Shown here piece after piece: positions 1-64,000 of a stretch of 64,000 bases of DNA. Positions within the stretch are counted from its first letter, which is position 1; every line of letters starts with the position of its first letter. Both the position numbers and the translations under genes were made by a program. This stretch comes from Scatophagus argus (taxonomy: Eukaryota > Chordata > Actinopteri > Scatophagidae), in NCBI RefSeq assembly GCF_020382885.2, contig NC_058515.1:4075223-4139222 (forward strand). The letters are read 5' to 3'. The notes under the pieces are model-generated. The model made no database searches and was not told the origin of the DNA. It worked only from the letters and a program-made list of their open reading frames with translations.

Positions 1-175
1 GTATGTATATTCTTGTATAGTCCTGTGCAGTATGTATAGTCTTACATCAGTGTGCACAGTGTACAGTGTGTATTTAGTTTCTAGGGCAGCACCTGGAGGA
101 ACGCTGTCTCGTTTCACTCTTCACTGTTACAGTAAACAGCTGAAATGACAATAAAACCTCTTGACGTGACTTGAC
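1..175 (+). repeat. Interspersed repeat, 3' end (fish family not named)
   Basis: The stretch ends in a body typical of a fish interspersed repeat (CACCTGGAGGAACGCTGTCT, then GACAATAAAACCTCTTGACG). The same unit recurs at 9290-9485 on the plus strand and at about 34262-34800 and 46130-46680 on the minus strand. The left end is cut by the window. I recognise it as a common fish repeat but cannot name the family. Confidence 0.6.
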
Positions 176-291
176 ATGTATGAACATCAGATCTTTATTG
201 CAAAATGAAATGTGTTGGTATCAGTGGTTCTTGCTGTCACAATCAAAGCATATTAACATGACACAGCATCATTTCCAGTTGCCTCCTGAGT

Positions 292-2620
292 CTATCTGGT
301 GGCAGCATAAACAACATTTGGCTCAGGCGCTCTCCTTTTTGCTTTTGGTCGAAATGTCACTGCTGCGTAGTTCAGCTCATCACAGCTCACGTTCTGTGGA
401 AATTTTAACGTGGTGAGTTGACATGAATTTAATTCCAACAATAAAGCCTGACACATCTGATTCTCTAGACATTTGCTTAGTAGGACACATTCAACTTGTC
501 AGTGCTCTCTGATGGACAAACCATAAAAAGGAAACAGTGTTAAGTCCCTCAAACATCACCCATATATTTATTCAGTGCAGTATATATACATGCATACATG
601 GAAATTTGCCAGTATTTGAGGGACAAGTTAAGTACAGTGTTGCAGTTTTTCGGTCCAGTTGGGTTCTACCAAAGAAGATAGAAAAGTAAATGTGAAAACT
701 GCATTCACCTCACTTTGCTGTGGATTGTGATCTTCTTTATCAGCTAAGAGACAGAAACAGAACATGTGGTCAGTTCATTGATATTTGGTTACCAGGAGTT
801 CTGCATTTTTCGACATTATTGACACAACTTCATGAACATTTCAACATCAAAGGTAAACGTAGGATGGACCCAGTAGCTGTGAAAAGTACCTGTCTGCAGT
901 TTCCTGTTTTGAACAACGAGAACGATAATGACCATTAGAAGGCAAACAGTCAGACCACCCAGGATCGCACTCGTCATCTTTGCAACTCCGTTAGACTCAA
1001 CTACAACAAAGATCATGAAGTCAAACTTTGTGTTTCATTTGGAGACTTGACACCTTGCAAAATTCAATGAAAATGAACCGAACTGAAAATAAATCTGAAA
1101 ATCTTACTTGTACACTTGCTGATCACGTCATCATGTGGCTCATCACTACCTTTGGAGTGAAGATAATTAAATCTTTTGTTTTCACAGATTCACTGTTTTA
1201 ACGGCCACTTTGTTCATGCGTTGTTGGAAAATAATTATGAAAATACAGTATAAACATAAAAGAACAATGAAAAGACATTAGAATTACGTTACCTTTTACA
1301 TTTAAGCGTATCCCACTGAAATGTGGTCTTGCAGTATTGTAAAATCCACATAAATACAGTCCAGAGTCAGATGAATCCACATGTTTGATTTTGAGAGAGA
1401 CAGTGGAGATGTTGGAGCTCATTTCAAATTTTCTGCTGTCATATCCATCACAGAAATTAACTTCTGATTTTGACATGGTAGAGATACAGGTGGTGTTGGG
1501 TCTATTGACCAGCTTGAACCAGAATATCACAGTTCCATACATGTACCCTTTGGTAATCCTCAGTGTGACATCTTCACCAGGCTGAGCCTCCACAGTCTGA
1601 TACTCAGAAAACAAAAATCTAAGAACCTTACTTTGAGTGTTGGAATCCACTTCATCAAGTTCAGCATCTTTAAAAAGAGACAGCAATGAAATAACTCGAC
1701 ACGTACTGTTTTGTTGTTTGTCTCCTGCACAGATACTGTGCTGTAGAGGTCTGACTGTATGAGACAAGCTGTTTTATGCTACGGTCACAATTCATTTGAC
1801 ATATACTGCAAATATGATGAGAAAAAATAAATCTTTCACAGACACGAGACTTAACAACAATCTCACCTTCAATATTTAAATGTGTTGCAGATGCAATGAC
1901 TGTATTTCTGTGGATGTAAAATCCACAGAAATACATCCCAGAATCAAACAAATCTACTCATTCTATTTTAAGATAAACAGCTGAGATGTTTGAGCTCATT
2001 TCAAATTTTCCATTTTGGAAAATAATTATGAAAATACAGTATAAACGTAAAAGAACAATGAAAAGACATTAGAATTACTTTACCTTTTACATTTAAGCGT
2101 ATCACACTGAAATGTGGTTTTCCAGAATTGTAAAATCCACATAAATACAGTCCAGAGTCAGATGAATCCACATGTTTGATTTTGAGAGAGACAGTGGAGA
2201 TGTCGGAGCTCATTTCAAATCTTCTGCTGTCATATCCATCACATAATTCAACTGTAGTTTTTAACATGATAGAGATACAGCTGGTGTTGGTTCTATTGAC
2301 CAGCCTGAACCAGAATGTCGCAGTGTCATATTTGGTCATATTCGTAATCCTCAGTGTGACTTCTTCACCAGGCTGAGCCTCCACAGTCTGATACTCAGAA
2401 AGCGAGACAGAGATCCAGCCTGAAAGAAACAGCAGACGACAGTAGACTTTAACATGAATATCACTTCATAAACATCAGCATCTAAATTATAGCAACATAA
2501 GTTTCAGTCAAGAAAGGTTAAACATGAAATACTGAGTTTATCAGTGAATGTAAAAATAATTTAACGTCAATACTTACTGAGGCTGTATAGAATGGAGGCG
2601 ACTAAAGTGAAGCTCATCAT
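292..2620 (-). CDS. SV1: ITIM-tailed Ig V receptor with a fused stem-V exon (two V domains)
   Basis: Split minus-strand gene. Proposed coding exons: leader 2578-2620 (MMSFTLVASILYSL), V1 2084-2419, fused stem+V2 1293-1667, Cys-containing stem 1108-1149, TM 890-1000, small cytoplasmic exon 709-743, tail 292-393. All junctions have GT..AG and agree in phase (phase 1 until the 35 nt exon, then 0). The TM segment is an uncharged run around GGLTVCLLMVIIVLVV. The tail holds an ITIM, LNYAAV, and later VVYAAT. Both V domains have FWF[RK]LVNR and D-S-G-L-Y-L-C, but the B-strand cysteine is replaced (TLRI). Known: ITIM tails recruit SHP-type phosphatases. Inferred: an inhibitory surface receptor. Odd: the second exon begins as the stem microexon of an SV4-type gene and runs without a stop into V2, and a decayed V piece sits in the intron (1867-2013). 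The cell may skip either V. I cannot name the family. Confidence 0.7.
1867..2013 (-). pseudogene. 3' half of an SV4-type V exon, stranded in the SV1 intron
   Basis: Translation gives KFEMSSNISAVYLKIE, then a stop where relatives have Arg, then VDLFDSGMYFCGFY and a donor after LNIEGE. It matches the V 3' half of SV4 and SV5, not the flanking SV1 V exons. Its upstream edge abuts intron sequence shared by all SV1-type genes (the TTGGAAAATAATTATG motif at about 2014), so the edge is a recombination junction. It has no acceptor of its own and is not expected to be spliced in. Confidence 0.75.
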
Positions 2621-2639
2621 GGTGTGTCTGGCTGAATGT

Positions 2640-3380
2640 TCGTAATTAGAGTGAGCAGCAGGAAGGCTGCTCCCTATGTAAAGAGGTGGGCTGGTTGCTC
2701 TGACTGACTACATTCATGTCTTCAGGAAAATAGGTGGTGATACATATTTTAGATGGCGTGAATATCACACAAATCTATTTTCCACCAAACATGATTTGGT
2801 AGTAATCTTCACACCAAAGTCATTCAGTACAATCAACAAGACATCATAAGATAAGACATAATGCATAGCACAACACCTTTACCTGATCATAAAGCTCAAA
2901 GCTGTCAGAGACATTGAATTCTTCAGAATGTTTGACTGAATACAGGAAGGCACTCAAGCTGAGATAAAAGTTAACATGTTAATGTCTGGCAGTATTTCTG
3001 CACTCTTGTTGGAGGATGTTTCTTTTTTCCTTCTGTTGGGATTATGCACTGGAGTAAAGCCAGGGTGAAACATTGAGAGCACAGTCGTCTTGTGGCCCTG
3101 AAACGAGCTGCCACATATTGTGGCTGTGTTCCACTGTGGATGCTGCTCTCTATGAACACTCTGTTTCAGGACAATGTGGTCACCTGAAGGTTCCTCCAAA
3201 CGTGTGGATGATTCTTGCTCCATTTCAGTGACCACAGCGTTGGTGACCATAACCAGCAACTTTGTTATCCATGATGGCCATGGAGGGATAAACCTGGACC
3301 ACTATGATTTTCGGTTGATGTCAAAGTGTCAATTCACTGGCAAGTGTGACACAAAGTGTGTATTTGTATATAGGTGACTA
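2640..3380. other. Conserved upstream block of SV1 (copy 1 of 3)
   Basis: This non-coding-looking block follows the SV1 leader and recurs nearly unchanged at 7500-8240 and 11200-11860. The minus strand keeps an open frame of about 100 codons in copies 1 and 2, but copy 3 is truncated within it, which argues against a conserved protein. It probably carries the promoter region of the SV1-type genes. The minus strand has the conserved run CTTTACATAGGGAGCAG about 60 bp before the ATG, with no clear TATA box. Confidence 0.5.
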
Positions 3381-5912
3381 CACCCCGAATTTTATTGTGT
3401 TATTTGTTGTGGTCTTGTGGATCAGTGATTATTGTCAAGATAACATGCAGACATCTTTCAAGATGCATCAAATCATTGCTCTCACGTCTGGTTGTGCAAG
3501 TGTGAGTCTGTAGCTTTTGACATGCCTGAAAGCAGCTTCTCATGGATGTCAGTCAGTCAGTATGTGATGGGTGGAGTCATGAAACAGGTTGGATATCATT
3601 TTAAGCAGCATCACTCTTGCTGCACCCTGCGAGGTCTTTGATGCGTGTGCGGTTATGGCTGGAAACCAGTCTTCCTGTGGTTGCTGTTTGTTGCCTTCGG
3701 GTTAATTTCTACACTTTTATCTAAACCAGGCCTACAATTATAGTATTTTTGTATTCATGACTAGGCTGCTGTTTACTGTTTCTTTTTATAATTCATACTA
3801 CTGCTGTCAAACAAGTCACCTCACTCATGGCAATCTAGACAGTAATGTGTACAAAGCATCAGTTTATAGAACAGTTTTAGTCAACAAAAGGGGAAAAACA
3901 GAAGGGACACATTGAAAAAAATTACATTTCCTTTGACAAGGAAGATGGTAACATTATGTTTCACTATAAGCTGCATTTAATATGGACACAATCAACAATA
4001 TACAGTGTTCTAAATCTATAAAATCAAAGGCAGTGCTGAATTTCTTCCTCACCAAGTGGAGCACTGCTGAGCAGCTCTGTGCTCCATGCTGCTGTGCTTA
4101 ACGGTGGCCAGAGGCTGAATTGCAGTGATATCACTGAAGAAAACAGGGGTCTCAGTAACATGTCTGTCCAGGCAGAGACAGTTGTTGCTCAGCACAGCTT
4201 GCCTGGTGTCGTTTTTGTCCGAATTTCCCCCTCTTTTAAAAGATAATCCTAATCCAGTGTTTGTATTTTTAGCTCTTCTCCTGTGACAAACTTTCTGAGC
4301 TCATGACAAACTGAAGTCAAAATTTGTCAAATTCCTTGTATGATCACACGTACTTGGCAAATAAAGCTGATTCTGATTCTGATTCTGATTCTAAAATGTC
4401 TGGAGTTTTGTTTCTACTGGTATTTTCTAATTTTCTGTCATTTTCTTATTTTCATTTTGCTGTGTTTCTCTGCATCTATGATTCAGGAGAAAGATAGCTA
4501 ACTGCTGAGTTTCTTTCCAATGTAATCAAATGCCACTAGTTTGGGTTAGTGAACATTTAATGACCTGCGAATGAGTGTGTGGGCAACTTGTAAAAGAGGG
4601 TGGGCCCGGGCCCATTAGACCGAGACCCATTAGGCCCACCCTCAACACAAGGGCGTCTTAAGATAAAAGAGCAAGTTGGGGGATGGGGGCAAGCTCACCT
4701 GCAGGCCCACTGCATGAGCACTTGTTGACAGTGTTAATGTAATTATTCTTTGTGCCTGAAGGGGGAGACAAGATTTCTTGTCGTGTTTTCACCACAGTGG
4801 AAAATGAAGACTTGTTGTTTAGCTGCATGTGCATGCAAGCCACAGCAAAGACAGAAAGCTACTCATCTAAATTTGTTATGTTCAAATTCACTTCACAATT
4901 GAAAAATTATCTCCATTGTATGTCAACATATTCAATCAAGAGCAGAAAATGACAGATTTGTGAAAATGTTTTCTGCATTAGTGTATGCTTTGTTTCATAC
5001 TCAGAAAAGTCTCATGGAGGTCACTCACTCCTCCCTCCTTGCAGCCTGATCCTTAATAACCCTATAAGGACATCTGACAGCTATCAGTGTCTTTGCTGGC
5101 TCCTCCTCCATCAAGTCAAACCTCAACCGTATGTATTTATGTCAATGTTAAAAAAAACAACAGCAACAACACTAATAATAAAAAAAAAGACTGAGCATGA
5201 GAAGGAAAGAAGCATGTGTGAATCAAAACCAAACACTAGAAAGGAAATAATATGTTTACCTTAATGTTGAATCTTTTTTTTTTTTTTTTTTAGCCATTTT
5301 AAGTTTCTAGACTTAATCCAGTGCAGTGGGGCTGGAGGAGATGGGGGGGCACTTGGGCATCTGGCACATCAATATTTCACTACATTTAACTGAGATCACA
5401 AGTTCATATTTATGTACAAACTTAAATAAATTACTTAAAGTGCGTCCTTGCATGTTACTGTCAGTGGATGTTTGTTACTGCTCATATACCAACAGAAGCA
5501 TGGCTTTGCATCAAAGCTTTCATATTAAAGGTCTTCTTATTTTCACCTCAGTTGTGCTCAGACCACACTGCGCTGGCACTTCCTTTTAAGCGTCGTGTCT
5601 CTCACTCATTCTTGCTTCTCCCCCAACAGACGCAGTCAGTGTCTTTTGCCTTTCATTGGGTGTCAAATGTCTTGTTGTTCCTCTCAGATGAAGGGTGGAT
5701 GAGGACAATGAGAAAGACAAAGGCTTTGGTTGAGAGACTGAAAGGATTCGAGCAAGAAAATGTAAACTGACTATGAATGCAGGAACTTTATTTGTCTTAC
5801 AAAAATGTTAACATCGACTCTTTCTGCCACCAGTTAACCAAACGTACTCATGTGGTCATTGGCTTGTAGCAGAAGAAGATGATAAAGCATCAGTTTCAGT
5901 TTCCTCCTGAGT
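3381..5912. other. Spacer between SV1 and SV2
   Basis: I see no gene here. Parts are shared with 11870-15540, so the spacer belongs to the 9.3 kb duplication. It includes a GATTCT microsatellite near 4370, an A-rich stretch near 5145-5190 and a T run near 5272-5292. Open frames such as 5326-5770 look like chance frames in the SV2 3' flank. Confidence 0.6.
4358..4396 (+). repeat. Short GATTCT microsatellite
   Basis: After AATAAAGCT the unit CTGATT/GATTCT is repeated about four to five times. This looks like the 3' end of an old interspersed repeat. Confidence 0.7.
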
Positions 5913-7480
5913 CTATCTGCTAATAGAATAAACAACATGAGTCTCCATTTGTTTCTCTGATGCTGGCTTCTCGTTTCTTGTCTCTGGAAGGAACTTGAAT
6001 GCTGCACAGTTCAGGTTATCGAAGTCCAGATTCTGTAAATCAGAGCATTTGGGGTCATGCACTGTCTGTGACATGCTCTAACCATTTTTACAAGAACTAG
6101 CATAGAATCTACTCTGGCTTATGCTTCCTGACAGCAAAATAAATAGTTTTCATGACGTACAGAAGTACAGAGGCTAAATATTATGTTTGAGTCACAAACG
6201 GTACACAAACACTGTTTTACACAAAACTGAAATGAGACTAAAGAACTAATACTTCACCTTGTTTCTTGCAAGATGCAGATCTCCAGCGGCAGCTACATCA
6301 TAAAAGATAAGTCTGATTAGTTACGTGTCACTGATCAAATATTTCTCTGTCACCACTTGATTCAGTGGGATGTACAACAAATGATATGTCCATTGTACCT
6401 TTCTGGAGCTGTTGGATTTTAACAGCCAGAACAATAACAGCCATCATGAGGAAAACAGTCAGACTGCCGAGGGTCACATTCATGATGTTTCCTGTTCTAT
6501 CAGGCTCCCCTACCAGAAAGATTATTACATTAAAATGTTTTTTAAAGGTGCAAAAACCAAAAATCACATTTCCCTGACAATTCATTTCAGATATACTGGA
6601 AATATGATAAGAATTAAAAAAAAAAATCCTTAATGAATCAATTTGGTTTTGCTTTAGCCATGGTTAAGAAAATGGTTTGAAATTACTGGCTCTGTGGGGA
6701 CTGGTAGCCTAAAAATCTAAGAACCTTACTTTGAGTGTTGAAATCCATTTCATCATCAAGTTCAGCATCTTTAAGAAACAGCAATGAAATAACTCGACAC
6801 GTACTGTTTTGTTGTTGTTAAATCTTTTGTTTTCACAGATTCACTATTTTAACGGCCACTTTGTTCATGCGTTGTTGGAAAATAATTATGAAAATACAGA
6901 ATAAACGTAAAAGAACAATGAAAAGACATTAGAATTACTTTACCTTTTACATTTAAACGTATCACACTGAAAAGTGGTTTTCCAGTATTGTAAAATCCAC
7001 ATAAATACAGTCCAGAGTCAGATGAATCCACATGTTTGATTTTGAGAGAGACAGTGGAGATGTTGGAGCTCATTTCAAATCTTCTGCTGTCATATCCATC
7101 ACAGATGTTAGGTTGCGAACTGAACATGATAGAGATACAGCTGGTGTTGGTTCTATTGACCAGCCTGAACCAGAATATCACAGTTCCATATTTGGTCATT
7201 TTCGTAATCCTCAGTGTGACTTCTTCACCAGACTGAGCCTCCACAGTCTGATACTCAGAAAGCGAGACAGAGATCCAGCCTGAAAGAAACAGCAGACGAC
7301 AGTAGACTTTAACATGAATATCACTTCATAAACATCAGCATCTAAATTATAGCAACATAAGTTTCAGTCAAGAAAGGTTAAACATGAAATACTGAGTGTA
7401 GCAGTGGATCTAAGAATAATATAACGTCAATACTTACTGAGGCTGTATAGAATGGAGGCGACTAAAGTGAAGCTCATCAT
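5913..7480 (-). CDS. SV2: chimeric single-V receptor, ITIM tyrosine replaced by Cys
   Basis: Exons: leader 7438-7480, V 6944-7279 (336 nt), stem 6730-6768 (39 nt), TM 6399-6509 (111 nt), cytoplasmic 6258-6292 (35 nt), tail 5913-6032 (120 nt). Splice sites and phases fit throughout. The leader and V match SV1/SV3 (B-strand Cys absent, TLRI; extra Cys pair at TSCIS and NICDGY). The stem (DAELDDEMDFNTQ), TM (VTLGSLTVFLMMAVIVLAV) and tail match SV4. The tail reads DNLNCAAFKF where SV1/SV3/SV5 have LNYAA[VL], so the ITIM tyrosine is lost. The only remaining tyrosine, in VVYSIS, lacks the +3 hydrophobic residue. Inferred: a membrane receptor or decoy that no longer signals through a classical ITIM. 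The switch from one type to the other lies in the V-stem intron near 6815-6830. Confidence 0.8.
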
Positions 7481-7499
7481 GGTGTGTCTGGCTGAATGT

Positions 7500-8240
7500 T
7501 CGTAATTAGAGTGTGCAGCAGGAAGGCTGCTCCCTATGTAAAGAGGTGGGCTGGTTGCTCTGACTGACTACATTCATGTCTTCAGGAAAATAGGTGGTGA
7601 TACATATTTTAGATGGCGTGAGCATCACACAAATCTATTTTCCACCAAACATTATTTGGTAGTAATCTTCACACCAAAGTCATTCAGTACAATCAACAAG
7701 ACATAATAAGATAAGACATAATGCATAGCACAACACCTTTACCTGATCATAAAGCTCAAAGTTGTCAGAGACATTGAATTCTTCAGAATGTTTGACTGAA
7801 TACAGGAAGACACTCAAGCTGAGATAAAAGTTAACATGTTAATGTCTGGCAGTATTTCTGCACTCTTGTTGGAGGATGTTTCTTTTTTCCTTCTGTTGGG
7901 ATTATGCACTGGAGTAAAGCCAGGGTGAAACATTGAGAGCACAGTCATCTTGTGGCCCTGAAACGAGCTGCCACATATTGTGGCTGTGTTCCACTGTGGA
8001 TGCTGCTCTCTATGAACACTCTGTTTCAGGACAATGTGGTCACCTGAAGGTTCCTCCAAACGTGTGGATGATTCTTGCTCCGTTTCAGTGACCACAGAGT
8101 TGGTGATCGTAGCCAGCAACTTTATGGTCCATGATGGCCATGGAGGGATAAACCTGGGTCACTATGATTTTAGGTTGACGTCAAGGTGTCAATACACTGG
8201 CAAGTGTGAGACAAAGTGTGTATTTGAATGTAGATGACTA
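7500..8240. other. Conserved upstream block of SV2 (copy 2 of 3)
   Basis: Near-identical to 2640-3380, so the duplicated unit carries the promoter-proximal region with the leader and V. No gene is called. Confidence 0.5.
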
Positions 8241-8296
8241 CACCCCGAATTTTATTGTGCTATTGTTTGTGATCTTGCGGATCAGTGATTGTTACA

Positions 8297-8530
8297 TTAT
8301 GCTGTACATCTTCTTCCAAAGCTGTCTGAATTGATGTGGATCTGGAAGTCCTGCAGGATCTTAGCTTGGTCATTCTCAGCCAACTTGGAGGGCGTCTTCC
8401 ATTGTGACCTTGGGACTTCCAGCCCATACTCAGTACAGATGTTCCTGTAGATGTACCTGGGGTCCTGTCTGGTGTGGTAGACTCCAGCGACTATTAATCT
8501 TGTGCTGAGTGCCTGACTGCCTGTTCTTGT
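8297..8530 (-). mobile_element. LINE-type retrotransposon coding fragment
   Basis: Minus-strand translation holds VAGVYHTRQDPRYIYRNIC followed by EYGLEVPRSQWKTP and NDQAKILQDFQI. I recognise this as the C-terminal part of a reverse-transcriptase polyprotein common in fish genomes. I cannot assign the clade. It is a short 5'- and 3'-truncated piece inserted at the edge of a decayed SV gene remnant. Confidence 0.6.
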
Positions 8531-8570
8531 GCTGCCATGGTTAGTGCTTCTGTGCTGTCCTTGATATCCT

Positions 8571-8725
8571 GTCTGTATATATACTGTATGTGCATACTTG
8601 GAAATTCGCCAATATTTGAGGGACAAGTTAAGTACAATGTTGCAGTTTTTCGGTCCAGTTCTACCATAGAAGATAGAAAAGTTAATGTGAAAACTGCATT
8701 CATCTCACTTTGCTGTGGATTTGCT
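8571..8725 (-). pseudogene. Remnant of a third SV gene (3' intron and cytoplasmic exon)
   Basis: The sequence from 8571 parallels 575-730 of SV1: GAGGGACAAGTTAAGTAC, TTTTTCGGTCCAGTT and CTCACTTTGCTGTGGATT occur in the same order. That is the intron before the 35 nt cytoplasmic exon plus part of that exon. The rest of the gene is missing. Confidence 0.65.
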
Positions 8726-9289
8726 GTGGTTTCTTATTCTTGTTTCTTGTTTCTTATCTGCTCCAGGCAGCTTTTTCACAAGTTTGATGGTTATCACGTC
8801 TATCATACATGTTATGATGCAGATACTGATATCTCCCTGGTCAGCTCTGTCTCTTATAAGTGAAGTTTATGCGTAATTAATCCTAAACTGTAAATATGGT
8901 TACAAGGGAAATGTAATGGCTCCCTGGATTGCAATCAGAAACATTTATTTGACAGAAGGAACATCGTGGGGTTACCAGTCACCAGCTAAATGGTTGGTTG
9001 TCCCCACTTAATTTTGACATGAAAAACACACCAAACACGACAAAGGACACGAAACAGTCCTCTCTTCTCAATGTGACCTGAAATGACCCTGCAGGTGACA
9101 GCTGACTCGATTTCTGAAAATGTTATTCTTGGAGCAAGATTAAACACAATTGGACAACCAAGCTGTGTGACAACCCATCCCATTCACATTTGTGTCAATG
9201 AACAACATTATTCTCATAGGCTCAGCTTACTGGTTGTCTCAAACATTCCATAGCAGGACCATGTCCTGGATGGTGCTGCTCTTTGTTGT

Positions 9290-9485
9290 TTATATCTGTA
9301 GTGTTTGTGCAGTATGTATATTCTTGTATAGTCCTGTGCATTATGTATAGTTTTACATCAGTGTGCACAATGTACAGTGTGTATTTAGTTTCTAGGGCAG
9401 CACCTGGAGGAACGCTGTCTCGTTTCACTCTTCACTGTTACAGCAAACAGCTGAAATGACAATAAAACCTCTTGACGTGACTTGA
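9290..9485 (+). repeat. Interspersed repeat, second copy of the window-start repeat
   Basis: It matches 1-175 at an offset of 9311 bases, and the SV3 tail exon follows at the same offset from the SV1 tail exon. It marks the start of the second 9.3 kb duplication unit and shows more of the repeat's 5' part than copy 1. Confidence 0.7.
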
Positions 9486-9602
9486 CATGTATGAACATCA
9501 GATCTTTATTGCAAAATGAAATGTGTTGGTATCAGTGGTTCTTGCTGTCACAATCAAAGCATATTAACATGACACAGCATCATTTCCAGTTGCCTCCTGA
9601 GT

Positions 9603-11182
9603 CTATCTGGTGGCAGCATAAACAACATTTGGCTCAGGCGCTCTCCTTTTTGCTTTTGGTCGAAATGTCACTGCTGCGTAGTTCAGCTCATCACAGCTCA
9701 CGTTCTGTGGAAATTTTAACGTGGTGAGTTGACATGAATTTAATTCCAACAATAAAGCCTGACACATCTGATTCTCTAGACATTTGCTTAGTAGGACATA
9801 TTCAACTTGTCAGTGCTCTCTGATGGACAAACCATAAAAAGGAAACTGTGTTAAGTCCCTCAAACATCATTTTGCCATTTTTGACCACCATGTTTTAATT
9901 ACTTATTGGCCCATATATTTATTCAGTGCAGTATATATATACATGCATACATGGAAATTTGCCAGTATTTGAGGGACAAGTTAAGTACAGTGTTGCAGTT
10001 TTTCGGTCCAGTTGGGTTCTACCAAAGAAGATAGAAAAGTTAATGTGAAAACTGCATTCACCTCACTTTGCTGTGGATTGTGATCTTCTTTATCAGCTAA
10101 GAGACAGAAACAGAACATGTGGTCAGTTCATTGATATTTGGTTACCAGGAGTTCTGTATTTTTCTACATTATTGACACAACTTTATGAACATTTCAACAT
10201 CAAAGGTAAACGTAGGATGGACCCAGTAGCTGTGAAAAGTACCTGTCTGCAGTTTCCTGTTTTGAACAATGAGAACGATAATGACCATTAGAAGGCAAAC
10301 AGTCAGACCACCCAGGATCACACTCGTCATCTTTGCAACTCCGTTAGACTCAACTACAAGAAAGATCATGAAGTCAAACTTTGTTTTTTATTTGGAGACT
10401 TGACACCTTGCAAAATTCAATGAAAATGAACTGAACTGAAAATAAATCTGAAAATCTCACTTGTACACTTGTTGTTGACGTCATCATGTGGCTCGTCACT
10501 ACCTTCGGAGTGAAGATAATTAAATCTTTTGTTTTCACAGATTCGCTGTTTAAACGGCCGCTTTGTTCATGCGTTGTTGGAAAATAATCATGAAAATACA
10601 GTATAAACATAAAAGAACAATGAAAAGACATTAGAATTACTTTACCTTTTACATTTAATCGTATCACACTGAAAAGTGGTTTTCCAGTATTGTAAAATCC
10701 ACATAAATACAGTCCAGAGTCAGATGAATCCACATGTTTGATTTTGAGAGAGACAGTGGAGATGTTGGAGCTCATTTCAAATTTTCTGCTGTCATATCCA
10801 TCACAGATGTTAGGTTGCGAACTGAACATGATAGAGATACAGCTGGTGTTGGTTCTATTGACCAGCCTGAACCAGAATATCACAGTTCCATACATGTTCC
10901 CTTTGGTAATCCTCAGTGTGACTTCTTCACCAGGCTGAGCCTCCACAGTCTGATACTCAGAAAGCGAGACAGAGATCCAGCCTGAAAGAAACAGCAGACG
11001 ACAGTAGACTTTAACATGAATATCACTTCATAAACATCAGCATCTAAATTATAGCAACATAAGTTTCAGTCACGGAAGGTTAAACATGAAATACCGAGTT
11101 TAGCAGTGAATGTAAGAATAATTTAACGTCAACACTTACTGAGGCTGTATAGAATGGAGGCGACTAAAGTGAAGCTCATCAT
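9603..11182 (-). CDS. SV3: single Ig V receptor with ITIM tail
   Basis: This is the cleanest SV1-type gene. Exons: leader 11140-11182, V 10646-10981 (336 nt), stem 10461-10502 (42 nt), TM 10243-10353 (111 nt), cytoplasmic 10062-10096 (35 nt), tail 9603-9704 (102 nt). The mature product begins near SEYQTVEAQPGEEVTL. The V domain has TLRI in place of TLxC, FWFRLVNR, extra cysteines in TSCIS and NICDGY, and DSGLYLCGFY. The stem has one cysteine (NNKCT) that could form a disulfide dimer. The TM (GGLTVCLLMVIIVLIV) is uncharged. The tail has the ITIM LNYAAV and the terminal VVYAATR. Known: ITIMs recruit SH2 phosphatases. Inferred: an inhibitory leukocyte receptor. It is the single-V template from which the rearranged SV1 differs. 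Confidence 0.85.
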
Positions 11183-11199
11183 GGTGTGTCTGGCTGAAT

Positions 11200-11860
11200 G
11201 TTCGTAATTAGAGTGTGCAGCAGGAAGGCTGCTCCCTATGTAAAGAGGTGGGCTGGTTGCTCTGACTGACTACATTCATGTCTTCAGGAAAATAGGTGGT
11301 GATACATATTTTAGATGGCGTGAGCATCACACAAATCTATTTTCCACAAAACATTATTTGGTAGTAATCTTCACACCAAAGTCATTCAGTACAATCAACA
11401 AGACATAATAAGATAAGACATAATGCATAGCACAACACCTTTACCTGATCTTAAAGCTCAAAGTTGTCAGAGACATTGAATTCTTCAGAATGTTTGACTG
11501 AATACAGGAAGACACTCAAGCTGAGATAAAAGTTAACATGTTAATGTCTGGCAGTATTTCTGCACTCTTGTTGGAGGATGTTTCTTTTTTCCTTCTGTTG
11601 GGATTATGCACTGGAGTAAAGCCAGGGTGAAACACTGAGAGCACAGTCGTCTTGTGGCCCTGAAACGAGCTGCCACATATTGTGGCTGTGTTCCACTGTG
11701 GATGCTGCTCTCTATGAACACTCCGTTACAGTGACCACAGAGTCATGGCCATGGAGGGATAAACTTGGACCACTATGATTTTAGGTTGATGTCAAAGTGT
11801 CAATACACTGGCAAGTGTGAGACAAAGTGTGTATTTGTATATAGGTGGCTACACCCCCAC
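11200..11860. other. Conserved upstream block of SV3 (copy 3 of 3)
   Basis: Homologous to 2640-3380 and 7500-8240, with an internal deletion of about 70 bp near 11722 (after AACACTC). No gene is called. Confidence 0.5.
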
Positions 11861-13099
11861 TTTTATTGTATTATTTGTTGTGGTCAGTGATTATTATCAA
11901 GGTAACATGCAGACGTCTTTCAAGATGCATCAAATCATTGCTCTCACGTCTGGTTGTGCAAGTGTGAGTCTGTAGCTTTTGACATGCCTGAAAGCAGCTT
12001 CTCATGGATGTCAGTCAGTCAGTATGTGATGGGTGGAGTCATGAAACAGGTTGGATATCATTTTAAGCAGCTTCACTCTTGCTGCACCCTGCGAGGTCTT
12101 TGATGCGTGTGCGGTTATGGCTGGAAACCAGTCTTCCTGTGGTTGCTGTTTGTTGCCTTCGGGTTAATTTCTAGACATTTTTTCTAAACCAGGTGTACAG
12201 TTATAGTATTTTTGTATTCATGACTAGGCTGCTGTTTACTTTTTCTTTTTATAATTCATACCACTAATGTCAAACAAGTCACCTCACTCATGGCAATCCA
12301 GACAGCAATCTGTGTACAAAGCATCAGTTGATAGGAGAAGGAACATATTGAAAAAAAATTACATTTCCTTTGACAAGGAAGATGGTAACATATGTTTCAT
12401 TATAAACTACATTTAATATGGACACAATCAACAATATACAGTGTTCTAAATCTATAAAATCAAAGGCAGTGCTGAATTTCTTCCTCACCAAGTGGAGCAC
12501 TGCTCAGCAGCTCTGTGCTCCATGCTGCTGTGCTTAACGGTGGCCAGAGGCTGAATTGCAGTGATATCACTGAAGAAAACAGGGGTCTCAGTAACATGTC
12601 TGTCCAGGCAGAGACAGTTGTTGCTCAGCACAGCTTGCCTGGTGCCATTTTTGTCCCAATTTCCCCCTCTTTTAGAAGATAATCTTAATCCAGTGTTTGT
12701 ATTTTTAGCTCTTCTCCTGTGACAAACTTTCTGAGTTCATTAAAGACTGAAATGTCTGGAGTTTTGTGCGATGGCCATTCAGGATTATACAGTGAGACAG
12801 TACGGAGTTTGGATGAGGGCCATACTTCCAGATCTCCCATACGAGGGAAAATCAATGCTCCATCCAGTTCCAAGTCCAGATTTTACATTCACATGTATGG
12901 ACTCACTCCTCTTGATGATTGATTGATTGGTCCAGACTTCACTTCTTTGTTGTGGGCCACTTGTACAAAGGGGTGGGCCCAGGCCCATTAGCCCTGCCCA
13001 AAACACTTGTTTGGCTTAAGATAACAAAAAAACTTGGGAGATGGGGGCAAGCTCACCTGCGGGCCATCTGCATCAGCTCTTGTTGACAATGTTAATGTA

Positions 13100-13245
13100 A
13101 TTAACTACTTACCTATTTATATTATTTCTTTTTATTTCTATTTTACATTATTGCCTGTTTGCACCATGAAATCTCATCTGTGCTGTATGTCATGCATGCA
13201 TAGCATATTTGACAATAAAGTTAACTTGACTTGACTTGAATTATT
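13100..13245 (+). repeat. Interspersed repeat 3' end (GACAATAAAGTTAACTTGAC)
   Basis: The segment reads TATTGCCTGTTTGCACCATG and ends with GACAATAAAGTTAACTTGAC and TTGACTTGA repeats, a common 3' terminus of fish interspersed repeats. The family is not named. Confidence 0.5.
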
Positions 13246-13724
13246 CTTTCTGCCAGAGGGGGGAGACAAGAGTTCAGGTTTAAGTTACTGTGACTCAACA
13301 TTTTCTGGCAACAAATGGCAGCAACAGGATAAAATCTTGTTGCTGTTGTGCTTCTGCTCAGCCCCTCACAATTGTATTATCATGGCCACTCAGTTTCAGA
13401 AGTTTATTGCTGTTTTACTTTTTTTTTGAAAGACTCAACTGTTTGAGAATCACCACCGAGAGGGGAGGAAGCACTTTAACAGTTATTTGAGGACTTCAGC
13501 TGTGCATGTGTTTGTGCTTGCAATGGATTGCAGTAATCTGGAATCAATAAAATCCAATAAAATAAATAAATAAAATAAAATCCCAGTTTCTTGCTAAATG
13601 GAGAGGGACATATGTTTATAAGTTACAGACACATAGATGTTATCTGCTGGGAGCTATGCAAAGCCTGATAACTGTTTAAAATGTGGAACATACAAAATGA
13701 AGTGGAATGATTAGTATGAAAAAA

Positions 13725-13900
13725 TGCTCTCCCTCTCCATTAGCTGGCTGATGTGCCTTTGAGCAAGGCACTTAATCCCAAATTTGCTCACCCGGTGCTT
13801 GATAGTGACAGCCCACTACTCCTGTGTGTTTCACTGCATGTAATCTGCTGGGTGTTGCATGTGTGTTCAACTAAGGATGGGTTAAATGCACAGGAAAAAT
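13725..13900 (+). repeat. 5'-truncated tRNA-derived SINE fragment
   Basis: It contains GAGCAAGGCACTTAA, then CCACTACTCCTGTGTGTTTC and GTTCAACTAAGGATGGG. These match the body of the fuller SINE at 34985-35345. The tRNA-like head is missing. Confidence 0.65.
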
Positions 13901-15549
13901 CATTTTTCCCTCAAACTGTGTGTCTGTTGAACTGTATGCACATTTGGCACCTCAGTTTAAGAAAGAAGACTCAGTGTCAACTGGCTCCACATTGCATTTG
14001 TTTCTGCAACAAACGTGCTGAAAGGTAAAAAGTGAAATGAATATTAAGAAATTGCTTAGTGTGGTTTGAGGAGAAAGTGGAGGATTAAGATGGATTTGGT
14101 GTTGTTTTTACATGTGCAACCAAAAGCATTAACTTTACAAGACAAAGTAGAAAGGCTTTTGTGAGAAAGTAGCAGAACTTTTGTTGCATGTGGTTTTATT
14201 GCAGAGAGCTGAAGGCTAGTCTTCCTGTGGCTTTCGATCTCGTTGTCGTGTTTTCACCACAGTGGAAAATGAAGACTTGTTGTTTGGCCGCATGCGCATG
14301 CAAGCCACAGCAAAGACAGAAAGCTACTCATCTACATTTGTTATGTACAAATTCATTTCACAGTTGAAAAATTGTCTCCATTGTATGTCAGTATATTTAA
14401 CCAAAAGCAGAAAATCACATATTTGTGGAAGTGTTTTCTGCATTACTGTATGCTTTGTTTTATACCCAGAAAAGTCTCATGGAGGTCACTCACTCCTCCC
14501 TCCTTGCAGCCTGATCACCTCTCAGTGTCTTGACTGGCTCCTCCTCCATCAAACCAAACCTCAACCGTATTTATTTATGGTAATGTTAAAAAAACAACAA
14601 CAACAAAAAAAGCCAACAAAAAACAGAGACCGAGCGAGAGAAAGAAAGAAGCATGTGTGAAGCAAAACCAAACACTAGAAAGGAAATAATATATTTACCT
14701 TAATGTTCAATTATTTGAAGTGACTCATTGCATGTTACTGCTCATATAACAACAGAAGCATGTCCAATTGTTTTAAAAGCTCAAGTGAAATCAATTAACT
14801 GACCAGCATCAGAAATGTGACAGACGATGTTTAAAGTCTGAAGGCAGATGTTGACGTAGCTTGTGAAGGTCAAGTAGTGAAAAAAAGTTTGCGGAAAGTC
14901 AGAGTTTGTATAGTGTGTTTAATGGTAGTATTACGCTTGGTCAAGTAGTGCAAGTAGTTGATGATTGTGTTTATGGCTAAAATGTTGCTGTGGTGGGACA
15001 CTCATGTAGATGATGTTTGTCACCACAGAGGTGTCACCATCACCATCTATTTTCACCCCAGACTTTCCAGCCTGTACATTTACAGAGAAGAACGTCATAT
15101 AGTCAAAAGTAGCCCACTTCTCACTATCACTCTTTATGCTTCGCATCAAAGCTTTCATATTAAAGGTCTTCTTATTTTCACCTCAGTTGTGCTCAGACCA
15201 CACTGTGCTGGCACTTCCTTTTAAGCGACGTGTCTCTCTCTCATTCTTGCTTCTCCCCCAACAGACGCAGTCAGCGTCTTTTGCCTTTCATTGGGTGTCA
15301 AATGTCTTGTTGTTCCTCTCAGATGAAGGGTGGATGAGGACAATGAGAAAGACAAAGACTTTGGCTGAGAGACTGAAAGAATTCAAGCAAGAAAATGTAA
15401 ACTGACCATGAATGTGGGAACTTTATTTGTCTTACAAAAATGTCTTAACATCGACTCTTTCTGCCACCAGTTAACCAAGCGTACTCATGTGGTCATTGGC
15501 TTGTAGCAGAAGAAGATGATAAAGCATCAGTTTCAGTTTCCTCCTGAGT

Positions 15550-17149
15550 CTATCTGCTAATAGAATAAACAACATGAGTCTCCATTTGTTTCTCTGATGC
15601 TGGCTTCTCGTTTCTTGTCTCTGGAAGGAACTTGAATGCTGCACAGTTCAGGTTATCGAAGTCCAGATTCTGTAAATCAGAGCATTTGGGGTCATGCACT
15701 GTCTGTGACATGCTCTAACCATTTTTACAAGAACTAGCATAGAATTTACGCTGGCTTATGCTGCCTGACGGCAAAATAAATAGTTTTTATGACGTACAGA
15801 AGCACAGAGGCTAAATATTATGTTTGAGTTGCAAACGGTACACAAACACTGTTTTACACAAAACTAAAATGAGACCAAAGAACTAATACTTCACCTTGTT
15901 TCTTGCAAGATGCAGATCTCCAGCTGCAGCTACATCATAAAAGATAAGTCTGATTAGTTACGTGTCACTGATCAAATATTTCTCTGTCACCACTTGATTC
16001 AGTGGGATGTACAACAAATGATATGTCCGTTGTACCTTTCTGGAGCTGTTGGATTTTAACAGCCAGAACAATAACAGCCATCATGAGGAAAACAGTCAGA
16101 CTGCCAAGGGTCACATTCATGATGTTTCCTGTTCTATCAGGCTCCCCTGCCAGAAAGATTATTACATTAAAATGTTTTTTAAGGTGCAAAAACCAAAAAT
16201 CACATTTCCCTGACAATACATTCAGATATACTGGAAATATGATAAAAAAATCCTTAATGAATCAATTTGGTGGCTTTGGCCATGGTTAAGATTGAAATTA
16301 CTGGCTCTGTGGGGACTGGTGGCCCAAAAATCTGAGAACCTTACTTTGAGTGTTGGAATCCACTTCATCATCAGGTTCAGCATCACCTTTAAAAAGGAAC
16401 GGGATGAAATAACTCGACACGTGCTGGTTTTTTGTTTGTCTGATACTGTGCTGTAGAGGTCTGACTGTATGAGACAAGCAGTTTTATAGTACGGTCACAA
16501 TTAATTTGGCATATGCTGTAAATATGATAACTTATATAATATAAAAACATAACTTTAACAGACATGAGACTTAACAACAATCTCACCTTGAACGTTTAAA
16601 TGTATTGCAGTTGCAATGACTGTATGTGTCTTGATGTAAAATCCACAGAAATACATCCCAGAATCAGATAAATCCACTCGTTCTATTTTGAGAAAAACTG
16701 TTGAGATGTTTGAGCTCATTTCAAATTTTCCATTTTCAAATCCACGACAGGGTGAAGCTTCATCACCAAACCTATACATAGAGGAGATACAGGTGGGCTT
16801 GGTTCTGTTGACCACTCTGAACCAATCTGTCTGAGTTGGAGCTGTGGAAATGTTGGAGCACAGCAGTGTGGCTTCTTGACCAGGCTGAACCTCCACAGTC
16901 TGAAGGTCCGAGCCTGAGACGGAGATCCAGCCTGAAACACACGGCAGAGACAATCAGAGATTTACCCCTGAGAGCATAACGCATCAGTGACTGTAATAGG
17001 GTGACAACATTGACAGTTACTTCACTTCTAACTTGGAAGTTTACATTCTGGTGAGTTTCTGGTTATTTAATAATGGTTAGAATAATGAAGTGCCAGTACT
17101 CACTGAGGCTGCAGACGAATAAAGTTGATATTAAGCTGAGGCTCTTCAT
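15550..17149 (-). CDS. SV4: single Ig V receptor with Cys-substituted ITIM
   Basis: Exons: leader 17104-17149 (MKSLSLISTLFVCSL), V 16587-16931 (345 nt), stem 16345-16386, TM 16036-16146 (111 nt), cytoplasmic 15895-15929, tail 15550-15669. The V domain keeps the canonical B-strand Cys (ATLLCSN), TDWFRVVNRT, extra cysteines (PTCISS, ASPCRGF) and DSGMYFCGFY. The stem is DAEPDDEVDSNTQ, without cysteine. The TM is VTLGSLTVFLMMAVIVLAV. The tail reads DNLNCAAFKF, with cysteine where paralogs have the ITIM tyrosine, and ends in VVYSISR. Every splice junction is intact, so it looks expressed but without a classical ITIM. It supplied the 3' half of SV2, or was the other partner in the exchange. The family is unnamed; one-V teleost receptors of this kind are usually deposited as uncharacterised proteins. 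Confidence 0.82.
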
Positions 17150-18703
17150 TGCCCGTTTCATTGTCTCACTGTCAGGAGTTTTTGTACCACTGAGCGTCTG
17201 CGAAAGGCTTTAGAGAGGAGGGGTGTCTTTTGTTTTTTTATCTTTCCGCTCATACTGCTTTGCAGTGCCATTACATATCTGTAAGCCCCGGCTAATAATC
17301 AACATAAACATAACATAAACTGAAATATGTCCTCCCAGGAAAGTTTGGTGTTGGCAGAATGAAACTCTCATGACATTATATCTGTGTCAGATGTAATGTG
17401 AGACAAAGGTTTATGCCTCCATGCATCACTCGAGAGACTGGGGATTGGAATTGGTGCCACAAACAGTTTATCTTGGTCCTCGAAGCCTGGCTTATCCAGG
17501 CTGACCCCTCTGAGAGTGTCGCTCAGGACAAACAGGTGCCATACGAACCTCACAGTTGATGTTTAAAACAAATAAGATTAAAAGGTATGCAAATCAAGTA
17601 AGCTAAAATGTGGTTCATCTCACTTAGGGTGATTATCTGGGGCAGTTATAGGCAGCGCCTGGCACCAATAAGACCTACTGTGAGCTTAAACCTTTGGGAG
17701 GACATTCTGGGGTGAGTTTTAATCAAGACCAGTGGTGAGTCTTTGTTTGGAAAGAAGGCTCTATTATGCTAGTAGTTTCAGAGCCGGTTGATGGATGCAC
17801 ACAATCTGAAATTAAAACCAACAGCAGTAAAATAAAAGAATATTGTAAAAAGGACATGGAGACTATTTAATGTTGCTGCACTATTTAATGATGTGTATGC
17901 TGTGTGATAAAAGCTTTATAGTGCAGGCTATAAATAATAAGCATTCTACAGCAGATATTGAAAGTAGTTCTGTAGATGTTTTACCTAAAGTAATGATTAA
18001 AAGCAAAAATTAGCAAAAGCTCATTAACGCAATGATGTGAAGCAATAAAATTCAACAATCCTTATGGAACCACATGCCTACAGTGAAAGAGAGATACTTA
18101 GAGAGAGACAGAGAGTAAGAGAGTTAAAATGTCACATTCTTGTTCTCTTAGAGCAGCAATGAGTTTGAATAGCTTTGAAATCTTCTTGTGAGTCTTTATT
18201 TTTCATTTGCACAGGCAATATTTGTCCCCACGGGGTGCTGGCTTATTCTATTGTTATTTTACTTCTCTGGAAAGTTCTAATACCACACCTACTTTAATTT
18301 TATCATAAGGGGCTAGTTTTTCACTGCTTCCTGTTCTACTTTCCACAGAGCTGTCACTTCAGAGGCCTCAAAGTTGTTACCTCAACTGTGCTCAGTGTTC
18401 AGAGACCAGCTCAGAGACCACGATGGGCTGTTTGTTCCTGTCAAATGAGTGATGTTAACCTCACTCACTTACTCCTTCCCCCATCACAGCGCATTTTAGA
18501 CTCGCTACTTGTATGTTTGACAATGTCCTATCAGAATTGTTCTCTATCACACGTTACGCATGCTCTTTTTCCTCTCAGACAGAATAAGAAAGGTTGACAC
18601 TTTGACCGAGACAGAGAAATATGAAGGTTAAAATATAGAAACATTATTTAACCTGTGTTCTTTGACTCCTCCCACCCACAAACACAGACACCACAACAAC
18701 AGA
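17150..18703. other. Spacer between SV4 and SV5
   Basis: I see no gene. The minus strand just above the SV4 ATG is the likely promoter region. Sequence at about 18380-18600 resembles the 3' flank of other SV genes (CCTCTCAGA then an A-rich run). A purine-rich AGAGAGAGACAGAGAG run sits near 18090-18120. Confidence 0.5.
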
Positions 18704-20597
18704 TTAATGTGATAAAGCATCTGCTCCACTTCGAGCTGCAGTTGCTTTGGTGGTAGCGTACACAACATTTGGCTCCATGTTTCTCTCTGATGCATGTCTG
18801 TGGTTTCTCTTTGGTTTCGCCTGGAAGGTTAGAGCTGCGTAGTTCAGGTCATCTGAACCCACCTTCTGTAAATTAGAGTATTTAGAGTCACTTACTTTCG
18901 CACAAACACTGATTAGGTACTTCTACTTACTTTTTCAAAATAATATTTACAATAACCATTTTTTAACTGTTTGTTGTTTGTAACCGCACTTCAGAAAATT
19001 ATATGTGACAGCATGCAGAAACACCCGTCCTTCTTGACACCTACATCTTTGGGTAGAGCTGATGGAGCATTTTCACGTGTTTCACAGAAAAAAACAAACA
19101 AGATCACTGCTAGGAAGAAGGAAAAAAGCATGGCTACAAGTAGTGTTCTGGCATTCTGAATAATGAAACAAAATGCCTGCACTATCACACATTTTGCTCC
19201 AAAGTGCCGATCCTCAGCTGTCAGTTTTAAAGTTTGAAGATGACAGCTGACATTTGAGTTAAAGAGATGAAATGGATCAATAGGGATCCCTTTTACATGA
19301 GATTAAGGAGTGAATGCTTGTCTAAATTTGTTGTTTGATGCCATCCATAGATCACACTCATCAGGAGGTTCAATGCAACTTGAAAACAAAAGCACAAATA
19401 CGCGTTAAAAGTTAATGGTGGGTTCACCTTTTTTCTTTCCGGCTGTACTTCTTTGTTCATAGCTAAAAGGTGAAAAACACAATTCAGATTAGTTTATTAT
19501 TAATATTAATGGATTTTTCCATCAACTTACAAGAAGATGAGCACCAAATTATAAATCCGCTGTACCTGTCTTAAGTTTCCTGTTTTTAACAGCCAAAACG
19601 ATGATGATTAATAGGAGGAAAACACTCAGACAACCCAGGATCCCACTCATTAGTTCTGTCATTTCATTAGTCTCCTCTGTGGGGAGGAGAAAGGTGGAAC
19701 TGTGTGTTTTAGTCATTTGGCTTTAGCCATAGTTAAGATTTAAATTACTGTTTCTGTGGCGGCTTGCACAATGAGGAAAAATCTGGGAACCTTACTTTGA
19801 GTGTTAAAATCCACTTCATCATCAGGTTCAGCATCACCTTTAAAAAAGGAACGGGATGAAATAACTCGACACGTGCTGGTTTTTTGTTTGTCTGATACTG
19901 TGCTGTAGAGGTCTGACTGTATGAGACAGGCTGTTTTATAGTACGGTCACAATTAATTTGGCATATACTGTAAATATGATAACTTATATAATATAAAAAC
20001 ATAACTTTAACAGACATGAGACTTAACAACAATCTCACCTTGAATATTTAAATGTGTTGCAGTTGAAATGACTGTATGCATGTTGATGTAAAATCCACAG
20101 AAATACATCCCAGAATCAGATAAATCCACTCGTTCTATTTTAAGAAAAACTGTTGAGATGTTTGAGCTCATTTCAAATTTTCCATTTTCAAATCCAGGAC
20201 AGGGTGAAGCTTCACCACCAAACCCATACATAGAGAAGATACAGGTGGGCTTGGTTCTGTTGACCACTCTGAACCAATCTGTCTGAGTTGGATTTTTGGA
20301 AATGTTGGAGCACAGCAGTGTGGCTTCTTGACCAGGCTGAACCTCCACAGTCTGAAGGTCCGAACCTGAGACGGAGATCCAGCCTGAAACACACGGCAGA
20401 GACAATAAGAGATTTATACCTCAGCTGTAAACCAACTAGTTAGTTAATTAGCTCAATAATAATTTGCAAGTTAAAAATTAAAGGTGGGTGAAGGAACGAA
20501 AAAGAGAATATGACAGTTTTCTGTGTACAATAATTCAATATCATAACTTACTGAGGCTGTAGAGAAGTAAAGCTGATATTAAGATGGACCTCTTCAT
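18704..20597 (-). CDS. SV5: single Ig V receptor with long ITIM tail
   Basis: Exons: leader 20552-20597 (MKRSILISALLLYSL), V 20039-20383 (345 nt), stem 19796-19837 (42 nt), TM 19566-19676 (111 nt), cytoplasmic 19428-19462 (35 nt), tail 18704-18865 (162 nt). The V domain is close to SV4 and keeps the canonical Cys (ATLLCSN) and DSGMYFCGFY. The TM and tail differ from SV4: GILGCLSVFLLLIIIVLAV, then the ITIM LNYAAL, then VVYATTK and a longer end than its paralogs (GADALSH). Inferred: inhibitory. It is likely the older member of the group, with its own promoter features (TATA and GC box at 20627-20653). V identity to SV4 together with divergent tails again suggests V-exon exchange. Confidence 0.83.
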
Positions 20598-20626
20598 TGT
20601 GCGTATAACCTTGTCACAACCAGAGC

Positions 20627-20653
20627 ACTTATATTCCTTCAAAGGGGCGGGGT
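20627..20653 (-). promoter_or_regulatory. Putative SV5 core promoter (GC box, TATA box)
   Basis: On the minus strand CCCCGCCCC is followed by GGAATATAAGTG about 30-40 bp upstream of the SV5 ATG. The TATA-like AATATAAG would place the start site only just before the ATG, giving a very short 5' UTR. This is a motif match only. Confidence 0.45.
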
Positions 20654-21007
20654 ATTGAATAGTTCATACAAGGAAGCTCAAATGTTTCACCATCTTTATC
20701 TGACATCATTTGAAGTAAAATATATTTAGTTCCTAGAAAACAAATCTTATATAGATTTGCAGCAAATGGAAACTCTGTAAATAATGTTTTCCGCCAAAGC
20801 AGTGCTGCTACTTTGGACAGCAGAGGGTGAAGTTTCACTCTCCTGCAGCAACGGTATGCTTGCTAAGCATAGGACAGCTGGTGCTGGTGGAGTGAAAACC
20901 TGTTATCCTTATCCTTATCCTACCTTGTTATCTGTGAGTTTGGCAACTGTTTAATGATTTGCGATTTATTACACGTTAATGCGTGTCACGTTAATGCGCC
21001 AACCTAT

Positions 21008-21237
21008 TAGGGCTGGGCAAGTCAAAGCGTTATTATCACGTTAACGCATAAATTAATCAACGCTGACAATCACTCTATCACTCATCAATCATTAGTGAGC
21101 AAGTGAGTAATGGTTAGTTAGCTAGTGAGCAACCGATTTTAAAAATATTTATTATAATATAGCAGTTAATGCGCAGCAGAACAATTGTCGGTGCCAACCA
21201 ACCAATGCGTTAACACGATAATAATGCCCAGCCCTAA
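21008..21237. mobile_element. MITE with imperfect terminal inverted repeats and TA flanks
   Basis: The left end reads TA then GGGCTGGGCA with TTATTATCACGTTAACGCA. The right end reads TGCGTTAACACGATAATAAT then GCCCAGCCC and TA. The ends are inverted repeats of about 30 bases and there is no coding capacity over about 225 bp. TA at both sides suggests a Tc1/mariner-type target duplication, but a hAT-like origin is not excluded. The outer CACGTTAATGCG pieces at 20972-20998 may be part of an older nested copy. Confidence 0.7.
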
Positions 21238-22140
21238 AAAAACTGAAAAATACTATTCATTTTTGGAAAACTGGAAACCAGTTATTCAGTAGAGCATTAC
21301 TTTTATTTCATGAGTCCTTAACATTAATGGTGGGAAGAAGACAATAAAGAGGGTCCCACATTTTGGCAATTGAATTTGTATGTGGGATTCCTCCTTGCTT
21401 CATGTGCCTCATAGAATTTCAAACAGCTTAAGTAACAACTGCTCTGCTACTTTTACAGTTTTATGCAGCCATCATGGAGGTCTCTGTGCAGTGGTGCTAT
21501 TAGTTTGCTTGTTATGTCATTTCTTGAAGATGCAGCAAACTTACTGACGTGACTGCAACTCTGTGTTAACAGTCTGAATGGCAGTGAGCTGAGCATGTAG
21601 CTCCGAGGAGCACCAGTGGTAATGGAGCTAAAAATATACTGTCACAAACCGTCTGTGCTGTGTCAGTTCTCCCTTTGACAGAGGAAGGTGTTGATTACAA
21701 GGGCAAATCAAACAACGTCACTCACAGTATTTTAAGACCCAGACAAACCATTGTGCATGTGCATACTGTCATTCCCCCTCTTCAGGCCCCCTAGGGGGCA
21801 CTACAGATCTCTGGCTATCAAAATATCCTGCTTTAAAACTGTTTTAAAAAAAATATATATTTTGCTTATTGTTACCACAGTTAGATCTTTGCACTTCACT
21901 TTGCAGAATGATGTAGATGTGTGGATTTTGAAACTAGAAGACTACACTTCATCTACTGGAGGAGGGCAGTTTGTGTGTGCTCGCCTTAAATCTCAGTTTA
22001 ATAGTGGTCCAGTCTGTAACTTATGTGAAAACCTCCAGCGCACAAACACTTTTTTTTTTTTTTTTTTACTGAAGTAGGATACTCACTAATTTATTATTTT
22101 TTCACTGTATTAACTTTTTTGTTCGCATAAAAAAAAAAAA

Positions 22141-22590
22141 ATATACAATTTCAAAAAAGTTGGGTGTGAAGTGTACGTGAAAACAGAATGCAGTCATTTG
22201 CAAATAAAATATGCCTTCTGGTTTTTTGTGTTGCTGAGCCCATGTAGATTACACTTTATAAAATCATGTGTTTGACAAAGTGAAGAACCAAACCCCATCC
22301 TTGCTCGTAAATGACTCTTTAAAGGATGCCCCCTTCAGACCTATTCATGACACTATCATCTGTTACCAGTGAACCTGTTTACCTGTGTAATGTTTCAAAC
22401 AGGTGTCTTTTGAGCAGTAAACAACTTTCCCAGTCTTCTGTTGCTCCTGTCCCAACTTTTTTGAAAAGTAGTGCTGCTGTCAGATATCAGTTTGATGATA
22501 CATTAAATGAGCTGTCTCTATTGTGTTTTCAGTTGAATGAAAAAGGATCAGCAAATGATCACATTCTGTTTTGTACCCAGGCCAAACCTG
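22141..22590. repeat. Fragment of a long-inverted-repeat fish transposon family
   Basis: TTCAAAAAAGTTGGG at 22150 is answered by TCCCAACTTTTTTGAAAA at 22449, and GAATGCAGTCATTTGCAAAT at the left by GCAAATGATCACATTCTGTT at 22551. This is the inverted-repeat layout of a widespread non-coding fish element. Internal parts are lost. Confidence 0.6.
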
Positions 22591-22945
22591 AGATCTAAGA
22601 GAAATGCTCCATTCACCTTCACTAAGCTCTCAAGCAGCCAATATTTATGGTTGTAATGCTCCTGAGGATGCTAAACAAGTTCATAATAGAGCTTTTTGAT
22701 ACGACATGACAGAATCCTTTTCTTTATTGTTATATTTTTATAACACCTGGTGTTATTGTCCGACCACTGATTGCCTGTTGTTCCGTACTGCTGTTCTGTT
22801 AATTTGTCTTCTAGTATGGCCAAGGCGGATGTTTAAAATGTCACACAGGTTGACCCTCTTAGCAGCCAATCAAATGCAACCCAAATTTCAAGCTCTTCCT
22901 TGCTCTTTCACTCACACTGTTCAATTCTCAAAACCACTGAGACGA

Positions 22946-24228
22946 TGCACCTGCACATGATCCTCTGTGGAATATGTAAGTTCCTTCATATAATATGCAT
23001 TTTGTATATCATTTTATTAATTCAGTCTCAGCTTATATTTCTATAATGTTATGTCCTCTCTTAGTTCACCTGTCAGCAGTGATCCAGTCGGCAGTCAAAC
23101 AGGACTCTGGGGTTATATCCGTCAGTGTTGGGGACAATGTGACTTTACATTGCTTCTATCACAGCCAAGTGGCGATGCACTTCTCCTGGTACAAACAAAT
23201 CTTAGGAGGTGAACCTGAAGTCCTGTCAAATATTTACAAGCATGAAATACCATCAAAACCGTTTCACCGGGTGGAGAAGGACCCTCGTTTCTCTGTGCAG
23301 AAGAGAGAAGGGGTGAATCATTTACACATTTCTGATGTCCACCTCTCAGATTCAGCTACATACTTCTGTGGAAGCTCACACTCCAACATGGTGGAATTTG
23401 GAAAGGGGGTCTTCCTAAGTGTCAAAGGTATTGTGTTTTTATTTCATATGGTTTCATATGCTTCCAGAGGTTTTCATTCTAAATAATCTGATTTACCTGT
23501 TATCATCTGAAGCAATGACAGTTTTCATTTGCTTAGACTGTAAGATCCAAATTATTTTATATTTAATGGTTAAACAAGTAAATATGCAGGAGATTAAGTA
23601 ACATTTGATTGTGCTAGGCTCTCCAGCAGTTTCAAACACATAATGGATACGTTATTGTTTTCAGATACTTAACTAGATACGGGGTCAATAATAAAACATA
23701 AAACTTAGAGCCTCCTAAATAAACTTTGTCTCCAAAAATCAAATAAAAGAAAAATCTTTTCTCTGACTGCTGTCCCTATGGATTTTAGGAGCCACGCCCA
23801 AGGGAATAGTCCAGAGTCCAGTATCAGAGACTATCCAGCCAGGAGGATCTATGACTTTCAACTGTACAGTACATACTGAAACCTGTGATGGAAAACACAG
23901 TGTTTACTGGTTCAGACATGGGTCTCGCCAAGGAATTCTTCACAGACACATCTCCACCCCACAGTCTTCTTCACAGAGTTGTGTCTACCATTTGCAGAAG
24001 ATGAACGTGAGCACCTCTGATGCTGGAACATACTACTGTGCTGTGGCCTACTGTGGGATGATAATGTTTGGTAATGGAAGCGAGTTGGTCGTCAGAGGTG
24101 ATGTTGGAGCCCAAATGGCACAGATGAAAATCTTAGTCTGGCTCTCCATCATTAGAACTGTAATTCTGTTGTTCTTTATGACTATTTGTCTTTTGGTTTA
24201 CACCAGTAGGAGCAGGCAAAGGCCTTAA
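22946..24228 (+). CDS. N0: activating-type NITR with arginine in the transmembrane segment
   Basis: Three coding exons: leader 22946-22976 (MHLHMILCGI), V 23065-23427 (363 nt), I plus TM plus tail 23789-24228, all joined in phase 1. The V domain has VTLHCFY, FSWYKQ, DSATYFC and a J-like FGKG. The I domain carries the NITR signature: NCTVHTETC, HSVYWF, GTYYCAVAYC and FGNGSEL. The I exon runs without an intron into ILVWLSIIRTVILLFFMTI, a membrane segment with a central Arg, and ends in the short basic tail TSRSRQRP. No ITIM is present. Known: NITRs with a basic TM residue pair with the ITAM adaptor DAP12. Inferred: activating receptor. Odd: it is the only plus-strand gene, V and I are split (N1-N7 have one exon), and it lacks the DQCE cysteine of the other I domains. 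A donor-like GTGATG after VVRG could allow another splice form. Confidence 0.85.
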
Positions 24229-25730
24229 CGCAGAGTTTATTTGAAAATGCTTGCTCAGAATTAAAAAACAAACAAAGCAATCACAAATCACACAAAATTA
24301 ATACCAAAGTTATGTGCACCTAATAGTGCTATTTTTCTTAATTAAAACCACTTTGAAAAAGCTCATGTTTGCCTCCTCGTACAGAGTCATTATTTTATGA
24401 AGGGATATAATTAGCGCATAAACAACAAGTAAACAGTTTTTGGTAAATTTGGTAAATCATTGAGAATACGTTGCATGTATTGTCTAACCAACCCATAAAC
24501 ACTGTTCACGTTTCGCTAACCACAGCAGAAGCAGTGCTACATAAGATCTGTGATTTTTGCTTATCTTGTGAAACATCAAAGAACCTCAGCCTCTAAACAA
24601 ATAGTTTCTGTGATATAGGTTTCTGTGATGTTCTGAAAGTCTTAAGGTTGGAGGTACACAGGTTTCCTGCAACAAAATGAGGACATCCTGCTAAAAAAAC
24701 CTCTTTCCGACAAACTAAGACAATCTTAAATCGGCACATGACCTTCTCTTCTTTTGCTGGCAACCACAAAACTGCTAAAAAAAGACAAAGAGTGAAAAGT
24801 GTGGCCTGTTTTCTGTGATGGAACTGCATCACACGGCCCACAGAAACCCTTTGTTGTGCTGTAGAAGTGGTTTTTCTTTGGTAATGAGGCATAAAGTAAA
24901 AATCAGAGAGGAAGAACCTGATCCGTTAAACCAATCACATTATGTCACGATCATCTTCAGCCTATCGAATCGTTGCTGCCAAACTTTCGATTTTGCTCCC
25001 CTCTCTGCTGCTGTCTGCTGTCATTTCATCCCAAGTGGACCGGTTGCTCAGAGGACATTCAGACTTGTCATAGCAGGAAAAACACAAGTGGACTTAATAA
25101 AAGTAACAAGAACTGAGTTCCATCAAGTCATCCCAATGACAGTGAGCCTACAAGCACAGTGGCAGGATCAACTCTAAGTGGAATGCAGCATGTATTCATA
25201 CATTTGTGAGTTTGCTGATATGGCATGTAAAAATATCTTGCTGTGCAACTGTCTCATTGTCGCAAACCTCATCGGATGAGACTATTCACATTTCTGATAT
25301 TTCTTGGGCACGTCAGTGAATATTGTAATTCACTCTTAATAAGTCTGTCTTGAATGAAATTTGGATGACTAAAGTTTTCTCCATCTGGAGGAGCTGCAAA
25401 ACCTGCTCGTATTGATTAATCATTATCATATGTTTTGCTCAGTGTCATCAGTCCACTTTCTTACTTAAATTTACTCCAACAATTGAGTTTTGCACTCATG
25501 ATTGACACATGAAAAATAACCTTGCATCAGCAGCTGCAGAAGCTGAGGACAGTAGAGTATAGAGTGTGTGTCATCTGTGTTTTGGCAGAGCTGAGGGTAT
25601 TTCTTTGAAATCTGGAGGCAAACGGTAAAAAAAGTTGATGTTTTACAGGTGATATCACCTCAAAGAAACCTTTTTATTTGCAAGGCATGCCTTTATATTT
25701 ACTGAAATTGGTCTGGAAACATGTCCAGGT
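24229..25730. other. Interval between convergent N0 and N1
   Basis: N0 (plus) and N1 (minus) converge here, so it holds both 3' UTRs. The small frame at 24815-25177 has no recognisable domain and is not called. From about 25260 the sequence resembles the 3' flank of other NITRs here (compare 58130-58420), for example the TTCTCCATCTGG run. Confidence 0.55.
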
Positions 25731-27924
25731 CTACTGCTTTACACTGGAGTACACACATTCACTATTAGTGTTGCTCCTCTGTCTTCTGGATCGATTGGCT
25801 TTGAGATCCCTTAAAGCAGCGTAATGAAGGTTCTCTGTCTCTTGACACGGCTGGTAAGAAAATAGAAAATGATTCATCACTATTACAACAAATACAGCAC
25901 AAAAAAATGTATATGGAACGCGATGAGTTTCACAGAAATGAAAAACAAAATGAATGCTCTGAAATCAATCATGGGTACAATAATTACTAATGACGAATGC
26001 TAATGACTTCCCCAAAAACAGAATATATGGGTATTTGTGACCAATTAGATTGTCCATATCATGATTCTTGACTGATAGCAGCCAAAACTGACGAATATTG
26101 CTGAAAAACATTTAATAGTACAAATTACCCTCTATGACACCTGCCAACAGATAAAGAAAATGCAGATAATGCTGGGCCATTAAAATTCTTTTATTTTTCA
26201 ATAGAAAATGACACTTACCGCTGCATTTGGAGCAGAAGTTGTTGAAAATGTCACATTAGACTCTGGTTGTGACACACAAAATGAAAGCCATTTTATTTAA
26301 TTGCAATAATCAGTAAAACTTCCCATTAGCTTTAAACAGTAACAGTTACCTGTATATTGGCAGTTCTTTTTGTTCATCTTGTAGACTGTGAAAGCCAGTA
26401 ACACAACCAGGACGGTGGTGAATGACAAAGCTGCACTCAAGATATACACAAGCGAGTCCACCGCAACTGCAGAAAGGCAGACACCAGGAGATATGAGACG
26501 TGTTTGTCTGGTTTGGACATTTTGATATCAATCTGAAAACAATGCTGACCAGTAACATATATGTTGATCGTTCTAATTCTTGCTGCTGCTTGCTAAAAGA
26601 GATCCCTTGACAAAGCATTTTCAGTTCAAGTAATGGGGGTCAAGTCTGTGTGTGTGCATGGTTACCACTCATGATGAGCGGCCACGAAAGTGTGTGTGTG
26701 AATTGTTGAATTCTGTTGTAAAGTATGAGTGCTCAGTATGAATACAGTCCATTTACGATTCTTGTGAGCTTACACTTTGGAATCCAAATTTGCAAAACAA
26801 GGACTGTAGATGTTTTAACTCCTGCAGTGGAGTCGCGTTAAGAAGGAACTACTACATGATCTCTGCGTTCGTGAGTAATTATTATAGTGAGCAATAATTC
26901 ATGTCAGCATGTATTATATTATGAAGGGTTTACAAATATGTCACTTAAGGAGTTATTTATCAAATGAGGAAACCTCTGCTAGAACAGCTACTCACAGTCA
27001 AAGTCCAGCTTGGTCCCATTTCCAAACAGTATGTGTCCACATGAGGCAACAGCACAGTAGTAGGTCCCACCATGAGAAAGATTCAGGTTCTTCATTGTCA
27101 AATTGTAAGCACAGGAGTGTGTTTGTGTGCTGGGTTTCCTCTCACACTGATCACTCCTGCTTCCGTGAGTGTAAATGAGAACTAGATGAGATTCTCCAGA
27201 GTTTTTGAACCAGTAAACACTGTGTTCTCCATCACAGGTCCCAGTGTGTACTGTACAGTTCAGAGTCACAGAGCCTCCTGGCTGGATGGTCTCAGATGCT
27301 GACTGATGGACCACAGCTGGGATTTTCAGGGCTGAACCCTTTACGTTGATGGTTGTGCCCTCACAAAATTGAAGAATATAGAAATTGTTCCTTAAGCAGT
27401 AGTAAGTACCTGAGTCTGAAATTTGTGAATTCGAAATCTTCAGCTGATATTTACGATTTTCAATATCCAGGGAGAAACGTGGATTCTTAAATTCATCATG
27501 AAAGGTGATGTTGCCATTATAACTGATTGAAGACACCAACTTTGGTGTGAGTCCCACAGTTTGCTTATACCAGTAAAACATCTTTGCTCCATCACTGCTA
27601 CAGAAGCATGACAAAGTCACAGTTTTTCCAACAGCTGATTGAAAATGTAATGATGACTGCTTTAAAGCTGTTGTGTGAGCTGAGGAGAAGATGAAGAAAC
27701 AAAGCAAAAACACATTTAATTAAATTCTAATTCATTTAATTAAACATGTTGGAATGAGCTGTACTTCAGAATCCGTAAACACAGATTACAAGCAAACATA
27801 CGATTATTGTATATAATTATAACATTAAATAGCATAGTAAACAATAGACAGTAACAAAATACAACTTACCAATATTCACCACAAACAGACATGCGACACA
27901 CAAAGCAAAGTTTGGAGGTGCCAT
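25731..27924 (-). CDS. N1: inhibitory NITR (V-I, TM, ITIM tail)
   Basis: Exons: leader 27870-27924 (MAPPNFALCVACLFVVNI), joint V-I 26996-27679 (684 nt), TM 26350-26466 (117 nt), linker 26219-26262 (44 nt), tail 25731-25850 (120 nt). The V domain has LSCFC, FYWYKQ, DSGTYYC and a J-like FCEGTT. The I domain has NCTVHTGTC, HSVYWF, DQCERK, GTYYCAVASC and FGNGTKL. The TM (LVYILSAALSFTTVLVVLLAF) has no charge. The tail has the ITIM LHYAAL and the ITIM-like CVYSSV three residues from the C-terminus. Known: this layout is that of inhibitory NITRs, which recruit SHP phosphatases. Its V-I exon is two codons shorter than the other six, and its TM exon begins FAVDSL where others have YEV[DG]SL. Its 5' flank matches that of N3. 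Confidence 0.88.
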
Positions 27925-27997
27925 AGTGCTTCAGAAGCTGCGATGAGTGAGCTCAATCTCTCTATGCTGTCTCCTCTTCAGTGAGAAGACTGGGTTT

Positions 27998-28014
27998 GAC
28001 TGTCCAATCAGATT
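27998..28014 (-). promoter_or_regulatory. Conserved inverted CCAAT element of the NITR promoters (N1 copy)
   Basis: The plus strand reads TGTCCAATCAGATT about 80 bp upstream of the ATG. The same box, with only the base before CCAAT changing, lies before every minus-strand NITR: about 33864 (N2), 38671 (N3), 41925 (pseudogene), 45725 (N4), 50483 (N5), 56776 (N6) and 61465 (N7). It reads ATTGG in the gene direction. No TATA box is evident. It suggests a common expression programme. Confidence 0.55.
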
Positions 28015-28019
28015 CTTTG

Positions 28020-28984
28020 TCCTATTTTGGAAACACTGAAAACATGTTCAGTGCTCTGTAACATGACAGTGTTAGTCTTACATAAGCAGAGAACAACAGT
28101 AACAACAAATGAGTGGCCATACATTAAATCACAAATACTGGAGTCATAAAAACACTATTCACCCGTTTTCCACAAGAACAAACATGTAAGATCAAAGACA
28201 AACTTATAGAGATGTCATTATATTCAACTTCTGTTGTTCAATGAAAAGAATCTTAATACTTACTCTTACAGACTAGATTGTATTTGATTAGCCAACCTGA
28301 CGTGACTGTGTATGACCTGTAAATGAAATATGATCACATGAGAACATTTACATTGTTAGTTATTTAAGTAGATCAACATTCTGGTATTGGATTTAAAGTC
28401 ACTGAAAAATGTATAATTCAATATAAACCCTAGTACCAATGCTCAATAGAAGTCCTTGCTCCATTTGGATGTCATTATGTCAAACAGTAAACAACATGGA
28501 AATATGACTTATACTGGAGCCTTCCACCAGGGTGAGATCAACATCTTTTGGCTTTGCCTTTGGGGAGCCCACATGTCATCCATCTTTATACACATTCAGT
28601 GGTCCAGTGTGTCAGCTCAGAGGTCCCACATTATATAACACAAGTTCCAAACAAACTAACATTTAGCCACAAATAAGACTCAAACTCTGGTCTCCCCCAG
28701 GTTAGCCCAGTGACCCATCCAACCACCTCACCCTCTTTTCTCATTCTTTAATCCTGTACTAAAGAGCCCAGAAATCACACTAGAGGGTTTGCTCCAGCTT
28801 CATACTCAGAGGTGAAGGACCATTTGGTCAGACATACGTCATGAGTTAATAAAGCACTGATTATCATGAAAGAAATTTCATAATATTAAAATAGCCATAT
28901 TTTAAAGACAAAATCAAAAATGTAGTTAATGTTTTCTTTGTAGATTTTTTGTAATCCGAATACATACTAACATCACATAACCCC
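28020..28984. other. N1 5' flank, shared with the N3 5' flank
   Basis: It parallels 38690-39720 with few differences. The N3 copy has about 150 bp extra near 39290-39450. No gene is seen. Confidence 0.6.
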
Positions 28985-29880
28985 CTGATTCACTTCCTCC
29001 TCACCTTTACTCCTCTGATTTCTGTAATCCAATTTTATCTTTTTTCTCTTCCGTAATTGAACATATCCACCAGCAACTTACACCCACCTCTGTTCCAAAG
29101 TCACCTGCTCCAGTTCTATTTGGCCTCCACCCATTTACTCTCAGCATTCTTCCTACCCTCAGTCAATGAAATTACCAAACTTATTAAAAAAATCCATGTC
29201 CTCAACCTGCCAATTAGACCCCCTTCCCACTGTTGTACTGTTGTAAAGGCCACCCTCCCCTCTCATCACAGACATCATTCACTCTTCCCTTATCACTGGA
29301 ATTGTCCCTTCCTCTCTCAAAACAGCTGCTGTAACTCCAATACTCAAGAAACCTGGTTCAGATCCCAACAACCTTGATAATTTTTGTCCGATTTCAAATC
29401 TTCCATTCATCTCCAAATTCTTGAAAAACTTCAGCACAATTTCACACACCGTCCTTCTGAACAGACTTTCCTCTATTGGCATCACAAACACACCTCTCAA
29501 ATGGTTTCATTAATACCTTTCAGGCCATACTCAGTTCATTCAGTTAAAATCACTCACCTCCCACCCAGTCCCTGTCACCACAGGTGTGCCCCAGGGCTCT
29601 GTCTGTTGTTCATCATTGATCTTCTCCACCCCCGGTGTCACATTTTCCTCAAACATCAAATCCACTTTCACTGCTACGCGGATGACACTGAGCTTTACCT
29701 TTCAATCAAACCCAACTCCTCACTCCCACCTTCCTCCCTCACCAACTGCCTTCTTGAAATAAAATCCTGGTTCTTCTGAAGAGGAAAAAATTCACATTAA
29801 TGAAAGTCCATAACATCTCTATTCCCATCGATGACTCCGAGATCTCCCCTTCCCCTCAGGTAAAGAGTCTGACTTTATAA
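28985..29880 (+). mobile_element. L2/Maui-like LINE fragment (reverse transcriptase), plus strand
   Basis: Translation across frames gives [11 protein letters not shown], then SSLKTAAVTPILKKPGSDPN-type residues, [26 protein letters not shown]-type residues, [26 protein letters not shown] and LEIKSWF. The YADD box is the reverse-transcriptase catalytic motif. It has several frameshifts and an internal deletion between the finger and palm regions. The end (29790-29870) matches the start of the fragment at 39735. Confidence 0.75.
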
Positions 29881-29889
29881 CTATAACAT

Positions 29890-30115
29890 TGGGAGCAGCC
29901 GTGGCCTAGAGGTTGGAGAGGAGGCTTGTGACCTGAGGGTTGCTGGTTCAATTCCCCCACTGGACTGGCAGGAAAAATTTGAGTGTGGTTGAGTGATTAA
30001 TAAGAAAATGCCCCCCTCATTAGTCGGTTGATGTGCCCTTGAGCAAGGAACTTAACGGTCAATTCAGCCGATCTGCTCCCCTCAGATCTGCCGATTCTCT
30101 GGACTGGTTTAAGAT
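29890..30115 (+). repeat. tRNA-derived SINE
   Basis: The head reads GCAGCCGTGGCCTAGAGGTT (A-box-like) and GGTTCAATTCCCCC (B-box-like). The body has AAAAATTTGAGTGTGG and TGTGCCCTTGAGCAAGG. Same family as 34985-35345 and 40005-40235. It directly follows the LINE fragment. Confidence 0.75.
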
Positions 30116-30540
30116 CTTTACAGGCAAGCTTTTTTTTTATATAGAAAACTCTGTCCCTGGATAGTGTCTGGCTCATTTTTCTATGTTTAATCTGTGTTTT
30201 AAAACATACAATATCAACAAAGATTTGCTTACTTAAGTTTATTTACTTAACTGATATTCATTTTAACTAAATCATTAAGTATTGTGCCATCTGTTCTTCG
30301 CCTGAAGTAAAGGATCAAAATACTTCTGTTGTGGGCAGGATCTGTAGGTCAGATTTGTAGGTCAGACATCCCTACGTGAAATCACAGAGACAAAGAACAG
30401 ACAAGCTCTGACATGTCCTTATTGTAACATGCAAAGTGATTATAAGAGGTTTTATTTACAGGTTTGTGGCAATGTACACAATAACCAACCCAGCCAGAAT
30501 GTTCTGTGATGTTTGTTGATGACTTATGTATGGATGATGC

Positions 30541-31340
30541 CTATTAAAAGTTTTCGCCCCTAGATTTTTCCCCTTTTATTGCTTTTATAAATGGAATCAT
30601 AAAAAATATAATTTCAATTTTGTTGACAACATTTGACAAAAAACTCTTTGATTTCACATGAAAAAAGATTTCTAGAAAGTAATATCACTTAATTAAAAAT
30701 ATATAATGTAAAATAATTGATTGCCTAAATGTGTACCTCCTTGAAAGTGACTGATCTAATTCAACTGAGGTCCAGCTAGTTGGTGCCAATAATCTTATGG
30801 TAATTGAAGTGGAGATCACCTGACTGCAGTGAATGTGTCTCAATTGATTGTAGTATAAAAACATCTGTGTCTGCAAGGTCCAGTGACTGGTTAATCGGTA
30901 TTCCTGGCTACAATTACACCATAAAGACAAAAGAACAGTCCAACCAACTCTGAGAAAAGGTTATTGAAAAGTTGGAATGGATCCAAAAAAATTTGTCATT
31001 GAACATCCCAGGGGCTTCAGTAAAAAACCTACAATCAAGAAACAGAAAGAATATGATATGTGTAAATCTGCCTCGATCAGACCGTCCTCACAGACTGGGT
31101 CACTGTGCGAGAAGGAGACTAGTGAGGGAGACCACCAAGACACCTATGACTATATATCAACTATAATTATCATAAAACTATATCTCTAAATCGAGACTGG
31201 AGTTCACCCAGAGACATTTGGGAGACTCCAAGGTCAACTGGAAGAAGGCTCTTTAGTCTGATGACACTAAAGCTTTTTGGCCATCAGAATAGAGAAATGT
31301 TGGACACTGACATTAAAATTTTGTTTTAGAAAAGTTTTAT
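30541..31340 (+). mobile_element. Decayed Tc1-type DNA transposon, copy A
   Basis: The element holds the Tc1 leader region (GGTCCAGTGACTGGTTAATC), ACAAAAGAACAGTCCAACCA and coding for part of the transposase DNA-binding region (VNLPRSDRP, ARRRLVRETTKTPMT). A later piece reads GGGAGACTCCAAGGTCAACT, GAAGAAGGCTC and TTTTTGGCCATCAGAATAGA. The middle of the transposase and the catalytic region are missing and several frames are broken, so it is immobile. It is shared with 42480-43275 and so older than the N2/N4 duplication. Confidence 0.8.
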
Positions 31341-31743
31341 TTTTGCCAAGACAAGGCAAATCATATTGATCATGGTTCTATTTTTAAAAGCAATAAAAGG
31401 GAAAAACATGCAAGGGATTTAATATGTTTCATAGGCACTATGCATGCTATACATCTGATGTCACTGAATGCAGGGTTGGTTCACTTGTGGAAGTTTTCAA
31501 AGAAGCTAATTCCGGCAGTATCTCAGAGGTGTGAGCGTATTTCTTTGAAATCTGGCAATGTTTCACAGGTAGCATCACTTCAAGGAAACCCTCTGACACA
31601 AGACTTTCTTTTACTGCAAAATTTATTGCAAGGAAAGCCTTTATATTTATTGAAATAGGTGTAAACATATCAGGTGTTAGTGTTTCAGGAAAATTCTAAC
31701 TACCCCAGTCATACAGAACCAAAGTAAAGAAACACATCCTGGT

Positions 31744-33786
31744 CTACTGCTTTACACTGGAGTACACACATTCACTATTAGTGTTGCTCCTCTGTCCTCT
31801 GGATCGGTTGACCTTGTGATCCCTTAAAGCAGCGTAATGGAGGTTCTCTGTATCTTGACATGACTGGAAAGAAAATAACAAAGGATTCATCACTATTACA
31901 GCAGACATACCGACATACTGACTCGTATTGCTGAAACAATGTTTGAGAGCGCAAATTACTCTCTGTGACTCTTGCCAACAGATAAAGGAAACAAGCTGTG
32001 CTTTTAAAATTCCTTTCTTTTTCAATGGGAAATGACACTTACCGCTTCATTTGGAGCAGAAGTTGTTGAAAATATCACATTAGACTCTGGTTGTGATGCA
32101 GAAAACGAAGGTTATTTTATTTAAATGCGATACACAATAAAAATCATGTCATCTTCAAACAGTAACAGTTACCTGTATATTGGCAGTTCCTTTTACTCAT
32201 CTTGTACACAGTGAAAGCCAGTAGCACAACCAGGATGGTGGTGAATGACAAAGTTGCACTCAAGAAATACACAAGAGAGCCCACCTCATCTGTGGAGAGG
32301 CAGACACCAGGAGACATTACAGATCTTATGTGTTGTTTTCATCTATCTTAAAACAATGCTTATATGACCAGATGTACATGTAAAGGGATGTTGGTCATTC
32401 TAATTTCTGCTGCTGCTCGCTACAAAGAGATCCCTTAAGAAAGCATTTTCAGTTCAAGTAATGGGGGTCATGTCTGTGTGTGTGAGCATGGTTACTGCTC
32501 ATGATGAGTGGGCATCAAAGTGTGTGTATGAAGTAGCGGATGCTGACTTCCGTTGTAAAGAGCTTTGAGCAGTCAGTCAGACTAAAAGAAGTGCAACATG
32601 AATGCTGTCTATTTGTTATGCTTGTCAGCTTACACTTTGGAATACAGATTTGTACAAAACAAAGTTGTTTCATTTCCCACAGAGGCATCTCATTAGGAAG
32701 GAACAACTTCATGGTCAGTGCAGACTTACACTAAATAATTACTATAGTGAGCAACAATTCATGTTAGCGTGTCAGTATTATATTAGGATAACTTACAAAT
32801 CTGTCCGTTCAGGAGTTATTTATCAAATAAGACAACCTCTGTTAGAACAGCTACTCACACTTAAGGTCCAGCTTGGTCCCATTTCCAAACAGTATGTGTC
32901 CACATGAGGCAACAGCACAGTAGTAGGTCCCAGCATGAGACAAATTCAGGCTCCTCATCGTCCAATTGTAGAAACATGAGTGTGTTTGTGTGTTTTGTTT
33001 CCTCTCACACTGATCATTACTTCCTCCAAGAGTATAAATATGTTTTGGATGAGATTCTCCAGAACTTTTGAACCAGTAAACACTGTGTTCTTCATCACAG
33101 GTCCCAGTGTGTACTGTACAGTTCAGAGTCACAGAGCCTCCTGGCTGGATGGTCTGCGATGCTGACTGATGGACCACAGCTGGGATGTTCAGACCTGAAC
33201 CTTTTGTGGTAACAGTTGTCCCCTTGCAAAATTCAAAATCAACAAAATTGTTCCTTAGACAGTAGTAAGTACCTGAGTCTGAAAATTGGAAATCTGAAAT
33301 CTTCAGCCAATATTTATGATTTTCAGTGTCAAGGGAGAAACGTGGATTATTAAATTCACCATGAAAGATGATGCTGTCATTATAGCTGTTGAATAGAGAC
33401 ACCAGCTTTGGTGTCAGTCCCACAGACTGTTTATACCAGTAAAACATCACTGCTTCCTTTTTGTGACAGAAGCAGGACAAAGTGATGCTTTCCCCAACAC
33501 TGACTGATTGAAAATGTAATGATGACTGCTTTAAAGCTGTTGTGTGAGCTGAGGAGAAGATGAAGAAACAAAGCAAACACACATTTAATTAAATTCTAAC
33601 ATGTTGGAATGAGCTGTACTTCACAATCCATAAACACAGATTACAAGCAAACATATGGTTACATAATAAAGTATATAATAATAACATGTTATAGCGTAGT
33701 AAACAGAAGGCAGTAACAAAATACAACTTACCCAAATAAACCACAAACAAACATGCAAAGCACAAAGCAAAGTTTGGAGGTGCCAT
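31744..33786 (-). CDS. N2: inhibitory NITR
   Basis: Exons: leader 33732-33786, V-I 32859-33548 (690 nt), TM 32173-32289, linker 32043-32086, tail 31744-31863. The V domain has LSCFCHKKE, FYWYKQ, DSGTYYC and FCKGTT. The I domain carries NCTVHTGTC, HSVYWF, DQCERK and FGNGTKL. The TM is LVYFLSATLSFTTILVVLLAF, uncharged. The tail has LHYAAL and CVYSSV. It is the close twin of N4 (gene offset 11863). Between the two, most V replacements fall in loops equivalent to CDR1 and CDR2 (HKKEAV versus QKTEAV; LFNSYNDSIIF versus SFHSYKTNITF), while the CDR3-like LRNNFVDFEF is unchanged. Inferred: inhibitory receptor with altered ligand contact. Confidence 0.88.
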
Positions 33787-34261
33787 CGCACTACAGTTGC
33801 TGCGATGAGTGAGTTGAATCTCTCTATGTCCTCTCCCCTTCTCTGAGAGGACTGTGTTTGACTGGCCAATCAGATTCCACGTCTTATTTTGGAAACACTG
33901 AAAACATGTTCAATGCCCTGTACACTGGTATGCTAAGAGACAAATATTAATAACAAATGAAAGTTTTATGCATTCAGACACTAACACTTAAGCTAGCTAA
34001 CTAACTGAGTTGAAGCTATAACATCATGATTTGGACACACAAGGACACACAAGTCTGGCTCGACAACACAAGAGGGGAACAAGGTGGGTGTTGGAGAACA
34101 CATGACTTTTAATAAAGAGCTTTTTCTGTGTCACAACCAGAGTCTCATATAAGATATTCAGCCTCCACAGTGAAGGCAGAGGTGAATTAACAATGTTGAC
34201 AACAACTTGACTGCTGAAAAAGCTTTCAGACAGACTTTTACTATCAGGATTCAAGAGGTTT

Positions 34262-34800
34262 TCACTGTCATTTCAGCTGTTTACAGGAACAGTGAACAGT
34301 GAAATGAGACAGCGTTCCTTCAGCTGCTACACTAGAAATTAAATGCACACTGTACATTGTGCAAACTGATGTAAGACTATACATAAAGCACAGGACTATA
34401 CATAGTGCACCAGGACTGTGCAGACTATACACACAGCACAGAGACTGTACAAGACTACACACACTGCACAAAGACCATAGATATAAACAACAAGGAGCAG
34501 CACCAACCAGGACATGGTCCTGTTATGGGATGTTTGATACAGCCATAAAGTGCAGGTAGGGACAGTATTGTACACAGTGTAAATGGCATAAAGTGCAGGT
34601 AGAACAGTTGTTGTAAACATTACAAGGTACAAGAACAGATGTTTTGATGTGCAGTGAACTCAATCCAGCCTTTAAGAACTGAGGAGTCTTATTGGTTGGG
34701 GGAAGAAGCTGTTGCAAGTGATCTTCCAGTATGACAGCAGTTTCATCAAAGCTGCACCCTCAGCTGAAAAACGTCTGGACATCACCCGGGTGGTGCAGAT
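34262..34800 (-). repeat. Interspersed repeat (window-start family), minus orientation, N2 flank
   Basis: The reverse complement matches 1-175 (GAACGCTGTCTCATTTCACT, CAGCTGAAATGACAG) and extends into direct repeats of TATACA/GCACAG units near 34375-34470. Same repeat in the N4 flank at 46130-46680. Cys-rich frames over it are by-products of the short repeats. Confidence 0.65.
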
Positions 34801-34984
34801 TAGTAGGTCAATACCTGAATAAAAGGAGGTGAGAAGCTCTAATTTACCCATTAATCCTGATTTACAACATCCTCACGGCTTACTGTTAAACTTTTTTGTT
34901 TGCTTTTGAAGAATGTGTTAGCAACATTAACATGCTGTGTACAAACATTGCACCTATTTTTTCCATCAAACTATTTGTTTTCTT

Positions 34985-35345
34985 AACTGTGCTCCAGCAG
35001 CTGTGGCCTAGAGGTTGCAGAAGCGGCTTGTGATCATAGGGTCACCTGTTCGATTCCCCCGCCAGACGGGCAGGAAAAATTTGGGTGTGGTGGAGTGATT
35101 AATGCGAAAAATGCCCCCCCCCCCCATTGGCCGGCTGGTGTGCCCTTGAGCAAGGCACTTAACCCCCCAGTATGCTCCCCGGGTCCTCGATGCTGCCCAC
35201 TGCTCCTGTGTGTGTTTCACTGCATGTAATTTGCCGGGTGTTGCGTGTGTGTTCAACTAAAGATGGGTCAAGTGCAGAAGACGAATTCAGTGTGTGTATG
35301 TAAAAATATATATACTGTCAATAAAGCTGATTCTTCTTCTTCCAG
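34985..35345 (+). repeat. tRNA-derived SINE present only in the N2-N3 copy
   Basis: The A-box-like GTGGCCTAGAGGTTGCAG, B-box-like TGTTCGATTCCCCC and body TGCCCTTGAGCAAGGCACTT lead to a 3' end AATAAAGCTGATTCTTCTTC. The equivalent point in the N4-N5 unit (about 46840-46855) runs from TTTTCTTAACTTTACG straight to CCAGGAATTTAG without it. The insertion (or, less likely, a clean loss) postdates that duplication. Confidence 0.8.
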
Positions 35346-36391
35346 GAATTTAGTTTTTCATATTTAAAGTAACCTTTGTTGCGTTGCTCTCTGCAGTAGC
35401 GGATGAGACTTCCTGACTGACAGCAAAATATCAGCAGCAGCAGAAGCTGAGGGCACAGGGGAGTGTGCATTGTGGGTTATCTGTGTTAGGAGGAGGTGTG
35501 GAGGTCAGAGCCAAATACACAAATGGAGGACAAGTGACACAAAGTTTTAGGTAACAATTTGGGCTGCAGTTATGTTCACAAATCAACAGTAAAATGTGAC
35601 CAGTCACTGTGTACCACAAAGAAAAATGTTGCTAGAACTTTTCCAGTGAAGGCACATTAGCACAGCATGAAACTCCTACATGTCCCACAATGCACCTCGG
35701 TAGTATGATTTCATTAGACCCTCTGTGCCTGGTAAACACCCACTCGTTTCAAACATGATTAGTTCTGCTCATGATCAACCTGATATTCACTTTAACTACA
35801 ACATTAACTATTGTGCCATCTGTTCTTCGACTGAAGTAAAGGATCAAAATACTTGTGTTGTGGACAGGATCTGTAGGTCAGATTCAGAGAGAAACTGAGA
35901 GTCACTGAGAGACATCCTGTGTGACATCACAGAGACAAAGAACAGACAAGCTCTGACATGATCTCACTTTATTGTTACCTACAAAGAAGTTATAAGAAGC
36001 TTCTTACAGGTCTGTAGCAGTGGACACAATAAACAACCCAGCCAGATCGTTCTGTGATGACTTCTGTACATACTGTACATGTGATGTCACTGACGCAGAC
36101 TTGGTTCAGTTGTGAAATCTCTTAGAGAGACTAACCCCAGCAGTACACACAGAGGTGTGAATGTATTTCTGTAAACTCTGGAGACAAAGAGTAGAGTGTT
36201 TCACAGCTGACAAGACATCAAAGAAACTGTAACAAGACTTTGTTTCATTGCAAGTTTATTGTACGTCAAGTTTTTATATTCACTGAAATTTGATGGAAAG
36301 ATTTTAGGTGTTCATATTTCAGGACAATTCTAAATAGCCTAATAAAAAATATCTTGTTATACAGTAACAAAGTAAAGAAACACGTCCAGGT
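35346..36391. other. N3 3' flank, duplicated before N5 and partly before other NITRs
   Basis: No gene. A run with TGTGCCATCTGTTCTTCG and GGATCTGTAGGTCAGATT (about 35813-35890) recurs near 30288, 42207, 47331 and 58769, each 3' of a NITR tail exon. It is a shared flank of the ancestral gene unit. Confidence 0.6.
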
Positions 36392-38593
36392 CTACTGCTT
36401 TACACTGGAGTACACGCATTCAGTATTGGTGTTGCTCCTCTGTCTTCTGGATCTGTCAGTCTTGAGATCCTTTAAAGCAGCATAATGAAGGTTCTCTGTG
36501 TCTTGACGTAACTGGGAAGAAAATATCAAATGATTCATCCCTCTTACAGCAGATACAGAACAAGAGAGGAAAAACAAAATGAGTGCTCAGGAATCAGTTG
36601 TGTGTGCAATAATTAATAGTAATGACTGCCTATATTATATCTGTGCATATATGACCAGCTAAGTTGTCCAAGTCCTGACAAACAATGCTTGAAAGTTTAA
36701 ATTGCTCTCTGTGACAACAGGTGAGGAAAATAACATTGTGTTAATAAAATTCCTATGTTTTTCCATTAGAACTTGACACTTACCGCTGCATTTGTAGAAG
36801 AAGCTGAAAATGTCACGTTAGACTCTGGTTGTGACACACAAAATGAAGGCCATTTTATTTGAGTGCAATACACAGTAAAACTTGCTGTCATCTTCAAACA
36901 GTAACAGTTACCTGTATATTGGCAGTTCCTTTTGTTCATCTTGTACACTGTGAAAGCCAGTAACACAACCAGGATGGTGGTGAATGACAAAGCTGCACTC
37001 AAGATATACACAAGAGAGTCCACCTCATCTGTGGAGAGGCAGACACCCGGAGACATTACAGGAGACATTACATTCTTATGTTTTTTTCTCATCTGCTTTG
37101 GGTATTTTGATCTTAAAATAATGCTGGCATGACCATTTGTACATTGAAAGACAGGTTTGTCCTTATAATTTTCGCTACAAAGAGATCCCTTTATAAAGCC
37201 ATGTCAGCTCAAGTAACTGGGGACAACTCTGTGGGTGTGCATGGTTACTGCTCATGATGAGCGGACATGAAAGTGTGTGTGAATTGTGTGTGTGGGGAAT
37301 TCTGTTGTAAAGTGTTTTGAGAGGTCAGTCAGACTAGAAAAAGTGCAGTATAAATAAAATGCACAAGAGACTGTAGGGAGGCAAAGACCAGAAGACATTA
37401 CACAGTTCTTATGTGCTTTCTCATCTGGTTTCATATTGTAGTGTCTGTGGTTCAGTGTGGTTCATTTGCACAAAACAAGGACTGTAGATGTTTTATCACC
37501 CTCACTGGGGTTGCATTAGGAAGGACCTACTTCATGATCAGTGCGGACATGAGTAAGTTTTATATTTAGCAGTAAATCATTTTAGTATGTGATTACTACA
37601 TTAAGGTAGACTTACAAACATGTCTGTTCGGGAGTTATTTATCAAAGAAGACAACCTAAAACAGTTACTCACAGTCAACGTCTAACTTAGTCCAGTCGCT
37701 AAACAGAATGTGTCCACATGAGGCAACAGCACAGGAGTAGGTCCCAGCATGAGAAACATTCAGGTTCTTCATTGGCAAGCTGTAGACACAGGAGTGTGTT
37801 TGTGTGCTGGGTTTCCTCTCACACTGATCATTCCTGCCTCCATGGGTGTAAATGAGTCCTGGATGAGATTCTCCAGAGTTTTTGAACCAGTAAACACTGT
37901 GTTCTCCATCACAGGTCCCAGTGTGTACTGTACAGTTCAGAGTCACAGAGCCTCCTGGCTGGATGGTCTCCGATGCTGACTGATGGACCAAAACTGGGGT
38001 TTTCAGGCCTGAGCCCTTTACTATTATGGTTGTGCCCTCACAAAATTCAAAAATAGGGAAGTTGTTCTTTAAGCAGTAGTAAGTACCTGAGTCTGAAATT
38101 TGGAACTCTGAAATCTTCAACTGATATTTACGATTTTCAATGTCCACTGAGAAACGTGGATTCTTAAATTCATCATGAAAGGTGATGTTGGCATTATAAC
38201 TGGCGAATGAAGACACCAGCTTTGGTGTGAATCCCACAGTTTCCTTATACCAGTAAAAGGTTAGTGCTCCCTTATCAAGACAGAAACACGACAAATTCAC
38301 ATTTTGTCCAACATCAACTGATAGAAAATATAATGATGACTGCTTTAAAGCTGTTGTGTGAGCTGAGGAGAAGATGAAGAAACAGAACAAACACACATTT
38401 AATTAAATTCTACCATGTTGCAATGAGCTGTACAACAGAACTCATGAAAATAGATTATAAGATAACATATGATCATAGTATATAATTATAACATTAAATA
38501 GCATAGTAAACAATAGACAGTAACAAAATACAACTTACCAATATTCACCACAAACAGACATGCGACACACAAAGCAAAGTTTGGAGGTGCCAT
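36392..38593 (-). CDS. N3: inhibitory NITR with degenerate second J-like motif
   Basis: Exons: leader 38539-38593, V-I 37673-38362 (690 nt), TM 36912-37028, linker 36784-36824 (41 nt, one codon shorter than in the others), tail 36392-36511. The V domain has LSCFCLDKG, FYWYKE, DSGTYYC and FCEGTT. The I domain is typical but ends HILFSDWTKLDV, where others have FGNGTKL, so the glycines of the J-like strand are gone. It also reads GTYSC where N1, N2, N4, N6 and N7 have GTYYC. The TM is LVYILSAALSFTTILVVLLAF. The tail has LHYAALKD and CVYSSV. It shares the I-domain changes with N5, and its 5' flank with N1. Confidence 0.87.
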
Positions 38594-38599
38594 AGTGCT

Positions 38600-39729
38600 T
38601 CAGAAGCTGCGATGAGTGAGCTGAATCTCTCTATGCTGTCTCCTCTTCAGTGAGAAGACTGGGTTTGACTGTCCAATCAGATTCTTTGTCCTATTTTGGA
38701 AACACTGAAAACATGTTCAGTGCTCTGTAACATGACAATGTCGGTCTTTCAGAAGCAGAGAACAACAGTAACAACAAATGAGTGGCCATACATTAAATCA
38801 CATACTGGAGTCATAAAAACACTATTCACCCGTTTTCCACAAGAACAAACATGTAAGATCAAAGACAAACCTATAGAGATGTCATTATATTCAACTTCTG
38901 TAGTTCAGTGAAAAGAATCTTAATACTTATTCTTAGAGACTAGATTGTATTTGATTAGCCAACCTGACGTGATTGTGTTTGACCTGTAAATGAAATATGA
39001 TCACATGAAAACATTTACATTGTTAGTTATTTAAGTAGATCATCATTCTGGCATTGGATTTAAAGTCACTGAAAAATGTATAATTCAATATAAACCCTAG
39101 TACCAATGCTCAATAGAAGTCCTTGCTCCATTTGGATGTCATTATGTCAAACAGTAAACAACATGGAAATATGACTTATACTGGAGCCTTCCACCAGGGT
39201 GAGATCAACATCTTTTGGCTTTGCCTTTGGGGAGCCCACATGTTATCCATCTTTATATACATTCAGTGGTCCAGTGTGTCAGCACAGAGGTCCTGAAGAT
39301 GATTTTCCTTTGCTTTGAAACTCTTGAAATACTTACCAGTATTCACCATGATCACATCAGTTGTGTTGCATGTTACTTACACACTGACTGTTACACACCG
39401 ACTTGTGTTAGTAATACTATGTGTATCTATCATCCATTAGGTAACTTACCTTATATAACAGAAGTTCCAAACAAACTAACTTAAACATTTAGCCACACAT
39501 AAAACTCAAACTCTGGTCTCCCCCAGGTTAGTTCAGTGACCCATCCAACCACCTCACCCTCTTCCAGACTCAGACTTTTCTCATTCTTTAATCCTGTACT
39601 AAAGAGCCCAGAAATCACACTAGAGGGTTTGCTACTACAGCTTCATACTCAGAGGTGAAGGACCATTTGGTCAGACATACATCATGAGTTAATAAAGCAT
39701 TGATTATCATGAAAGTTAGTTCACCTCAA
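38600..39729. other. N3 5' flank, copy of the N1 5' flank
   Basis: It parallels 27930-28900 (leader-proximal CCAAT box, then the same non-coding sequence). Bases 39290-39450 are extra relative to the N1 flank. No gene is seen. Confidence 0.6.
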
Positions 39730-40015
39730 ACTTCCTCTTCTTTTGACCAGGACAAAATCCACCTTAATGAAAGTCCATAACTTCTCTATTCCCATCGATG
39801 ACTCCTCCATCTCCCCTTCCCCTCAGGTAAAGAATCTGAGAGTCATCCTTGGCAGCACTCTCTCCTTCACCTCCCACATCAGTAGTGTCACCCGGTCCTC
39901 CTACTTCCAAATCTGTAACATCAACCATCTCCGTCCTTCCCTCACTCCTCACTCCACTGCCATTCTTGTTCACAGCCTAATCATCTCCCTTTTACACTAT
40001 TGGTTCAATTCCCCC
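39730..40015 (+). mobile_element. LINE fragment (L2/Maui-like, after the reverse-transcriptase palm)
   Basis: Translation gives TKSTLMKVHNFSIPIDDSS, VKNLRVILGSTLSFTSHISS, INHLRPSLTPHSTAILVHSL and IISLLHYW, the thumb region after YADD in this LINE family. It continues at 40240-40385, beyond a SINE piece. Confidence 0.7.
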
Positions 40016-40235
40016 ACTGGACTGGCAGGAAAAATTTGGATGTGATGGAGTGATTAATAAGAAAATGCCCCCCCCCCCTCCATTAGCCGGTTGATGTGCC
40101 CTTGAGGAAGGCACTTAACCCTCAATTTAAACCCCCACCCCACCCCTGAGCGCCTGAGAATGGCATCCCACTGCTCTTATGTGTGTATTCACTGCATGTA
40201 ATTTGCTGGGTGTTGCATGTGTATGTGTGATTCTG
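40005..40235 (+). repeat. 5'-truncated SINE within LINE sequence
   Basis: It begins at the B-box-like GGTTCAATTCCCCC and continues with AAAAATTTGGATGTGATGG, a C run and TTGCTGGGTGTTGCATGTGT. The tRNA A-box half is missing. LINE sequence resumes after it. Confidence 0.65.
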
Positions 40236-40239
40236 ATTC

Positions 40240-40385
40240 TAAAATACTTCTCCTCACCTTTAAAGCCATCCACAACCTCACCTTGCCATATCTCATAAGG
40301 GAGGAGAGCATTCAGCCGCTCTCCTCCCCAGCTCTGGTACTCACTTCCACCTGACCTCCGTAACACTGACTCACTCCCAAATTTT
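40240..40385 (+). mobile_element. LINE fragment, 3' coding end
   Basis: Translation reads KILLLTFKAIHNLTLPYLI, then EESIQPLSSPAL, typical of the C-terminal part of L2/CR1-type reverse transcriptases. It is interrupted soon after. Confidence 0.6.
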
Positions 40386-40649
40386 AGCTAGTTTAGACCC
40401 ATCTGTCTAGGCTAGCCTACTCCCTCTGACCACAACTGCATTGTCCATGTTAAATTTTAAATTGTATGTTATTGCAAAACGCAAGTCTTTAACCTCAACT
40501 TAGAAAGGGGTGCAAAAGGGCAGCAGAAACGAATGATAAAATGCCTAAAATGAGAATTTGCTTTATCTTGACTTAAAATGGAACAGTAACTAAGCAAACT
40601 CTTGGTTAAAAGCAAAATTTGGCTTTGGAGGTCTATAGGTTAAAGAGAT

Positions 40650-41430
40650 AGCCACAGGAACTTTAGAGTGAATCATAAATCCAAGGTCTTCAAAAGAGGT
40701 AAAATGATAATGATTGATTAAAACAGGAGTTCATTTAAAATCCTTTCTGTTGATGAAAGCAATGCCCCCTCCCCTGCCTGAGAGTTGAGGTTGGTGAAAA
40801 TGTGAGAAATCCAGGGGGGTTGCCTCAGCAAGTGGGCTGCATTTTCCTTCAGATAACCATGTTTCAGTCATGATAAAAAAAATCCAGACTGAAAGAGGTA
40901 ATAAAATCGAGATATAAAAACATCTTATTATTAAGTGACCTGATATTGAAAATTTGCAGGTTTGAGTTTAAAAACAGGAGCTAAAAGAGTTTGCTGATAG
41001 ACCCTAATTAAGCACGGGGGGTGTAAGTTAGAGTGGGCTGCAAATGGTCTGTGGGGGGAAATGACAATTGGTATTGCGATGCAGGTGGGGCAAGAAGGGC
41101 AATCAGAGACAGGTGTGTGGTCCAGAGTTTGCAATTAGACAACAGAGGGAGCGCGTCTGATGGGTGAACAGTAATACATGTGAGGAAACTGGACTGGATG
41201 TTGTATATGCATGCAATTCACCCTAATGCATATGCATTAGGGTGAATCACGTCTCTGCTAAAAAGTGAGGCACAGTCCCAGAACAAGTTAAAGTTATCAA
41301 TGAAAACCATGTCGGGAGATCTGCATGGGGATTGGAACCAGGTGTTCAGACTGAGGATCCTGCTAAACCGTTTGACACAACGACTAAAAGAGGGGAGAGG
41401 GCCAGAGTCGAAGATTGTCCTTGTTCCCTC
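40650..41430 (-). mobile_element. LINE fragment with endonuclease and esterase-like coding, minus strand
   Basis: On the minus strand MTETWLSEGKCSPLAEATP and GRGGGIAFINR are the start of an APE-type endonuclease domain. Upstream, LNTWFQSPCRS, FIDNFNLFWD and SRDVIHPNAY match the SGNH/esterase-like module some CR1/L2 LINEs carry. Several breaks are present. It abuts the truncated NITR pseudogene and probably replaced its I, TM and tail exons. Confidence 0.65.
41216..41247. repeat. Perfect 32 bp palindrome
   Basis: The half-site ATTCACCCTAATGCAT is followed at once by its exact reverse complement, with no spacer and no mismatch. It lies inside the LINE fragment, where one arm is the coding strand of IHPNAY and the other arm has no counterpart in the expected element. 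This suggests a fold-back or template-switch join. Confidence 0.9.
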
Positions 41431-41434
41431 TTCT

Positions 41435-41849
41435 TCAGAGTTCAGAATCACAGAGAATCCTGTCTGAGTGGTTTCAGATGCCAACTGATGGACCAAAACT
41501 GGGATGTTAAAACCTGAACCCTTTATGGTGAACATAGAACATGGAAATTTCAAATTGTTTTAAGCAGTAATAACTTCCTCAGTCTGAAATTTACAAATCT
41601 GATCATCTTATATTAACAGTTTCAATGTCCAGGGAGAAACGTAGATTCTTGAATTCATCATGAAAGGTGTTGTTAGTATTATAACTGTAGACTGAAGACA
41701 CCAACTTTGGTGTGAGTCCCACAGTGTGTGCATAGTAGTAAAACATCTTCATCTAAAATGCTATCGTCTTGTAAATGACTTGTAAACAACTTACCAGTAT
41801 TCACCATGATCAGACAAGTGAAGCACAAAGCAAAGTTTGGAGGTGCCAT
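41435..41849 (-). pseudogene. Truncated NITR pseudogene (leader, decayed V)
   Basis: The leader 41795-41849 is intact (MAPPNFALCFTCLIMVN) with a proper donor and the CCAAT element upstream at 41925. The V exon follows with much less intron than normal, and its first part is missing. Recognisable pieces are FYYY, GLTPKLVSSVYSYN, EFKNLRFSLDIE, SETEEVITA and PVLVHQLASE. There are multiple frameshifts and stops, FYYYA in place of FYWYK, and the Cys of the F strand is lost. The I domain ends after about 15 residues at the LINE junction. There is no TM or tail. Confidence 0.8.
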
Positions 41850-42479
41850 TGCAATTCTGAGGCTGCAATGAGTGAGTTCAATGTCTTTATGTTCTCTCCT
41901 CTTTACTGAGAAGACTGTTTGACTGACCAATCAGATTCTTTATATTATTTTGGAAACACTGAGTCCATGTTCAGTGCTCTGTAAGACAACAATGTTGGTC
42001 TTTGAAATTATTTTCAGGCCCCTGGTGCGCTAAGATACAGTTATTACTAACAAACAAAAGTTTTTTTTATAAAACTTTATCCCTGAATATTGTGTGGGTC
42101 ATTATTCTGTTTACTCTGTGTTTTAAAACATACAATATCAATAAACATTTGCTTACTTAAATTTATTTACTTAACTGATATTCATTTTAACTAAATCATT
42201 AAGTATTCTGATCTGTTCTTCGACTGAAGTAAAGGATCAAAATGCTTCTGTTGTGGGCAGGATCTGTAGGTCAGATTCAGAGAGAAACTGAGAGCCACTG
42301 AGAGACATCCCTACGTGAAATCACAGAGACAAAGAACAGAAAAGCTCTGACATGTCCTTATTGTAACCTGCAAAGTGATTGTAAGAGGTTTTATTTACAG
42401 GTTTGTGGCAATGTACACAATAAACAACCCAGCCAGAATGTTCTGTGATGTTTGTTGATGCCTTATGTATGGATGATGC

Positions 42480-43275
42480 CTATTAAAAGTTTTTGCCCCT
42501 TGAATTTTCCCCTTTTATTGCTTTTATAAATGGAATCATAATAAATATAATTTCAATTACTATTACTACCCTCCTATTGATACATGAGAAAAGATTTCTA
42601 GAAAGTAATATCACTTAATTAAAAATATATAATGTAAAACAATTGATTGCCTAAATATTTACCCTCTTTAAAGTGACTGACCTAATTCAGCGAAAGTCCA
42701 GCTAGTTGGTACTAATAGTCTCATGATAATTGAAATGTAGATCGCCTGACTGCAGTGAATGTGTCTCAGTTGATTGTAGTATAAAGACATCTGTGTCTGC
42801 AAGGTCCAGTGACTGGTTAATCAGTATCCCTGGCTACAATTACACCATAAAGACAAAAGAACAGTCCAACCAACTCTGAGAAAAGGTTATTGAAAAGTTG
42901 GAATGGATCCCAAAAAATTTGTCATTGAACATCCCAGGGGCTTCAGTAAAAAACCTACAATCAAGAAACAGAAAGAATATGATATGTGTAAATCTGCCTC
43001 GATCAGACCGTCCTCACAAACTGGGTCACTGTGCGAGAAGGAGACTAGTGAGGGAGACCACCAAGGCACCTATGACGATATATCGACTATAATTATCGTT
43101 AGACTATATCTCTACATCGACACTAGGGTTCACCCAAAGACATTTGGGAGACTCCAAGGTCAACTGGAAGAAGGTTCTTTAGTTTGATGACACTAAAATG
43201 GAGCTTTTTGGCCATCAGAATAGAGAAATGTTGGACACAGACATTAAAATTTTGCTTTACAACAGTTTTTTTTGC
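42480..43275 (+). mobile_element. Decayed Tc1-type DNA transposon, copy B
   Basis: Near-identical to 30541-31340 with the same internal losses. An internal stretch present in copy A (TTTTGTTGACAACATTTGAC, near 30618) is replaced here, so one small change came after the duplication. No intact transposase. Confidence 0.8.
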
Positions 43276-43606
43276 CAAGAAAAGGCAAATCATATTGATC
43301 ATGGTTCTATTTTTAAAAGCAATAGAAGGGGAAAACATGCAAGGGATTTAATGTGTTTCATAGGCACTATATATACTATACATGTGATGTCACTGAATGC
43401 AGGGTTGGTTCACTTGTGGAAGTTTTCAAAGAAGCTAATTCCGGCAGTATCTCAGAGGTGTGAGCGTATTTCTTTGAAATCTGGCAATGTTTCACAGGTA
43501 GCATCACTTCAAGGAAACCCTCTGACACAAGACTTTCTTTTACTGCAAAATTTATTCCAAGGAAAGCCTTTATATTTATTGAAATAGGCGTAAGGTAGGT
43601 GCAGGT

Positions 43607-45647
43607 CTACTGCTTTACACTGGAGTACACACATTCATTATTAGTGTTGCTCCTCTGTCCTCTGGATCGGTTGACCTTGTGATCCCTTAAAGCAGCGTAA
43701 TGGAGGTTCTCTGTATCTTGACATGACTGGAAAGAAAATAACCAAGGATTCATCACTATTACAGCAGACATACCAACATACTGACTCGTATTGCTGAAAC
43801 AATGTTTGAGAGCGCAAATTACTCTCTGTGACTCTTGCCAACAGATAAAGGAAACACACTGTGCTTTTAAAATTCCTTTATTTTTCAATGGGAAATGACA
43901 CTTACCGCTTCATTTGGAGCAGAAGTTGTTGAAAATATCACATTAGACTCTGGTTGTGATGCAGAAAATGAAGGTTATTTTATTTAAATGCGATACACAA
44001 TAAAAATCATGTCATCTTCAAACAGTAACAGTTACCTGTATATTGGCACTTCCTTTTACTCATCTTGTACACTGTGAAAGCCAGTAACACAACCAGGACG
44101 GTGGTGAATGACAAAGCTGCACTCAAGATATACACAAGAGAGCCCACCTCATCTGTGGAGAGGCAGACACCAGGAGACATTACAGATCTTATGTGTTGTT
44201 TTCATCAATCTTAAAACAATGCTTATATGACCAAATGTACATATAAAGGGATGTTGGTCATTCTAATTTCTGCTGCTGCTCGCTACAAAGAGATCCGTTA
44301 ACAAAGCATTTTCAATTCAAGTAATGGGGGTCAAGCCTATGTGTGTGAGGATGGTTACCGCTCATGATGAGTGGGCATGAAAGTGTGTGTGAAGTGGAGA
44401 ATGCTGACTTCTGTTGTAAAGAGCTTTGAGCAGTCAGTCAAACTAAAAGAAGTGCAACATGAATACTGTCTATTTGTTATGCTTGTCAGCTTACACTTTG
44501 GAATACAGATTTGCGCAAAACAAGGACTGTAGATGTTTCATTTCTCACAGCGGCATTGCATTAGGAAGGAACAACTTCATGGTCAGTGCAGACTTACACT
44601 AAATAATTACTATAGTGAGCAACACTTCATGCTAGCGTGTCAGTATTATATTAGGATAACTTACAAATCTGTCCGTTCAGGAGTTATTTATCAAATAAGA
44701 CAACCTCTGTTAGAACAGCTACTCACACTTAAGGTCCAGCTTGGTCCCATTTCCAAACAGTATGTGTCCACATGAGGCAACAGCACAGTAGTAGGTCCCA
44801 GCATGAGACAGATTCAGGCTCCTCATCGTCCAATTGTAGACACAGGAGTGTGTTTGTGTGCTGGGTTTCCTCTCACACTGATCATTCCTTCCTCCATGAG
44901 TATAAATATGTTTTGGATGAGATTCTCCAGAGTTTTTGAACCAGTAAACACTGTGTTCTCCATCACAGGTCCCAGTGTGTACTGTACAGTTCAGAGTCAC
45001 AGAGCCTCCTGGCTGGATGGTCTGCGATGCTGACTGATGGACCACAGCTGGGATGTTCAGACCTGAACCTTTTGTGGTAACAGTTGTCCCCTTGCAAAAT
45101 TCAAAATCAACAAAATTGTTCCTTAAGCAGTAGTAAGTACCTGAGTCTGAAAATTGGAAATCTGAAATCTTCAATTGATTTTTACGGTTTTCAATGTCAA
45201 GGGAGAAACGTGGATTATTAAATTCACCATGAAAGGTGATGTTGGTCTTATAACTGTGGAATGAAGACATCAGCTTTGGTGTCAGTCCCACAGACTGTTT
45301 ATACCAGTAAAACATCACTGCTTCCGTTTTTTGACAGAAGCATGACAAAGTGATGCTTTCCCCAACACTGGCTGATTGAAAATGTAATGATGACTGCTTT
45401 AAAGCTGTTGTGTGAGCTGAGGAGAAGATGAAGAAACAAAGCAAATACATATTTAATTAAACTCTAACATGTTGGAATGAGCTGTACTACAGAATCCACA
45501 AACACAGATTACAAGCAAACATATGGTAATAGTACATAATAATAACATGTTATAGTGTAGTAAACAAAAGGCAGTAACAAAATACAACTTACCCAAATAA
45601 ACCACAAACAAACATGCAAAGCACAAAGCAAAGTTTGGAGGTGCCAT
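43607..45647 (-). CDS. N4: inhibitory NITR, twin of N2
   Basis: Exons: leader 45593-45647, V-I 44727-45416 (690 nt), TM 44036-44152, linker 43906-43949, tail 43607-43726. The V domain has LSCFCQKTE, FYWYKQ, DSGTYYC and FCKGTT. The I domain has NCTVHTGTC, HSVYWF, DQCERK, FGNGTKL. The TM is LVYILSAALSFTTVLVVLLAF. The linker is ESNVIFSTTSAPNEA. The tail has LHYAALRD and CVYSSV. Flanks match N2 on both sides, including the Tc1 fragment. Within the I domain it is closer to the N1/N6 consensus (IYTHGGRNDQCE) than N2 is (IYTLGGSNDQCE), so N2 has changed more, or N4 was homogenised by gene conversion. Confidence 0.88.
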
Positions 45648-46129
45648 CGCGCTACAGTTGCTGCGATGAGTGAGTTGAATCTCTCTATGTTCTCTCCCCT
45701 TCTCTGAGAGGACTGTGTTTGACTGGCCAATCAGATTCTACGTCTTATTTTGGAAACACTGAAAACATGTTCAATGCCCTGTACACTGGTATGCTAAGAG
45801 ACAAATATTAATAACAAATGAAAGTTTTATGGATTCAGACACTAACACTTAAGCTAGCTAACTAACTGAGTTGAAGCTATAACATCATGATTTGGACACA
45901 CAAGGACACACAAGTCTGGCTCAACAACACAAGAGGGGAACAAGGTGGGTGTTGGAGAACACATGACTTTTAATAAAGAGCTTTTTCTGTGTCACAACCA
46001 GAGTCTCATATAAGATATTTAGCCTCCACAGTGAAGGCAGAGGTGAATTAACAATGTTGACAACAACTTGACTGCTGAAAGAGCTTTCAGACAGACTTTT
46101 ACTATCAGGATTCAAGAGGTTTTTACTGT

Positions 46130-46680
46130 CATTTCAGCTGTTGGTACAGTGAACAGTGAAATGAGACAGCGTTCCTCCAGCTGCTACACTAGAAATTAAA
46201 TGCACACTGTACATTGTGCAAACTGATGTAAGACTATACATAAAGCACAGGACTATACATAGTGCACCAGGACTGTGCAGACTATACACACAGCACAGAG
46301 ACTGTACAAGACTACACACACTGCACAAAGACCATAGATATAAACAACAAGGAGCAGCACCAACCAGGACATGGTCCTGTTATGGGATGTTTGATACAGC
46401 CATAAAGTGCAGGTAGGGACAGTATTGTGCACAGTGTAAAAGGTATAAAGTGCAGGTAGAACAGTTGTTGTAAACATTACAAGATACAAGAACAGATGTT
46501 TTGATGTGTAGTGAACTCAGTCCAGTCTTTAAGAACTGAGGAGTCTTATTGGTTGGGGGAAGAAGCTGTTGCAAGTGATCTTCCAGTATGACAGCAGTTT
46601 CATCAAAGCTGCACCCTCAGCTGATAAATGTCTGGACATCACCCGGGTGGTGCAGATTAGTAGGTCAATACCTGAATAAA
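46130..46680 (-). repeat. Interspersed repeat (window-start family), N4 flank
   Basis: Copy of 34262-34800 from the N2-N3/N4-N5 duplication. The order of short TATACA/GCACAG units is the same. Confidence 0.65.
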
Positions 46681-47909
46681 AGGAGGTGAGAAGCTCTAAT
46701 TTACCCATTAATCCTGATTTACAACATCCTCATGGCTTACTGTTAAACTTTTTGTAGTTTGCTACACGTTTTGAAGAATGTGTTAGCAACATTAACATGC
46801 TGTGTACAAACATTGCACCTGCAAACTTCTTATTTTCTTAACTTTACGCCAGGAATTTAGTTTGTCACTCACAAGTGACATGTCTAAAGTAACCTTTGTT
46901 GTGTTGCTCTCTGCAGTCGTGGATGAGACTTCCTGACTGAAAGCAAAATATCAGCAGCAGCAGAAGCTGAGGGCACAGGGGAGTGTGCATTGTGGGTTAT
47001 CTGTGTTAGGAGGAGGTGTGGAGGTCAGAGCCAAATACACAAATGGAGGACAAGTCACACAAAGTTTAAGGTAACACTTTGGGCTGCAGTTATGTTCACA
47101 AACCAACAGTAAAATGTGACCAGTCAATCTGTACAAGACAGAAAGGCATGACTAAAACTCCTCCTGTGGAGGCACAGTAGACAGCATGAAACTCCTGCAT
47201 GTCCCACAATGCACCTCAGTAGAATGATTTCATTTGACCCTCTGTGCCTGGTAAACACCCACTCGTTTCAAACATGGTTAGTTCTGCTCATCATCAACCT
47301 GATATTCACTTTAACTACAACATTAACTATTGTGCCATCTGTTCTTCGACTGAAGTAAAGGATCAAAATACTTGTGTTGTGGACAGGATCTGTAGGTCAG
47401 ATTCAGAGAGAAACTGAGAGTCACTGAGAGACATCCTGTGTGACATCACAGAGACAAAGAACAGACAAGCTCTGACATGATCTCACTTTACTGTTACCTA
47501 CAAAGTGATTATAAGAAGCTTCTTACAGGTGTGTAGCAGTGGACACAATAAACAACCCAGCCAGATCGTTCTGTGATGACTTCTGTACATACTGTACATG
47601 TGATGTCACTGACGCAGACTTGGTTCAGTTGTGAAATCTCTTAGAGAGACTAACCCCAGCAGTACACACAGAGGTGTGAATGTGTTTCTGTAAACTCTGG
47701 AGACAAAGAGTAGAGTGTTTCACAGCTGACAAGACATCAAAGAAACTGTAACAAGACTTTGTTTCATTGCAAGTTTATTTTATATCAAGTCTTTATATTC
47801 ATTGAAATTGGTGGAAAGATTTTAGGTGTTCATATTTCAGGACAATTCTAAATAGCCTAACAAAAAATATCTTGTTATACAGAAACAAAGTAAAGAAACA
47901 CGTCCAGGT
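46681..47909. other. N5 3' flank, without the SINE of the N3 flank
   Basis: Homologous to 34801-36391 minus the SINE. It also carries the shared TGTGCCATCTGTTCTTCG run near 47331. No gene is seen. Confidence 0.6.
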
Positions 47910-50405
47910 CTATTGCTTTACACTGGAGTACACGCATTCAGTATTGGTGTTGCTCCTCTGTCTTCTGGATCTGTCAGTCTTGAGATCCTTTAAAGCAGCA
48001 TAATGAAGGTTCTCTGTGTCTTGACGTAACTGGGAAGAAAATATCAAATGATTCATCCCTCTTACAGCAGATACAGAACAAGAGAGGAAAAACAAAATGA
48101 GTGCTCAGGAATCAATTGTGTGTGCAATAATTAATAGTAATGACTGCCTATAGTATATCTGTGCATCCATGACCAACTAGATTGTCCAAGTCCTGACAAA
48201 CGATGTTTGAAAGCTTAAATTACTCTCTATGACACCTGCCGACAGGTGAGGAAAATAAGATAACATTGTGTTAATAAAATTCCTATGTTTTTCCATTAGA
48301 ACTTGACACTTACCGCTGCATTTGTAGAAGAAGTTGTGGAAAATGTCACATTAGACTCTGGTTGTGACACACAAAATGAAAGCCATTTTATTTAATTGCA
48401 ATAATCAGTAAAACTTCCCATTAGCTTTAAACAGTAACAGTTACCTGTATATTGGCAGCTCGTTTTGTTCATCTTGTACACAGTGAAAGCCAGTAACACA
48501 ACCAGGATGGTGGTGAATGCCAAAGCTGCACTCAAGATATACACAAGAGAGACAAGAGAGTCCACCTCATCTGTGGAGAGGCAGACACCAGGAGACATTA
48601 CAGGAGACATTACATTCTTATGTTTTTTTCTCATCTGCTTTGGGTATTTTGATCTTAAAATAATGCTGGTATGACCATTTGTACATTGAAAGACAGGTAC
48701 GTCATTCTAATTTTCGCTACAAAGAGATCCCTTAATAAAGCCATGTCAGCTCAAGTAACTGGGGACAACTCTGTGCGTGTGTGTGCATGGTTACTGCTCA
48801 TGATGAGCGGACATGAAAGTGTGTGTGAACTGGCGAATTCTGTTGAGTGGTCAGTCTGACTAGAAGAAGTGCAGTATAAATTAAATGCACATGAGAATCC
48901 ACTTCATCTGTCAGGAGGCAGACACCAGAAGACATTACACATTTAATGTGTTTTCTAATCTGGTTTGTTATCTATCTTAAAAAGAATTCTGGCTTGACTA
49001 TTTGATACACTGAAAGAGATGGTGTCAGTCTAAATTTTGCTTCTGATCACTACAAATATATCCCTTCACAAAGCATTTTCAGTGCGAGCAATGGGTGTCT
49101 GTGTGTGCACGGTTACTGTTCATGATGAGCCGGCATGAACGTGTGTGTGTGAATTGATGAATGCTGACCTTTGCTGTAAAGAGCTTTGAGTGGTCAGTCA
49201 GACTAGAAGTATCAGCTGTATCAAACGGACTAGCAGTCCATTTACAATTCATATGAGCTTAAACTTGGGACAAGAAATTTGCACAAAACAAGGACTGTAG
49301 ATGTTTTAGTGTCCACACTGGAGTTGCATTAGGAAGGAGCTACTTCATGGTCAGAGCAGACATGAGTAAGAATTATAGTTAGCAGTAAAGCATTTTAGCA
49401 TGTGTTTACTACATTAAGGTAGACTTACAAACATGTCTGTTCGGGAGTTATTTATCAAAGAAGACAACCTAAAACAGTTACTCACAGTCAACGTCTAACT
49501 TAGTCCAGTCGCTAAACAGAATGTGTCCACATGAGGCAACAGCACAGGAGTAGGTCCCAGCATGAGAAACATTCAGGTTCTTCATTGGCAAGCTGTAGAC
49601 ACAGGAGTGTGTTTGTGTGTTGGGTTTCCTCTCACACTGATCATTCCTGCCTCCATGGGTGTAAATGAGTCCTGGATGAGATTCTCCAGAGTTTTTGAAC
49701 CAGTAAACATTGTGTTCTCCATCACAGGTCCCAGTGTGTACTGTACAGTTCAGAGTCACAGAGCCTCCTGGCTGGATGGTCTCCGATGCTGACTGATGGA
49801 CCAAAACTGGGGTTTTCAGTTCTGATCCCTTTACGGTGATGGTTGTGCCCTCACAAAATTCAAAAGAATAGAACTTGTTCTTTATGCAGTAGTAAGTACC
49901 TGAGTCTGAAATTTGAAAATCTGAAATCTTCAGCTGATATTCATGATTTTCAGTGTGCACTGAGAAACGTGGATTCTTAAATTCATCATGAAAGGTGATG
50001 TTGCCATCATAACTGGTGAATGAAGACACCAGCTTTGGGGTGAATCCCACAGTTTCCTTATACCAGTAAAAAGTTAGTGATCCCTTATCAAGACAGAAAC
50101 ACGACAAATTCACACTTTGTCCAACATCAACTGACAGAAAATGTAATGATGACTGCTTTAAAGCTGTTGTGTGAGCTGAGGAGAAGATAAAGAAACAAAG
50201 CAAACACACATTTAATTAAATTCATTCAACTGAAAATGTTGGAATGAGCTGTACTGCAGAATAAATGAACACACATTACAACCAAACATATGGTAATAGT
50301 ATACATTAAAAGGTATAGCAGAGGACAGACAGTAACAAAATACAACTTACCAATATTCACCACAATCAGACAAGCGAAGCACAGAGCAAAGGTTGGAGGT
50401 GCCAT
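47910..50405 (-). CDS. N5: inhibitory NITR, relative of N3
   Basis: Exons: leader 50351-50405 (MAPPTFALCFACLIVVNI), V-I 49486-50175 (690 nt), TM 48445-48570 (126 nt), linker 48314-48357, tail 47910-48029. The V domain has LSCFCLDKG, FYWYKE, DSGTYYC and FCEGTT. The I domain shares HILFSDWTKLDV and GTYSC with N3. The TM exon has an extra SLV triplet before LVYILSAALAFTTILVVLLAF, also seen in N6 and N7, from a 9 bp tandem duplication. The tail is identical to that of N3 (LHYAALKD, CVYSSV) but uses CAA for the last Gln. The leader and upstream region match N6/N7 rather than N3, so N5 looks like a mosaic. The TM-to-V intron is longer than in N3 through a partial duplication around 48620-49370. Confidence 0.87.
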
Positions 50406-50879
50406 GTCACTTCAGATGCTGCTATGAGTGAGCTGAATCTCTCTATGTTCTCTCCACTTCACTGAGAGGACTGTGTTTGACCGGCCAATCAGATTGAATG
50501 TCTTATTTTGGAAACACTGAACACATGTTCAGTGATCTGCAACACGACAATGCTGGTCTTTACATCTCTCTCTGGTGTGCTAAGAGACAAATATTAATAA
50601 CAAAAGATAGTATTATGTAAAAAGACACTCACACTTCACATCTAACTTTAAGCTAAGTTATCCACTGAGGTCTATAGTGGGCAAAGTTTGGCATGTGAGA
50701 GTCTTTTCACATAGATACATACCTATCTACAGTGAGGAGGGAATCATTTTCATGATTAAGACAAAGACACTCTGCAAAGAAAGAAAAAAAATCAATAAAA
50801 TCTGACTTTCAAAACCAGTGAAATGCATATAATACATGTACTCAATACTATAATATGCCGACAGATGTTGAACTCACAC

Positions 50880-50985
50880 AAGCACAGGCAGAACATGCAA
50901 ACTCCACACAGAAGGACCCAGACCAGGATTAGAACCTGGAACCCTGTTGTTGTGAGGCAGCAGTGCTAACCACTACACCGGTCGT
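50880..50985. repeat. Interspersed repeat (minus-oriented SINE-like piece)
   Basis: AACATGCAAACTCCACACAG, then AACCTGGAACCCTGTTGTTG and GTGCTAACCACTACACC: a recurrent fish/vertebrate repeat body. It is immediately followed by another SINE, so this is a nested or tandem insertion. Confidence 0.6.
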
Positions 50986-51215
50986 GGATCAGCGGTTAGG
51001 GTGTCGGACCCGTAACCAGTGGATCGCTGGTTCGATTCCCCGTACCGGTGTCCATGGCTGAGGTACCCTTGAGCAAGGTACCTAACCCCCACTGCTCCCC
51101 GGGCGCTGCACGCGGTCGCCCACTGCCCCGGGATTGCTGTGTGTGTGTGCACGTCACTTGGGAGGGTTAAATGCAGAGCACGAATTTCATTGGAGTGAGT
51201 TCCCTCCAATGACAA
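50986..51215 (+). repeat. tRNA-derived SINE (second family)
   Basis: The head reads GTGGATCAGCGGTTAGGGTG and GGTTCGATTCCCCG, resembling tRNA A and B boxes. The tail reads GGGTTAAATGCAGAGCACGA followed by ATTTCATTGGAGTGAGT. Its head differs from the SINE at 34985. Confidence 0.75.
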
Positions 51216-53330
51216 AATATGTCACTTTCTTAAGACCACTGTGCTGCAACAATATGTCTTAAAACAAGCCCAGTCGATTTCCACTGGACCTCATCGGCTC
51301 GTGTCAGCCCTGCACATGGGCCCTATGTGCGTGCCATGACTTGTATGGGTATAGAAAAGTTGACTCAGCATTTGCTCCACAACGTTGTCTGGCATAAAAG
51401 GGGATACTCAGCTTTTCTGTCTTCAGCTTCTCACCAGTGACAATCTCAGTCACAGTCAACTCTGACTGTCAATGCAATTTCTGACCCTTGTTAATTTTTC
51501 AACTACAATAACCTTTTACATTCATAGCAGCTAAATGCTGGAGGGAGGGAGAGAGAGAGAGAGAGAGTTTAAGTCTGAACTTAAACTTTGGCCCAGACCT
51601 GGACATCTCAACTGTGTCAGCGAGTGAAAAGAACTGAAACCAGTGATGTCCAAAAGAGGCAGGTTCAGAGTAAAATCCAGAAAAGATGAAGTCTTTGAAA
51701 AAGCAAGGGAAAAGCGGAGCTGTGCAGGCAAAATGAAGGGCTGCTCTAATCTCCTTCCAAAGTTGGAGGCAGCGGCAGCCTGCTGAGCTGACGGGAATTT
51801 AAGGCAATGAAGTGACTCGATCTTTCAACAAGTGTGAGTAGAACAGAATTACCTTTTGAAGATGGCAAACCAGAGATACCATGGTGAGACAGTACAGGGG
51901 AGGGACTAAGTAGACCCACTAAAGGACGATGAGAAACCTTTTTTAGGCACAGATAGAACAGACAGAGACATATTCCTTAGTGTCACTGTTTTTCAGAGTC
52001 ATCAGAAAATTCCTGAAGATGGCAGGTTTCTGTGCAGTGCTTGAAGCCTGTGGTGTAGATGGTGAAGAGGAAGGGACAGAGGACAGTCCCCTGTGGAGCC
52101 CTGGTGTTGCTGGTCACTCTGTCTGACGTGCAGCACTTTAGGCGATTATTTAATAAAGCATTTTCAATGCATATAATTGTAGATAAGACTGCATGTGTGT
52201 GCATGTTTACTGCTCATGATGAGTGGACATGAAAGTATGTGTGAACTGGGGAATGCTGTTTTCTGTTGTAAAGCATTTTGAGTGATCAGTGAGACTAGAA
52301 GAAGCACAGTATAAATACAGTCCATTTATCATTCATGTCAGCTTAAACTTTGGAACACAAATTTACACACTAAAAGGACTGTAGATGTTTCCTCGTCCAC
52401 AGTGGAGTTGTGTAGTGAGGTTATGAATGCAACCAGGAAGTTCAGCAAGACTCCTCCTAGCTCCTCCCCCTGCTCAGGTGCAGCATATAAGGATCCAGCT
52501 GGCTCAGTTTCTCCCTTTTGCTGGTCTGTGATGGTGGCTGCTGTGCTGTTGAGTCTGTTTGGTTTTCCTTTTTATATTATTTATTTCCTTTTGGACCAGT
52601 TTTCATCTGTTTTAGCCTCATTTGTGCTGTTTTGATTTCTTTTGAGTGCTTTTGTTTCACTTTGGCCAGTTTTTGCTTGCTGTGTTTATTTGTTGGGGTT
52701 TTGATTTGTTCATCTGGTCCAACTCCGTTTGCTTAATTTAAGTATATTTGTTAATTCCTTGATTTGAGTTTGTATGTTTATTTTGGGATAATGTTTATCA
52801 ATTGGGTTGTTGGTTTTGTTAACCTTTTGTTTTCCAGGCAGCTTGTTTATATCATTGGTTTTCTTTCAGAGTAAAACAACCTCTTTATTTTGTATTGTGT
52901 TTGCATTTTCCTTTTTTTCCAGCAGTTTCCATCCTTTGTTGTTGTGGCTTTAGCTTTGATTAAATTGCAGTGTTTCAATTAAATTTATTTACTTTACCGA
53001 ATCTACTGTCTCTGCCTCCTCAGTCTTGAACCGGTGTCCTCTGAGGATTCCTTATTTATTATACTTCTAGATTTTCACATCCTGAGGTGCAAGTCCCCAG
53101 GTGGTGTTGTCAGCTCTTAAATTTAGCTGAAAATTTCAAATTAAACCACCACTCCTTGCCAGAGCTGCATTAGAAAGGAGAAAGAATTACTTGAAAAGTC
53201 AGTGCAGACGTGAGTAATTATTATAGTGAGCAGTAATTCATGTTAGTATTTGAGTATGATTTTATGAAAGGCTTACAAGTGTGTCAGTTAAGTTTTTTTT
53301 TTTTTTTAATCAAATACGAAACTATGCTAC
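51216..53330. other. Intergenic region between N5 and the N-pseudogene fragment
   Basis: It contains a GA microsatellite (51550-51568) and a T-rich stretch (52500-53000). A short piece at 52145-52400 resembles the flank sequence between NITR linker and V exons (GCTCATGATGAGTGGACATG, GTAAAGCATTTTGAG). A TATA-like CAGCATATAAGGATCC at 52482 precedes the T-rich stretch, so a promoter-bearing repeat is possible but unproven. No gene is called. Confidence 0.45.
51541..51569. repeat. GA/GAGG microsatellite
   Basis: A GGAGGGAGGGAGAGAGAGAG run between unique flanks. Confidence 0.8.
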
Positions 53331-53334
53331 AACA

Positions 53335-53575
53335 ATTAATCACACAAGGTCCAACTTGGTCTTGTGTCCAAATAGCAGGTGTGCACATGAGGTAACAGCA
53401 CAGTATTAGGTCACACACTGATCATTCTTGCCTCCTTGGGTGTAATAATGAAAAAAAAAAAGTCCTCAATGAGGTTCTTAAGAGTATTTGAACCAGTCGA
53501 AAGTGTGTTTGCCACCACAGGTCACAGTGTGTCCTGGGGCCTGTGTCAGCTTCAGCCTGACATTGTTGTAATTAG
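53335..53575 (-). pseudogene. Decayed NITR I-domain fragment
   Basis: Minus-strand pieces match the I domain in order: TCTGTGGTGG for the CDG region, the TGGTTCAAATAC form of YWFK, DQC before a large gap, then GTCACCTCATGTGCAC for the CAVAS[CG]H region and the KLDL end. Frameshifts, an A-run insertion near 53450 and a lost block make it non-functional. No V, leader or TM exon was found beside it. Confidence 0.75.
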
Positions 53576-54450
53576 ACCCGACCACTGTTAAGCAACTTTT
53601 TGACCAAGTTCAACCTACCCACTTTTGCACTGACAAGCAGTGTTCCCCAAAAAGAAACTGTGGTTCATCAGCAACGTGTAAGATGCTCACAGGAGAAAAC
53701 ACTCAAGATGTAAGCTAAGTGAAGACTTTATTTCAAGGGGTTTAACAAAAGTGTGGCATTAACCATTCAGGAAGCCATTTTTATACACCCACCCCTTTTT
53801 TGGTGGCTCGTAAATGATGGGATCAACTAACATAATTGCAAATATAAGGCTTGTTTTTAATACTTGGAGGACAATTCTTTGCCGTGAATGACTGCCTGAA
53901 GTCGAGAACCCACAGAGATGATCAGTTGCTGAATTTCCTCCTTTTAAAGGATGACTTACTTACTTACTTCACGTCTGAAACGGCAGACACAAAGAACAGA
54001 AAGGCTCTGACATGTCCTTACTTTACTGTTACCTACAAAGTAGTTTTAAGAACTTTCTTACAGGTTTGTGACAATGTACACCATAAACAACCTGGAAAAA
54101 AAGTTCTGTGAAGATTTGTGATACCCTGTGGATGTACATACAGCTGATGTCACTTATGCAGGATTGGTTCAGGAAATTCTAGAAAAGGTAATCCCAGCAG
54201 CACTTCAGAGGTGTGAGTGTGTTTCTTTGAAATGTGAGGAGAAACGGGAGAAGTCAGCAGATGTTTCACAACTGGTATCACTACAGAGAAACCCTCCGAC
54301 ACCATACTTTCTTTCACTGCAAGTTTATTACAAGGGAAGCTTTTGTATGTATTAAAATTGGTGGAATCATGTCAGGTTCAGGAAAATTCTAATCAGCCCA
54401 ATAAAAAATGTCTTGTTATGAAGAAACAAAGGACAAAAACACATCTGGGT
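53576..54450. other. N6 3' flank
   Basis: No gene. Sequence at 53980-54330 parallels the 3' flanks of N2/N4 (GACATGTCCTTA, AGAGGTGTGAGTGTGTTTCT, GAAACCCTC). Confidence 0.55.
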
Positions 54451-56698
54451 CTACTGCTTTACACTGGAGTACACACATTCCTTATTGGTGTTGCTCCTCT
54501 GTCTTCTGGATCTGTTGACCTTGAGGTCACCTAAAGCAGCATAATGAAGGTTTTCTGCATCTTGACACACCTGGTATGAAATAAATAAATAAATTAAAGG
54601 ATTCATTGGTATCAGAACAGATACAGCAAGAAAAGATGTGTATGGAACACAGAAAGCTTCATATAGAGGAAAAACAAAATGAATGAGCTGAAATGAATCA
54701 TGTGTGCAATAATTAATAATAATGATGCCCCAAAACAGACAGTGAATCTGTGTATCTGTGACCAATTAAATTGTCCATATCCTGACTTCTGACTGCTAGC
54801 AGCCAAAGCTGACCCATATTGCTGAAACGATGTTTCACAGCATAAATTACTCTCTGTGACATCTGCTGACAGGTGAAGAAAATAATGTTGTGCTTTTAAA
54901 ATTCCTTTATTTTTCAATAGAAAATGACACTTACCGCTGCATTTGGAGCAGAAGCTGTTGAAAATGTCGCATTAGACTCTGGTTGTGACACACAAAATGA
55001 AGGCCATTTTATTTGAGTGCAATACACAGTAAAACTTGCTGTCATCTTCAAACAGTAACAGTTACCTGTATATTGGCAGTTCCTTTTGCTAAACTTGTAC
55101 ACTGTGAAAGCCAGTAACACAACCAGGACGGTGGTGAATGACAAAGCTGCACTCAAGATATACACAAGAGAGACAAGAGAGTCCACCTCATCTGTGGAGA
55201 GGCAGACACCAGGAGACATTACAGGAGATATTATATTTTATGGCTATTTTTAGATATTTTGATATGTATCTTAAAACAGTACTGCCATGACCAATTGTAC
55301 GTTGAAAGAGAGGTTCGTCATTCTAATTTTTTCTGCTGCTCGCTACAAAGAGATCCCTTTATAAAGCCATATCAGTTCAAGTAATGGGGGTCGAGTGTGC
55401 ATGTGTGTGTGCATGGTTACTGCTCATGATGAGCAGCCATGAAAGTGTGTGCATTGAATTGTTGAATTCTGTTGTAAAGTGTTTTGAGTGGTCAGTCAGA
55501 ATAGAAGAAGTGCAGTATAAATAAATTCTGTCTATCATTCATATGAGCTTAAACTTTGGATTGTTAATTTGCACAAGACAAGGACTGCAGATGTTTTATC
55601 TCCCACAGTGGAGTTGCATTAGGAAGGGGCTACTTCATGGTCAGTACAGACACAAAAAATTGTCATTGTGAGCCGCAATTCATGTTAAAATGTGAGCATC
55701 ATAATTGACGTAGACTTACAAATCTGTCTGTTAAGGAGTTATTGATCAAATAAGACAACCTCTGTTAGAACAGCTACTCACACTTAAAGTCCAGCTTGGT
55801 TGCGTCTCCAAACAGTATGTGTCCACATGAGGCAACAGCACAGTAGTAGGTCCCAGCATGAGAAACATTCAGGCTCTCCATTGTCAAAGTGTAAGCACAG
55901 GAGTGTGTTTGTGCGCTGGGTCTCCTCTCACACTGACCTTTCCTGTCTCCATGGGTGTAAATGAGTCCTGGAGGAGATTCTCCAGAGTTTTTGAACCAGT
56001 AAACACTGTGTTCTCCATCACAGGTCCCAGTGTGTACTGTACAGTTCAGAGTCACAGAGCCTCCTGGCTGGATGGTCTCCGATGCTGACTGATGGACCAA
56101 AACTGGGATGTTCAGACCTGAACCCTTCACATTTATAGTTGTGCCCTCACAAAATTCAACAACAATGTAATTGCTCTTTATGCAGTAGTAAGTACCTGAG
56201 TCTGAAATTTGCAAATCTGAAATCTTCAGCTGATATTCACGATTTTCAGTGTCCACTGAGAAACGTGGATTCTTAAATTCATCATGAAGAGTGCTGTCAG
56301 CATTATAACTGGTGACAGAAGACACCAGCTTAGGCGTCAGTCCCACAGTTTGCTTATACCAGTAAAAAATTTGTGATACCTCATCGAGACAAAAGCATGA
56401 CAAGGTCACACTTTCCCCAACATCAACTGATAGAAAACGTAATGATGACTGCTTTAAAGCTGTTGTGTGAGCTGAGGAGAAGATGAAGAAACAAAGCAAA
56501 CACACATTTAATTAAACTCTACCATGTTGGAATGAGCTGCAGAATAAATGAGCACATATTACAACCAAACATATGGTAATAGTAATATGTTATAGTAAGG
56601 TTATCGTATCATAGATGACAGACAGTAACAAAATACAACTTACCAATATTCACCACAATCAGACAAGCGAAGCACAGAGCAAAGGTTGGAGGTGCCAT
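54451..56698 (-). CDS. N6: inhibitory NITR
   Basis: Exons: leader 56644-56698 (MAPPTFALCFACLIVVNI), V-I 55782-56471 (690 nt), TM 55066-55191 (126 nt), linker 54935-54978, tail 54451-54570. The V domain has LSCFCLDEV, FYWYKQ, DSGTYYC and FCEGTT. The I domain has NCTVHTGTC, HSVYWF, QCERRPS, GTYYCAVASC and a J-like FGDATKL, where the second Gly is Ala. The TM has the extra SLV triplet and runs into KFSKRNC in place of KMNKRNC. The tail has LHYAALGD and CVYSSV. It is the tandem partner of N7 at an offset of 4888 bases. Confidence 0.88.
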
Positions 56699-57230
56699 GT
56701 CACTTCAGATGCTGCTATGAGTGAGCTGAATCTCTCTATGTTCTCTCCACTTCACTGAGAGGACTGTGTTTGACCGGCCAATCAGATTGAATGTCTTATT
56801 TTGGAAACGCTGAACACATGTTCAGTGATTGCAACACGACAATGTTAGTCTTTGAATTTATGTACATGTGATTGGTGTGCCAAGAGACAATTAATAACAA
56901 ATGAAAGTTGTGTGTAAAAAGATACTCACACTGAGATCTAACTTCAAGCTATATTATCCACTGGGGTCTACAGTGTGCAAGGTCTGACATGTGAATGTGT
57001 GAAGCCTGCAAATCAAGCAATAAAATTATATAATCTGACTGTCAGGAACATAAAGAAATACAGAAAAATAAATGTGTGCCAAAGTAGTGATCAGATATAA
57101 AGTGTCATCTCACCACTATGTGACCCTCAAAACACCTGTAATACTTGAGTTGCTCCACACTTGAATGTAAGCAAACCGCTTAGGCTCAAATCTCCACTTA
57201 TTTATTTCAACCGGGTAGTTCAGAATATTT

Positions 57231-58045
57231 TCAATTCAATTCAGTTTATTTATATAGCCCCAAATCACAACAAAAGTTATCTCATGACACTTTCCACTTA
57301 GAGCACGTCAAGACCAAACTCTTTAAACTTTGTAATACAGAGAGCCCAACATTCCCCCATGAGCAAGCATTGGCAACAGTGGCGAGGAAAAACTGCCTTT
57401 TAGAAGGCAGAAACCTTGGAGCAGACCCCTTGACTGGTTGGGTTGAGAGAATGAGCACACAAAAAGAGATGCATAGCAGCAGCAATAATACCAGAAGTAT
57501 TGGAAATGTAGATAATGATAATGATGAAGTATACAGAAGGTACTATGGTGATTATGGTAACAATAGTAATATAGTAACAATAATAATGGTAGTAGCTGTA
57601 CAGAATAGTAATAGAATTAAAATAGATCAGGACTAAACAGTAGCAATCGCAGTAGGTTTCAAGCAAGACAGTAGAAGGAGAATCCGTGGGAACCAGCGAG
57701 ACAAGAAAGCACAAGAACTCCAGGGAAGAAGCTGAGTTAGTAACATGCATTAATGGGATATAAATGTGTGCAGAAGAACAGGAAGAGGAAGAGAGAGCTC
57801 AGTACATCGTGGGAGATCCCCGGCAGTCTAAGCCTGTAGCAGCATAACTCGGGGCCAGCCCTAATGATAAGCTTTATCGAAACGGAAAGTTTTAGGTCTA
57901 CTCTTAAACGTAGAGAGGGAGTCCGCCTCCTGGATCGAAACTGGAAGATGGTTCCACAGTAGAGGAGCTTGATATAGAGATGAAGATCTTGGCCAAAGCC
58001 CGACGGGACCCAACGAGACCCGACGGGACCCCACAAATGCAGAGA
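57231..58045 (-). mobile_element. L2-like LINE, 3' end and 3' UTR, minus strand
   Basis: The minus strand begins with the degraded end of the reverse-transcriptase frame (SFDPGGGLPLYV-type residues, then FR and SL), followed by a long 3' UTR ending in CTATATAAATAAACTGAATTG. The same family's upstream part is at 62185-63240. On the plus strand GAGGAAAAACTGCCTTTTAG and CCCCCATGAGCAAGCA are hallmarks of this common fish repeat. A TAATAATAG-rich microsatellite lies at about 57480-57620. Confidence 0.7.
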
Positions 58046-59094
58046 TAAATAAAATCTGTTCACTATAAATTAACAGCTATATAACCATTCAGATACAAAT
58101 AGCAACATACTGTTCATATTTCTGATCTGTATTGTGCATTTCAACAAAATATTCATTCACTCTTACTAAGTGTGTCCTGATTGAAATTTTGATGACTGAA
58201 GTTTTCTCCATCTGGGGCAGATGCAAATCTTGCTCACAGTGATTAATCTGACTCATATGTTATGTTCAATGCCATCATTTTTGTGCAGTTTGATCAGTCT
58301 ACCTTTTTTAATGTTTCCTACAGACATTTAGTTTTGTACTCACGAGTGACACATTGAAAAAATCACTTGAACTGCTCTCTGCAGTAGTGTCTGAGACTTC
58401 CTGACTGAAAGCAAGTCAGCAGCAGTGGAAACTGACGGGGACCACAGAGTGTAGTTTGTGGGTCATCTGTGTATTGGTTGAGCTCAGAGCCAAATATACG
58501 AGTGGAAAACAAGTGACACAAAGTTTTAGGTTACGCTTTAGGCTGCAGTTATGTGCATAAATTACAGGTAAAATGTGACTTGTCACTGTGTGGACAAGTG
58601 AAAAATATGACTGAAACTCCTCCTGTGGAGGCACATTAGCACAGCATGAAACTCGTACATGTCCCACAATGCACCTCAGTAGTATGATTTCATTTAACCC
58701 ACTTGTTTTCAAACAAGTTAGTTCTGCTCATGATCAAACTGACATTCACTTTAACTACAACATCAACTATTGTGCCATCTGTTCTTCGACTGAAGTAAAG
58801 GATCAAAATGCTTCTGTTGTGGACAGGATCTGTAGGTCAGATTCAGAGAGAAACTGAGAGTCACTGATGTACATGGAGACATCCTGCATGAAACAGCAGA
58901 GACAAAGAACAGACAGGCTTTGACATGTCCTCACTTTATTTTTTCTGTTATTATTATTTATCTTTTATTTATAGTCTGGTGACAAATGGTGGAAATCAGC
59001 TTATGTTTCACAGCTGCCATCAATTCAGAGAAACTCTGACACAAGACTTTCTTTCTGTGGTAATCTAATACAGAACAAGCCTTTATGTTCATTG
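58046..59094. other. N7 3' flank
   Basis: No gene. The shared TGTGCCATCTGTTCTTCG run is at 58769, and CTGACTGAAAGCAAGTCAGC near 58402 parallels 35412 and 46935. Confidence 0.6.
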
Positions 59095-59240
59095 ACATTG
59101 CATGGTGGGTCTGCGATTGACTGGCGACCAGTCCAGGGTGAACCCCGCCTCTCGCCCGTAGTCAGCTGGGATAGGCTCCAGCTTCCCCGCGACCATGACG
59201 GATAAGCGGTATAGAAAATGGATGGATAGATGGACATTGC
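59095..59240 (+). repeat. Widespread fish repeat (GATTGACTGGCGACCAGTCC family)
   Basis: GACTGGCGACCAGTCCAGGG, ACCCCGCCTCTCGCCC, GCTGGGATAGGCTCCAGC and GGATAAGCGGTATAGAAAAT are the standard consensus pieces in order. The insert is flanked by an apparent target duplication, GACATTGCATGGTG (59092 and 59232), about 14 bases long. Confidence 0.8.
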
Positions 59241-59338
59241 ATGGTGAAGTCCTATCAGGTGTTCATGTTTCAGGGAAATTCTAACTACGAATAAAAAAAT
59301 GTCTTGTTATGAAACATAATATAGAAACACGGCCAGGT

Positions 59339-61387
59339 CTACTGCTTTACACTGGAATACACACATTCATCATTGGTGTTGCTCTTCTGTCTTCTGGATC
59401 GATTGGCCTTGAGATCCCTTAAAGCAGCGTAATGAAGGTTCTCTGTGTCTTGACATGGCTGGTAAGAAAATATAAGATGATTCATCACTATTACAACAGA
59501 TGCAGCAAGAAAAGATTTGTATGGAACACAGCAAGTTTCACAGTGAGGGAAATCAAAATGAATGCTCTGAAATCATTCGTGTGTGGAATAGATAATAACA
59601 ATGACCCCCAATAAAGATTAAATCTGTGTATCTGTGACCAATTAAATTGTCCATATCCTGACTTTTCACTGCTAGCAGCCAAAACTGACCCATATTGCTG
59701 AAACGATTTTTCAAAGCACAAATTACTCTCTGTGACATCTGATGACAGGCAAAAAAAAAAAATAATGTTGTCCTTTTAAAATTCCTTTATTTTTCAATAG
59801 AAAATGACACTTACCGCTGCATTTGGAGCAGAAGTTGTTGAAAATGTCACATTAGACTCTGGTTGTGACACACAAAATGAAGGCCATTTTATTTGAGTGC
59901 AATACACAGTAAAACTTGCTGTCATCTTCAAACAGTAACAGTTACCTGTATATTGGCAGTTCCTTTTGCTAAACTTGTACACTGTGAAAGCCAGTAACAC
60001 AACCAGGACGGTGGTGAATGACAAAGCTGCACTCAAGATATACACAAGAGAGACAAGAGAGTCCACCTCATCTGTGGAGAGGCAGACAGCAGACATTACA
60101 GGAGATATTATATTTTATGGCTATTTTTAGATATTTTGATATGTATCTTAAAACAGTACTGCCATGACCATTTGTACGTTGAAAGAGAGGTTTGTCATTC
60201 TAATTTTTTCTGCTGCTCGCTACAAAGAGATCCCTTTATAAAGCCATATCAGTTCAAGTAATGGGGGTCAAGTGTGCATGTGTGTGTGCATGGTTACTGC
60301 TCATGATGAGCAGCCATGAAAGTGTGTGTGAACTGTTGAATTCCGATGTAAAGTGTTTCGAGTGGTCAGTCATGTTAAAATGTGAGCATCGTATTGAGGT
60401 AAACTTACAAATCTGTCTGTTAAGGAATTTTTGATCAAATAAGACAACCTCTGTTAGAACAGCTACTCACACTTAAAGTCCAGCTTGGTTGCGTCTCCAA
60501 ACAGTATGTGTCCACATGAGGCAACAGCACAGTAGTAGGTCCCAGCATGAGAAACATTCAGGCTCTCCATTGTCAAATTGTAAGCACAAAAGTGTGTTTG
60601 TGCGCTGGGTCTCCTCTCACACTGACCTTTCCTGTCTCCATGGGTGTAAATGAGTCCTGGATGAGATTCTCCAGAGTTTTTGAACCAGTAAACACTGTGT
60701 TCTCCATCACAGGTCCCAGTGTGTACTGTACAGTTCAGAGTCACAGAGCCTCCTGGCTGGATGGTCTCCGATGCTGACTGATGGACCAAAACTGGGATGT
60801 TCAGACCTGAACCCTTCACATTTATAGTTGTACCCTCACAAAATTCAAAGACAATGTAACTTTTCTTTACGCAGTAGTAAGTACCTGAGTCTGAAATTTG
60901 CAAATCTGAAATCTTCAGCTGATATTCGTGATTTTCAGTGTCCACTGAGAAACGTGGATTCTTAAATTCATCATAAAAGGTCCTGTCAGCGTTATAACTG
61001 TAGACTGAAGACACCAGCTTAGGCGTCAGTCCCACAGTTTGCTTATACCAGTAAAAAATTTGTGATACCTCATCGAGACAAAAGCATGACAAGGTCACAC
61101 TTTCCCCAACATCAACTGATAGAAAATGTAATGATGACTGCTTTAAAGCTGTTGTGTGAGCTGAGGAGAAGATGAAGAAACAAAGCAAACACACATTTAA
61201 TTAAACTCTAACATGTTGGAATGAGCTGCAGAATAAATGAGCACATATTACAACCAAACATATGGTAATAGTAATATGTTATAGTAAGGTTATCGTATCA
61301 TAGATGACAGGCAGTAACAAAATACAACTTACCAATATTCACCACAATCAGACAAGCGAAGCACAGAGCAAAGGTTGGAGGTGCCAT
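59339..61387 (-). CDS. N7: inhibitory NITR, tandem twin of N6
   Basis: Exons: leader 61333-61387, V-I 60471-61160 (690 nt), TM 59946-60071 (126 nt), linker 59815-59858, tail 59339-59458. The V domain has LSCFCLDEV, FYWYKQ, DSGTYYC and FCEGTT. Its differences from N6 cluster in the CDR2-like (SSVYSYNADRTFY versus SSVTSYNADSTLH) and CDR3-like (VKKSYIVFEF versus IKSNYIVVEF) segments, while framework strands are almost unchanged. The I domain ends FGDATKL as in N6. The tail has LHYAALRD, QKSNTN and CVYSSV. It is the last complete gene at this end. Flanks match N6 up to about 61740. Confidence 0.88.
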
Positions 61388-62184
61388 GTCACTTCAGATG
61401 CTGCTATGAGTGAGCTGAATCTCTCTATGTTCTCTCCACTTCACTGAGAGGACTGTGTTTGACCGACCAATCAGATTGAATGTCTTATTTTGGAAACGCT
61501 GAACACATGTTCAATGATTTGTAATACGACAAAGTTAGTCTTTGGATTTATGTACATGTGATTGGTGTGCCAAGAGACAATTGGTGACAAATGAAAGTTG
61601 TGTGTAAAAAGACACTTACACTGAGATCTAACTTCAAGCTATATTATCCACTGGGGTCGACAGTGTGCAAGGTCTGACGTGAATGTGTGAAGCCTGCAAA
61701 TCAAGCAATAAAAATATATAATCTGACTGTCAGGTGTACTGGCAGTTTTAATCTCTTTGAAACTGTTATGACTTCCTCCTCTGAAATAACACCCTACTCA
61801 CTGTCTTCTCACCCAGATACCATTTGTCCATGTGTCTTTGTGTTAACGTATAGTCCGAATACACAAACCCTGCAACATCAGTTCTAGAGCGAGACGGGAA
61901 CTCTCACCTCTGCCTTTAAAGTCCAAACCTTTTAACAGAATACACAACTCGGCAGGAACATCCTGGGGGTGAAGCAGACAATGGTGGTAACAGAACAAAG
62001 AGGTGTGAAACATATGCTGGGGTATGTGTCTCTATCTATAAAAATGTAGTTCTCCCCATTGTTGGGGTCTTTCCTCACTCTGACTGTAACTCTGTGTGAC
62101 GATTGACCTTCTTTTGCAAAGGAATAAAAAATCTTGGAAGTCTCAGAAGTCTCTATTTCATTTTTCACCAGCAGGAGAAAATTT
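61388..62184. other. N7 5' flank
   Basis: The first part is copied from the N6 5' flank (CCAAT element at 61465, then up to about 61740). The remainder is unique here, with no recognisable gene. Confidence 0.6.
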
Positions 62185-63240
62185 AGCAGCAATATAGCAG
62201 CATAATTAGGGGAACGCCTTGGCCGGCCCTAATTATTAGTTTTATCAAAAAAGAGAGTTTTAAGTCTACTCTTAAACGTAGAGAAGGTGTCCGCCTCCCG
62301 GATTGAAACCAGAAGATGGTTTCACAGTAGAGGAGCTTGATAACTCAAGGCTCTGGTTTCACATCTTCTTTTAAAGACTCTAGGAACCACAAGTAACCAT
62401 GCATGGGACAAGAACTTTAAGAACGTAAAGTTTTAGTGGGATAATAGGGTACTATCAACTCTTTAAGATATGATGGTGCTTGACCATTCAGGCTTTTATA
62501 TGTTAGGAGAAGAATTTTAAACTTTATCCTGAATTTTACAGGCAGCCAATAGAAAAGCCAGTACAGAAGATGCTGGTTCTTGTGTGTTATCGTGCACCAG
62601 TGTTCTGGATTAGCTGGAGAGTCTTTAGAGACTTATTGGGGCAACCTGATAAAAGGGAGTTACAATAATCCAGTGTGGAAGTAATAAATGCATGGACTAA
62701 TTTTTCTGACTCAGAATGTGCCTAATTTTTGCAAGATTGCAAAGGTGAGAGAATGCAGTCTTTGAAATGTATGTTATGTGTGAGTTAAATGACCTAACCT
62801 GATTAAAAATAATTTCTAGATTCCTTTCAGTGGAGCTTGAGGCCAAGGCTAGGCCATCTAGAGTTGCCATATAATTTGATAATGGCCCAGAACAATAACT
62901 TAAGCTATGTCCAAATTTAGAAGTATAAAATTGCAAGTCATCCAGATTTTTCTGTCTTTAAGGCATGCCTGAAGTTTGGCTAGCTCATTTGTTTCTTCTG
63001 GTTTCTTTCACAAGTACAATCGTGTGTCATCTGTGTAACAGTGAAAATGTATGAAGTGTTTCCTACAGATGGGGAGCATATAAAGGGTGAATAGTATTGG
63101 CCCGAGCACAGTACATTGGGGAATCCGTGACTAACTTTTGTGAGTATGGATGATGCATCATTAACATGAACAAATTGAGATTGATCAGATATCTTGCTTT
63201 TGTATGTTTATTGGGATTGGTCAAGTGTGCATAGTCTCTG
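62185..63240 (-). mobile_element. L2-like LINE reverse-transcriptase region, minus strand, decayed
   Basis: Minus-strand translation gives [16 protein letters not shown]-type residues before the palm, [10 protein letters not shown]-type residues, then MATLDGLALASSSTERNLEI, FNQVRSFNSHITYISKTAF and [12 protein letters not shown], the standard thumb region of this LINE. It ends in a degraded FDK[AT]-type C-terminus near 62240. Several stops and small deletions are present. Same family as 57231-58045. Confidence 0.7.
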
Positions 63241-63464
63241 ATCAGAAGTAGCTAACAGGTTACTGGCCCTCCTTGCTCTACATATTAGCAGTTAATCTGA
63301 CACTGATATGCCCATGGAATGCACATTGTAGTCTCTTATTGACCTTACCTATATGGTAGCACTCACCGGTGCTTGGCCTCGTGCGTGAGTTTTTGGGCCT
63401 GAAGGTACTTACAGAATTGATGCCTATGCTAACTAGTACTCAAAGTACTGTAATGTTATTACTA

Positions 63465-64000
63465 GAGATTAGATTAGACACCACTTTATTGTCATTGTAC
63501 AGGTACAGTACAGGTACAAAACCAATCAAATGATGTTAGCATCTAACCAGAAATGCCAGAATAGTATTATTTGAATAAAAGTGAAAGAAGTGATGCAATA
63601 TTATATGGCCAGGGGTTTGCAGCATATATACAGATATTATAAAAATAACATGGTAAACAAATTATTATGATGAAAATGGGGTTTGTATGTAGTTTATATG
63701 TACTGTGCAAACAGTATATATAAAATGTACAGTTGGTTGTATGTTCAAAAGAATGTAAGTAATGGTAGTAAACTGAACATGTCTGAGAGTTTAGCTTGCG
63801 CAAGAGCTGTCAGTGCACATAAAAGTATGAGATATTAGGAGTGCAACTGGAGTGCAAAAATCTTAGTTCTTTAGTTTAGGAGTTTAACAGGACCACAGCT
63901 TCCAGGAAACACCTTTTCCTGAGCCTGCTGGTGCAGGATCGGTGACTCCTGTAATGTCTGCCAGATGGGAAGAGGGTGAAAAGCATGTGGTTGGGATGGG
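63465..64000 (-). repeat. Interspersed repeat running off the window
   Basis: GATTAGATTAGACACCACTT with TATTGTCATTGTAC at its edge is the common end of a fish interspersed repeat. The body has CCTGAGCCTGCTGGTGCAGG and GGGAAGAGGGTGAAAAGCAT. The other end lies outside the window. Confidence 0.55.

Follow-up and report, generated by a model that had tools for sequence, protein, structure and literature searches.

A candidate two-V receptor gene with a composite stem-V exon in a probable NITR cluster of Scatophagus argus

Introduction

Several described receptor families bear on the gene analysed here, and each is summarised as far as the accessible text of its source extends. The NILT genes of salmon are close in exon layout. 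According to the available sections of PMC3022915, they encode one or two V-type domains in a clustered family with both one- and two-domain members, and they consist of leader, V (one or two), connecting-peptide, membrane, short tail and ITIM exons, separated by introns in phase 1 with the last in phase 0. NILT3 combines two V-type domains with ITIMs; the two domains are encoded by separate exons (330 and 321 nt), are 26% alike, and expression was confirmed by RT-PCR (PMC3022915, same sections). NILT V domains are further described there as carrying both canonical cysteines together with an extra pair spaced as CX3C, CX6C or CX7C. In the part of PMC2442602 at hand, the NITRs of medaka chromosomes 18 and 21 and of pufferfish are clustered V-domain receptors with ITIMs and with two Ig domains in one exon. 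The second of these domains, the I domain, carries six conserved cysteines and served as a search criterion for NITRs, though some NITRs lack it, while a J or J-like motif, FGXGTXLXV, stands at the end of the V and/or I domain in nearly all medaka NITRs. KIR fusion genes encode receptors that unequal homologous crossover has assembled from segments of genes lying in tandem in an NK-receptor cluster (PMC5290243, available portion). In zebrafish, a single gene, Nitr9, yields variants of its extracellular part by alternative splicing, and these forms were shown by transcripts and antibodies (PMC3463160, available portion).

Here we analyse SV1, a gene in a 64,000-nt stretch of Scatophagus argus DNA (NC_058515.1, positions 4,075,223 to 4,139,222), referred to as the window. 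SV1 follows the NILT layout, leader-V-(V)-connecting peptide-membrane-tail1-tail2, with every predicted junction in phase 1 apart from a final one in phase 0 (1, 1, 1, 1, 0), and with lengths of 43 nt (leader), 336 (V), 42 (stem), 111 (membrane), 35 and 102 (tails). Phase-1 Ig exons are widespread in the Ig superfamily (PMC3022915, available sections), and the match is thus unspecific. Unlike NILT3, SV1 has its second V domain, V2, in the same exon as a stem, and V2 is 77% identical to the first, V1. The cysteine pattern of NILT is found in neither, since both lack the first canonical cysteine and have a C-X11-C spacing instead. The I domain with six conserved cysteines is absent from the predicted SV1 protein, which has two V domains only, the second being a copy of the same V; because NITRs without an I domain exist, this alone does not exclude SV1 from the NITRs. 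The J-like motif FGXGTXLXV is likewise absent at the ends of V1 and V2. SV1 resembles the KIR fusions in being assembled from neighbours, but its joints share at most 2 nt, and a stem exon and an Ig exon have merged into one. It resembles Nitr9 in that one gene would give extracellular variants, which in SV1 are predicted from competing donors of one exon.

An initial annotation of the window had called SV1 a new tandem-V architecture. This was overstated, as a salmon NILT already has ITIMs and a pair of V-type domains in a phase-1 gene (PMC3022915, available sections), and fusion genes within clusters (KIR) and extracellular splice forms (Nitr9) are also on record in the sources as accessible. 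Among the matches listed from the open-access literature, no title dealt with the fusion of a stem and a V exon across a remnant of intron, and none dealt with this SV family.

Exon structure of SV1

The genes compared are all read downwards: SV2 starts at 7480 and SV3 at 11182, and SV4 and SV5 have their V exons at about 16930 and about 20382. The 14-residue leader of SV1 is identical in SV2 and SV3. The gene had initially been placed at 1293..2620; its features inside this interval were confirmed (Table 1), but the gene runs beyond it, through the exons at 1149-1108, 1000-890, 743-709 and 393-292.

Table 1. Exons, remnants and joints of SV1 in the window (a slash separates exon and intron in donor sites)
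Feature	Positions	Strand	Description
SV1 leader exon	2578..2620	-	43 nt, ends in phase 1
SV1 V1 exon	2084..2419	-	336 nt, phase 1 at both ends, SV3-type V domain, donor AAG/GTAAAG
SV3-type intron after V1	2015..2083	-	69 nt; identity 67/69 to SV3, 68/69 to SV2
Joint 1	2015..2016	-	SV3-type intron to SV4-type V exon; these 2 nt common to both parents
SV4/SV5-type V exon remnant	1869..2016	-	in-frame TGA; lacks 5' part and acceptor
SV4-type stem exon	1632..1667	-	36 nt; acceptor (CTCTTTTTAAAG), intact donor AAA/GTAAGG
Joint 2	1611..1631	-	SV4-type intron 1631-1612 (20 nt) plus base 1611
V2	1293..1610	-	SV3-type V domain, joined right before SEYQTVEAQ; donor AAG/GTAACG
Composite 375-nt exon	1293..1667	-	stem, intron remnant and V2
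Normal SV3-type stem exon	1108..1149	-	42 nt, phase 1
Membrane exon	890..1000	-	111 nt
First tail exon	709..743	-	35 nt, ends in phase 0; 0/35 differences to SV3
Last coding exon	292..393	-	102 nt, ITIM LNYAAV and stop codon; 0/102 differences to SV3

The composite exon had been described as stop-free and as fitting between V1 and the normal stem, and both statements were borne out. One of its three minus-strand frames is open over the whole length, and this is the frame set by V1; with phase 1 at either end, the exon can be joined in silico to the others in an uninterrupted frame, giving a predicted product of 347 residues with two V domains and one ITIM, LNYAAV, at residue 321. An ITIM has the form (S/I/V/L)-x-Y-x-x-(I/V/L) and lies in the cytoplasmic tail. 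The membrane segment of SV1, ILGGLTVCLLMVIIVLVV, contains no charged residue, and the predicted protein would therefore combine the tail ITIM and the uncharged membrane segment that mark ITIM-bearing inhibitory receptors.

The proposed composite origin, from an SV4-type stem exon, an intron remnant and an SV1/SV3-type V, also agrees with the matches to neighbouring copies. The first 55-56 nt of the exon match the stem exons and the start of the following introns at 16383, 6768 and 19834 (86-92%), and the last 318 nt have their counterparts in V exons, namely those of SV3 (93.4%), SV2 (90.9%) and V1 (90.3%), with E at most 4.8e-124 for all three. The 20 nt of intron at joint 2 would be coding if the 375-nt exon is used. 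By this comparison, the similarity of the exon to its parents goes far beyond what chance would give. The same cannot be said of the frame match alone, because a rough simulation with an assumed base composition puts the probability that a join is in frame and open by accident at about 0.21, or about 1 in 5.

Mosaic origin of SV1

Comparison among the copies within the window makes it very likely that SV1 is a mosaic, with an SV3-type 5' part, an SV4-type middle, and a V2, stem, membrane segment and tail of SV3 type. The first block is 95.5% like SV2 (2700-2015) and 94.4% like SV3 (2698-2015), the second is 84.3% like SV4 (2016-1612) and 84.3% like SV5 (2016-1613), and the third, 1610-1, is 94.6% like SV3 over 1652 columns. 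The middle piece, of about 400 nt, contains the 3' part of a V exon, then an intron, and finally the stem exon with 20 nt of the intron behind it. Over 2018-1869, the V exon remnant is identical to SV4 at 131/150 positions and to SV5 at 134/150, while the stem part is closest to the SV4-type half of SV2 (100/103 identical), with SV4 at 95/105 and SV5 at 91/105. It follows from these blocks that a 387-nt SV3-type stretch, made up of a V domain and the following intron, is present twice, once on each side of the SV4-like insert.

At joint 1, the parents have only the dinucleotide AA in common; joint 2 shows an overlap of no more than 1 nt, and its base 1611 matches neither SV3 nor SV4. The initial statement that the exon was made by recombination is thus right in outline, but with such short sharing the joints are no crossovers within long homology. 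The short sharing also bears on the reading of the mosaic as an assembly error, in which reads of different copies were joined. Copies that are about 94-97% alike over long stretches are hard for assemblers; with no more than 2 nt shared at the joints, however, an overlap assembly would have had nothing to join on, and the insert, at about 16% divergence from both SV4 and SV5 of the window, is no misplaced copy of either. We regard an assembly error as very improbable.

Another reading holds that SV1 is unexpressed or dying and that the fusion is a functionless chance by-product of copying and deletion in a tandem array. The neighbouring V remnant does show that such rearrangements leave debris, and birth and death of genes is reported for NITR clusters in the available part of PMC2442602. 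Against this stand the leader, V1, stem, membrane and tail exons, which are all open with their splice sites present, and the two tail exons, which are identical to those of SV3; we consider a dying gene improbable.

The 3' end of SV1 (window 1-558) is 98.9% identical to that of SV3 (9312-9869), and the next part is 95.8% identical, which is perhaps due to a recent gene conversion of the tail exons. Between SV1 and SV3, 42 gap columns fall in the intron preceding the last exon.

SV2 (window 5503-7560, minus strand) has a leader and V of SV3 type followed by a stem, membrane segment and tail of SV4 type, with a joint near 6817 in an intron. Positions 7558-6818 are 96.8% like SV3 and 6816-5503 are 94.5% like SV4, and the joint lies without long homology between the parents. 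As judged from these matches, SV2 is a clean fusion of the SV3 and SV4 gene types within the V-stem intron.

The V1 and V2 domains

Both V domains of SV1 score above the Pfam V-set cut-off of 26 bits, V1 with 39.6 and V2 with 40.6. V2 retains W49, C60, C72, C106 and the DSGLYLCG stretch, and it aligns with SV3 over 318 nt with no stop and no gap, in contrast to the adjoining V remnant, which has a stop. V1 ends in HFSVIRLNVK and V2 in HFSGIRLNVK. The first canonical cysteine is replaced in both (VTLRI, where SV4 has TLLC), leaving three cysteines each. It is absent from all four V domains of SV1/SV3 type in the window (minus strand, 2085-2417, 1294-1611, 6945-7277 and 10647-10979), and the second canonical cysteine is kept in these four without its usual partner.

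If SEYQTVEAQ is taken as the start of the mature V domain, V2 would have lost only the residues that in V1 lie between the leader and the domain. Two features count against use of the two-V form: V2 deviates at E32D, R51K and T56P, where the other four aligned V domains agree, and the linker ends in VLRFLF, a hydrophobic and mostly intron-derived stretch without a known role.

The best of five AlphaFold models of V2 has a mean pLDDT of 70.1 and nine strands in an Ig-V-like arrangement, with residues 1-20, the linker, below 50 and unordered; the remaining four models range from 51.6 to 33.5, so that only one of five is fair. The predicted fold would thus lend modest support to V2 as an Ig-V domain. 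A Foldseek search with this model returned Ig V-type domains in most of the 50 rows listed; the top rows among the matches listed were mainly T-cell-receptor and antibody V domains, and NITR10 stood at rank 38. With a profile of five V domains, NITR10 and NITR11 chains matched at E 2e-5 to 2e-4, and titin, an antibody chain and CD8 alpha matched equally well or better. Assignment of the family by sequence or fold search was not retained, as it gave generic V-set matches. When the V alignment was scanned against a prokaryote collection (genome_contigs) and a viral one (viral_contigs), 88 and 98 pattern matches came up, respectively, with no confirmed relative among them, and such collections say little.

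Selection on the V domains

Private changes, counted as amino-acid-changing to silent, amount to 11:0 in V2, 10:1 in V1, 1:0 in SV2 and 0:0 in SV3. Set against the share of amino-acid-changing sites, these give p = 0.07 for V2, p = 0.28 for V1 and p = 0.03 combined, where neither these nor the following p values are corrected for the number of tests. Pairwise dN/dS in six comparisons ranged from 0.71 to 2.80, and none was significant (smallest p = 0.11). Between V2 and SV3, amino-acid-changing differences (18/249) exceed the differences in the four introns of the 3' half (17/711, p = 0.001), but this excess vanishes against the two adjacent introns (11/250, p = 0.19) and against the nearest one (6/143, p = 0.28). 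V1 differs from SV3 and from SV2 by more than its flanking introns do (p = 0.01 and 0.03), and V1 and V2 differ at 29/249 positions, as opposed to 2/69 in the 69 nt of intron that they have in common (p = 0.04).

These hints would fit diversifying V domains; the changes may also predate the fusion or stem from gene conversion. As far as V2 itself is concerned, the tests appear indecisive, and selection is not proven. The open frame of V2 is weak evidence as well, because a domain of this kind would be expected to stay stop-free after 22 random changes in 44% of cases.

Splice-site competition at the composite exon

The initial annotation held that the composite exon reads through its former donor. 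The frame is indeed open across this site, but the donor is not lost: AAA/GTAAGG at 1632/1631 is intact, and the stem exons of SV2, SV4 and SV5 have exactly the same donor. The two measures of donor strength point in opposite directions. A frequency score gives 7.9 bits for the old stem donor and 7.2 bits for the V2 donor at 1293/1292, whereas the U1 pairing energy is -5.0 kcal/mol for the former and -7.9 kcal/mol for the latter. The V2 donor pairs best with U1 among the GT sites scored between 1680 and 1280; the V1 donor reaches the same value, -7.9 kcal/mol, and each of the two has one unpaired base inside. Weak pairing need not mean disuse, because in each of the genes SV1 to SV5 the stem donor has a weak pairing energy, of -4.5 to -5.0. 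The acceptor before 1667 scores 8.1 bits, the normal stem acceptor 4.7 and the V1 acceptor 9.8. Since the old donor is intact and the two measures disagree on the stronger site, a donor simply read through finds no support, and a competition of two donors would be the fair statement.

Four exon combinations are open to the final stop: the two-V form (1044 nt), the one-V form with the 36-nt exon (705 nt), the one-V form with the exon skipped (669 nt) and the leader joined directly to V2 (708 nt). All four are in frame, and therefore the frame alone cannot choose between them. Two internal acceptors were considered as starts of V2 and rejected. The exons that they would open, from about 1618 after CTTAG and from 1602 after CTGAG, are out of phase with the V1 donor, as derived by hand. 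An intron from 1631 to either site would be only 13 or 29 nt long, which is too short.

It is conceivable that splicing uses only the 36-nt stem exon, in the manner of SV2, SV4 and SV5, with V2 an undecayed intronic passenger and SV1 a one-V receptor with a double stem only. The stem exon keeps its acceptor, its donor equals that of these three genes, the 705-nt product is in frame, and both the frequency score and the expected share of stop-free passengers accord with this reading. The U1 pairing, on the other hand, prefers the V2 donor, and the private changes of V2 resemble those of V1, with core residues kept. Exclusive use of the short exon seems rather unlikely to us. That the exon belongs to a two-V receptor, as initially proposed, holds in that it can be read so in frame; its use in one piece is a prediction, made in the face of competing donors. 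From the sequence, we lean slightly towards the 375-nt exon being used in some SV1 transcripts, alongside the one-V form.

Proposed history and working of SV1

A two-step origin of SV1 is attractive, since SV2 is a fusion of the same two gene types. The simplest history would start from an ancestral tandem array of three genes, A (SV3-type), B (SV4-like) and C (SV3-type), and would require two successive end-joined deletions. The first would have joined A to the inside of B's V exon, leaving a one-V gene A/B that would have been viable, as SV2 appears to be. The second would have taken out what was left of B, together with that part of C's V exon which belongs to the signal peptide, thereby fusing B's stem exon to the mature V domain of C.

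A single replication event with template switching, from an SV3-type gene to an SV4-like one and back to a point further upstream, could also account for the origin and would fit either use of the exon. One event would explain both the 387-nt SV3-type repeat around the SV4-type insert and joints of at most 2 nt. It requires two simultaneous switches, though, and SV2 shows a single join of the same gene types arising alone, so that we hold template switching possible but doubtful as compared with two deletions.

The acceptor before 1667 would be served by two donors. Splicing at the far one, 1293/1292, would give a type I receptor in which a 20-residue linker connects two V domains and which has one ITIM, while the near, old donor at 1632/1631 would give a one-V receptor with a double stem. 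If SV1 is expressed, both RNAs would be expected. Linkers in laboratory scFv are of a length similar to these 20 residues. A far-reaching proposal, which we deem very unlikely in its entirety, is that SV1 represents a natural single-chain V-V receptor soon after its birth, in which a stem exon has turned into a 20-residue linker, V1 sits beside V2, donor competition toggles between the one-V and two-V forms, and both V domains diversify.

If a two-V mRNA exists, SV1 would document the birth of a two-domain innate receptor from genes with one domain each, in an array that also contains relatives of its parents. It would also be an instance of exon-exon fusion through an intron remnant in which the old donor provides an in-frame escape, the new form being tried while the old one is kept. 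SV1 adds a probable case of immune-receptor gene recombination via joints without long homology.

Surroundings in the window

From about 23 kb to 61 kb, the window contains eight receptor-like genes in which a V domain is accompanied by another Ig domain (ORFs of at least 130 residues), and which we take to be NITR-like. Seven of them, on the minus strand at 26988-61200, carry both domains in one open frame. This is also the layout of the NITRs of medaka chromosomes 18 and 21 and of pufferfish in the available text of PMC2442602. The eighth, on the plus strand at 22980-24228, has the two domains in separate frames and an arginine in a membrane-like segment, SIIRTVILLFF; an arginine in the membrane segment is reported for the activating NITR9 (PMC2442602, available part). 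Most likely these genes form a cluster of NITRs from a spiny-rayed fish, because the layout and an FGNGT-type motif agree with those of medaka NITRs as given in the same source. A search with one neighbouring V-I gene listed antibody-type chains in the best 60 of 9464 matches, and the NITR name of these neighbours therefore rests on their V-I layout and their motifs.

The ITIM-like LNYAAV has lost its tyrosine to a cysteine in both SV2 and SV4 (LNCAAF; 5916-6032 and 15553-15669, minus strand), while SV1, SV3 and SV5 keep LNYAA(V/L); judging by this motif, the SV tail types may differ in signalling. In a 2-kb profile of the window, the GC skew is strongly negative and stands out at 28001-30000 (-0.293) and at 38001-40000 (-0.171).
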